43,562 nt of DNA from an uncultured Gammaproteobacteria bacterium (GTDB taxonomy: Bacteria > Pseudomonadota > Gammaproteobacteria > Magnimaribacterales > TMED112): NCBI GenBank assembly GCA_913020145.1, contig CAJWAI010000006.1:1-43562 (forward strand), in the 5' to 3' direction. The position numbers were made by a program, and so were the translations under genes. Numbering within the stretch: position 1 is the first letter of the stretch; each line of letters begins with the position of its first letter. Shown one piece after another: positions 1 to 43,562 of this stretch. The notes beneath the pieces are model-generated. The model made no database searches and was not told the origin of the DNA. It saw only the letters and a program-made list of their open reading frames with translations.

Positions 1-63
1 TAAATCTACACTTTCATGTGTCTTGTATAGTCCAAGTGGACGAGAATATTACTAAGAGATCTT

Positions 64-417
64 ATGAAGAACTTATTAATTATTTTAATTTTAATAATCA
101 TAGCAGGCTGTTCTTCTGCACAAAAAGCATCAGAAGTTAACCCGACACGAGTTTCGATTGCTCCATATTTAAAAATGGACTGCAAAGCACTTGCAACCGA
201 GCAAACAAGCCTTGTTAAAGAAGCTGAAATTCTTGGAGCACTAGTTGATCAAGAATATAGCTCAGACAAAAACAAAGAATTAGTGGCTTGGGTATTATTC
301 ACACCAGCAATATTATTGGTAGATGGTAATGCTGAATCAGCAGCACAACTTGCAAGCATTAAAGGACAATTAGAAGCTGTGCAAGAAGCCCAAAAAATAA
401 ATGAATGCATTTCATAG
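64..417 (+). CDS. Small outer/inner membrane lipoprotein of unknown function
   Basis: A 117-residue protein with a hydrophobic N-terminus and a clear lipobox (IIAGC, lipidated Cys at residue 16), so it should be exported and lipid-anchored. The mature part has a Cys near residue 58, a hydrophobic stretch WVLFTPAILLV and a C-terminal half QLASIKGQLEAVQEA followed by a Cys. This resembles a widespread family of short uncharacterised lipoproteins with a central W..LF.P and a terminal lysine/glutamine helix. No function is known to me. It stands alone, convergent with recG 24 bp away. An AAGAGA motif lies just before the ATG. Confidence 0.75.
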   Translation: MKNLLIILILIIIAGCSSAQKASEVNPTRVSIAPYLKMDCKALATEQTSLVKEAEILGALVDQEYSSDKNKELVAWVLFTPAILLVDGNAESAAQLASIKGQLEAVQEAQKINECIS

Positions 418-441
418 CATTTAAGATAATTCTTTAATAAC

Positions 442-2502
442 TTAAACATCTGAGAGTTCAAGATGGGCAGGAAACCACCTTTCAACTATTCTTCTTTGCT
501 GCTCAGCTGGCATTTTAACTATTTCATTGGCTAACCTATCAGCCTCTTTCTGTAATTCTTTATTAGCAAGTAGATCAAAGAACGTAAAGCTTGGTAAGCC
601 AGTTTGAGATAAGCCTAGAATATCTCCAGGACCTCTGAGTTTTAAATCTTCTTCAGCAATGACAAAACCATCAGATGTTTCAGTGATAATCTTTAATCTT
701 TGCTCTGCTAGTCCAGTTGGGTCATCACTATGCATTAATATACAGAAGCTATCTTTTGTACCACGACCTACTCTACCTCTTAATTGATGTAATTGCGCTA
801 AACCAAATCTTTCAGAATTTTCAATTACCATAATATTGGCATCTGGAACGTCTATACCAACTTCAATTACAGTTGTGGCCAATAAAATTTTTGTTTTTTT
901 GTTTTTAAAATCTTCAAGTATTTTTTGTTTATCGCCATCTTTCATTTTTCCATGAATAATATCGTATTCATTCTTATTAAATTCTTGACTAAGAATTTTT
1001 TCTAGATCTTCTATGCCTGTGAGCCCACTTTCGCTCTCATCAATTAGAGGGCAAACCCAATAAACTTGTGAATTATCACTAATAGCGCTTTTTATTCTAC
1101 TGATAAGAGCATCTCTTCTATTATTTGGAAGTGTTGTAGTGACTATTGGAATTCTGTTTGGCGGTAAAGACCTTATTGTTGATATGTCTAAACCTGAGAG
1201 GACACTCATTGCCATAGTTCTAGGTATAGGTGTGGCTGAGAGCAATAATTGATGTGGATAATTATCAGCTTTTTCTTTCAGCTTTAATCTTTGACTGACT
1301 CCAAATCTATGCTGTTCATCATAAATAACTAAAGATAAATTATCGTAAGATACATCTTCTTGAAAAACTGCATGAGTACCTATTATTATTTTTGCTTGTC
1401 CGCTTAAAATCTTCTCATACTTAGCTCTTCTTTCTTTTGCTGGAATTTTTGATGTAAGTAGTTCAACTTGCCCATCATTTCCAAACCAATTTACAAAATT
1501 TTGAAAGTGTTGATTCGCTAAGATAGTAGTTGGAGCGAGAATGGCAACTTGTTTACCATTAGCAACGACATGAGCAGCAATAAGTGCTGCAACTATAGTT
1601 TTACCTGATCCTACATCACCTTGTAGAAGTCTAAGCATTGGTGAACCAACAGTTATGTCTTTGCAAATTTCATTGTATGCACTCTTTTGATCACTAGTTA
1701 ATTCAAAAGGCAGATCACTAAGTATCTTTTTAGCTAGAGAATCATCTTCAAATTTATCAGCGATTCTGTTTTTATTTTGTTCTTTAATAGATAGATAGCT
1801 AATCTTATTAGCTACTATTTCTTCTAATCCTATTCTTTTTCTAGCAGGCGATTCCCCACCTATTAAATAGTCTTCGATATTACTATTAGGATTAGGGCTA
1901 TGAATATCAATAATTGATTGATTCAGCGAATTAAATTCATGCTTAGGCAGATAATCAAAAATCTCAATTTTATTTTCTTTAACTAAATTCATTGCCTCTA
2001 CCATTAGTTTTCTAAGTTTTTGATGTGTTATGCCTTTAGTGAGAGGGTATTTAGGTAGTATCTGAGGCTTAAACTCATTATTTTTTATTACCTCATACTC
2101 AGGATGTATAGTTTCTAAACCATATCTGCCCAATCTTCCTGTTCCTGAAACTTGTAATTCCGAACCTTCTTTAAAAATATTTCTTAAGCCTGGAAAATAG
2201 TAAAAGAATCTAATATAGATGTGTCCAGTACCGTCTTTTAATTTAACTAATAGCATTTTTCTAGGCACAAAAGTTTGAGAGACTTTTTCAACAACCCCTT
2301 GAATAACGAAATCTTCTTCGGGCACTAGCTCAGCTATTTTTTTTAACTTTGTTTTATCCTGATAACCAATTGGAAAATGAAATAATAGATCCTCAACAGT
2401 TTTAATACCTAATCTTAAAAGGGATTGAGAAAGTTTTTCTCCCACTCCTTTTATTGTAGTTACCAATAAAGATGAGGCATCAACCTTTTGATCTGAAGAC
2501 AT
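442..2502 (-). CDS. recG: ATP-dependent DNA helicase RecG
   Basis: RecG remodels stalled replication forks and branch-migrates Holliday junctions. The 686-residue protein has the N-terminal wedge/OB part (about residues 60-170), helicase motif I GDVGSGKT near residue 295, the Walker B box DEQH, motif III LLLSATPIPRT, and a C-terminal helicase domain with QLRGRVGRG. Length matches the family (about 690). It lies divergent to yicC; in enterobacteria recG sits downstream of spoT-trmH, so the neighbourhood is conserved but rearranged, and no trmH is seen. The ATG has no Shine-Dalgarno sequence, but a TATAAT lies 8 nt upstream, suggesting leaderless mRNA. Confidence 0.97.
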   Translation of the reverse strand: MSSDQKVDASSLLVTTIKGVGEKLSQSLLRLGIKTVEDLLFHFPIGYQDKTKLKKIAELVPEEDFVIQGVVEKVSQTFVPRKMLLVKLKDGTGHIYIRFFYYFPGLRNIFKEGSELQVSGTGRLGRYGLETIHPEYEVIKNNEFKPQILPKYPLTKGITHQKLRKLMVEAMNLVKENKIEIFDYLPKHEFNSLNQSIIDIHSPNPNSNIEDYLIGGESPARKRIGLEEIVANKISYLSIKEQNKNRIADKFEDDSLAKKILSDLPFELTSDQKSAYNEICKDITVGSPMLRLLQGDVGSGKTIVAALIAAHVVANGKQVAILAPTTILANQHFQNFVNWFGNDGQVELLTSKIPAKERRAKYEKILSGQAKIIIGTHAVFQEDVSYDNLSLVIYDEQHRFGVSQRLKLKEKADNYPHQLLLSATPIPRTMAMSVLSGLDISTIRSLPPNRIPIVTTTLPNNRRDALISRIKSAISDNSQVYWVCPLIDESESGLTGIEDLEKILSQEFNKNEYDIIHGKMKDGDKQKILEDFKNKKTKILLATTVIEVGIDVPDANIMVIENSERFGLAQLHQLRGRVGRGTKDSFCILMHSDDPTGLAEQRLKIITETSDGFVIAEEDLKLRGPGDILGLSQTGLPSFTFFDLLANKELQKEADRLANEIVKMPAEQQRRIVERWFPAHLELSDV

Positions 2503-2510
2503 ATGTATTT

Positions 2511-2516
2511 ATTATA
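2511..2516 (-). promoter_or_regulatory. Putative -10 box of recG (leaderless)
   Basis: TATAAT on the minus strand is separated from the recG ATG by exactly 8 nt, so transcription should begin within a few bases of the start codon. No ribosome binding site is visible between them. The -35 region is weak (a TTCAAA about 18 bp upstream). The region is very AT-rich, so chance matches are possible. Confidence 0.4.
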
Positions 2517-2559
2517 TATATGTCTCATTTTAATTTTGAATGTGTTCGGAGTTTTTTTT

Positions 2560-3405
2560 ATGCGGAGTATGACAGGTTTTAGCGAATCTACCTTGTTAAA
2601 GGATGATATTGAATTTAAATGCATATCAAAATCACTAAATAGTAGGTTTCTTGAGATTAATATTAAACTTCCAGTAAGTTTGAAGAGCCATGAAGGTTGG
2701 GTAAGAGAATATATCCAGAAAAATTTTACTAGAGGAAAAATCGATGTAGACGTTTTTTTTACTGCTCCTCAAAAAGAACAACTAAGAATTTCAGATAATT
2801 TTCTCAAACTTGTTAAAGAAAATGAATTAAGAATAAAAAAGCATGGATTTGATATTGCTTCATCTACTTATTCTGAGCTACTTAAAATAAGAGACTCAAT
2901 ACAAAAAGATTATGTTCTTAAAGATTCATCCTTAAAAGATCTAGTTAAAAGGTCTCTTATTAGATTAAGAAGAACAAGAGAAATAGAAGGCAAAACAACT
3001 AAGACTGATTTAGAAAAATTAGTCGCCAGTATGCGAAAAACAATAAAATCAATAAAGAAAATGGAAAAAACAAATTCGAAACAGACACATAAAAAACTAA
3101 ATAGATTTAAAGCTGCACTTAATGCAGATCAAAAAGAATTAAATATATCTGAAGCATTTGCTACTCTTAGTAAGGCAGATATAAATGAAGAGATTGTAAG
3201 GTTTAATTCTCACCTCGATCTTGTGGCAAAGCTAATTAGATCAAATAAAGCAGTCGGTAAAAAATTAGATTTTTACACTCAAGAAATGCAAAGGGAAACA
3301 AATACGATTAGTTCAAAAGCCGTGATTGCTGAGATTAAAAACGAATCGGTAGAGTTAAAAGGTTTAATTGAAATGGTTAAGGAGCATGCTCAAAATGTCG
3401 AATAA
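2560..3405 (+). CDS. yicC: YicC family endoribonuclease
   Basis: The N-terminus MRSMTGFSES matches the family signature (M.RSMTGF), so the ATG at 2560 is chosen over the longer ORF-track start at 2503, which would add an unrelated hydrophobic tail. CGGAG lies 8-9 nt upstream. The 281-residue product has the N-terminal YicC domain and the C-terminal DUF1732 part ([17 protein letters not shown]). YicC in E. coli is a stress-related endoribonuclease involved in small-RNA turnover. It begins the run yicC-gmk-rpoZ-spoT-pyrB and overlaps the gmk start by 11 nt. Confidence 0.93.
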   Translation: MRSMTGFSESTLLKDDIEFKCISKSLNSRFLEINIKLPVSLKSHEGWVREYIQKNFTRGKIDVDVFFTAPQKEQLRISDNFLKLVKENELRIKKHGFDIASSTYSELLKIRDSIQKDYVLKDSSLKDLVKRSLIRLRRTREIEGKTTKTDLEKLVASMRKTIKSIKKMEKTNSKQTHKKLNRFKAALNADQKELNISEAFATLSKADINEEIVRFNSHLDLVAKLIRSNKAVGKKLDFYTQEMQRETNTISSKAVIAEIKNESVELKGLIEMVKEHAQNVE

Positions 3406-3979
3406 TTTAGCTGAAAATCTGTTTATAATTACCGCACCTTCAGGTGCTGGGAAAACAACTTTAATTAAAAATGTTATTGAATTTGCTAAAACAAAGGATA
3501 AAAAAGTTTTTATGTCTGTATCACACACAACACGCACTCCGAGATCAAGTGAATTAGATGGAACAGACTATTTTTTTATTAACAAAGAACAATTTATGTT
3601 CAACATAAATGATCAGGTCTATTTAGAACATGCAATAGTGCATGGCAATCTATATGGAACACCAAAACAACCAATTGAGCAGAACTTAGAGAATGGGTTT
3701 AAAGTACTTCTTGAGATTGATTGGCAAGGCGCAATGGAGATCTTAAAAACCTATCCTGAAGCTCAAAGTATTTTTATTTCGCCTCCATCAATTAAAGAAT
3801 TACATAAAAGATTACATGATCGAGGTCTTGACTCAGAAGAAGTTATAGTAGAAAGAATAGATGGAGCAAAACTAGAAATGGAAAAATCATCTGAATTTAA
3901 ATATCAAATTATTAACGATTCACTTGAAACAGCGCTCAAAAACCTTTTAAATATCATCTTCAGAGAAAAGCATGGCTAG
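3395..3979 (+). CDS. gmk: Guanylate kinase
   Basis: Gmk phosphorylates GMP to GDP and supplies GTP and substrate for (p)ppGpp metabolism. It shows a P-loop GAGKTT, the GMP-binding stretch [21 protein letters not shown], and IDWQGA of the kinase core. The start at 3395 ([19 protein letters not shown]) is preferred: AAGGAG lies about 10 nt upstream, whereas the ATG at 3386 would be only one base from it. The resulting 194 aa is slightly short of the usual 205. It overlaps yicC by 11 nt and rpoZ by 8 nt, indicating translational coupling. Confidence 0.97.
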
Positions 3980-4223
3980 AATAACAGTAGAAGATTGTCT
4001 TGAGAAGGTCGAAAGTAGATTCGATCTTGTCCTTAAAGCAGCAGAAAGAGCACGTGATTTAATATCAACTAGTGCTGAGCCTTTGGTTGAAACTGAAAAT
4101 GATAAACCTACTATAATCGCATTGCGAGAAATAGCTGACGGTGTACTCGATGAGGGCTATGTTCCTCCAAGTGATGATGATGACACGGAAGAAGTTTTTC
4201 TTGATAATGAAGATGAAGGGTAG
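3972..4223 (+). CDS. rpoZ: RNA polymerase omega subunit
   Basis: An 83-residue protein starting [20 protein letters not shown], the standard start of bacterial omega, with the conserved helical core RARDL and a very acidic C-terminal tail ([16 protein letters not shown]). Omega helps assemble RNA polymerase and forms part of ppGpp site 1. It overlaps gmk by 8 nt and is followed 7 nt later by spoT, the classical gmk-rpoZ-spoT order. Confidence 0.97.
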
Positions 4224-4230
4224 GTAATTT

Positions 4231-6372
4231 TTGTTTGATTCTTTAAATTTTTTTAAAAAACCTGAAAACGCGCAACTTAGTGAAAGTCTAGATAAGTTGT
4301 CAAAAGATTATTTAAGCTCATCTGCTAGTGAAAAAATAAAAAAAGCAGTTAACTTTGCAAATCAAGCTCATGAGGGTCAATTTCGTAAAAGCGGAGAACC
4401 TTTTATAACTCATCCAATAAATGTAGGTTTAATTTTAGTTTCGCTAAAAATGGACGTCGACACTGTAATTGCTGGCTTATTACATGATGTTGTTGAAGAT
4501 TGCGATATTGCTTTATCAGAAGTTAGGAAAAAATTTGGCAATAATGTAGGCCAGTTGGTCGATGGAGTAACTAAATTACTGCAATTAGATGAAAAAATGA
4601 AAGATCAAAGTCAAGCTGAACATTTTCAAAAAATGGCTTTAGCGACCGCAGAAGATGTCAGAGTCGTGATAATTAAGTTAGCTGATCGATTACATAATTT
4701 GAAAACAATAGAGCATTTACCACGCCATAAACAAATAAAAAAATGCAAAGAGACTTTCGATCTATATGCACCTTTAGCGCATCAAATCGGTATGCATAAG
4801 ATGGCTACTGAACTTGAAGATTGTTCATTTAAGACCTTACATCCAACTAGATACAAATTAATCCAAGATGCATTAGAAAAAAATAATCTAGATAAAAAAA
4901 CATTAATTTCTAGGGTAAAAAGATCCTTAAATACAAAATTTAAGAAAAATGATATTGAGGCTAAGATTACAGGCAGAGAAAAGCGAGTATTTAGCATCTA
5001 TCAAAAAATTAAGAAGAAAAAATTCTCATTCGCTGATGTATATGATGTATTTGCATTTAGGGTGTTAGTAAATAATGGAGAAGATTGTTATAAGGCACTA
5101 GGACTAATACATAATATTTTCACGCCACTCACTGGAAGATTCAAAGACTATATAGCTGTTCCAAAAATGAATGGCTATCAAGCCCTTCATACAGTGGTAA
5201 TGACTTTTGATGGTGTACCTATGGAAGTCCAAATACAAACATCAGCAATGGAAACATTTGCAAATTATGGAATAGCCTCTCATGGACTATATAAAACAAA
5301 AGTTAGTGATAATTTAATTCAATCTAAGTCGAGACAGTTAGTGCAGAGACTTGTGGATACAAATAATCGATCTTCTTCTTCAATAGAATTTATGGAGAGT
5401 CTTAAAACTGATTTAACAGGCAAAGAAGTTTATGTTTTCTCTCCAAATGGAAGAATATTTTCACTTAAAAGAGGGTCTACTCCGATTGATTATGCCTATG
5501 CAGTACATAGTTCTTTAGGCAACTACTGCCTATCTTGTGAGGTAGATAAAAAAATGGTTCCTTTATCAACAAGCCTACAGAGTGGACAGACAATTGAAAT
5601 AATAAAAAGTAAAAATAAAACAGTTAATCCAGCTTGGTTAAATTTCGTAGCTTCATCAAGAGCGATTACAGAAATAAAAAAAGAATTAAAAAAGATGAAA
5701 ATAAGTGATGCAAGAGTTCTTGGAAAAGATTTACTAGAGGATTCATTACATGAGTCAGGAATTGAGCTAAAAGAGTATCCAGCTGAAAAGCTTAGAAGTG
5801 TTTTTGATGTATTAGGCGTTAGATCTCTTAATCAACTACTTGTAGATATAGGTTCAGGCAGAAGAACAAGCAATATTGTGTCTCAAAGCTTCACTGAAAG
5901 CTTATCGAACAAAAAAAATGAATCTATTTCACAGTTAAGAATTGGTTCATCCAAAAAATATGGAGCAATAAAATTCCCGGAATGTTGCTATCCAATATCT
6001 GGAGATCCTTGTTTGGCAGTTCATAATGAATCAGGTATCACAATACATAGAAATGAATGCCAAAATTTAAAAAACTTTCTTAATAAACCAGGTAAATGTT
6101 CAGATGTATTATGGGAAAAATCAGATGATTCTGAATTTTTAACTTCTTTAATTCTAACTCTTAAGAATGAACCTGGAGCTCTAGCTGATATATCTAAAAT
6201 TATTTCAAAGAATGACTCAAATATTCAGTCAGTTGCAACAAAAACACTAGATGAGAACTTTACTGAATTAACAGCTAAACTAATAGTTAAAGATACACAA
6301 CATCTGGAATTAATAAAATCACAACTCAAAAACAATAAGACAGTAACAAGTATTGAGAGGCAGCAAACATGA
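4231..6372 (+). CDS. spoT: RelA/SpoT homologue, probably hydrolase-only (p)ppGpp regulator
   Basis: A 713-residue RelA/SpoT homologue. The HD hydrolase domain (about residues 30-195) is intact: R52, H61, HDVVED at 85-90 and KLADRLHN at 150-156. The synthetase domain (about 240-355) keeps D272 and an RFKD motif of the bifunctional type. However, the conserved QIRT reads QIQT, and the catalytic Glu of the usual AExGxAAH is Asn345 (FANYGIASH). TGS (about 395-460), a CC...C zinc-finger-like region and a C-terminal ACT domain follow. The start is TTG, with AGG 6 nt upstream and no nearby ATG. It overlaps pyrB by 4 nt. Hydrolysis is supported; synthesis is doubtful. Confidence 0.93.
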   Translation: MFDSLNFFKKPENAQLSESLDKLSKDYLSSSASEKIKKAVNFANQAHEGQFRKSGEPFITHPINVGLILVSLKMDVDTVIAGLLHDVVEDCDIALSEVRKKFGNNVGQLVDGVTKLLQLDEKMKDQSQAEHFQKMALATAEDVRVVIIKLADRLHNLKTIEHLPRHKQIKKCKETFDLYAPLAHQIGMHKMATELEDCSFKTLHPTRYKLIQDALEKNNLDKKTLISRVKRSLNTKFKKNDIEAKITGREKRVFSIYQKIKKKKFSFADVYDVFAFRVLVNNGEDCYKALGLIHNIFTPLTGRFKDYIAVPKMNGYQALHTVVMTFDGVPMEVQIQTSAMETFANYGIASHGLYKTKVSDNLIQSKSRQLVQRLVDTNNRSSSSIEFMESLKTDLTGKEVYVFSPNGRIFSLKRGSTPIDYAYAVHSSLGNYCLSCEVDKKMVPLSTSLQSGQTIEIIKSKNKTVNPAWLNFVASSRAITEIKKELKKMKISDARVLGKDLLEDSLHESGIELKEYPAEKLRSVFDVLGVRSLNQLLVDIGSGRRTSNIVSQSFTESLSNKKNESISQLRIGSSKKYGAIKFPECCYPISGDPCLAVHNESGITIHRNECQNLKNFLNKPGKCSDVLWEKSDDSEFLTSLILTLKNEPGALADISKIISKNDSNIQSVATKTLDENFTELTAKLIVKDTQHLELIKSQLKNNKTVTSIERQQT

Positions 6373-7259
6373 ATAAAATCTCCACAGTTAATGATCTAGA
6401 CAAAAAGTTTTTGAAATCTTTATTTGAATCTGCACAAAATATTAAAGAATCTTGGCCAAATCTTGAACAAACAGGTAAAGGAAAGACTGTTTGTTTATTA
6501 TTCTGGGAGCCTAGCACTAGAACAAAGCTATCATTTGAGCATGCTGCAAAATCTTTAGGTTTTAAGGTGCTTGATTTTTCGCCTTCAAGCTCTTCAATAG
6601 AAAAAGGTGAGACTCTTGAAGACACAATTAAAACCTTATTGGCTTTGAAAGTTGATGGCTTCATTATCCGACATCCAGAAGATAAGATTTCACTAAAAAT
6701 TGAAAAATTATTACCTAAGGAAATATTTTTTATCAATGCAGGTGATGGTAGTTATGCTCATCCGTCTCAAGCTTTATTGGATGTCTATACTATGAAAGAC
6801 GAATGTGAGGATTTCAGTGAATTAAAAGTAGCAGCTATTGGGGATATTAAACATTGTCGTATTATTAGATCACAAATGAATCTCTTAAATAGACTTGGAT
6901 GTATCGATATCCAATTTTATGGACCAAAGGAATTACTTGATGATAATTTATCGCCATCATTTAGTGAGATCACAGACGGATGCATGGAAGATAGAGATAT
7001 TCTCTATGTAATCAGAGTGAAAAATGAAAGATTAAAAGATAATGAGAATATAGATATGGAAGCTTTTAAGTCGATATATCAAATTAACGAATCTTTTATT
7101 GAAAAAACCAAATTTAATGGCTCAGTTATGCACCCTGGTCCAATTAATGTTGATTTAGAGATCACTAATAGTATAGCTGCATCAAAAAAAGCACTTATTT
7201 CTACACAAGTAGAAAATGGGCTCTACGTCAGAGCCGCATTATTAAGTCTTATCTCTTAA
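6369..7259 (+). CDS. pyrB: Aspartate carbamoyltransferase catalytic chain (divergent)
   Basis: PyrB joins carbamoyl phosphate and aspartate in pyrimidine synthesis. Recognisable motifs are FWEPSTRTKLSF (carbamoyl-phosphate loop, residues 46-56), SSSSIEKGETLEDT (73-86), IIRHPED, HPSQALLD (131-138), and IGDIKHCRIIRS. Several usual residues differ: the RVQxER stretch reads RVKNER (Lys218), and HPGPxNRG reads HPGPINVD (255-262). At 296 aa it is slightly short. No pyrI or pyrC is adjacent. It overlaps spoT by an ATGA and converges on the lumazine-domain gene with an 11-bp overlap. Another carbamoyltransferase specificity cannot be fully excluded. Confidence 0.85.
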   Translation: MNKISTVNDLDKKFLKSLFESAQNIKESWPNLEQTGKGKTVCLLFWEPSTRTKLSFEHAAKSLGFKVLDFSPSSSSIEKGETLEDTIKTLLALKVDGFIIRHPEDKISLKIEKLLPKEIFFINAGDGSYAHPSQALLDVYTMKDECEDFSELKVAAIGDIKHCRIIRSQMNLLNRLGCIDIQFYGPKELLDDNLSPSFSEITDGCMEDRDILYVIRVKNERLKDNENIDMEAFKSIYQINESFIEKTKFNGSVMHPGPINVDLEITNSIAASKKALISTQVENGLYVRAALLSLIS

Positions 7260-7503
7260 GGCTTATACTCACTTCAGAACCATAGATTAGATTATCAAGT
7301 TCTTCTGATTGCAGCATTATGGCAGTTAAATCAGTCTTAAATCTATTTTCATTTATATCTCTGATGGAAGTAATATGCCCATTAATTGAAACCTCCATAT
7401 TTTTAACTAAAGAATCAGCAAAATCCTTATTAATCTCAACTAGAATCTCTTTTGCATCTCCCATAATTACAACTTCTCTAATCAGACCAACTGTTTCAGA
7501 CAT
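7249..7503 (-). CDS. Single lumazine-binding-domain protein (half riboflavin synthase)
   Basis: An 84-residue product when started at the ATG at 7503 (MSETVGLIREV), which overlaps pyrE by 8 nt. The track's longer start lies inside pyrE. I read it as one riboflavin-synthase barrel: a GLIREV start like MFTGIIEEV, then SLVKNMEVSINGHITSI in place of the AVNGVCLTV region, NRFKTDL, and a closing IYGSEVSISL like the G..VNLE edge. Riboflavin synthase has two such domains in about 200 aa; only one is present here. The usual Cys/Thr ligand positions are Ile44/Ser46. It may bind a flavin or lumazine. The family assignment is a hand alignment. Confidence 0.55.
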   Translation of the reverse strand: MSETVGLIREVVIMGDAKEILVEINKDFADSLVKNMEVSINGHITSIRDINENRFKTDLTAIMLQSEELDNLIYGSEVSISLKR

Positions 7504-8122
7504 CTTTGCCTCTAAATTGTTCTCGATACTCTTTAATCTTATGAAGATCCTCTTCATTTATGATATTTTCAGCATCCAATAAGTTATCTAAGGAAATGAT
7601 TTCAAATACATCAATACCCTCTGCTTTTAATTCTGCAGAAGCCATTAAATCTGATTTTTGACCTTTTTCTTGTCTATCTAGAGTCACAAATACTCCAGTA
7701 ATTTCAACATCGTAAGGTTTAAGGATATTAAGCACCTCTCTTATTGCTAAGCCTGAAGATATTACATCATCAACTATTAATACTTTGCCTGCTGGTTTTG
7801 CCCCTATCAGAGATCCTCCTTCACCATGATCTTTTACCTCTTTCCTATTAAAACAAACAGGCTTATTGAGTTTTGTTGCTAAGATTGATCCAAGCAATAT
7901 TCCTTTATATGCTGGCCCAAAAATCATATCAAATGAAATATCAGAATCTTTAATTTTCTCTGCCATGACTTCAGTTAATTGATTTAGATGGCCATGCTCT
8001 AAAAAAGATGCAGCATTAAAAAAGTAAGGACTTTTTCTGCCAGATTTTAAAGTAAAGTCTCCAAGCTTGAACGCACCTGATTCAATAGCTAGTTTTAGAA
8101 ATTTTTCTTGGTAGTCCTTCAC
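7496..8122 (-). CDS. pyrE: Orotate phosphoribosyltransferase
   Basis: PyrE makes OMP from orotate and PRPP. The PRPP-binding motif VLIVDDVISSG lies at residues 114-124, the flexible catalytic loop KDHGEGG at 97-103, and FTLKSGRKSPYF near residues 24-34, as in the family. Length (208 aa) is typical. Translation starts at a GTG (8122) that overlaps the rph stop in a GTGA arrangement, so rph and pyrE are coupled as in enterobacteria. Downstream it overlaps the small lumazine-domain gene by 8 nt. Confidence 0.96.
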   Translation of the reverse strand: MKDYQEKFLKLAIESGAFKLGDFTLKSGRKSPYFFNAASFLEHGHLNQLTEVMAEKIKDSDISFDMIFGPAYKGILLGSILATKLNKPVCFNRKEVKDHGEGGSLIGAKPAGKVLIVDDVISSGLAIREVLNILKPYDVEITGVFVTLDRQEKGQKSDLMASAELKAEGIDVFEIISLDNLLDAENIINEEDLHKIKEYREQFRGKDV

Positions 8123-8826
8123 CCGTTCTTAATTATTTCGTTTTGTAGTACAAATAGATCTTTCAAGCCGGTTTCTGCTAGATCGACTAGATCTTTAAAT
8201 TGTTCTTTACTAAAAGCGCTCTCTTCTCCTGTTCCTTGTACTTCTATTAACTCTAACTGTTCATTCATTACTATATTGACGTCACATTGGGCATTACTAT
8301 CTTCGTCATAATCCAGATCTAAAAGAAGTTCATCTTTGCAAATTCCTACACTGATAGCAGCAACCAGATTTTTAATAGCATCTTCTTTCTCTATTTTTTG
8401 TAGCGCCTTATATAACGCTACAGTTCCACCTGTTATAGATGCTGTTCTTGTTCCACCATCTGCTTGAATAACATCACAATCAACTGTGATTGTGTAACCA
8501 GTTAATTTGTTTAAATCTACAGCTTGGCGCAATGATCTTCCTATTAATCGCTGTATTTCCATTGTTCTACCAGATTGTTTGCCTCTATTTGCTTCTCTAT
8601 TCATCCTCTCATTTGTAGATCTTGGCAGCATCCCATATTCAGCGGTCACCCAGCCTGTCTTGCCATTTTGCATCCATCTTGGAGTAGCTTTTTCTACAGT
8701 TGCATTACAAATTACATGAGTATTACCAAACTTTACTAAGGCTGAACCTTCAGCATGCATATTAAAACCTGGAATTATGCTTATTTCTCTTAATTGATTA
8801 CTACTGCGTTTCTCTTTTCTTTGCAT
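8119..8826 (-). CDS. rph: Ribonuclease PH
   Basis: RNase PH trims tRNA 3' ends using phosphate. The 235-residue protein shows the expected N-terminus, the phosphate-binding region NRGKQSGRTMEIQRLIGRSLR, and DCDVIQADGGTRTASITG, the family's most conserved block. Length agrees with the usual 238. It begins the rph-pyrE-lumazine-domain unit. The 44-bp divergent gap to the amidohydrolase pair must hold both promoters. Confidence 0.97.
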   Translation of the reverse strand: MQRKEKRSSNQLREISIIPGFNMHAEGSALVKFGNTHVICNATVEKATPRWMQNGKTGWVTAEYGMLPRSTNERMNREANRGKQSGRTMEIQRLIGRSLRQAVDLNKLTGYTITVDCDVIQADGGTRTASITGGTVALYKALQKIEKEDAIKNLVAAISVGICKDELLLDLDYDEDSNAQCDVNIVMNEQLELIEVQGTGEESAFSKEQFKDLVDLAETGLKDLFVLQNEIIKNG

Positions 8827-8870
8827 AGATAGATTTGTTGTTTACTATTATACATTCAAGGGGTAAATAG

Positions 8871-10250
8871 ATGATAAGAAAATTACTAGTTATATTAGTA
8901 ACCTTGGTACTTTATGGGTGCAGCGAAGAAGATAGTATATTCTCTTCTGAAGCAGAAGGTTCGGTAACGAATTACGATGAAGACTTACATGGTACATATG
9001 CCTCAACATATGTTCCTCTCGACTCTGAAAATATTGTTATTAGAAATGCAACAGTGTTTGATGGTATTGGAAATAAATTTCAAAATTACGATGTGCATTT
9101 TTCTAATGGAGAAATACAAGCTATAGGATCTGAACTGATTGTTGATGGTGCAGATGAGATCGATGGAACTGGAAAGTTCGTTACTCCTGGAATAATAGAT
9201 AACCATTCACATATGGGAGTTTATCCAGCTCCAGGTGTTAGAACCAGTAGTGATGGTAATGAAGCTACAAACCCAGTAACTGCCGAAGTTTGGGCAGAAC
9301 ATAGCGTTTGGTCTCAGGATCCTCAATATAAACTTGCTCTAGCAGGCGGAATTACTACTTTTCATGTTTTGCCGGGTTCAGCAAATTTATTTGGCGGTAG
9401 AGGCGTCACACTAAAAAATGTTTCAGCAAATACCGTGCCAGATATGAAATTTCCAGATGCTCCTCATTCACTAAAAATGGCTTGTGGTGAAAATCCAAAA
9501 AGAGTTTATAGCTCTAGAGGACCATCTACAAGAATGGGTAATGTCGCTGGTTATAGAGATGCATGGATAGGAGCAGAAAAATATAAAAAATCTTTAGAAA
9601 AAGATCCTAGCCAAAGAAATTTAAGAAATGAGACACTAGTTGGAGTTTTGGATGGAGAAATACTAGTACATAACCATTGTTATAGAGCAGATGAGATGGC
9701 AACGATGATTAACATTTCAGAAGAATTTGGTTATAAGGTCTCAACTTTTCATCATGGAGTAGAAGCATATAAGATTGCAGATCTACTTGCAGATGAAGGT
9801 ATTTGTGCTGCTCTTTGGGCAGACTGGTGGGGCTTTAAGCATGAAGCATATGATATGTCTATCGCAAACATTGCAATAGTTGACCAAGCCAGAGATGGTA
9901 CCGGGTGTGCAATAGTTCACTCTGACAGTGCAAGTGGAATACAAAGATTAAATCAAGAAGCAGCTAAAGCCTTGGCAGCTGGAAGAAGAGCCGGTTTTGA
10001 TATATCAGAGGGCCGTGCAATGACATGGATAACTAAAAACCCAGCAAAATCTTTGGGAATTTTAGATCAGACTGGAACTTTAGAGCAGGGCAAAGATGCT
10101 GATTTGGTTATTTGGAATGGCAATCCATTCAGTGTTTATACAAAAGCTGAACAAGTATACATAGATGGTGCTTTGACATTTGATAAAGCGACTAACTTCA
10201 TGCCGCATACAGATTTCGATCTAGGTATTAAAGAATGGGAGGACAAATAA
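8871..10250 (+). CDS. Exported amidohydrolase lipoprotein, catalytic partner
   Basis: A 459-residue protein with a lipoprotein signal (LVLYGC, Cys17), so it acts outside the cytoplasm. It belongs to the imidazolonepropionase-like amidohydrolases. Metal-site motifs are present: DNHSHMG (H112, H114), VHNHC (H267, H269), a FHHGVEA (H294/295) and HSD (H350, D352), plus the C-terminal LEQGKDADLVIWNG. The substrate is not predictable; relatives hydrolyse cyclic amides and peptides. A strong AAGGGG site lies 7 nt before the ATG. A second, non-catalytic-looking amidohydrolase overlaps it by 1 nt, so the two are made together. Confidence 0.9.
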   Translation: MIRKLLVILVTLVLYGCSEEDSIFSSEAEGSVTNYDEDLHGTYASTYVPLDSENIVIRNATVFDGIGNKFQNYDVHFSNGEIQAIGSELIVDGADEIDGTGKFVTPGIIDNHSHMGVYPAPGVRTSSDGNEATNPVTAEVWAEHSVWSQDPQYKLALAGGITTFHVLPGSANLFGGRGVTLKNVSANTVPDMKFPDAPHSLKMACGENPKRVYSSRGPSTRMGNVAGYRDAWIGAEKYKKSLEKDPSQRNLRNETLVGVLDGEILVHNHCYRADEMATMINISEEFGYKVSTFHHGVEAYKIADLLADEGICAALWADWWGFKHEAYDMSIANIAIVDQARDGTGCAIVHSDSASGIQRLNQEAAKALAAGRRAGFDISEGRAMTWITKNPAKSLGILDQTGTLEQGKDADLVIWNGNPFSVYTKAEQVYIDGALTFDKATNFMPHTDFDLGIKEWEDK

Positions 10251-11506
10251 TGAAACTATTTAAAATCTTATTATTACTTCCTTTTATCGTTTTTTCAGAT
10301 GCAGATGATATGTACGTCATCAAGGGTGGAATGACATTTCTTCCTGATGGTAGTTTTGCTAAAAAAGATATCTTAGTTGATGAAGGGCAGATTATTTTAG
10401 TTGCAGATACTATTGGTGATGTTGGCGCAGAAAATATTATTGATGCCGAAGGTAAATATGTAACACCTGGATTAATTGTTTTTTCTTCTCTTGGTCTACT
10501 TGAAATTGGTGCATTACCTCAAACAAATGATACTTCTTCTGATATATATAATGCTGGGTTTGATCCTAGTAAGGCATATAACCCCTTTTCTCAAGCAGTC
10601 AGACTGAATAGAGCAAAAGGAGTTTCATCGACTGTTCATGTACCAGGTGCATCTGGTTATTTCGCAGGTTTATTAACTTATACAAAGATTAATGATGGTT
10701 ATAAACAAAAAAAACAAGGCCCATTAGGTCTTGTTACTAGTTATGGTGAATCATATGGAGATTCTAGAGCAGCACAGTTACATTTTATGGAAGATTTATT
10801 TGATTTTGTTAGAAGTGCTAATGATGGTGATGCTGATGAAGTCCAATTTATTGAAGGAACCAATAATGAATACAAATTTACTAAAAGAGATCTTAAGGCA
10901 ATCAGAAAAGTTTTAAATAGAGAGATGCCTTTGGTGATTCAAGTTAGCAAAGCTACTGACATACTTAATGTGCTTAAATTTGCAGATAATCAGGAAGTAG
11001 ATTTAGTTTTATGGGGGGCAGCTGAGGCACATATGGTAGCTGATGAGATAGCTAGAGCAGGTGTGCCTGTAATATTAGATCCGCTTGATAATATACCAGG
11101 ATCATTTGATTCATTGAATGCTACTTATGAGAATGTTATTCGTCTTAATGAAGCAGGAGTTGAAATGGCATTCTACTATGCACAAGGTGCTGGAGCGCAT
11201 AATGCATATCTTGCTACACAATCAGCAGGCAATTCTGTGGCGATGGGTTTAGATTATAGTTCTGCTATGAAGGCAATTACATCCAATCCTGCAGAGATAT
11301 TTGGACTTGTAGGTGTAGGTTCGATAGCACCAGGTTTTGATGCTGATCTTGTAGTATGGGATGGAGATCCATTGGAACTGATGTCTAATGTAGAAAGTGT
11401 CTTAATTGATGGCGAAGATCAAGATCTATCTAATAGATACGAAGAATTGACGGAAAGGTATACAAAAGAAAAAGAGTTACCTAACTCTTATAGATCACGA
11501 GAGTAA
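10250..11506 (+). CDS. Exported amidohydrolase homologue lacking metal ligands
   Basis: The start is placed at the ATG at 10250 (GGGAGG 6 nt upstream, overlapping the previous stop as TAATG), giving 418 aa with a signal peptide (MKLFKILLLLPFIVFS). It has the amidohydrolase ends: VTPGLI near residue 72 and APGFDADLVVWDGDPLEL at the C-terminus. Where the partner has PGIIDNHSHMG, this protein reads PGLIVFSSLG, so the HxH metal pair is gone. The usual VHxH strand reads VIQVSKATDI. It is probably a non-catalytic subunit or a scaffold for the upstream enzyme. The amidohydrolase fold is supported; catalytic activity is not. Confidence 0.85.
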   Translation: MKLFKILLLLPFIVFSDADDMYVIKGGMTFLPDGSFAKKDILVDEGQIILVADTIGDVGAENIIDAEGKYVTPGLIVFSSLGLLEIGALPQTNDTSSDIYNAGFDPSKAYNPFSQAVRLNRAKGVSSTVHVPGASGYFAGLLTYTKINDGYKQKKQGPLGLVTSYGESYGDSRAAQLHFMEDLFDFVRSANDGDADEVQFIEGTNNEYKFTKRDLKAIRKVLNREMPLVIQVSKATDILNVLKFADNQEVDLVLWGAAEAHMVADEIARAGVPVILDPLDNIPGSFDSLNATYENVIRLNEAGVEMAFYYAQGAGAHNAYLATQSAGNSVAMGLDYSSAMKAITSNPAEIFGLVGVGSIAPGFDADLVVWDGDPLELMSNVESVLIDGEDQDLSNRYEELTERYTKEKELPNSYRSRE

Positions 11507-11956
11507 TTCTTTAACAAAAGAACTAGCTTCAGACATTTCAGCATTGGGATGTCTGGATCTAAGTTCTTTCATCACATTACCCATTTCTTGCATGCCTGAA
11601 AAACTATTTTCAGAAATTATTTTTTGTATAGCTTCTTTCAGGGCATCTCCAGCTAATGCTTGTGGTAAATATTTTTCTAAAACTACTAGTTCGTTTTTTT
11701 CTATCTCTTCTAAATCAGGTCTTCCGCCTTGAGAGTATTGTTGAATAGAATCTTTTCTTTGTTTCGCCATTTTTTTAAGGATCGCAATGACATCCTCATC
11801 TGTAGGCTCTTGTCTATTATCAACTTCGAATCTTTTTACATCTGCCATAATTAATCTGAGGGTATCTCTTAAAAATACATCCTTTTGAATCATAGCTTCT
11901 TTTAATTCGCTATTAATTTGATCTTTTAATTGGGACAAGTTACTTAAGTTTGGCAA
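11495..11956 (-). CDS. yqeY: GatB/YqeY domain protein
   Basis: A GatB/YqeY-family protein of about 150 aa, related to the tRNA-binding tail domain of the GatB amidotransferase subunit. Motifs include [27 protein letters not shown] and LEKYLPQ, all typical of YqeY. Its exact role is unknown. It lies right after rpsU, the usual order. The ORF-track start is a TTG (11956) overlapping rpsU by 17 nt; a second in-frame TTG at 11938, one base past the rpsU stop, is equally possible. It converges on the amidohydrolase gene with a 12-bp overlap. Confidence 0.9.
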
Positions 11957-12149
11957 AAGAGTCTTTCATAACTCTTTTATAGTTTCTTTTAACTGCAGCT
12001 GCAGCTTTCCTTTTTCTTTCTTCTGTTGGCTTTTCGTAAAATTCTCTTTTACGTACTTCAGTTATAACGCCAGCTCTTTCACATGCTCTGCGAAATTTTC
12101 TTAAACCTACATCGAAAGATTCAGTTTCTTTAATTTTTATACTTGGCAT
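11940..12149 (-). CDS. rpsU: 30S ribosomal protein bS21
   Basis: A 69-residue basic protein with the bS21 signature [37 protein letters not shown]. bS21 helps mRNA recruitment on the 30S subunit. It is divergent from tsaD, the conserved gammaproteobacterial arrangement, and precedes yqeY. The usual downstream dnaG and rpoD are absent here. A TACAAT on the minus strand 12 nt before the ATG could be its -10 box, which would leave a very short leader. Confidence 0.96.
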
Positions 12150-12188
12150 AATGTAGTGTGTATTGTAAGGATAATTAAAAAAGAATCA

Positions 12189-13193
12189 ATGTTAGTCTTA
12201 GGTATAGAGAGCTCTTGCGATGAAACTGGTTTAGCTGTTTACTCCGAAAAGGATGGTCTTTTAGGACATCTTGTTAACTCACAAGTTGATCTTTTTACTG
12301 AATATGGCGGAGTGATACCTGAAATTGCTGCACGAGATCATAGTGTAAAAATAATTCATATTCTTAAACAACTATTAAAAAAATCTAAGCTAGATGTAAG
12401 CGACATCTCTTTAGTCGCTTATACAGCTGGCCCTGGTCTTATAGGATCTCTAATGATAGGTGAAACAGTTGCTAAGACTATATCTGCAATACTCGATAAA
12501 GAATTATTACCAATTAATCATCTAGAAGGCCATATACTAGCTCCTGCCTTAGAAGATTCTGAGATCAAGCCGCCATATTTATGTTTACTTGTTTCTGGAG
12601 GCCATACACAGATCATTGAATGCAAAGATTATGGTGAATATCAGATTCTTGGAGAGACCATTGATGATGCATGTGGAGAAGCATTTGATAAAGTTGGAAA
12701 ATTATTAGGACTTGAGTATCCAGGTGGTCCAAAAGTCTCAAAATTAGCTGAAAATGGAAATCCACATAGGTTTAATTTTCCTCGAGCCATGTTAAGAGAC
12801 AGAAGTTTAGATTTTAGTTTTAGTGGGTTGAAGACAGCAGTTCTATATGCCCTTGAAGATTTAAATGAAAAAGATTATCCAGATGTAGCAGCATCATTTC
12901 AAGAAGCTGTAATAGATGTTTTATTACATAAATTAAATTGGGCAATTGAGGATACTGGAATAAAGACTTTAGTTTGTTCTGGCGGAGTAGCTGCCAATAC
13001 GATTCTTAGAGATAGATTAAGAAGGATGGCAGATGAGAGGTCCCTTAACGTAAGTTATCCGAGCATAGAGTTTTGTACAGATAATGCAGCTATGATTGCA
13101 TTCGCAGGTTATGTCAGAAAGAAATACAATTTAAGAAGTTACAATACATCTTTTGCGAGACCAAGATGGCCGTTAGGAGAACTTTATGATTAA
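12189..13193 (+). CDS. tsaD: tRNA N6-adenosine threonylcarbamoyltransferase TsaD
   Basis: TsaD transfers the threonylcarbamoyl group to A37 of ANN-decoding tRNAs. The start at 12189 (MLVLGIESSCDETG) matches the family; the longer GTG start adds an unrelated tail. The iron-site HxxxH is HLEGH (H111, H115), followed by LVSGGHTQ and, near the end, CTDNAAMIAFAG. The length (334 aa) is normal. It overlaps folB by 8 nt. The partner tsaE is also in this window (22.2 kb). A GATAAT lies 13 nt upstream. Confidence 0.97.
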   Translation: MLVLGIESSCDETGLAVYSEKDGLLGHLVNSQVDLFTEYGGVIPEIAARDHSVKIIHILKQLLKKSKLDVSDISLVAYTAGPGLIGSLMIGETVAKTISAILDKELLPINHLEGHILAPALEDSEIKPPYLCLLVSGGHTQIIECKDYGEYQILGETIDDACGEAFDKVGKLLGLEYPGGPKVSKLAENGNPHRFNFPRAMLRDRSLDFSFSGLKTAVLYALEDLNEKDYPDVAASFQEAVIDVLLHKLNWAIEDTGIKTLVCSGGVAANTILRDRLRRMADERSLNVSYPSIEFCTDNAAMIAFAGYVRKKYNLRSYNTSFARPRWPLGELYD

Positions 13194-13557
13194 CAGAGAT
13201 AGAATTTATGTAGAAGATTTAAGAGTCGAAGGAATAATCGGTATTTTTGAGTGGGAAAAAGAGACCAAACAGGAAATAAGTATTTCCTATGAAATTGACC
13301 AAGACAATTTAACAGCAGCAAATGAAGACAAGATAGAAGCGGCAACTGATTACAAATCAATTAATAAAGCAATAATTGCTTTTGTTGAAAATAACAAATT
13401 TGAGTTAGTGGAAACTTTTGCTGAAAAGATAGCCGCTATGGTTATTTCAGAGCATAAGGTTAATTGGATCAAGCTTAGAGTCTCAAAACCCGGTGCTTTA
13501 AGATTTTCAAAAGATGTTGGAGTCATAATTGAACGAACAACAGAAGACTATAAATAA
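13186..13557 (+). CDS. folB: Dihydroneopterin aldolase
   Basis: FolB cleaves dihydroneopterin in folate synthesis. The 123-residue protein starts with DRIYVEDLRVEGIIGIFEWEK, matching the family D.I...L...G.IG...WE signature, and ends with the strand WIKLRVSKPGALRFSKDVGV. It sits between tsaD (8-nt overlap) and folK (29-nt overlap), so two consecutive folate steps are encoded together. Confidence 0.93.
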   Translation: MINRDRIYVEDLRVEGIIGIFEWEKETKQEISISYEIDQDNLTAANEDKIEAATDYKSINKAIIAFVENNKFELVETFAEKIAAMVISEHKVNWIKLRVSKPGALRFSKDVGVIIERTTEDYK

Positions 13558-13951
13558 TTTCTATATTCTTGTAGGGTCAAATATTGAGCCAACGGAGAAT
13601 ATTAATAAAGGCCTTAATCTTATAGAGCAAGAAAACAGATTATGTCTAATTAAACAAAGTTCAGATTATCAATCAAAAGCTGTAGGAATGGAGGGAGACG
13701 ATTTTATTAATAAAGTCATTAACTGTTCTACTGATATGAACTTCAAAGAGACTCTAAATTATTTAAAAAGTGTAGAAAAGCGTTGCGGAAGAATAAGAGA
13801 AGAGAATAAATTTATTCCCAGAACATTAGACCTGGATATTATAGATTGGAATAACTATGAAGGAGTTATAGATGGGTATCAATTACCTGATCCAGATATA
13901 GAAAAGTTTGAATATATAGCAATTCCATATAAGGAATTGCTTAATTGTTAA
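13529..13951 (+). CDS. folK: 2-amino-4-hydroxy-6-hydroxymethyldihydropteridine pyrophosphokinase
   Basis: FolK adds pyrophosphate to the pterin before condensation with pABA. The protein (140 aa) has the N-terminal YILVGSNIEP, the central SKAVGMEGDDFINKVI, and the signature RTLDLDIIDW that carries metal-binding aspartates. It is shorter than the usual 160 aa. No ATG exists near the N-terminus; the only standard start is a TTG at 13529 inside folB. The stop shares a TTAA palindrome with the convergent gene. Confidence 0.92.
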   Translation: MNEQQKTINNFYILVGSNIEPTENINKGLNLIEQENRLCLIKQSSDYQSKAVGMEGDDFINKVINCSTDMNFKETLNYLKSVEKRCGRIREENKFIPRTLDLDIIDWNNYEGVIDGYQLPDPDIEKFEYIAIPYKELLNC

Positions 13952-14307
13952 CAGCCGTATAGACCGTAATTCATATTCCAGATTGATTTTAAATCGTCAT
14001 CTTTAAGTTTTGAAATATTTCTTTTAGCAATTTTACACATTCCCCGTGAAGGGTAATCTGGTAAATTTCCTATCAATGCATAAGTAATGACATTGGCTGT
14101 CCATATTTCTTTAAGATCCTGATCACTAAACTGCGCAACCATTCTCTCAACAGTATTAACTTCTGATTCTGACCAGCTTGATTTAGCTCCGTACTCTGCA
14201 AAGGTAAGCAATTTATTAGAAAGATCTAAATCTTTCATATAATCAGTTTTTGCTTCTAGACTAAAAAAAGCTATTAAGGTTATTAAGATTATTTTTTTCA
14301 TATTCAT
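13948..14307 (-). CDS. Small exported protein with internal DLKxIW repeat
   Basis: I do not recognise this family. The ATG at 14307 is preferred to the track's TTG at 14310; 14301 is a further option. It has a signal peptide (MKKIILITLIAFFSLEA) and a mature part of about 100 residues. Two related segments are visible: FSDQDLKEIWTANVITYALIG and LKDDDLKSIWNMNYGLYGC. Two Cys (GMC and the C-terminal GC) could form a disulphide. It follows the DUF1338 gene by 11 nt and is probably co-transcribed. It shares a TTAA double stop with folK. Confidence 0.7.
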   Translation of the reverse strand: MNMKKIILITLIAFFSLEAKTDYMKDLDLSNKLLTFAEYGAKSSWSESEVNTVERMVAQFSDQDLKEIWTANVITYALIGNLPDYPSRGMCKIAKRNISKLKDDDLKSIWNMNYGLYGC

Positions 14308-14318
14308 CAATCTATCAT

Positions 14319-15098
14319 TTATTTATTCGTACTTTCAAATATTTTATCGGCAGATTTTGCTACGAATCCTTGGTATAGATTTCCACTTTGGTCAGCATAG
14401 CGTTTAGCAAACTCATAATAGCAACTTGGTACAGATTCAGCGCCTGATTCAAAAGTTACCTCCATTTTGTCTGCCATAGTTGATGATTGTTCTAGCAAGT
14501 CATTTTGACTACCTTTAATTTCACCACCTGAGCTATTTAAGATATAACCATTATCTTTAATCATTTCATTAACTTCCTTCACTTCAGAATATTGCTCTAA
14601 GTGATTAATAGAAACAGTGAAATGATTAGGGCAAAATCCCCATACATATAGCCAAGAAGCGTATTCTGATTCTTCTGCTAATTTTGAATAAATTTCATAA
14701 TCAATATCCCATGATCGACTGCCTAAGAAAAGATTTTCTTTATTTTCTATATCAAAATAAGGCGATATTTGTTTAATTACAGAGTTAAGCTCATCAGAAA
14801 AGTCTTCAAGCATTAATTCAGACAAAAATATCTTCGGATAGGTTGGGTCTTCATTCTCAAGATGAATAGCCTTTAGTCTTTTTTGTTCAAAAAAGTAATC
14901 TCCTCCAAATTTATAACCAAATTGTTCTAGAAATTCCCTTTGTTTAGCAACATTACAATCGGATAAATTAAAAGTTCTGAAGGCTATATGATCATTAATT
15001 ACTTCTTCACCAAAAAGTTTTGAAATCTTTTCAGCTGAAGGTGTGTATGAAGTGTATTGGCTCCAAAGTTTGTCGAGAAATAAATCTAGTTCTTTCAT
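14319..15098 (-). CDS. DUF1338 / 2-oxoadipate dioxygenase-decarboxylase family protein
   Basis: DUF1338 proteins include the Fe(II) enzyme that turns 2-oxoadipate into 2-hydroxyglutarate in D-lysine catabolism. Likely metal ligands are visible: H37 in INDHIAFRTF, H159 in CPNHFTVSIN and E229 in YYEFAKRY. R41 next to the first His is the likely carboxylate contact. At 259 aa it is shorter than the characterised bacterial HglS-type enzyme and closer to compact family members, so the substrate may differ. The ATGA overlap with the upstream kinase-fold gene indicates coupling. Confidence 0.78.
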   Translation of the reverse strand: MKELDLFLDKLWSQYTSYTPSAEKISKLFGEEVINDHIAFRTFNLSDCNVAKQREFLEQFGYKFGGDYFFEQKRLKAIHLENEDPTYPKIFLSELMLEDFSDELNSVIKQISPYFDIENKENLFLGSRSWDIDYEIYSKLAEESEYASWLYVWGFCPNHFTVSINHLEQYSEVKEVNEMIKDNGYILNSSGGEIKGSQNDLLEQSSTMADKMEVTFESGAESVPSCYYEFAKRYADQSGNLYQGFVAKSADKIFESTNK

Positions 15099-16129
15099 GA
15101 TATTTTTTTTGCTTTTTCCCAGCCTAAATCAGCAAGACTTTTAGCTCTTTTTCCCATTTCTACTGCAAAATCACTCGCTGCTGTTCCATCCCTCACTCTA
15201 CCAAGGATACCTTGGCTTATAGCAGCAACCTTGAACAATGAGAATATAATATAAAATTCCCATTCACTCTCCAATTCCATCTTTGTTCTTGATAGGTACA
15301 AATCTACGTATTCCTTTTCATTATGAATGCCTAAATCTGAAGCGACAGTGTCATTTATATTACCAACATGCCAAAGTAAGCAGTGATATCCAAAATCCGC
15401 TAAAGGATCACCTATTGTTGATAGTTCCCAGTCTAAGATTGCCATAATCTTATCTTCGTTATTCATAATTAAATTATCTAAACGAAAATCGCCATGCACT
15501 ATTGATGTGTATTTTTGTTCTGGCATTCTCTTTGGCAACCAATCAATAAGTTTATGCATAGAACCTAATACTTCTGTCTCAGAATCGAAATATTGCCTAC
15601 TCCATCTAGATACTTGTCTTTCAATATAGTTTCCAGGTTTACCATAATCTTCTAAACCTAAAGCTATATAGTCTTGAGAATGTAATGAAGCAATTCCATA
15701 ATTCATCTGATCAAAAATTATTTTTCTTCGTTCAGCTGGAATCTCTGATGCAACAGGATCCCAATAAATATTGCCATCACAACATTCCATGATATAGAAA
15801 GCTGTTCCCACCACATTATCGTCTTCACATAAATGGAAAGTCTTAGGTGTTGGCACAGGAGTTTCAGATAAAGCGCTTAATACTCTATATTCTCTATCTA
15901 CTGCATGGGCAGATTTTAATAATTTTCCTGGAGGTTTTCTTCGCAAAACATATTTTTTATTTTCTGTGTTTAATTGATAGGTTGGATTAGATTGTCCACC
16001 CTTAAATTGTTTGTAATCTAATACTCTCCCAATTTCAGATGATATCTCTTCTAAATATTGGTTTAATGCATCTAAGTTAAAAGCTAGATTTTCTGCTACT
16101 TCTTTAGTTCCTGAGAATTGTTCATTCAT
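15095..16129 (-). CDS. APH-fold phosphotransferase (ACAD10/11 kinase-like)
   Basis: A 344-residue aminoglycoside-phosphotransferase-fold protein. The nucleotide-binding lysine strand is KKYVLRRKPPGKLL, the Brenner catalytic loop IVHGDFRLDNLI and the metal motif ILDWELSTIGDPLADFGY. This subgroup resembles the kinase part of ACAD10/ACAD11, which phosphorylates 4-hydroxyacyl-CoAs during hydroxy-acid breakdown; that substrate is only a suggestion here. It overlaps DUF1338 by ATGA and the upstream coiled-coil gene by 8 nt. Confidence 0.85.
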   Translation of the reverse strand: MNEQFSGTKEVAENLAFNLDALNQYLEEISSEIGRVLDYKQFKGGQSNPTYQLNTENKKYVLRRKPPGKLLKSAHAVDREYRVLSALSETPVPTPKTFHLCEDDNVVGTAFYIMECCDGNIYWDPVASEIPAERRKIIFDQMNYGIASLHSQDYIALGLEDYGKPGNYIERQVSRWSRQYFDSETEVLGSMHKLIDWLPKRMPEQKYTSIVHGDFRLDNLIMNNEDKIMAILDWELSTIGDPLADFGYHCLLWHVGNINDTVASDLGIHNEKEYVDLYLSRTKMELESEWEFYIIFSLFKVAAISQGILGRVRDGTAASDFAVEMGKRAKSLADLGWEKAKKIS

Positions 16130-16295
16130 TATTCTTTTTTATTAAAAGCTTCTGATTTTCTTTCTTTAGAGCACTAATTTCGTTCTCTAACTCTGTAACT
16201 TTATTTATTTGTGACTTGTATTCTGTCTTTAACTTATAGTTCTGTTCTATAAGTTTGTCTAAGAGACCTGATAATTTTTTAATTTTTTCGTGCAT
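16122..16295 (-). CDS. TIGR02449-like small coiled-coil protein
   Basis: Too short for the ORF track. The frame from the ATG at 16295 gives 57 residues, MHEKIKKLSGLLDKLIEQNY... to ...NQKLLIKKNNE, a heptad-like coiled coil (L8, L11/12, L15, L22, then V33, L36, I40, L43, L50). In other gammaproteobacteria a short coiled-coil protein of the TIGR02449 family, thought to be related to cell-division factors such as ZapB, lies beside zapA/6S RNA and pepP. Location and character both match, although zapA and 6S RNA are not here. It overlaps the downstream gene by 8 nt. Only 11 bp separate its ATG from the pepP ATG. Confidence 0.65.
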   Translation of the reverse strand: MHEKIKKLSGLLDKLIEQNYKLKTEYKSQINKVTELENEISALKKENQKLLIKKNNE

Positions 16296-16298
16296 AAT
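16293..16298 (+). promoter_or_regulatory. Putative -10 box of pepP overlapping the divergent start codon
   Basis: CATAAT lies exactly 8 nt before the pepP ATG, the same spacing seen at recG, mepM and the second TonB receptor. Its first three bases are the complement of the divergent gene's ATG. There is no ribosome binding site, so pepP mRNA would be leaderless. The -35 is not convincing. Confidence 0.4.
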
Positions 16299-16306
16299 AT
16301 GCGTCT

Positions 16307-17605
16307 ATGACAGATTTAAACATAAACATATTTGAGGCTCGAAGAGCTAAAGTTGCTAGCAATATGGAGGAAAACTCCATTCTTTTGCTCAGCTCGTCTC
16401 ATATTGTTTCAAGGAATAATGATACTACATTTCCTTTTAGGCAAGACAGTAACTTTTACTACCTCACAGGTCTTGAAGAGCCTAATTCGGTATTAATGCT
16501 TAAAAGTGATGGCAGCTCAACTATTTTCTGTAGACAGAAAAATCCAGATTTAGAAAAATGGGATGGGTTTATGTGGGGATTCGATGAAGCCACTAGACAT
16601 TTTAAATTTAATAAGGGCCATGACATTTCCGACATTGATAAATTGCTGCCTTCCATGATTAAGGGCACGACGGTCTTATATTCTTTAGTAGGCAAGGATA
16701 AAAGCTTTGATGCAAAAGTGGTTAACTGGGTAAATTCAGCTAATGGCATGGAAAGACATCAGACTAATATTGATTTAAAGAATTTCTCAAATATTTTAGG
16801 GTTTATGAGACTTATAAAAGAGCCAGAGGAAATTTCTTTGATACGAAAGTCATGTGAAATAGCTGCAATTTCACATAAAGAAGTTATGAGAAAGGCAAAA
16901 GTTGGAATGACAGAGTTCGATCTTGAGACAATGTATCTTAATGAATTCAAATTAAATGGTTCTAGAGAGCCATCATATACACCAATAGTAGCTGGCGGAT
17001 CCAGAGCATGTATTCTGCATTATGTAGATAATAATCAAGCAATAAATGATGGCGACTTAGTATTAGTAGACGCAGGATGTGAATTTGGACTATATGCCTC
17101 TGATATTACACGAACCTATCCTATCAATGGAAAGTTTTCTGGAGAACAGAAAGCCGTTTATGATGTGGTTCTGGAAGCACATAATGCGGCATGTGATGCA
17201 ATCAAAGTCGGCGAATCATGTATTGACCCTCAAAGGGCATCCGAAAAGTCTTTATCACAAGGATTAAAAGATCTAGGTCTATTAAATGGCAGCTTAGATG
17301 AAATTTTAGATAAAGAACTATATAAAGAATTCTATTATCATAAAATTGGCCATTGGCTAGGTTTAGATGTGCATGATGATTGTCCGTATTCCATAAATGG
17401 AGAAGATATTAAATTTAAAGAGAACATGGTAATGACTATTGAGCCAGGAATTTATATAAACGAAACAGCGCCAGTAGATGATAAGTGGAAAGGTATAGGT
17501 ATTAGGATTGAAAATGACATTTTGGCAACTAAAGAAGGTTTTGAAAATCTAACCCCACAAGTTCCAGTAGAGGTTGATGAAATAGAGCAACTGATGCAAG
17601 GCTAA
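16307..17605 (+). CDS. pepP: Xaa-Pro aminopeptidase
   Basis: PepP removes N-terminal residues preceding proline. The 432-residue enzyme has the N-terminal creatinase-like domain (FPFRQDSNFYYLTGLEEP) and the dinuclear-metal domain: VDAGCEFGLYASDITRTYP (two Asp), HKIGHWLGLDVHDD (His), MTIEPGIYI (Glu) and GIRIENDIL (Glu). All five expected ligands are present. It is followed by ubiH with a TAATG overlap, the conserved pepP-ubiH pair. Confidence 0.96.
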   Translation: MTDLNINIFEARRAKVASNMEENSILLLSSSHIVSRNNDTTFPFRQDSNFYYLTGLEEPNSVLMLKSDGSSTIFCRQKNPDLEKWDGFMWGFDEATRHFKFNKGHDISDIDKLLPSMIKGTTVLYSLVGKDKSFDAKVVNWVNSANGMERHQTNIDLKNFSNILGFMRLIKEPEEISLIRKSCEIAAISHKEVMRKAKVGMTEFDLETMYLNEFKLNGSREPSYTPIVAGGSRACILHYVDNNQAINDGDLVLVDAGCEFGLYASDITRTYPINGKFSGEQKAVYDVVLEAHNAACDAIKVGESCIDPQRASEKSLSQGLKDLGLLNGSLDEILDKELYKEFYYHKIGHWLGLDVHDDCPYSINGEDIKFKENMVMTIEPGIYINETAPVDDKWKGIGIRIENDILATKEGFENLTPQVPVEVDEIEQLMQG

Positions 17606-18693
17606 TGTCTAAAGAAGTTGTAATAGTAGGAGCTGGAGTAGTTGGCTGCTTAATCGCTCAAGTTTTAAAAAAACACAATATTCCATTCAAAATACTAGAA
17701 AAGAGCATAGAAGTAAGAAAAGATCCAAGAAGAACCGTAGCCTTAACTAGCGATTCAATTAAATTTCTCAACTCATTACAAAAAGACTTAGATTTAAATG
17801 CATGGGCAACTCCTGTCCATAAAATGCATCTTTATCAGAAATCTGATTTAAATTTAGTGCTTGAATCAAAAGAAGACAAGAAAGTTACCTCTATATGTTT
17901 GTTAGATGCTTTACATGAAAAAATTTCTTCTGGCTTGGAATCAGATATATTGTGGAGCCAAGATATTAAGGGCATAGAATTGGGCTCAAAAATCCAAGTA
18001 AAAACTCAGGAGAAAAATTTCGATGCTGATCTTTTGTTTGCTACAGATGGAATGAGCTCAAATATTAGGAAGATAATGCATTTTGATATAGAAGAATGGT
18101 TCTATGGTCAAAAAGCTTATGTTGCTGTTGTCAAAGCGGACCATGACAATATTGCAAAACAATATTTCTCAAAATTTGGCACTTTAGCTTTGCTTCCCCT
18201 TAATCAGGATTTACAACATTACTCAATTATTCTTTGTACTAATTCAACATCAGATGCAAAAGCTCAGTTGGAAAGTCTAAATCAAGAGTTTAATTTGTTA
18301 TTAGATCTTAAAGATATTGAATTAGGTTCTGGTTTTGAGCTGAAACATGTAAGAGCTAAAAAAATGTTTAAAGATCGTATTATTTTATGTGGTGATGCAG
18401 CTAATTCTTTTCACCCTATGGCTGGACAAGGATTAAATCTTGGAATCGGCGATGTTATGTACATTGATAATTATATAGATAAGCTTATGGAAGCTGATCC
18501 AGATACTTTAAAGAACTACAATTCAACTCGAAATCAAAAAAATATACAAATGACTTGGATAATACAAAGCCTTTATGGAATCTTTGGTAATGCTGAAGGT
18601 TTAGGAGAGAAGATTATTAAAGGAGGGATGAAATTTCTAGATCGAATACCCTCGATTAAAGAAAAGATCATTGAATTTGCTAATAAGAATTAA
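17605..18693 (+). CDS. ubiH: UbiH-family FAD-dependent ubiquinone hydroxylase
   Basis: A flavin monooxygenase of ubiquinone ring hydroxylation. The N-terminal dinucleotide fold is VIVGAGVVGCLIAQVL, the family block DPRRTVALTSDSIKFL follows, and the second FAD motif is CGDAANSFHPMAGQGLNLGIGDV. At 362 aa it is shorter than typical UbiH (about 390). Being next to pepP favours UbiH over UbiI or UbiF, but one enzyme may catalyse several steps in a reduced genome. Its stop shares a TTAA with maf. Confidence 0.87.
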   Translation: MSKEVVIVGAGVVGCLIAQVLKKHNIPFKILEKSIEVRKDPRRTVALTSDSIKFLNSLQKDLDLNAWATPVHKMHLYQKSDLNLVLESKEDKKVTSICLLDALHEKISSGLESDILWSQDIKGIELGSKIQVKTQEKNFDADLLFATDGMSSNIRKIMHFDIEEWFYGQKAYVAVVKADHDNIAKQYFSKFGTLALLPLNQDLQHYSIILCTNSTSDAKAQLESLNQEFNLLLDLKDIELGSGFELKHVRAKKMFKDRIILCGDAANSFHPMAGQGLNLGIGDVMYIDNYIDKLMEADPDTLKNYNSTRNQKNIQMTWIIQSLYGIFGNAEGLGEKIIKGGMKFLDRIPSIKEKIIEFANKN

Positions 18694-19265
18694 ATAAGCT
18701 CAAAATTTCTAAGAATTTCATATGTTTCATGAACAGGAAGACCTACTACATTTGTGTAGCTGCCACTAATACTAGTTACATATTTTCCTGCAGGGCCGTG
18801 AATGCCATAAGCACCGGCTTTACCAACTCCCTCTTCTGATAAAACATACTCTTCTATCTCTTGTTCTGACATCTCTTTAAAAGTAACGAGAGTTTCACAG
18901 GTTTCTATTTGTGATTCACCTTTATAACTGAGCATTACAGTCGAGAATACACTATGGGTCATACCTGAAAATTCTCTTAGAAGTACTCTTGAATGAGCAT
19001 GATCTTTCGGTTTTCCCACAATTTTCCTTGAAGGTGTAAAAACCAGAGTATCTGCTGTTAATATTGGCTCATCTGACTGCTTAGTATTTAAAACTAGTTC
19101 TCTAGCACTTTTATTTTTTCCTTCTACTACTAATTTTGAACAAATTGCTGGATCTTCTTCAGTAACTGAATCTTCATCAAAATCTTGTGGTATAACTTTA
19201 TGTTCTACCCCCATGAGGTCTAAAAGTTCTGTTCGTCTTTGTGAGGCCGAAGCAAGAAGGAGCAC
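18690..19265 (-). CDS. maf: Maf-like nucleotide pyrophosphatase
   Basis: Maf proteins hydrolyse non-canonical or modified nucleoside triphosphates. The 191-residue protein starts LLLASASQRRTELL (substrate-binding signature S.S.RR..LL), has ILTADTLV (usual ADT-V catalytic Asp) and EGVGKAGAYGIHGPAGKYV (the K-AGAY-IQG block). The start is a GTG at 19265, 2 nt after the rpmB stop. It forms a two-gene unit with rpmB. Confidence 0.94.
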   Translation of the reverse strand: MLLLASASQRRTELLDLMGVEHKVIPQDFDEDSVTEEDPAICSKLVVEGKNKSARELVLNTKQSDEPILTADTLVFTPSRKIVGKPKDHAHSRVLLREFSGMTHSVFSTVMLSYKGESQIETCETLVTFKEMSEQEIEEYVLSEEGVGKAGAYGIHGPAGKYVTSISGSYTNVVGLPVHETYEILRNFELI

Positions 19266-19267
19266 GA

Positions 19268-19504
19268 TTAAACTTTTTCGCCTTTAGCTCGTATATCTTT
19301 AAGAACAGCATCAATACCATTCTTATCAATTATTCTCATTCCTTTAGCTGAAACAGTAAGAGTTATAAATTTATTCTCAGAATCTACCCAAAATTTATGT
19401 TTATGTAGATTAGGTTTGAATAACCTTTTAACACGGTTCTTAGCATGGGAGACATGATTGCCTACCATAGCTTTTTTCCCTGTTACTTGACATACCTTAC
19501 TCAT
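19268..19504 (-). CDS. rpmB: 50S ribosomal protein bL28
   Basis: 78 residues, [21 protein letters not shown] then [13 protein letters not shown] and [15 protein letters not shown], clearly bL28. It is the form without the paired zinc cysteines, as normal in gammaproteobacteria. The usual partner rpmG is not next to it; maf follows after 2 nt. A TATTAT lies 11 nt before the ATG on the minus strand, with no Shine-Dalgarno sequence. Confidence 0.97.
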
Positions 19505-19561
19505 AAGAACGGATGATAATAAAATAGTAATGCATTTTATGCAATAATTAATCTTCTAAGC

Positions 19562-20014
19562 ATGAAACTAAAATATAAGATTCTTGATTCAAGAATAGGC
19601 AATGAATATGATGTGCCCAAATACCAAACGAAAGGGTCTGCCGGATTAGATTTAATTGCTTGCTGTGAAGATTCTTTTACCCTAAGTCCAAATGAAGCAA
19701 CAATAATACCTTCAGGCATTTCTATTTATATTGATGATCCAGGGTATGCTGGAATAGTCATTCCAAGATCAGGACTTGGTGCAAAGAAGGGTTTAGTATG
19801 TGGCAATCTTATGGGATTAATTGACTCAGATTATCAAGGACCTCTTAGCATTTCTCTTTGGAATAGATCTTCTGAACCCATAGAAATTAACCCTGGAGAA
19901 AGAGTTGCTCAGTTAGTTGTAATTAAGGTGAATCAAGTAGAACTAGATTTAGTTGAAGAATTTGAAACTAGCGAAAGAGGTTCTGAAGGGTTTGGAAGTA
20001 CAGGAGTTAATTAA
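19562..20014 (+). CDS. dut: dUTP diphosphatase
   Basis: Trimeric dUTPase of 150 aa. All five motifs are visible: [38 protein letters not shown] and [10 protein letters not shown]. It converts dUTP to dUMP. It stands as a single gene; the final TAA is part of a TTAA that also stops the convergent bL31 gene. Confidence 0.97.
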
Positions 20015-20262
20015 GAAGATTTTTTACCAAATTTTTTCTCAAATTTTTGGACTCTTCCGCCTGTATCAAGAATCTTTTGCTGCCCAGTATAAAAAGGATG
20101 AGAGGCAGAAGAAGTCTCAATTACAAAATATGGGTATGTTTTACCATCTTCCCATTCTTTGGTTTGATCGGTTTTTAATGTCGAACGAATTAGGAAGTAC
20201 TTATCCACACTAGTGTCATGGAATAGCACTTCACGATATTCAGGATGTATTTCTTTTTTCAT
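20011..20262 (-). CDS. rpmE2: 50S ribosomal protein bL31, type B (zinc-independent)
   Basis: The start at 20262 ([18 protein letters not shown]) matches the family; GGAAG lies just upstream. The 83-residue product has [33 protein letters not shown], the bL31 C-terminal signature. It has no cysteine at all, so it is the type B (YkgM/RpmE2-like) form that does not bind zinc. In many gammaproteobacteria this form is made only under zinc starvation. I see no obvious Zur palindrome upstream. Confidence 0.93.
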
Positions 20263-20317
20263 ATCTTCCAAATGAGTGTGAAATAATATCAAATAAATTT
20301 TCTATTACAATAAATTA

Positions 20318-22282
20318 ATGAATTTTGTTGATGTCGCAGTACCTTCGCCTTTACGGTCTGCTTTTACCTACAGGAACAATACTGGTGAAAATCTAGTTGG
20401 AAGAAGAGTATTAGTAGAGTTCGGAAGACGTAAGCTTATTGGAGTTGTAACCGCAGATAGGGATGATTATAAAGGCGAATATAAGATAAAAGACATTTTA
20501 CAAACTCTGGACCATGACCCGACTTTTAGTAAAACCCAATTATTAACAATAAAAAAAATATCAGACCATTATATGCATCCCATAGGTATGGTCTTAGAAG
20601 CTTTTTTGCCAACTATGCTAAGAAAAGCAAAAACCCAATTGGATTTAAGTAAATATTTTTCAGATACATGTGATTTAGATATTAATGATGATAATTTTCA
20701 TGAACTTACATCCGACCAGAAATCTTGCTTAGAAAAAATTAAGAATAATGACAGGGAGTCCCTTTTATTTGGTGTAACTTCGTCTGGCAAAACAGAGATT
20801 TATAAACATTACATTAAGTTACTTCTTCAAGAAGGAAAAAGTGCTTTAGTCTTAGTTCCTGAAATATTCTTAACGCCGCAAATACATGATGATTTTAAAA
20901 AGAATTTTAATGATTCAGTTTATATACATCATTCCGGTTTAACTGAACTACAGAGATTCAAGATTTGGCTAGCAGCTCAAGATGATAAACCAAAGATAAT
21001 TATTGGAACCAGATCAGCTATTTTTTTACCAATTAAAAATCTTGGTACAATTATTTTTGATGAAGAGCATGATCAATCTTATAAACAACAAGATGGATTT
21101 AGATATGATGCTAGAACTTTAGCAAAGATTATTTATGCTAAAGATGTCAAAATTATCTATTCTTCTGCAACTCCTTCTCTAAATACTCTGCAGTCTAGTA
21201 AAGATGATGTTATTCAACGTCTATCTTTGAAAAAAAGAATATCCAAGAGCAAGATGCCAAACATTGAAGTACATCCAATAAATAAAAAGAATTTAGTGGG
21301 TGGAATTTCCCATGAGTTAATAGATGAAATAAAGAAAAATGATGAAATGGGCAATCAAACATTAATTTTGCTCAATAGAAGAGGCTATGCTCCTATATTT
21401 CTATGTAACTCTTGTGGATGGATAGCAAAAAGTAATTGTTGTGATACTTCATTAGTTCTTCATCAGGAGGTTAGGAGGTTAAAATGCCATAGATGTGAAA
21501 GTGCATGGGGTATACCAGACTGCTGTCCAAGTTGTGGAGCATCAGATTTTAGCTATAAAGGTGTTGGTACTCAGCAAGTAGAAGAAGCAATAAAAGATAT
21601 TTTACCTAAAGCAGAGGTTATTAGAATTGATAGAGATTCAGTCGCTGGTAAAGCTAGAAGAGAGAAAAGTTCGCTAACAATAAAAGATATTGAGCCAAAA
21701 ATATTTGTTGGCACACAACTTTTGGCAAAAGGACATGATTTTAAAAAAATAACTTTGATTATTATTCTTAATTTAGATTTTGGGTTATTTGGAGCGGATA
21801 TACATCTTCAAGAACAGACTGCTCAATTACTAATTCAAGTTGCAGGACGAGCTGGTAGAACAGGAATGGATAATAAAGTTTATCTACAAACGCGAGTTGC
21901 TGACCACCCAATGTTTAATTTAATAAAGACTGGAGATTATGAATTAGTAGCAAATGAGATATTAAATGAACGTAAAAAACTTGATCTATCTCCCTATATC
22001 GATGTTGTCTACTTAAAAGCTGAAGATGCAAACCAAGCTAGACTAAGAAAATTTTTAGTGGAAGCAAAAAAATATCTCTCAAAAGAACATCTTGAGGTAT
22101 ACGGACCGTTTGAGGCTCCAATTACCAAAGTTGGGTACAAACATAGAATGTTTTGCATAATCCAAAGCTCTAAGAAAGAAATTATGCTTAAGACACTAGA
22201 TGATTTTGTTTCTCATTCAGATAAACAAAAAAAAGAAATTTCAAACTGGGTTGTTGATATTGACCCTATCAATGCATCTTAA
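20318..22282 (+). CDS. priA: Primosomal replication helicase PriA
   Basis: PriA restarts collapsed replication forks. The 654-residue protein has an N-terminal 3'-DNA-binding region, Walker A FGVTSSGKTE, the DEEH box IIFDEEHDQSYKQQ, eight cysteines of the zinc-binding region (CNSCGW, CC, CHRC, CCPSC) and the motif VAGRAGRTG. It is shorter than E. coli PriA (732), mainly from loop trimming. Its 3' end overlaps the convergent tsaE by 42 bp. Confidence 0.96.
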   Translation: MNFVDVAVPSPLRSAFTYRNNTGENLVGRRVLVEFGRRKLIGVVTADRDDYKGEYKIKDILQTLDHDPTFSKTQLLTIKKISDHYMHPIGMVLEAFLPTMLRKAKTQLDLSKYFSDTCDLDINDDNFHELTSDQKSCLEKIKNNDRESLLFGVTSSGKTEIYKHYIKLLLQEGKSALVLVPEIFLTPQIHDDFKKNFNDSVYIHHSGLTELQRFKIWLAAQDDKPKIIIGTRSAIFLPIKNLGTIIFDEEHDQSYKQQDGFRYDARTLAKIIYAKDVKIIYSSATPSLNTLQSSKDDVIQRLSLKKRISKSKMPNIEVHPINKKNLVGGISHELIDEIKKNDEMGNQTLILLNRRGYAPIFLCNSCGWIAKSNCCDTSLVLHQEVRRLKCHRCESAWGIPDCCPSCGASDFSYKGVGTQQVEEAIKDILPKAEVIRIDRDSVAGKARREKSSLTIKDIEPKIFVGTQLLAKGHDFKKITLIIILNLDFGLFGADIHLQEQTAQLLIQVAGRAGRTGMDNKVYLQTRVADHPMFNLIKTGDYELVANEILNERKKLDLSPYIDVVYLKAEDANQARLRKFLVEAKKYLSKEHLEVYGPFEAPITKVGYKHRMFCIIQSSKKEIMLKTLDDFVSHSDKQKKEISNWVVDIDPINAS

Positions 22283-22714
22283 AAATTCTTCACATTCAGT
22301 TCTAATTTCTAGGGCTCTCTCTTGTTTATCTATAATAAGAGAAAGAAATATTTCATTTCCTAAATTAAATTTTGATATTTTATTTGGCCATTCAATAAAT
22401 AAAGTTGCTTTCTTATTTTCACTTATTTCAAGCCCAAGCATTTCAAAATCATTTTCTCCATCTATTCTATAAAGATCAGCATGGAAGATTTCATGATCAT
22501 TTATGGCATATTCCTCTAAGATACTAAAAGTAGGACTTTTAACTGACCCAGTCCATCCCATATGTCTTAGTACATAACGCACAAGTGTAGTTTTGCCTGC
22601 ACCTAGATTCCCTTCTAAGTAGACTATATTTAACTCATTAGAAGATTGAATATAATCAGCAAGTATTTTTGCAAAACAATCTGTTTGTTCTAATTTTGTA
22701 ATATTTATTTTCAC
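22241..22714 (-). CDS. tsaE: tRNA threonylcarbamoyladenosine biosynthesis ATPase TsaE
   Basis: TsaE is the ATPase that cycles the TsaB-TsaD complex. Motifs: EGNLGAGKTTLVRYVL (P-loop), SPTFSILEEY and FHADLYRI. The 157-residue product starts with a GTG that overlaps the upstream kinase stop by one base (TAGTG). It ends 42 bp inside the convergent priA gene. Confidence 0.94.
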   Translation of the reverse strand: MKINITKLEQTDCFAKILADYIQSSNELNIVYLEGNLGAGKTTLVRYVLRHMGWTGSVKSPTFSILEEYAINDHEIFHADLYRIDGENDFEMLGLEISENKKATLFIEWPNKISKFNLGNEIFLSLIIDKQERALEIRTECEEFLRCIDRVNINNPV

Positions 22715-23367
22715 TAAAAGAAACTAGGAGATAAGTTAACAAATTCTTTGCCTATGATGTCTCTTTGTAGACAATCTCTAACTTTTTCATAATCAATCTG
22801 GTTTGTTACAAAATCAACATCATCTACATTGAGAACCAATAGTGGAGATTCTGAGTAATTAAAAAAGAATTCAGTATATTTTTCACATATTTTTTCTAAG
22901 TATTCTAAAGATATTTGTTCTTCATAAGCTCGACCACGTTTTTTAACTCGTTCATAAACTCTTTTTGGTGAAGCTTGTAAGTAAATTAATAGATCAGGCT
23001 TAGGGTAAGAATCATAGAATTTAGACTTAACTTCCTTAAAAATTTTTAGCTCATCAGCACTGAGGTTTAATTCTGCAAATAGATCTTCCTTTTGAAAAAT
23101 AAAATCTGAAACAATTTTCCCTTCTATTAGATCATCTGAAAAATATGTATTTATCTGTTGTGATCTTTGCATGACAAAATGAATCTGTGTCGCAAATGCA
23201 TATTTCTGACTATTTTCATAAAAAGATTGTAAGAAAGGATTGTCATCTGGATCTTCAAGGCAAAGGTCATGCCCAAATTCTAAAGCAATTTTTCTTGCCA
23301 AAGATGTTTTTCCAACGCCTATTGGGCCCTCTATGGCAATATATTTAGGCATATTATCTTTTTCCAT
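22714..23367 (-). CDS. Deoxynucleoside kinase family protein
   Basis: A 217-residue deoxynucleoside-kinase-like protein: P-loop IAIEGPIGVGKTSLARK, a QRSQQ segment in place of the DRS region, VSDFIFQKEDLFAELNLS, and the lid KKRGRAYEEQISLEYL. Such genes lie next to pcnB/folK in many gammaproteobacteria, where substrate and role are unsettled. The ATG at 23367 has AAGGGA upstream and overlaps pcnB by 14 nt; an ATG at 23352, just after the pcnB stop, is an alternative. Confidence 0.85.
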   Translation of the reverse strand: MEKDNMPKYIAIEGPIGVGKTSLARKIALEFGHDLCLEDPDDNPFLQSFYENSQKYAFATQIHFVMQRSQQINTYFSDDLIEGKIVSDFIFQKEDLFAELNLSADELKIFKEVKSKFYDSYPKPDLLIYLQASPKRVYERVKKRGRAYEEQISLEYLEKICEKYTEFFFNYSESPLLVLNVDDVDFVTNQIDYEKVRDCLQRDIIGKEFVNLSPSFF

Positions 23368-24580
23368 CTATTCCCTTCTTATATTTATTTAAAAGTTTCA
23401 TCTTTTTATCATAGTTTGCAGCTTTGAACTCTGTCCACCAGTTAATGGGGGTATCTAAATTTCTTTCCATTGAATTTCTAAGCAAAAGAAAATCATATGA
23501 CGCTCGAAATCTGACATTATTAGTAAAGTTAATGGATTTTTTACCTACCTTATTAAATCTGATTTGATTCATCCAGATATCTCTTATAAAACTGCTATAT
23601 CTTCTTGGAACAGCAGTAATATTTTGTTGTTTTTGCATTACTGCTGCCATTGCTCGGTAGAAACTCTTGTAATTTATTCGATTAGATATTCCAGATTTAA
23701 TATAAACTTTTGGCCATAATAGTATTGCAAACAAGAAGCCAACATTTAATTTTTTATTTTCTTTTAATCTTTGATCTGTATTTTTAAAGGCATTTTCATA
23801 GAATTCATTGAAATTTTCTTTGCTATTTTCTAAATGAGGAAAAAGAAGATCAAATAAATCATATTCTTGTAAAAGTTGATAAGTTTTTAAAGCATATCCT
23901 GCTAGAAACATTTTAATTATTTCTTCATATATTCGTGCTGAAGACATATCAAGTAATTGATTCTTATGTTTAGTAATTGCTTTTTTTATAGTTGGTTCTA
24001 TTTCAAAATTTAGTTTTGCAGCAAATCTTATTACTCTTAGAATTCTTACTGGATCTTCGATTATCCTTTTCTCTGCATCTCCAACAAATCTTATTTTTTT
24101 ACTTTCTAGATCTTTTACACCCCCAGTGTAGTCGACTATTTTATCTGATAGAGGATCAAAATAAATAGAGTTAATTGTTAGATCTCTTCTTACAACATCT
24201 TCTTCTTGTGTTCCCCATTTGTTATCCCGTATTATTCTGCCCTTATCATTTATTTCAATTGAGTCAGATTGTGAATCTTGGCCTGATCTAAATGTAGTAA
24301 CTTCAATAACTTCATTAGGAAATGTGATATGTACAAGCTTGAATCGTCGACCAATTATTCTTGAGTTTCTAAATAGTTTTCTAATTTCTCTTGGCTCACA
24401 ATCAGTAACAATATCAAAATCTTTAGGGTCTAGACCTTCGATTAAGTCTCTTATTCCACCGCCAACAATATATGCTTTAAATTTTTTAGTTTGAAGTCTA
24501 GAAATTATAGATAATGCATTCTTTGACAAAGCATCTGCTTTAAATTTAAATTTTTCTGTACTAAAAATTTCTGGTTTCAC
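23354..24580 (-). CDS. pcnB: Poly(A) polymerase I / class II nucleotidyltransferase
   Basis: A 408-residue class II nucleotidyltransferase. The active-site block is YIVGGGIRDLIEGLDPKDFDIVT (GG then DxD), followed by the RRFKLVHI strand and the RNA-binding head VRRDLTINSIYFDP. The C-terminal helical part is typical of PcnB, which tails RNAs for decay. It could alternatively be a CCA-adding enzyme; length and the IIGRRFKLVHI form favour PcnB. The start is a GTG overlapping the pfkB-family stop (GTGA). Confidence 0.88.
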   Translation of the reverse strand: MKPEIFSTEKFKFKADALSKNALSIISRLQTKKFKAYIVGGGIRDLIEGLDPKDFDIVTDCEPREIRKLFRNSRIIGRRFKLVHITFPNEVIEVTTFRSGQDSQSDSIEINDKGRIIRDNKWGTQEEDVVRRDLTINSIYFDPLSDKIVDYTGGVKDLESKKIRFVGDAEKRIIEDPVRILRVIRFAAKLNFEIEPTIKKAITKHKNQLLDMSSARIYEEIIKMFLAGYALKTYQLLQEYDLFDLLFPHLENSKENFNEFYENAFKNTDQRLKENKKLNVGFLFAILLWPKVYIKSGISNRINYKSFYRAMAAVMQKQQNITAVPRRYSSFIRDIWMNQIRFNKVGKKSINFTNNVRFRASYDFLLLRNSMERNLDTPINWWTEFKAANYDKKMKLLNKYKKGIDGKR

Positions 24581-25563
24581 AAAGATCTTTTATAGTTTTC
24601 TAAAAGACCTTTATAACCATCTTTAGTTAATCTTGGACTTTTTTCTTGTACGATTATTGATGATGCATAATTACCAAATTTACATGCTTCTAAGAAGCTC
24701 TCATCTTCATTAACTTTATGCAAGGCAGCTCCTGCAAATATGTCCCCCGCCCCATTTGAATCAAATGCTTCAACTTTATATGCATCTAGCTTATTGAATT
24801 GATTATTTTCGAAGATGACCGAGTTTCTTGAGCCATTCGTTACAACAAAGTTTTTAGCAACTTTCTTTAATTCTTCGGCAAAATCTTCACCTACTAAAGC
24901 AATAGCCTCCTCTTTATTACAAAAAAGATAGTCAATATTTCTTATACTAATGACCTCTTCAAATCTCTCTCTAAACGCATTAACAACACCCGGATCAGAT
25001 AGGCTTAAAGCAAATCTTATTTCTTGTGAGCATCCTTTCAAGATATTAAGAAAAGCATGATAGTTTTCATTTGAAGTAAATTGATAGCCTTCAGAAAAAA
25101 TTATTTTTGCATTATTGGCATGAGATATAAACTCTGCATTATCAACCAATCTTTCAGATGCACCAAGGTATGTGCCCATAGTTCTTTCACTATTAGGTGT
25201 AATGAAAACTAAACATCTACCTGTTTTTATACTTTCATGATGGAAACCATTGAGTGGTGCTATTCCGTTGTCTTTCAAATTATCCACGTAAAGCGAACCT
25301 CTATCATCATTGCCTAATTGGCAAATTAGTCCACATTTCGAACCAAGATTAGATGCAGCAGCTAAACTATTAGTTGTTGACCCTCCACACATAACTTCCG
25401 GCAATTGATTGCCAGGGATAGAAGATATAATTTGTTCCTGCTCCTCAAAAGAGAATGGTTTAAAGGAGTTAAAATTTAGTCCAGTTGAATCTACAAATTC
25501 TCTACTAACATAAAATGTTTCATCAACGAGAGCATTACCAACGCCTAGAATATCAAACTTCAT
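24577..25563 (-). CDS. PfkB-family kinase, probably nucleoside or sugar kinase
   Basis: A 328-residue ribokinase/adenosine-kinase fold protein. The N-terminal FDILGVGNALVDE and MCGGSTTNSLAAASNLG, and the C-terminal anion-hole motif DSNGAGDIFAGAAL (catalytic Asp), are clear. The N-terminal pattern is like bacterial adenosine-kinase-type PfkB proteins, but substrate cannot be read from the sequence. It overlaps hemL by 11 nt and pcnB by 4 nt inside the seven-gene run. Confidence 0.87.
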   Translation of the reverse strand: MKFDILGVGNALVDETFYVSREFVDSTGLNFNSFKPFSFEEQEQIISSIPGNQLPEVMCGGSTTNSLAAASNLGSKCGLICQLGNDDRGSLYVDNLKDNGIAPLNGFHHESIKTGRCLVFITPNSERTMGTYLGASERLVDNAEFISHANNAKIIFSEGYQFTSNENYHAFLNILKGCSQEIRFALSLSDPGVVNAFRERFEEVISIRNIDYLFCNKEEAIALVGEDFAEELKKVAKNFVVTNGSRNSVIFENNQFNKLDAYKVEAFDSNGAGDIFAGAALHKVNEDESFLEACKFGNYASSIIVQEKSPRLTKDGYKGLLENYKRSL

Positions 25564-26848
25564 TATTTATCTTATCTAAAACCTTTATTGCAGTTTTAGC
25601 CGCTTTTACTAGTTTATCCTCATTATGCTCTGTTGAAATAAAACAACTTTCATAGGCTGAAGGAGGAAGATAAATATTTTCTTCCAACATGCCGCGAAAA
25701 AACTTTTTAAAAAGCTCAATATTTGAATTTTCGACATCACTAAAATTCATAGGAAGGTTTTTACTAAAGAAAAAACCAAACATACCACCTCTTACATTAA
25801 ACGAAAATGGTATTTTATTTTGATCACAATAGTCCTTTACTATTTGCAAGAAAACGTGAGCATTTTCTTCAAGTTTTCTGTAGATATTTTGGTCATTAAG
25901 CTGCTTAAGTAACGCTGTACCTGCACTAACTGCAATAGGATTACCAGATAAAGTGCCTGCTTGATAAATAGGTCCATCTGGAGCGATATTATCCATAATT
26001 TCTTTCTTGCCACCATATACTCCTACTGGTAAGCCACCGCCAACAATTTTTCCTAAGGCAGTTAAATCCGGATTTATATTAAATAATTCTTGTGCTCCTC
26101 CTCTTGCAACACGGAACCCTGTCATTACTTCGTCAAAGATTAATATTGAATTATTTTCTGTGCAGATTTGTCTTAATTCTTTAAGAAAATCTTCACTAGG
26201 TTCAATAAATCCCATATTTCCAGCTATCGGTTCAACAATGACAGCAGCAATATCTTGCGCATGACTATTAAAAGCCTCTTTTAATGCATTTATATCGTTG
26301 TATGGAATAGTGATAGTAAGTTTAGATAGTTCTTCTGGAATTCCTGGAGAGTCTGGTACTCCAAGTGTTGCTAGACCGGAACCAGCTTTAACTAAAAGAG
26401 AGTCTACATGACCATGATAACAACCAATAAATTTTATAATGATATTTCTTTTTGTTGTTCCTCTTGCCAATCTTATGCAGCTCATCGTTGCTTCAGTGCC
26501 AGAATTGACCATTCTGAGTTTTTCTATGCTTGGAACATATGACTTTATAAGTTTTGCAATTTCTAATTCATTTTTTGTTGGTGCTCCAAAGCTTATACCC
26601 TTACTAGATTGCTTTTTTATAGCATCTGCAATTTTTTTATTGGAATGACCTAGAATCATTGGCCCCCAAGAACCTACAAAATCTAGATATTTATTGCCAT
26701 CTTCATCATATAGGTAACAACCTCTAGATTTTCTAAAGAAAATTGGCGAACCTCCTACACTTTTAAATGCTCTTACAGGAGAATTTACACCGCCAGCTAT
26801 ATGATTCTTAGATTTTTCAAAAAGTTTTTCAGAGTTTTTAGTTTTCAT
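25553..26848 (-). CDS. hemL: Glutamate-1-semialdehyde 2,1-aminomutase
   Basis: HemL makes 5-aminolevulinate from glutamate-1-semialdehyde, the start of C5 haem synthesis. The 431-residue PLP enzyme shows GGVNSPVRAFKSVGG, MVNSGTEATMSCIRLARG, FDEVMTGFRV and the cofactor lysine in LTALGKIVGGGLPVG. Length is typical. It overlaps thiE by 11 nt upstream; a thiE-hemL pair is common in gammaproteobacteria. Confidence 0.97.
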   Translation of the reverse strand: MKTKNSEKLFEKSKNHIAGGVNSPVRAFKSVGGSPIFFRKSRGCYLYDEDGNKYLDFVGSWGPMILGHSNKKIADAIKKQSSKGISFGAPTKNELEIAKLIKSYVPSIEKLRMVNSGTEATMSCIRLARGTTKRNIIIKFIGCYHGHVDSLLVKAGSGLATLGVPDSPGIPEELSKLTITIPYNDINALKEAFNSHAQDIAAVIVEPIAGNMGFIEPSEDFLKELRQICTENNSILIFDEVMTGFRVARGGAQELFNINPDLTALGKIVGGGLPVGVYGGKKEIMDNIAPDGPIYQAGTLSGNPIAVSAGTALLKQLNDQNIYRKLEENAHVFLQIVKDYCDQNKIPFSFNVRGGMFGFFFSKNLPMNFSDVENSNIELFKKFFRGMLEENIYLPPSAYESCFISTEHNEDKLVKAAKTAIKVLDKINNEV

Positions 26849-27467
26849 TCCAGATTTCTATCAGTTTTCGGCAGTTTACTTCAATTTTTTTGAGATCATT
26901 ATAGATGCCATCACAAATAGCTGCCATATTAAATTTATTTTGTTTTACTAATCTTAGATTTATTTCACTTATTCCACCAATCGCGATATTTATTTTTTCT
27001 TTATCCATTTTTGATGAAACATCAACAATATCTATAGGCCCGGTTATATTTTTTTTAGTTTTTGATTCAAATAAAGGGCCAAATGAGTAATATGAAAATA
27101 ACTCTGAATCTTCCCTTGCTTGTTGTTCTGGCTTATTTTTGCAGCTTAAGCCAACAAAACTGATATTCTTAGTTTCTTTTAAAAAGCTTGTATCTTCAAT
27201 ATCTTGTCCTATATGCAAACCACACCCAATTAATTCAGCAACCCTATGATCATTATTTATTACCAGAGTTGCACTCCATTTATTACATATGGTTTGAATC
27301 TCTTTTGCCGTCTCGTACCTTTCCTCAAAATTAATTTCATCTTCAAATCGATATTGAATTAATCTTATTTCTGATTCTAATGTTCGCTCAACAGCATCAA
27401 GAAGTTCATTTTTATGAATATATGTTGGAGTAATAGCGTAAATGGGCGATTCGATTTTTTTGAACAT
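26838..27467 (-). CDS. thiE: Thiamine-phosphate synthase-like protein
   Basis: ThiE couples the thiazole and pyrimidine halves of thiamine. The 209-residue TIM barrel shows IRLIQYR, ATLVINNDHRVAELIGCGLHIGQD (usual NDR...DGVHLGQ), YSFGPLFESKTKKNITGP (usual GPIFPTxTK) and INIAIGGISEIN. The similarity is clear but several ligand positions differ, so a TenI-type regulatory or altered activity is possible. It overlaps hemL and follows hemG by 17 nt. Confidence 0.8.
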   Translation of the reverse strand: MFKKIESPIYAITPTYIHKNELLDAVERTLESEIRLIQYRFEDEINFEERYETAKEIQTICNKWSATLVINNDHRVAELIGCGLHIGQDIEDTSFLKETKNISFVGLSCKNKPEQQAREDSELFSYYSFGPLFESKTKKNITGPIDIVDVSSKMDKEKINIAIGGISEINLRLVKQNKFNMAAICDGIYNDLKKIEVNCRKLIEIWNEN

Positions 27468-27484
27468 GTTTTTACTTTGAATAA

Positions 27485-28006
27485 CTAACTAATCTTCTTT
27501 GAGAATTCATCTACATCATTCCAATTTGTAAATTCATAGGTCTTTTCTAGATCAGTTGGTCCCTTTGTAATCCACATTATTAATCTAATCATATGCTTAT
27601 CTAAAAAATTATATTTTGGATAGTCTATTTTCCCGGCAAAAACCCCAATTTCATTTGGCATCCAACCTGTACGCTTTAAAAACTTCTTTATGTATGGATT
27701 AGTTTCTGGCTTATTCTTTTCAGGCTTCCTTGCAACTGCATTAACACTAAAAAAAGCATTTTCTTTACCTTCAATTATGTTCTTATGACTTTTTATAAAG
27801 TTATAAAGCTCTTTGCTATGATCTCCATATCTTATACTTGCACCGATTAATAGTTTTTCAGCTGTTTCTAGATCAGATTGTGTAATATTTTTTAGATTTA
27901 TCAATCTTGGACAATGGGCGTTTTCTAGATTCTTGAAAATATGTTCACAAATATTAATGGTATGACCATCAGTACTTGAGTAAATTATTAGAATATTTTT
28001 TGCCAT
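27485..28006 (-). CDS. hemG: Flavodoxin-type protoporphyrinogen oxidase HemG
   Basis: A 173-residue protein matching E. coli-type HemG: the flavin loop IYSSTDGHT, GASIRYGDHSKELYNFI, FFSVNAVARKPEKNKPETNPYIKKFL and the family-specific long-loop insertion that separates HemG from ordinary flavodoxins. HemG oxidises protoporphyrinogen IX using quinones at the membrane. It heads the run hemG-thiE-hemL-pfkB-pcnB-dnk-tsaE, putting two haem genes together. A minus-strand TATAAT lies 11 nt before the ATG. Confidence 0.94.
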   Translation of the reverse strand: MAKNILIIYSSTDGHTINICEHIFKNLENAHCPRLINLKNITQSDLETAEKLLIGASIRYGDHSKELYNFIKSHKNIIEGKENAFFSVNAVARKPEKNKPETNPYIKKFLKRTGWMPNEIGVFAGKIDYPKYNFLDKHMIRLIMWITKGPTDLEKTYEFTNWNDVDEFSKKIS

Positions 28007-28017
28007 TAATTAAAGAA

Positions 28018-28023
28018 ATTATA
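28018..28023 (-). promoter_or_regulatory. Putative -10 box of hemG operon
   Basis: TATAAT on the minus strand, 11 nt before the hemG ATG, predicts a leader of only about 4 nt for the seven-gene run. No Shine-Dalgarno sequence is visible. Confidence 0.4.
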
Positions 28024-28068
28024 AGACATTAAGTATTTTTGTTAGAATTATGCCCATATATATTATTT

Positions 28069-28416
28069 ATGGAATTAAAAACGAATAAAGCAACCCCCTT
28101 TCAGGTCTCTAAAGATGCACTGAATAGGCTTTCTTTGCTTAAAGAATCTGAAAAAGGAAAATATTTTAGAGTCTATGTTACAGGTGGAGGTTGCTCTGGA
28201 TTTCAATATGGGTTCAAATTTGATGAGTTTGATAAAGATGAAGATTCACTACTTAATTTTGATAGCGGGGTATCGATCATTTTAGATCAACTTTCTTACC
28301 CGTATTTATTAGGATCAAAAATTGATTTTAAAGAAGACTTGATGGGCGCAAAATTTACAGTTGAAAATCCTAATGCTTCTAGCACTTGTGGTTGCGGCGC
28401 CTCTTTTTCTATTTAA
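28069..28416 (+). CDS. erpA: Iron-sulphur cluster insertion protein ErpA
   Basis: An A-type Fe-S carrier of 115 aa from the ATG at 28069; the longer start in the track adds an unlikely tail. The three cluster cysteines are present: C42 in GGGCSGFQYGF and C107/C109 in TCGCGASFSI. ErpA delivers clusters to isoprenoid and respiratory enzymes. It is next to the convergent anmK (8-bp overlap), a conserved gammaproteobacterial neighbourhood. Confidence 0.94.
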   Translation: MELKTNKATPFQVSKDALNRLSLLKESEKGKYFRVYVTGGGCSGFQYGFKFDEFDKDEDSLLNFDSGVSIILDQLSYPYLLGSKIDFKEDLMGAKFTVENPNASSTCGCGASFSI

Positions 28417-29386
28417 ATAACACTCCTTTGTCTGCATAAGCTAGATAAGCAAACGCTGAAGATTCCATATATCTAGAAGGAACAATATGATCGGTAGTCT
28501 GAATATTAGTCCTCACTTTCTCAGCAATACTTTTCATTAGTGTTTTATTAAGCGTACCACCCCCATGAAAGATTACTTCATCAGGATAATCACAATATTC
28601 ATAGAATTCTTTTATTTTTTCTGCTGTTACTTCTACTAGAGTTCTCAGAAGTTCATTAACAGGAATTTTCTTATATTCTTCAAGCCTTGTGAGTAGTGGT
28701 TCTGTATAAGCAGTTATATCATCTGCTCTTGGATACCCCATATTCATGAAAATGGACATTAATTCATCTTTGATTAAATTATTTATTGTCCCACTAGATG
28801 CTATTTGCCCATCTTTATCATAGTCACCTAATTGTGAGCTTGTCATGACAAAATCTAACAAGCAGTTACCTGGCCCTATATCTGAAGCAGCAGATATTTT
28901 TTCTCCATCTAGATATGTTCCATTTGAAATACCACCTATATTGATAATTAATTTTCGCTTTCCAGTCTCAGAAAAAATATATTTATGAAAATCTGGAATC
29001 AATGGAGCACCACGACCACCTTCAGCAATATTCTTATTTCTAAAGTCTGAAAAGACATCAATATTTGTTAATTTAGAAATTTTTTTTGGGTCTCCAGCTT
29101 GCAAACTATGATGATCTTCATGAGAAATGGTTTGCCCTGAAAAACCTATGCCAACAATTTTACTTTTAGATATAGAGCTCTTATAAATTAAATTTTTTAC
29201 TATTTCTACACTTTTATTAGTGATTTCGGAACTAATAAAAGGTATCTCAACAGAAGTCTTATAACTAGAGTGAAAATCTAAAGTTTCTGTAGCTACTATT
29301 TCAAAATGATCAGTAAAATCGACTAAACATGCATCTAGGGAATCTCTACTGGTCCCCGACATTATCCCTATAAAAAGGTTACTCAT
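28409..29386 (-). CDS. anmK: Anhydro-N-acetylmuramic acid kinase
   Basis: AnmK phosphorylates and opens 1,6-anhydroMurNAc recovered from cell-wall turnover. The 325-residue protein shows IGIMSGTSRDSLDACLVDF, QAGDPKKISKL, INIGGISNGTYL, DIGPGNCLLD and FHGGGTLNKTLM. It is shorter than the usual 365-370 aa. It overlaps mepM by one base, so a wall hydrolase and a wall-recycling kinase are co-expressed. Confidence 0.93.
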   Translation of the reverse strand: MSNLFIGIMSGTSRDSLDACLVDFTDHFEIVATETLDFHSSYKTSVEIPFISSEITNKSVEIVKNLIYKSSISKSKIVGIGFSGQTISHEDHHSLQAGDPKKISKLTNIDVFSDFRNKNIAEGGRGAPLIPDFHKYIFSETGKRKLIINIGGISNGTYLDGEKISAASDIGPGNCLLDFVMTSSQLGDYDKDGQIASSGTINNLIKDELMSIFMNMGYPRADDITAYTEPLLTRLEEYKKIPVNELLRTLVEVTAEKIKEFYEYCDYPDEVIFHGGGTLNKTLMKSIAEKVRTNIQTTDHIVPSRYMESSAFAYLAYADKGVLFK

Positions 29387-30630
29387 TATATGCTTGTTAT
29401 ATTAGCTATTATTTCTGTTCTTTCTTTAACTAACATATCAAATAATTTTCTATTGTATGCATTTATTGATTGTGCATTTGGCGGCTCAACTTTTACTGGA
29501 TCTGTATGCTTGCCATTAATATGAAACTCATAATGCAAATGAGGGCCAGTTGCTAATCCAGTAGATCCGACATAACCAATAGTTTGTCCTTGAATTACTC
29601 GCGAGCCTTTTTTAATTCCTTTAGCAAAATCCTTTAAATGTGCGTATCTGGTTAAATACTTGTTGTAATGCACTATGTCTATGTAATTTCCATATGAACG
29701 AGAAAATTTTGCTTCTTTAACTATTCCGTCTCCAGTGGCAACTACTTCAGTGCCTGATTTTGCAGCATAATCAGTACCTTTATGAGCTCTAATAGTATTT
29801 AGGACGGGGTGTTTCCGGTTCGGGTTATAATGCGAGCTAATTCTAGCGAATTCAATTGGTGTTCTTAAGAAAGCTTTTCTAACATTAGTGCTGTCTGTCG
29901 TATAGTAATCTTTTCTTCCTCTTTGACTAAATCGAATGACAGCTATCTTCTCTCCTCTATTTACAAATTCTGCAGCTAATATGTCACCAGTGGCTATTAA
30001 TTTTCCATTAGAATCAGAATAGATATCTTCATAGAGTATTCTAACCACATCTCCATTTCTTATGTCATAAGCGTAATCAATATCCCAGCCAAAGATATAA
30101 ATTAAATCACCGAGAATAGAATCAGGAACGCCAGATTTTTTTCCTGAAGCATATAAAGAGTCTGTTATAACAAATTCCCTATACTGTACTAGTTTTTCTA
30201 AGCTATCTCTTTTTCTAGAGAATTTATAATCACCATCTTTTATTGTTAAAACATCAATAAAGTAGTCATCATCACTAAAACGTTTCATTTCAACTTTTCT
30301 ACCATCTACTCTGATGTATATTCGATCGTTAACTCTGAAACGTATAAATTCTCTAAGATCCTTGTCCAAAGCCATTTTATTTATCAATACAGAACTAACC
30401 CCATAACTTATTAATGTTGAATAGAAGGTATCGCCAGATTTCACTACCATTTTAGTTTCTTCCGGTATGGAGAACTCATAATCTACTGATTCTAAGGAAA
30501 TCTCTTCGATTGTAAGTTCTAATTCATTTTCAAAGTCTCTAGTCTCTGCATCCGTGGCAATAAGAAGAATAAAAATAGTAGGAACTATTAAGATAGTGAG
30601 AATTAATTTTAAATGCGAGCCTGTGTACAT
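29386..30630 (-). CDS. mepM: M23 family murein endopeptidase MepM-like
   Basis: A 414-residue envelope protein with one N-terminal membrane/signal segment (LILTILIVPTIFILLIA), an OapA/LysM-like region (SGDTFYSTLISYGVSS) and a C-terminal M23 domain with zinc ligands in HKGTDYA and HLHYEF and the GSTGLATGPHLHYEF signature. It should cleave peptidoglycan cross-links. It is divergent from tyrS with only 25 bp between the start codons, and a TATAAT lies 8 nt before its ATG. Confidence 0.92.
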   Translation of the reverse strand: MYTGSHLKLILTILIVPTIFILLIATDAETRDFENELELTIEEISLESVDYEFSIPEETKMVVKSGDTFYSTLISYGVSSVLINKMALDKDLREFIRFRVNDRIYIRVDGRKVEMKRFSDDDYFIDVLTIKDGDYKFSRKRDSLEKLVQYREFVITDSLYASGKKSGVPDSILGDLIYIFGWDIDYAYDIRNGDVVRILYEDIYSDSNGKLIATGDILAAEFVNRGEKIAVIRFSQRGRKDYYTTDSTNVRKAFLRTPIEFARISSHYNPNRKHPVLNTIRAHKGTDYAAKSGTEVVATGDGIVKEAKFSRSYGNYIDIVHYNKYLTRYAHLKDFAKGIKKGSRVIQGQTIGYVGSTGLATGPHLHYEFHINGKHTDPVKVEPPNAQSINAYNRKLFDMLVKERTEIIANITSI

Positions 30631-30638
30631 GTTCTGAT

Positions 30639-30644
30639 ATTATA
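30639..30644 (-). promoter_or_regulatory. Putative -10 box of mepM-anmK
   Basis: Minus-strand TATAAT exactly 8 nt before the mepM ATG, overlapping the putative tyrS -10 (TATATT, 30641-30646) on the other strand. It implies leaderless transcription of mepM. Confidence 0.42.
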
Positions 30645-30646
30645 TT
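30641..30646 (+). promoter_or_regulatory. Putative -10 box of tyrS
   Basis: TATATT, 9 nt before the tyrS ATG, with no ribosome binding site between. It shares four bases with the opposing mepM -10 box, so the two promoters would compete for the same DNA. Confidence 0.4.
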
Positions 30647-30655
30647 AAAAAGCTT

Positions 30656-31852
30656 ATGAATGACTTTAAAAAACAATTAGAAATTATAAAACAAGGCATT
30701 GATGAAATCATAGGTGAAGATGATTTAATTGAAAAACTTAAATCTGGTAAAAAATTAACGATTAAAGTTGGTTTTGATCCAACAGCACCTGATTTACATG
30801 TTGGCCATACTGTAATTTTAAGAAAAATGAGACAGTTTCAAGATCTTGGTCATAAGGTAATTTTCTTAATAGGTGATTTCACTGGCAAAATTGGAGACCC
30901 AAGTGGCAAAAACAAAACAAGACCACCTCTAACTAATGATGAAATCAAAGCTAATGCTAAAACTTATGAAGACCAGGTTCTGAAAGTTCTTGATTCAGAT
31001 AAGACTACGATTGATTTTAATTCTCGTTGGGGGGATAAGATGTCTGCTGCCGATATGATTAAGCTTGCCGCTCAATCAACAGTTGCACGCATGATTGAAA
31101 GAGATGATTTCTCAAAAAGATATAAAAATAACCAACCAATATCCATTCATGAATTTCTTTACCCCTTAATGCAAGGTTATGACTCAGTTGAATTGGAAGT
31201 TGATGTTGAACTTGGCGGTACAGATCAAAAATTTAATCTTCTAGTAGGTAGAGATTTACAAAAGAATGTAGGCCAATCACCGCAGACAATAATTACGCTA
31301 CCTCTATTAGAGGGTTTAGATGGAGTAAAGAAAATGTCTAAGACAGAAGAAAATTATATAGGCATAACCGAAAAGGCTGATGATATTTTTGGCAAAACAA
31401 TGTCCATTCCAGATGAAATAATGATGAAATGGTTTGATCTCTTAAGTTTAAGACCTTTAGAGGAAATAAAAAAAGTTGATGAGGATATAAAAGGAGGGGC
31501 CAACCCTCGTGATGCAAAGATTGATTTAGCTATGGAGCTAACAACTAGATTTACTTCTGAAAAAGAAGCAGAGAAAGCAAAAGATAATTTCTTTAAAAAA
31601 TTCTCAAGCAATGAACTGCCTAGTGACATTGAAGAAAAAGAAATTAGCTATACTGATATGCCTGCATTACCAAATTTATTAAAAGATTTAGGTATGGTTG
31701 GTAGTACTTCTGAAGCAATAAGACTAATAGAACAGGGCGCAGTAAAAATAGATCAAGAAAAGGTGACTTCAAAGGATCAAGAAGTCAGCTTTGAAACAAA
31801 AAAATTAATACAGATAGGAAAGAAAAAGTTTCTTTACGTATCTTCAAAATAA
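30656..31852 (+). CDS. tyrS: Tyrosyl-tRNA synthetase
   Basis: Class I synthetase of 398 aa. The HIGH-type motif is [12 protein letters not shown], the KMSKS motif is [12 protein letters not shown], and the tyrosine pocket shows [24 protein letters not shown]-terminal S4 RNA-binding domain ([18 protein letters not shown]) completes it. Length and the short HIGH insert match the TyrZ-type branch found in many marine gammaproteobacteria. Followed 15 nt later by a saccharopine-dehydrogenase-like gene. Confidence 0.97.
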
Positions 31853-31867
31853 AAAAGGAGTTTTGAT

Positions 31868-33028
31868 ATGACTGACGATAAAAAATTTGACCTTATTCTT
31901 TTTGGTGCTTCGGGTTTCACAGGAAAACTCGTAGCAGAATATTTAGTTGGTTCTTACAGTGACCTTAATTGGGCTATGGCAGGCAGAAATAAAGATAAAT
32001 TAATGTCTATTAATGATGATTTAGGTGCTGATATTCCAATTGTCGTGCTTGATTCAAGTAAACCGGATGATATTGATAACGCTTTAAGTCAAACCAGATT
32101 GGTTTTAACTACAGTTGGTCCATATCAGCTCTATGGCAATGAAATTTTAGGAAAATGTGCACAAATGGGAGTTCATTATGTAGATCTTTCTGGAGAGCCT
32201 GGCTGGATGCATGCAATGCAAAAACATCTAGACGAAGCAAAGCAAAGTGGAGCAAGAATTGTGCATAGTTGTGGTTTTGATTCTGTGCCTTCAGACATGG
32301 GTGTTTACTATTTACAGAATTTAGCCAAAGAAAAATTTGGCAAACCTATTCAGCAAGTAAAATGTCGTGTTCGATCTATGAAAGGTGAGTTTTCTGGAGG
32401 TACTGCAGCTTCTTTTCGAGCTACCATGGGAGCATTAAGTGAGAATCCAGACTTATTTAATGTTTTAATCAATCCATTTGCACTATGCGAAGGTTTTAAT
32501 GGACCGGAACAGCCAGTTGATAACAAAGTTTATTACGATGAAGTGCTAGAAGAGTGGGTAGCACCTTTTGTTATGGCAGCAATTAATACTAAGAATGTTC
32601 ACCGATCAAATATGATGCTAGACCATCCTTATGGCGAAGATTTTATTTATGATGAAATGATGGTAGGTGGTTTTGGTGATGAAGGTAAAGCCATCGCTGA
32701 AGCTATTGCTTCTCATAATCCAATGGCAGGAGATAATGTGCCAAAACCAGGTGAAGGCCCATCAAAAGAAGTTAGAGATTCTGGTAGTTATGACATGCTA
32801 TTTGCTGGTGTGGAAGATGGCTCAGTAAAAATAAAAGTATCAGTCAAAGGTGAGGGAGACCCTGGGTATGCCTCAACATCAAAAATGATAGCTGAAAGCG
32901 CTCTTTGTTTGCTATTTGATTGTCCTGATCTGCCTGGTGGCATATATACAACAGCACCAGCAATGGGAGATAAGTTAATAGAACGTCTAGAGAAAAATAG
33001 TGTGATGTTCTTTAAAGAAGAATCTTAG
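31868..33028 (+). CDS. Saccharopine dehydrogenase-like oxidoreductase
   Basis: A 386-residue NAD(P)-dependent protein of the saccharopine dehydrogenase / trans-acting enoyl reductase family. The Rossmann motif is LILFGASGFTGKLVAEYL, then TVGPYQLYGNEIL..CAQMGVHYVDLSGE and HSCGFDSVPSDMG, the family's conserved blocks. Members act on lipid or polyketide intermediates or are of unknown role; no substrate can be assigned. A strong AAAAGGAG lies 7-8 nt before the ATG, contrasting with tyrS, and it is probably read from the tyrS promoter. Confidence 0.85.
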   Translation: MTDDKKFDLILFGASGFTGKLVAEYLVGSYSDLNWAMAGRNKDKLMSINDDLGADIPIVVLDSSKPDDIDNALSQTRLVLTTVGPYQLYGNEILGKCAQMGVHYVDLSGEPGWMHAMQKHLDEAKQSGARIVHSCGFDSVPSDMGVYYLQNLAKEKFGKPIQQVKCRVRSMKGEFSGGTAASFRATMGALSENPDLFNVLINPFALCEGFNGPEQPVDNKVYYDEVLEEWVAPFVMAAINTKNVHRSNMMLDHPYGEDFIYDEMMVGGFGDEGKAIAEAIASHNPMAGDNVPKPGEGPSKEVRDSGSYDMLFAGVEDGSVKIKVSVKGEGDPGYASTSKMIAESALCLLFDCPDLPGGIYTTAPAMGDKLIERLEKNSVMFFKEES

Positions 33029-33059
33029 TAAGTAGTATTAATTTTTATTATTTACACTA

Positions 33060-33065
33060 TATAAT
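33060..33065 (+). promoter_or_regulatory. Putative -10 box of tRNA-Ile
   Basis: A perfect TATAAT 12 nt before the mature tRNA 5' end, at the right distance for a short 5' leader removed by RNase P. The -35 region is AT-rich without a good TTGACA. Confidence 0.5.
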
Positions 33066-33077
33066 AGTCGGTTCTTT

Positions 33078-33154
<77 letters not shown>

Positions 33155-33166
33155 TTTAGGATGGAT

Positions 33167-34726
33167 ATGAGAAGTTTTAGTTTAATTTTTTTTAGTCTAC
33201 TAAGTCTTTTAGTCTTCTCACATGATAATTGGAAAGCCACAAAGTTATCCGAAGAAATTGCTCATGCTCCCTCGGTTTTGCCAGACAGAGTTGTACTTAC
33301 ATGGAACGATAATCCTGCTATAACTCAGTCAGTTACTTGGAGAACTAATACATCTGTAATTAATGGTTTTGCTCAATTTGCAGTTGCAAATGCAAATGGT
33401 AGGACGTTAAAACCAACGGAATTGAAAGCAATAACATCTCATTTCAAAAGTGATATCAATGAAGCACATTACCATAATGTTACTTTTACCAATCTTGAAC
33501 CTAATACTTTATATGCATATCGAGTAGGCGATGGAGAAAACTGGACCGAATATTATCATTTTAAAACCGCAAGTCTAGAACCTGAACCATTTAGTTTTAT
33601 TTACTTCGGTGATGCGCAAAATGAGGTAAAAACTCATTGGTCAAGGGTATTCAGGGAAGCATTTCGAGATGCTCCAAGGGCAGCATTTACTCTTCATGCT
33701 GGAGATCTTGTTGATGAACGTTATATGGATGCTGAATGGGGAGAATGGCATCAAGGCCCTGACTGGGTTAATGGCACAATACCTGTAATAGCTACTCCAG
33801 GAAATCATGAATACTTAAATGTTTCTGAGTACAAAAGAATATGGAAAAATAAGAGCGGGAAAGATATAAATATTGATGTTGAATCATATACACCAGATAC
33901 ATCAGGCTTGTTGAAGTTAGTTATTAAGGACTCTAATGATCAAAACGGTTCTTTATTAGTGCAACCAGACGGCAAAATTCACTCAATTGATTCAGGCATT
34001 GAACTAATAACTGGTTTTTCAGAAGAAGAATTAAAAGACAAGATGATTTTAGGTGGAAAGGCTCCATTATATGATCGTCTCCAAAACCCTAATGGAGGAC
34101 CAACTTTAACCGCTCATTGGCGCACTCAATTTTCTTTTCCAGTTCAAGATGTGCCAAATGATAGCTTAAATGAGACTGTTTATTATATTGATTATCAAGG
34201 TGTAAGATTTATCTCATTAGATTCCAATATTAGTCAAGAAGAGCAAGTTCCATGGCTTGAAAAGGTATTGGAACAAAATCCTCATGATTGGACAGTTATA
34301 ACTTTCCATCATCCTTTGTATTCACCAGCATCAAGTCGAGACAATCTAGAATTAAGACAAGTTTGGAAACCTCTTTTTGATAAATACAGAGTAGATTTAA
34401 TTCTAAGTGGACATGATCACGCTTATTCAAGAACAGGTCTTGTTGATACAAATAGTCTCAAAAATATACCTACAGGTTATGAGCAGGCTTATGAACCTGA
34501 AATTGGCACTGTAAACGTTGTATCAGTTAGCGGTCCAAAACTATATGAAATAACAAAAGATAAATACGCCAAAACCTTTATTGAGAATAAGCAGCTGTAC
34601 CAAATAATTGATATTGAAGGTAACGAACTTAGGTTTAGATCTTTCGATGCAACGGGTGAACTGCACGATGAATTTATACTTAAGAAAAACGCAGGAAAAC
34701 CTAATCTTCTTATTGAAAATAATTAA
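33167..34726 (+). CDS. Exported purple-acid-phosphatase-like metallophosphoesterase
   Basis: The ORF-track start lies inside the tRNA; the ATG at 33167 has AGGA 5 nt upstream and begins a signal peptide (MRSFSLIFFSLLSLLVFS), giving 519 aa. An Fn3-like purple acid phosphatase N-domain (PAITQSVTWRTN) precedes the metallophosphatase core: FGDA (D149), HAGDLVDE (D180), PGNHEY (N213, H214), ITFHHPLY and LSGHDHAYSR. The Tyr of the purple GDxxY motif is Asp here. Residues about 245-315 form an insertion with a PAS-like stretch (IDSGIELITGFSEEEL). It should release phosphate from organic esters in the periplasm. Confidence 0.88.
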   Translation: MRSFSLIFFSLLSLLVFSHDNWKATKLSEEIAHAPSVLPDRVVLTWNDNPAITQSVTWRTNTSVINGFAQFAVANANGRTLKPTELKAITSHFKSDINEAHYHNVTFTNLEPNTLYAYRVGDGENWTEYYHFKTASLEPEPFSFIYFGDAQNEVKTHWSRVFREAFRDAPRAAFTLHAGDLVDERYMDAEWGEWHQGPDWVNGTIPVIATPGNHEYLNVSEYKRIWKNKSGKDINIDVESYTPDTSGLLKLVIKDSNDQNGSLLVQPDGKIHSIDSGIELITGFSEEELKDKMILGGKAPLYDRLQNPNGGPTLTAHWRTQFSFPVQDVPNDSLNETVYYIDYQGVRFISLDSNISQEEQVPWLEKVLEQNPHDWTVITFHHPLYSPASSRDNLELRQVWKPLFDKYRVDLILSGHDHAYSRTGLVDTNSLKNIPTGYEQAYEPEIGTVNVVSVSGPKLYEITKDKYAKTFIENKQLYQIIDIEGNELRFRSFDATGELHDEFILKKNAGKPNLLIENN

Positions 34727-34732
34727 GAATCC

Positions 34733-34760
34733 TTGAAAATACTTGTTTTAACTACATAAT
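34733..34760 (+). promoter_or_regulatory. Putative promoter of the CIA30-domain gene
   Basis: TTGAAA (34733-34738), a 16-bp spacer and CATAAT (34755-34760). Transcription should start close to 34767, which is the second ATG of the gene, so the mRNA would be leaderless at that codon. Confidence 0.45.
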
Positions 34761-34766
34761 ATGCAG

Positions 34767-35267
34767 ATGAGATTTATATATTTATTAATACTTATTTCTA
34801 TGAGTGCTTTTTCACAAATGTCAGATGATCCAAGGAGTTGGACCGTAGTCACAGACCAAGTTATGGGCGGAAAATCTGAGCTTGAAGCTAATTATGATGA
34901 AGGCACTTTCCAACTTAAAGGTTATGTCACCACTGAAAATAATGGTGGTTTCGTAAGACTAGCGCATAGACCTGATTCTATAGATAAGAATACTAAAGGC
35001 ATAAAATTTATGGCTAAAGGTAATGATGAAACCTATGAGATACATGTAACTATGAAAGGCATTAAATTGCCACCATGGGCTTACCACAGTCAATCTTTTG
35101 ATGTTGGTAGTGAATGGAAGGAGTACTACATTGAATTCAAAGATTTCAAGAAAAATGCATTTATGTCACCTTCTTTAAAACCAAAAAACATTAGAGATAT
35201 TAGTATCGCTGGTTATGGTAGAGACTTTAATGTAGATTTGGCTATAAAGGATATAGCTTTATTCTAA
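34767..35267 (+). CDS. Exported CIA30-domain protein
   Basis: The ORF track starts at 34761; the promoter position favours the ATG at 34767 (MRFIYLLILISMSAFS, signal peptide). The 166-residue product carries a CIA30 domain: SWTVVTDQVMGGKSE near the N-terminus, LKGYVTTENNGGFVRL, then EWKEYYIEFKDF, all characteristic beta-sandwich blocks. CIA30 is named for a complex I assembly factor, but exported bacterial versions act as uncharacterised carbohydrate-binding-like modules. It lies 14 bp before the CxxC protein. Confidence 0.8.
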   Translation: MRFIYLLILISMSAFSQMSDDPRSWTVVTDQVMGGKSELEANYDEGTFQLKGYVTTENNGGFVRLAHRPDSIDKNTKGIKFMAKGNDETYEIHVTMKGIKLPPWAYHSQSFDVGSEWKEYYIEFKDFKKNAFMSPSLKPKNIRDISIAGYGRDFNVDLAIKDIALF

Positions 35268-35280
35268 AGGCTGTTATTAT

Positions 35281-35559
35281 ATGAGAACTGTGAAAGGTAA
35301 AAATTTATATCTAGCTTTATTAAGCTTATTTTTTATAAGTGTAATATCTTTAGATCCATTAAGTCATAAAGAAGACTTTCATGATGTTGAATTAGATTTC
35401 GAATGCACCTTTTGTTTAAATGAGACTGAAGCTACTGATCAATTACAGACAAATTACTCCTTAATTACTTTTACCTTTCAAGAAAGAACCCTTAAAGAAT
35501 ATATTCATATAAGAGAAGCTTTTTCTAGCTTTTCTGCAAGGGACCCACCTAAATCCTAA
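35281..35559 (+). CDS. Small exported CxxC protein upstream of a zinc-receptor-like gene
   Basis: A 92-residue protein with a signal/membrane segment (YLALLSLFFISVIS), then acidic/His residues (SHKEDFHDVELDFECTFC) around a C42-x-x-C45 pair and a C-terminus ending FSARDPPKS. This layout (His/acidic, CxxC, terminal R-x-PP) resembles small DUF2946-like periplasmic proteins often found beside metal-linked TonB receptors. I read it as a possible metal-binding accessory of the adjacent receptor. Function is not established; similarity is by pattern only. Confidence 0.65.
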   Translation: MRTVKGKNLYLALLSLFFISVISLDPLSHKEDFHDVELDFECTFCLNETEATDQLQTNYSLITFTFQERTLKEYIHIREAFSSFSARDPPKS

Positions 35560-35587
35560 AGACGTCTATTTAAGTTAAGTTTTTTTT

Positions 35588-35596
35588 AAAGGAGGT
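35588..35596 (+). promoter_or_regulatory. Near-perfect Shine-Dalgarno of the ZnuD-like receptor
   Basis: AAAGGAGGT ends 4 nt before the ATG at 35601. It is the strongest ribosome binding site in the window and contrasts with the second receptor, which has none. Confidence 0.8.
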
Positions 35597-35600
35597 ATAA

Positions 35601-37823
35601 ATGAAAAAACAATTATTAATTTTATTCTTATTCTTGGGCTTTATTAATGCTCAAGACGTAGAAGAGGTTGTAGTAACATCCTCTCTTACAGATCAAACCC
35701 AAATTGATAATCCAGTGCATGTTGTTAGTAAAGAAGATCTAGCAAATGATGCTTCAGTTAGTCTTGGAGAAGCATTGGATAATCTTTTAGGTGTTTCAAA
35801 CGCTGATTTTGGATCTGCAATTGGGCAGCCAATTATCAGAGGTATGTCTGGATCAAGAGTTAAGGTATTGAGTAATGGCATGGTAGTTAGAGATGTTTCT
35901 ACCTTAGGGCCTGATCATCCTAATAATATTGATCTAAGTAATGCTGAGCAAGTTGAGGTTGTTAGAGGACCTTCATCACTGCTTTACTCGAATGGTACTA
36001 TCGGTGGAATAATTAATGTAGTTGACAATACAATTGCAAAAACTGATTTCACTGGAACATCAGGTAACTTTAGTCATGAGTTGCAAGAAGCAAATGACGG
36101 CGAAGTAACTACTTTCAATATGCAGACAAATCAATCTGGCCTAAATATTAGTTTTGGTTTATCAGAAGCAGTTTTCGACAGTTATGAAATTCCTGGTGGT
36201 TCTATTGTTCATGATGATGAACATGAAGAAGAAGGACATGAAGAAGGTGATATGACTGTTCTAGCAAATTCAGACTATGAAACTAATAATGCCAGATTTG
36301 GTGTTTCGACAACTGGGGATTGGGGCCATGTAGGTTTCTCTTTAGTTAGTAGAGAAGGTACAAATGGTATTCCTTATCATGGAGAAGGTCATGGTGGACA
36401 TGATGAACACGGTGATGAAGATGGCGATGAAGATCATGATGAAGATCATGAAGATGAAGGACATGATGAGCATGAAGGCGAAAGAATTTTTGCTGACAAT
36501 ACATCTGATGTTTTCACTCTCGAAGGCTCATATAACCTTAATGGTGAGCTTGTGAAAGGCATCGATTTCTTTATGAGATCCTCTGATTACTCATTAACTG
36601 AGCAGCATGCTGAAGAAGAGCATCATGATGACGAACATCATGATGATGAGGAGCATGATGAAGATGAGCATGATGAAGAAGGTCATGAAGAAGGCCCAAC
36701 TACTTTTGAAAATGAGGCAACAGAATTCGGAGTGGTTTTAGACATTTCTAATGATAATTTAAATCAGAAAGTTGCTTTTAATTTTGCTGAAGAAGATATG
36801 TCTATTATTGGTGAAGAAGCTTTTATGAATCCAGTAAACAGCGAAGAGTTCACAGTAGGGTATTACCTAAATACAAAACTCGGTGAATTTGACGTAGATT
36901 TTGGAGTTCGTTTAGACGACATTACTAGAAATGGTTCAGTTGCTGAAGAGCATCATGATGAAGATGAGGGAGAAGAACATGAAGAAGAAGTTGAATCTTA
37001 TGACTTGAATTTCTCAACTCAAAGTTATGCAGTGCAGTTCTCACAAGATTGGACAGACAACCTTGCTGTAAGTGTTGCTCTGTCAAATGTTGAAAGAGCA
37101 CCTGGAGCACAAGAACTATTTATGAATGGACCACATTTGGTTACTAATAGATTTGAAGTAGGAGATGTAAATCTAGGCACTGAAGTCTCAAATAATGTTG
37201 ATTTTACAATGAATTATGAGAATGATGGTGCTTTTGCAAGTGCTAGTTTCTATGCAAATGCTGTCGATAATTACATTTATCTTATGGATGAATCAGAAGC
37301 AGATCATGAAGATCATGAAGATGAAGATCATGAAGAGCATCATGGAGATATGATAAGAGCTAATTATCTTCAGCAAGATGCAGAATTTAATGGTTATGAA
37401 CTTCTTGTTGGTAGAACTATTGCACTTCCTAATGGAAGTCTAACAGTTTCTCTAGGACAAGATTCTGTAATTGGTAAATTCAATGCTGATAGTGCTGATG
37501 AGTCTTATGTTCCAAGACTCACACCAAAAAGAACGTTTATAGATGTTGACTATAGTTCTGCAGATTATTCCGCAGGCATCTCATTTAAAGACGTTAAACC
37601 GCAATATAAAACAGCTATGGAAGAATCTTCAACAGAAGGTTTTATGTTAGTTGATATGAAAGTTGCTAAGGAATTTGCGCTGTCACCAGACGTAGGAATG
37701 ACAGTTTCATTTTTTGCTAAGAATCTTATGGATGAAAGAGCAAGAAATCACACTTCCTTCGTGAAGAATCAAGTTCCGCTTGCTGGTAGAAATATTGGCT
37801 TCAAATTTAATATAACTTTTTAA
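35601..37823 (+). CDS. ZnuD-like TonB-dependent receptor with five His/Asp/Glu-rich clusters
   Basis: An outer-membrane receptor of 740 aa: signal peptide, TonB-box-like DVEEVVVTSS, plug domain (PIIRGMSGSRVKVLSNG, VEVVRGPSSLLYSNGTIGGIINVVD), then a 22-strand barrel ending in GFKFNITF. Five extracellular-loop-like clusters of His, Asp and Glu occur at residues 204-217, 260-294, 336-365, 449-463 and 567-583, with about 27 His. Such loops and the plug type are typical of ZnuD-like zinc receptors. Copper or nickel is an alternative ligand. A small CxxC protein precedes it, and a hairpin terminator follows. Confidence 0.88.
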   Translation: MKKQLLILFLFLGFINAQDVEEVVVTSSLTDQTQIDNPVHVVSKEDLANDASVSLGEALDNLLGVSNADFGSAIGQPIIRGMSGSRVKVLSNGMVVRDVSTLGPDHPNNIDLSNAEQVEVVRGPSSLLYSNGTIGGIINVVDNTIAKTDFTGTSGNFSHELQEANDGEVTTFNMQTNQSGLNISFGLSEAVFDSYEIPGGSIVHDDEHEEEGHEEGDMTVLANSDYETNNARFGVSTTGDWGHVGFSLVSREGTNGIPYHGEGHGGHDEHGDEDGDEDHDEDHEDEGHDEHEGERIFADNTSDVFTLEGSYNLNGELVKGIDFFMRSSDYSLTEQHAEEEHHDDEHHDDEEHDEDEHDEEGHEEGPTTFENEATEFGVVLDISNDNLNQKVAFNFAEEDMSIIGEEAFMNPVNSEEFTVGYYLNTKLGEFDVDFGVRLDDITRNGSVAEEHHDEDEGEEHEEEVESYDLNFSTQSYAVQFSQDWTDNLAVSVALSNVERAPGAQELFMNGPHLVTNRFEVGDVNLGTEVSNNVDFTMNYENDGAFASASFYANAVDNYIYLMDESEADHEDHEDEDHEEHHGDMIRANYLQQDAEFNGYELLVGRTIALPNGSLTVSLGQDSVIGKFNADSADESYVPRLTPKRTFIDVDYSSADYSAGISFKDVKPQYKTAMEESSTEGFMLVDMKVAKEFALSPDVGMTVSFFAKNLMDERARNHTSFVKNQVPLAGRNIGFKFNITF

Positions 37824-37839
37824 TATTATTTCCTGATTT

Positions 37840-37861
37840 AACTAGGGCTTCGGCCCTAGTT
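37840..37861 (+). terminator. Hairpin terminator with TTCG loop
   Basis: A perfect 9-bp stem AACTAGGGC / GCCCTAGTT closed by a TTCG tetraloop, 17 bp after the receptor stop. It is the only GC-rich hairpin found between genes in this window. The following T-tract is weak (TATTAGGTT), so termination may be partial or the hairpin may protect the mRNA 3' end. Confidence 0.7.
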
Positions 37862-37868
37862 ATTAGGT

Positions 37869-37874
37869 TATAAT
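37869..37874 (+). promoter_or_regulatory. Putative -10 box of the receptor-phosphatase-carrier operon
   Basis: TATAAT exactly 8 nt before the ATG at 37883, and directly after the terminator hairpin. No Shine-Dalgarno sequence is present, so a leaderless mRNA is predicted. The -35 position falls inside the hairpin and is poor. Confidence 0.45.
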
Positions 37875-37882
37875 TAACCCAA

Positions 37883-40480
37883 ATGCATGTAAGGGTTTTT
37901 TTACTTTTATTTTTCTCTATATTTGTCGTAACTCAAGAAGTAGAAGAGGTAATAACGACAGGATCTTTAATAAAAGATATAGAAGTAGATTCTTCCCCTG
38001 TTGAACTTATCACAAAAAACGATTTTGATAATCTTAATATCAATAGCGTTGCAGAAATTAGCAAATACTTAACCAGTTCATCAGGCTCTCATTTTCAAAC
38101 GAATGCATTAGATGGTGTAGACCAGGGCATGTCAAATATAACTCTTAGAGGCCTTGATCATGCTTCTACGCTAGTTTTAATTAATTCTAAAAGACACACT
38201 TTTTCTGGAACCACATCACAAGAAGGTGAAGGTTACATTGATACCAATATTATTCCTGTTATAGCTTTTGAAAAAGTTGAAATCTTAAAAGAAGGAGCAA
38301 CATCTTTGTATGGCTCTGATGCGGTAGCTGGAGTAATTAACTTTTTTACTTATAAAGACTTTGAGGGTTTTAAATTAAAGTTTGGTGAGCAAGGCACTAC
38401 TAACTATGATAGCAAAGAGACGAATGTAGGATTCTTATATGGCGCAAAAAATTGGAACACTAATTTAGTAATAGCTTATGATCAGCTTGAGAAAAAACCA
38501 CTTTCTGCAAATGAGATACCTAGAATTGCTGAGTTAGGCTTAAGTCTTTTAGGTAACAGTTTTATTGTTTCAGCGGACGATGAAATTGATGAAGGTTTAT
38601 ATGCTGGAACTTACATAGAAGGTCAAATAGTACCAGATCCCAATTGTGCAGAAAATGGTGGTAGATTGTCTGGTGGATTTTGTAGATTTTTGTATGGAAC
38701 AAGATTCAACATTGTTAATGATGAAGATCATCAAAAATTCTATTTTAGTTTATCTAATAAGTATCATGAACTTACAGCTATATCATCCAATATTAAGGTA
38801 AATGATAATCCTCAATCACCTTCCTATCCGGCCCTTTCCTTTCTAACTAGATCAATACAGCCAGGGGAGGCAGGTAGTCCATTTAATGTACCAGTTAGAT
38901 GGTATGGACGTCCTTTAGGAGGATTATTTCCTTCTCCATTGTCTCCAAAAGATATTACTCAACATCATATAAATTACACATATACAAACATTATTGATGA
39001 TTATGATATTGAATTTTCTATAACTAATAGTGAGCATGAGAATGTACACAATAGGCCAGATTTTGTTAACTCAAGATTCTTGGATGCTATTCAAGGTAAT
39101 GGCGGACCAAATGGCAACTTATTTTGGAATGTTTTTAATCCAAGAGAGAATAGCAGAGAGTTAACAAACTATTTGCAAGGTGCAGAAAAATCAAACAAGA
39201 AGGGCGGATTAACAACCTTAGATTTTCTTGCCAGTTCTAAATATTCTGAGATATCTTTCGTAGTTGGTGCTCAAATAAGCAATGAACAACTAAATGTCGT
39301 ATTTAATGAGCTTGCACAGGTTGAATACGATAATGATGGAAAACTAACAAAAACTGCAGACCTATTCTTTCTTGGTGGCGGTCGGAACATATCTAAAAGC
39401 AGAGATAAATTTGCATTATTTATTGAAGCAGAAAGAGAATTTTTTGATGTGTTAGATTTAAGGTTAGCAATGCGATATGAGGACTATAGTAATGATTCTT
39501 CATTTGACCCCAAGCTTTCACTAAAGTATCAACCTAATGAAAAAATTTCTCTAAGAGCTTCACGAGGAACTTCGTTTAGCATGCCATCTATGGCGCAGAT
39601 GTTCCCAAGTGACGTAAATCTAGGAAGCGTTTCAGATGGCGATAATGGTGGAGTATATGTAAGACAAGCTAAATTAGGTAACCCAGACCTCAAGCCAGGC
39701 ATATCTACTAATAGTAATTTTGGTTTTATTTTTAATGATGATATTCAAAAATTTACTCTAGATTATTGGAAGATTGATTTTGAGGATCGAATAGTTCTGC
39801 AAAGTCCACAAGCACTATTGGATCAGGATCCAAATGGTTCAAGTATTACGCGAAATGATATTGGAGATCTAATTGGAATAACCACAACCTATTTTAATGA
39901 AGAATCTACAATGGTTAGCGGTATAGATTTTGAATATAAAAGATTCTTTGATTTAAAGAACTATGGAGAATTAGATTTCACAATAAGAGGGACCAATTTA
40001 ATTGAGTTTTTAACTCCAGACCGTAACGACATTACTTGCTTAGCTTTGGATTGCTTACAATTAATTGATCGTGTAGGTAAATTTAATTTTGACGCTCATA
40101 CTCATGCCTTGCCAGAAAATCGCATTAATACTTTCATAAATTGGAAATTTAATAATTATATTTTCGGCATAAATACTAGATATATCGATGGTTATAAGAA
40201 TAACAAACCCATTCCACAGGCATCTATTGATAGAGGTTATAGTAATGAAATTGACTCATCACTTTTATTTGATTTGTCTGTAGATTTGCCTTTATCAGAT
40301 TTATTTAGGATCAACACAATCGATGGCGATTATGAATTAAAAACTAACTTTGCAATAATTAATTTATTTGATGAAGATGCTCCAAGATTATATGATGCAC
40401 CTGACTTTAGTTTTGATACTAGAGTACATGACCCAAGAGGCAGAATGTTAAGTATTCAATTTGAAATAGCTAGAAAATGA
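37883..40480 (+). CDS. TonB-dependent receptor, substrate unknown
   Basis: An 865-residue outer-membrane receptor: signal peptide (VFLLLFFSIFVV), N-terminal EVEEVITTGSLIKD TonB-box region, plug with ITLRGLDHASTLVLINSKR and EKVEILKEGATSLYGSDAVAGVINFFT, and a barrel ending in FEIARK. Paired cysteines (PNCAENGGRLSGGFC and CLALDC) probably form loop disulphides. It belongs to the large GS-type receptors common in heterotrophic marine bacteria. It overlaps the phosphatase gene by ATGA, which suggests a phosphorylated organic substrate. Confidence 0.92.
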   Translation: MHVRVFLLLFFSIFVVTQEVEEVITTGSLIKDIEVDSSPVELITKNDFDNLNINSVAEISKYLTSSSGSHFQTNALDGVDQGMSNITLRGLDHASTLVLINSKRHTFSGTTSQEGEGYIDTNIIPVIAFEKVEILKEGATSLYGSDAVAGVINFFTYKDFEGFKLKFGEQGTTNYDSKETNVGFLYGAKNWNTNLVIAYDQLEKKPLSANEIPRIAELGLSLLGNSFIVSADDEIDEGLYAGTYIEGQIVPDPNCAENGGRLSGGFCRFLYGTRFNIVNDEDHQKFYFSLSNKYHELTAISSNIKVNDNPQSPSYPALSFLTRSIQPGEAGSPFNVPVRWYGRPLGGLFPSPLSPKDITQHHINYTYTNIIDDYDIEFSITNSEHENVHNRPDFVNSRFLDAIQGNGGPNGNLFWNVFNPRENSRELTNYLQGAEKSNKKGGLTTLDFLASSKYSEISFVVGAQISNEQLNVVFNELAQVEYDNDGKLTKTADLFFLGGGRNISKSRDKFALFIEAEREFFDVLDLRLAMRYEDYSNDSSFDPKLSLKYQPNEKISLRASRGTSFSMPSMAQMFPSDVNLGSVSDGDNGGVYVRQAKLGNPDLKPGISTNSNFGFIFNDDIQKFTLDYWKIDFEDRIVLQSPQALLDQDPNGSSITRNDIGDLIGITTTYFNEESTMVSGIDFEYKRFFDLKNYGELDFTIRGTNLIEFLTPDRNDITCLALDCLQLIDRVGKFNFDAHTHALPENRINTFINWKFNNYIFGINTRYIDGYKNNKPIPQASIDRGYSNEIDSSLLFDLSVDLPLSDLFRINTIDGDYELKTNFAIINLFDEDAPRLYDAPDFSFDTRVHDPRGRMLSIQFEIARK

Positions 40481-41292
40481 AGAATTTTTTTAAATGTTTT
40501 TTTCTCTTCTTTAGTACTTTGATTTCCGCTGAAATTAAAGAACATCAAGGTATACTTGCTACCCTTTATGTACAAGATTCTGCTGAATATTATGCTAACT
40601 CGATCAACGTATATAGATCTGCAATTGATAAGCTTCCCTCAGTTCTATCTGATAACAAAATTTCAGCTGCAATCGAGCAAACTGAAGGTTTTCAAGATAA
40701 ACCTCCTGCCGTAATTTTAGATGTAGACCAAACTGTCCTTGATAACATTGCCTACCAAGCAAGGCTAATTAAAACTAGAACTTACTATCCAGAGGGATGG
40801 GATGCATGGTGTATGGAAGAACAAGCAGACTATATACCTGGTGTGAAAGATTTCTTAGATTATGCAACTGAATTAGGAGTTGCAATATTCTTTGTTACGA
40901 ACAGAACAGCAAACGTAGAAGAAGCTACAAAAAACAATCTTGAAAAACTAGGCTTTATTTTTAAAGAGGATAGAGATCAACTTTTAATGAAGGGAGAAAA
41001 AGGTTGGGGATCAAATAAAAATTCAAGAAGAGCTTTAATTGCTGAAGACTACAGGATAGTAATGATGTTTGGGGATAATCTTGGAGATTTTGTTGATGGC
41101 AGTGATAACAAAAATTCTTCAGACCATAGAATGACAGTTACTAAAAAATATAAAGAAATGTGGGGCCAATATTGGTTTATGCTACCGAACCCTAATTATG
41201 GTGACTGGGAAAATTCTGTAATCAATTTTAAATATAGCATTCCAAAAGACGAACAGCTTCAGATTAAAATAGATGCTTTAGATACAAAATGA
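40477..41292 (+). CDS. Class C acid phosphatase / e(P4)-like 5'-nucleotidase
   Basis: A 271-residue HAD phosphatase of the class C e(P4) family. Motif I is VILDVDQTVLDN (usual D-D-E-TVLDN; the Glu is Gln here), with ARTYYP-like region KTRTYYPEGWDAW, motif II FFVTNRTA and motif IV MMFGDNLGDF. e(P4) enzymes remove phosphate from NMN and nucleoside monophosphates in the periplasm. It has a signal peptide (FFLFFSTLISA) but no lipobox, unlike the classical lipoprotein. ATGA overlaps on both sides fix it between receptor and carrier. Confidence 0.85.
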   Translation: MKNFFKCFFLFFSTLISAEIKEHQGILATLYVQDSAEYYANSINVYRSAIDKLPSVLSDNKISAAIEQTEGFQDKPPAVILDVDQTVLDNIAYQARLIKTRTYYPEGWDAWCMEEQADYIPGVKDFLDYATELGVAIFFVTNRTANVEEATKNNLEKLGFIFKEDRDQLLMKGEKGWGSNKNSRRALIAEDYRIVMMFGDNLGDFVDGSDNKNSSDHRMTVTKKYKEMWGQYWFMLPNPNYGDWENSVINFKYSIPKDEQLQIKIDALDTK

Positions 41293-42563
41293 AGTCATCA
41301 TTAAAATATTTCGATAGAAATACTATATTCTCAGGGCTATTCTTTTTCTTTGTACTCTTTTCACTATTCATAATGCGACCATTTAGAGGCGCAATTACAG
41401 CACAAATTGGAACAGCAGACTTAACTTATTTTTTATTTATTGTTGTTTTAGTTATGTTATTCGCCAATCAGATTTATTCTGTTTTGGTCTCGAGAATTAA
41501 AGAATCACGACTAGTAGCCTATGTCTATGGTTTTTTCATAGTTAACCTGCTCATATATGCTGGCCTGAATTATTATTTGCCAGAAAGCTATGTTTTAGGA
41601 GCTAGTTTTTATGTTTGGTATAACATATTTAATTTCTTCATAGTTTCAGTCTTTTGGGCACGAACAGTTAATTCTTTTAACTATAAAGAAGGTAAAAAAT
41701 ATTTTGGAATAATAAGTGCATTTGGTTCATTGGGGGCCTGGGTTGCTACACAGACTGTTTTATTGTTTTTATCGGATAAATTCTTCCTTGCCATGATTTT
41801 AGGATGTCTAAGCCTTATGTTAGCTATTTATTTTTCTACAAAAACATCATTATCTAGTAGAAGTTTAATCCAAGAAAGAAAAGATTCTTTCTTCCGAGAT
41901 TTAACAGAACAATTTAGACAAATTAAATCAAATCCTTTAGTCAGACAATTGTTGTCTTATGTTTTTATCTGGACTTGTTTATCTACAGCTCTTTACTTTT
42001 TTAGTATAGAAATAGTGAGTAGCGTGAGTTCAGACCGAGTAGTACAAACACAACTTTTTGCTCAAGCTGATGCTATAGCTATTCCATTGACTCTTTTTAC
42101 TCAGATATTCTTAACTAGATTCTTGTTGCAGAGTAAATTTTTTGGAATTAGTTTCGTGCTTATCTTCTATGGAGCAATATACGGAATAGGCTTTATTTTA
42201 ATGTTTGGATATTTTTCTGGATTATTCTTAGCTAGTTCAGGCGCTTTACTATTTCTAATTATTCAAGCTTTAGTTCGACCTTACGAGTATGCAATCAACA
42301 AACCTGCTAGAGAGGCTGTTTATACTACACTAAAGAAATCTGAAAAATATAAGTCAACAGTGTTTATTGATACTTTTATGAACAGATTCGGGGATGCATC
42401 AGGAGGTTTGTTATTTAACTCTTTATTATTCATAGGACTTTCTATATCCATTGCTCCACTAGCTATAATCCCGCTTGCAATTTACTTATCGACAGTTGGT
42501 AATGGAATTGCTCAAGGTATCAATAAAGCAAAATCTTTCACAATTTTTACAAAAAAATCTTGA
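41289..42563 (+). CDS. ATP/ADP translocase (NTT)-like MFS carrier
   Basis: A 424-residue inner-membrane protein with about 12 predicted hydrophobic segments. The N-terminal IMRPFRGAITAQIG and the C-terminal NKPAREAVYTTLKKSEKYK then IDTFMNRFGDASGG match the nucleotide transporter family first known from obligate intracellular bacteria (kPARE...Y..eKYK..fiD...R.GD). Free-living homologues are of unknown substrate and belong to a broader MFS group. Joined by ATGA to the phosphatase, it may import the dephosphorylated product or a nucleotide. Confidence 0.75.
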   Translation: MKSSLKYFDRNTIFSGLFFFFVLFSLFIMRPFRGAITAQIGTADLTYFLFIVVLVMLFANQIYSVLVSRIKESRLVAYVYGFFIVNLLIYAGLNYYLPESYVLGASFYVWYNIFNFFIVSVFWARTVNSFNYKEGKKYFGIISAFGSLGAWVATQTVLLFLSDKFFLAMILGCLSLMLAIYFSTKTSLSSRSLIQERKDSFFRDLTEQFRQIKSNPLVRQLLSYVFIWTCLSTALYFFSIEIVSSVSSDRVVQTQLFAQADAIAIPLTLFTQIFLTRFLLQSKFFGISFVLIFYGAIYGIGFILMFGYFSGLFLASSGALLFLIIQALVRPYEYAINKPAREAVYTTLKKSEKYKSTVFIDTFMNRFGDASGGLLFNSLLFIGLSISIAPLAIIPLAIYLSTVGNGIAQGINKAKSFTIFTKKS

Positions 42564-42603
42564 ATATTTTTTTTTAGTACATAAAATATCTTCTTTTAGA
42601 AAT

Positions 42604-43008
42604 ATGCTTACAAAACAAAAAATAATAAAAGCTCCTAAAAAGAATTACATGAATAAGGAGCAACTGGAATTCTTCCAAAGTCATCTTGTAGATCTTAAGA
42701 AAGAAACTTTAACTCGTATTGGAGATGCTAAAGAAAGATTAAGCAACCCTCCATCATTGAGCGATGAAGTAGATAGAGCTCAACATGAAATTGACTCAAT
42801 GTTATTTTTAAAAATAGTTGAAAGAGAATCAAAGTTACTTCCAAAGATTGATAAAGCTATTTTGAGAATTAAAGCAGGTGACTATGGTTATTGCGTTGAG
42901 ACTGGAGAGCCAATCGGTATAGAAAGGTTAATATCAAGACCTACAGCTGAGTTCTGCGCAGAAGTTAAAACTGTAAACGAAGAAAAAGAAAAGCATTTCA
43001 TCGATTAA
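42604..43008 (+). CDS. dksA: DksA-like regulator with incomplete zinc finger
   Basis: The start at 42604 gives 134 aa; the track's earlier start lies inside the carrier gene. The coiled-coil tip is SDEVDRAQHE, keeping the DxxDxA type acidic residues (D54, D57). The zinc finger is C97-V-E-T100 and C118-A-E-V121, so two of the four cysteines are missing, as in the zinc-independent DksA2 paralogue of Pseudomonas. Residues equivalent to the ppGpp site 2 of E. coli DksA appear retained (K81, R112, K122). DksA adjusts RNA polymerase at stringent promoters. Confidence 0.88.
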   Translation: MLTKQKIIKAPKKNYMNKEQLEFFQSHLVDLKKETLTRIGDAKERLSNPPSLSDEVDRAQHEIDSMLFLKIVERESKLLPKIDKAILRIKAGDYGYCVETGEPIGIERLISRPTAEFCAEVKTVNEEKEKHFID

Positions 43009-43041
43009 TTTCATAAAGTCGAACAAAAACACTATTTTGCT

Positions 43042-43047
43042 TATAAT
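43042..43047 (+). promoter_or_regulatory. Putative -10 box of the DoxX-like gene
   Basis: TATAAT 11 nt before the ATG at 43059, with a TCGAAC 17 bp upstream as a weak -35. A leader of about 4-5 nt is implied. Confidence 0.4.
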
Positions 43048-43058
43048 CATTTGAATAT

Positions 43059-43496
43059 ATGAGTTTATTTAATAAAGCAGTTGGCTCAATTTCAGAAACC
43101 AGGATGGGGGTCTTGTCTGAATGGTCATTAAGATTAGCGTTAGCATTCTTATTTTTTAACCATGGACTACCAAAAATAGAAGCACTTATTTCAGCTCCAG
43201 GTGAACCCTTCTCTTACATATTGCCAATGACTTTTTTTGGTGATTTTGCATTAATTTCTAGTTATTTGGTCACTATTTCAGAGCTAGTTTTGATCCCTTT
43301 ATTTATCATTATTGGTGGATTTAGTTTAATCGGATCAAATGCTAAAGCAATTTCTACTTTAGGTGGATTAATTGGTGTTTGCACTATGCTAATAATAATT
43401 TTCTTTTTCCATTTTGGTGTAAAGGAAGAGGGCATATTAGAGGTAAAATATCAATTATCACTTTTAGCTATGTCACTCTACTTTTTGTTTAAGTAG
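43059..43496 (+). CDS. DoxX-like membrane protein
   Basis: A 145-residue integral membrane protein with four hydrophobic segments. The first segment LRLALAFLFFNHGLPKIE fits the DoxX pattern (R...G..F..HG..K). DoxX proteins are involved in redox or thiol-stress functions in some bacteria, but no specific role can be assigned. It is separated by 50 bp from dksA and lies just before a tRNA-Ala. Confidence 0.72.
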   Translation: MSLFNKAVGSISETRMGVLSEWSLRLALAFLFFNHGLPKIEALISAPGEPFSYILPMTFFGDFALISSYLVTISELVLIPLFIIIGGFSLIGSNAKAISTLGGLIGVCTMLIIIFFFHFGVKEEGILEVKYQLSLLAMSLYFLFK

Positions 43497-43525
43497 TTGT
43501 AATTTGCATCATACATATTTATTAT
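43497..43525 (+). promoter_or_regulatory. Putative promoter of tRNA-Ala
   Basis: TTGTAA (43497-43502), a 17-bp spacer and TATTAT (43520-43525), with the tRNA starting 13 nt further on. Spacing is canonical for sigma-70, and it is immediately after the DoxX-like stop codon. Confidence 0.5.
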
Positions 43526-43537
43526 TTGTTTTCTTGT

Positions 43538-43562
43538 GGGGCTATAGCTCAGCTGGGAGAGC
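43538..43562 (+). tRNA. tRNA-Ala, 5' part only (window edge)
   Basis: GGGGCTATAGCTCAGCTGGG AGAGC is the exact start of gammaproteobacterial tRNA-Ala: acceptor 5' strand plus D arm. The anticodon lies beyond the window, so TGC versus GGC cannot be decided. Confidence 0.85.

Follow-up and report, generated by a model that had tools for sequence, protein, structure and literature searches.

A receptor, phosphatase and NTT-like carrier operon in SAR86 bacteria: a candidate module for the capture, dephosphorylation and import of nucleotide-like compounds

In NAD-requiring Haemophilus, e(P4) and NadN make nicotinamide riboside (NR) for import (PMC10694654), and when NMN is bound to e(P4) its base is stacked between Phe86 and Tyr221, with Trp91 nearby (PMC3498132). 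Class C enzymes of the e(P4) type have a broad range of nucleotide substrates (PMC8475336). Among the nucleotide transporters (NTTs), distant members from free-living bacteria have already been described, and some NTTs carry NAD, as reported for PamNTT4 (PMC5381601).

The DNA analysed here, referred to as the window, is a stretch of 43,562 nucleotides (contig CAJWAI010000006.1) from a SAR86 bacterium of GTDB family TMED112. SAR86 are very small free-living ocean bacteria and are among the most abundant at the ocean surface. TMED112 corresponds to the CHAB-I-7 family, which has the smallest SAR86 genomes of any family (PMC11582366), and the genus of the window includes TMED112-A1 (CP097968.1). 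Comparisons were made across SAR86 groups designated f1 (the genus of the window, 21 genomes), f3 (seven genomes) and f2 plus f4 (13 genomes). Group f3 appears to be the Suzuki/D2472 family, because SAR86A has the same carrier neighbourhood.

The locus contains three genes encoding a TonB-dependent receptor (TBDR2), a class C acid phosphatase (PHOS) and an NTT-like carrier (CARR), together with flanking elements, as follows.

37845..37875, + strand: G+C-rich hairpin ctagggcttcggccctag followed by ttataat, between TBDR1 and TBDR2, read by eye
37883..40480, + strand: TBDR2, TonB-dependent receptor, 865 aa, with Pfam Plug and barrel domains
40477..41292, + strand: PHOS, class C (e(P4)-like) acid phosphatase, 271 aa, with signal peptide (PF03767)
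41289..42563, + strand: CARR, NTT (ATP/ADP-translocase)-like carrier of the major facilitator fold, 424 aa, assigned by profile, model and Foldseek
42649..43008, + strand: DksA-like protein with CxxT-x17-CxxV in place of Cys4 (DksA2-like), matching DksA_N and zf-dskA_traR
43059..43496, + strand: DoxX-like small membrane protein, usually the next gene after the DksA-like gene (PF07681, 6.1e-4, below cut-off)

Re-checking of the open reading frames at these coordinates shows that TBDR2, PHOS and CARR are joined in that order by two 4-base overlaps, both reading ATGA. The original observation of two ATGA overlaps is confirmed at both junctions; it had also named all three protein families correctly, and its placing of the products in the outer membrane, the periplasm and the inner membrane is supported. 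The operon probably continues into the DksA-like and DoxX-like genes; nearly all relatives have both at this place in that order. The DksA-like protein (DksA_N 2.5e-12, zf-dskA_traR 2.3e-08 in Pfam) retains two of the four cysteines in all 18 members, and its gene lies 17-81 bases from the carrier gene in relatives, comparison with which was also used to pick the start at 42649. The position of the DoxX-like gene in the gene order is retained in most genomes of the genus. A purple-acid-phosphatase-like gene lies upstream of the operon in the window and in several relatives, and a deoxynucleoside kinase is also encoded in the window.

The ctagggcttcggccctag hairpin and the ttataat that follows it are possible terminator and promoter candidates, and both are kept in the relatives G010 and G019. 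Neither was detected in a consensus promoter and terminator scan of the window, in which promoter-like sites were fewer than in shuffled sequence. A Zur-like box upstream was rejected on a score below chance, and no shared palindrome was seen by eye between the regions upstream of TBDR1 and TBDR2. Riboswitch control of the operon was likewise rejected, the sole Rfam match across the window being a tRNA.

The carrier was found in 50 of 61 sampled genomes. Within the genus, the phosphatase gene is adjacent to the carrier gene, upstream and on the same strand, in 20/20 carrier genomes, with a PhoA-type phosphatase (Alk_phosphatase, 6.6e-76) intervening between PHOS and CARR in six of the 20 and a small opposite-strand ORF following PhoA in two of those six. 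In 19 of these 20 genomes the phosphatase gene is preceded by TBDR2; in the remaining one (G001) it is replaced by a TBDR1-type (ZnuD-like) receptor and a MerC-like protein. The single genome of the genus without the carrier (G004) is also without the phosphatase. Since the phosphatase-carrier order is kept in all 20 and is retained to ~51% carrier identity, the arrangement is not attributable to chance. The exact ATGA at the receptor junction is found only in the closest relatives of the window, G010 and G019, with gaps of about -23 to +49 bases in the other relatives.

Adjacency of phosphatase and carrier was not found outside the genus among the genomes examined. Carriers instead adjoin TolB-Pal-CpoB in f3, a Rieske ferredoxin and enoyl-CoA hydratase in f2, a Rieske oxygenase/GST in f4 and PxpABC (oxoprolinase) in Woeseia-like genomes. 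In f3 a phosphatase pair is located far from the carrier, with neither carrier nor receptor beside it, and a PhoA-type enzyme is present in most f3 loci examined. In the carrier tree, the subfamily of the genus is set apart from the f2, f3 and Woeseia carriers by a long, fully supported branch, and the f4 and OM182-like carriers nest within this f1-type subfamily. The expected co-occurrence of the genes therefore holds within the genus (20/20) and gives way beyond it, where carriers adjoin other genes; the module is a real, conserved and lineage-specific assembly, not a widespread system.

TBDR2 matches the Pfam Plug (5.5e-12) and TonB barrel (2.8e-30) domains, and its identity among 15 members is 53-97%. 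Its sequence matches are of the CirA, FepA and BtuB types and are uninformative on the ligand, and the AlphaFold model (pLDDT 55) is too poor for a fold search. A relationship to the thiamine receptor of neighbouring operons was considered and rejected, as the two have no significant similarity.

The phosphatase matches PF03767 at 7.5e-43 (147 bits, gathering cut-off 27) and TIGR01533 lipo_e_P4 at 206.2 bits; the latter falls narrowly below the cut-off of 216.05, and for this reason PHOS is named e(P4)-like rather than e(P4). Matching structures in the PDB include 2i33, 3pct and e(P4) itself (3et4/3ocu). The four catalytic aspartates of the DDDD signature (D82, D84, D200 and D204) are invariant across 12 members. 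By alignment, PHOS retains the NMN-binding aromatic box of e(P4), with Phe86, Trp91 and Tyr221 of e(P4) corresponding to Tyr104, Trp108 and Tyr241 of PHOS, all three invariant in 12 homologues; the replacement of Phe86 by Tyr104 is a conservative change. The box also suits other nucleotides and is no specific mark of NMN, since enzymes of the e(P4) type act on a wide variety of them. The N-terminus of PHOS is plainly signal-like, and a lipobox is absent in all 18 members examined.

The distribution of NAD biosynthesis genes bears directly on the possible substrate. Neither NadC nor NadE was found above cut-off in any of the 21 f1 or seven f3 genomes, with positive controls; many of these genomes are incomplete MAGs, the pattern is uniform, and the f1 genomes G007 and G012 are single contigs. 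All 13 genomes of f2 and f4 have NadE, and ten of them have NadC. Ordinary-sized NadD-like proteins occur in f2/f4 only, their place in f1/f3 being taken by a ~375 aa protein with a nucleotidyltransferase domain at the C-terminus and a weak match to CinA (best 1.7e-4, below cut-off), shortened to the nucleotidyltransferase part in the clade of the window. This is an unusual NMN-adenylyltransferase-like protein. The NaMN/NaAD routes are apparently lost in f1 and f3. The class C phosphatase is found in 20/21 f1 and 7/7 f3 genomes (27/28) and in 0/13 f2 and f4 genomes, among which a single weak partial match was seen in G041. Phosphatase presence mirrors NadC/NadE loss, a pattern no more than suggestive of a role with nicotinamide nucleotides; it amounts to one evolutionary event, because f1 is the sister family of f3 (PMC11582366), and the value of a Fisher test on these counts is therefore not independent evidence.

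Other expected partners in nicotinamide salvage are less apparent. No NadR-type NR kinase was found in a single search with PF13521, the matches inspected reading as thymidylate kinases; an NMNAT-like domain is present in a different fusion, the ~375 aa protein. PnuC was rejected as a nicotinamide partner: where present in the genus it stands behind a TPP riboswitch in nearly all genomes, and it is missing from the window genome and nine others of the 21 f1 genomes. Among the papers searched, none names SAR86 together with nicotinamide riboside.

CARR alone has no match in Pfam (including TLC) or NCBIfam and no phmmer match in the PDB. A profile built from 34 CARR relatives matches the chloroplast transporter AtNTT1 (9j3j, 8.9e-11) and chlamydial NTT1 (9j3n, 8.8e-6). 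Individually, eight of the 34 relatives match Pfam TLC (best 1.2e-4) and 29 match MFS_1; the window genome has no TLC match. The AlphaFold model of CARR (pLDDT 90.6, pTM 0.89) contains 12 long helices, and a Foldseek search with it returns NTT structures at PDB ranks 1-4, followed by LacY and others. Profile match and modelled fold agree that the NTT-like assignment is right. Known NTTs move phosphorylated substrates, so the phosphatase beside the carrier is odd if CARR does likewise. Relatives that make NAD have carriers too, both NadE and a carrier being present in f2 and in three f4 genomes; the substrate of the carrier is therefore not tied to NAD, and the carrier is the weakest link in an NAD reading of the operon.

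Our preferred reading, which we hold tentatively, is that the operon captures 5'-nucleotide-like compounds, dephosphorylates them and imports them, and that nicotinamide nucleotides are most likely among its substrates. TBDR2 would admit NMN, or related or NAD(P)-derived nucleotides, through the outer membrane to the periplasm, where the e(P4)-type enzyme would strip the 5'-phosphate, assisted in some relatives by the PhoA-type phosphatase; and the NTT-like carrier may import the dephosphorylated product or remaining nucleotide. A putative nicotinamide riboside kinase would then act in the cell, and salvage would feed NAD synthesis in a lineage without NadC, NadE or ordinary NadD. The capture, dephosphorylate and import logic originally proposed is partly supported: it gains from the e(P4)-type box and the genus-wide adjacency, but the substrate of the carrier is not tied to NAD. 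The parallel drawn with NMN conversion fares similarly: the aromatic box is kept and the phosphatase is confined to the SAR86 families without NadC and NadE, but carriers are also present in NAD-making relatives, one genome has another receptor in place of TBDR2, and the single search made for a NadR-type kinase found none. A stronger version, in which the operon is a dedicated three-compartment uptake system for NAD precursors in free-living marine NAD auxotrophs, with an NTT-like carrier replacing PnuC, would be a system not described before; we regard it as doubtful.

The operon could alternatively serve general scavenging, in which the phosphatases free phosphate and nucleosides for phosphorus, nitrogen and nucleoside salvage and the carrier imports nucleosides or nucleotides with no special link to NAD. 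This explanation is in keeping with the PhoA-type enzymes of six relatives and of the majority of f3 loci examined, with the purple-acid-phosphatase-like gene found upstream both in the window and in several relatives, with the deoxynucleoside kinase and with the breadth of nucleotides accepted by class C enzymes (PMC8475336). We nevertheless consider it unlikely, given that essentially none of the f2/f4 genomes sampled, likewise from marine plankton, has the class C phosphatase, which instead tracks the loss of NAD genes. It is also conceivable, though distinctly improbable, that the three genes share a transcript and not a pathway, the carrier having no relation to the receptor and phosphatase with which genome streamlining has brought it into one operon. 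Overlapping genes are frequent in small genomes, DksA and DoxX are retained in the same array, carriers elsewhere adjoin many different genes (TolB-Pal-CpoB, the Rieske types, PxpABC), and the f3 phosphatase pair and carrier lie far apart; against this, the order survives to ~51% carrier identity while other flanking genes change.

The remaining alternative is that the phosphatase converts TMP/TPP into thiamine within a vitamin B1 uptake region. In at least nine genomes of the genus, a TPP riboswitch, receptor, PnuC and kinase lie directly upstream of the module on the same strand, the kinase being an APH/choline-kinase-family protein with a weak match to ThiK (2.2e-10), and ThiC is absent in 21/21 f1 genomes. 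The genus is split, however, between 12 genomes with the thiamine operon and no ThiE (G018 counted by PnuC and G020 by the riboswitch) and nine with a ThiE-like gene and no operon, with no overlap. The window genome is of the ThiE type, with the ThiE-like gene at 26838-27467 and no TPP riboswitch in the genome. Because the receptor-phosphatase-carrier module is present in both genome types, including eight of the nine ThiE-like genomes without PnuC and riboswitch, the module is independent of the thiamine strategy; conversely, most f2 genomes have the thiamine operon and lack the class C phosphatase. A role in processing thiamine phosphates is accordingly very unlikely.

NAD synthesis through the NaMN/NaAD routes is apparently closed to two of the four SAR86 families, both of which have an e(P4)-type phosphatase instead. 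Were the operon to supply NAD salvage, the NAD precursors present in seawater would play the part of a vitamin-like currency. This would also give a testable function to the NTT-like carriers of free-living bacteria, at present a large orphan group. Should the dedicated NAD-precursor system prove true, it would provide the first substrate for the NTT-like subfamily of CARR.

Compared with known systems, the locus is best described as a variant, in which what is new is the joining of a receptor and an NTT-like carrier, in one operon, to the known e(P4)-type salvage logic. Like V-factor salvage in Haemophilus influenzae (e(P4)/Hel, NadN, PnuC and NadR), it has an e(P4)-type phosphatase that keeps the aromatic box for NMN, occurs in a lineage (SAR86 f1) without NadC and NadE, and would follow a capture, dephosphorylate and import logic. 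Unlike in the Haemophilus system, the phosphatase is in one operon with a TonB receptor and an NTT-like carrier and is itself without a lipobox, in a genome without PnuC and with no NadR-type kinase found in the single search made. The TPP-riboswitch thiamine uptake operon (receptor, PnuT and thiamine kinase) has a similar layout of receptor plus inner-membrane carrier and is the same-strand neighbour of the module in part of the genus, but the module has a different receptor and carrier and is without a riboswitch, and the thiamine operon is absent from the window genome. CARR has in common with the NTTs the predicted fold and the C-terminal motif region, where REAVYTTLKK-SEKYKS is aligned with KEMAYIPLDEDTKVKGK, although identity in the structural alignment is only ~15% and CARR has no Pfam TLC match. 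Unlike the known NTT/TLC transporters AtNTT1, chlamydial NTT1 and PamNTT4, CARR is coupled to a receptor and a phosphatase.

Vitamin B1 acquisition differs across the genus: the thiamine operon, with its TPP riboswitch and PnuC-family protein, is present in 12 genomes versus ThiE in 9, and the two are mutually exclusive. They represent two alternative vitamin B1 strategies of ThiC-less bacteria. The window carries the ThiE-like gene, listed here with its other genes considered below.

26838-27467, (-), ThiE-like gene
33164-34726, (+), purple-acid-phosphatase-like gene (N-terminal domain plus metallophosphatase)
35281-35559, (+), small ORF (92 aa) preceding TBDR1
35601-37823, (+), TBDR1, a His/Glu/Asp-rich TonB receptor (ZnuD model 2e-69, below the cut-off)
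42649-43008, (+), DksA-like gene

A purple-acid-phosphatase-like gene is also present in four other genomes (G002, G005, G006 and G013), where it lies 5' of the thiamine operon. Other phosphatases are found in the sister SAR86 family f3, where the class C and PhoA-type phosphatases form a pair at four loci (L181, L182, L183 and L184). An inositol-phosphatase-family gene comes next, and neither receptor nor carrier accompanies the pair.

A protein of ~375 aa, composed of a C-terminal NMNAT/cytidylyltransferase-like domain and a weakly CinA-like N-terminus, is found in SAR86 genomes of f3 and of the window's own family (f1), those without NadD/NadE; in the window's clade, the nucleotidyltransferase part alone is retained.

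L237:4137-5276 and L240:4045-5178, ~375 aa protein
L241:3964-4551, nucleotidyltransferase protein, G000 copy

A metal-uptake theme may overlap the region of TBDR1. MerC-family proteins are located in the TBDR1 region of relatives and close to the carrier in two loci (L089 and L100).

The 92-aa ORF gave no Pfam match, yet its C-terminal end, R[AD]PP, is retained in relatives.

The DksA-like protein carries a CxxT-x17-CxxV motif in all 18 of 18 members, with Ser at the second position in a few, and this motif resembles the CxxT-x17-CxxA of DksA2 from P. aeruginosa, which is zinc-independent (PMC8456098).
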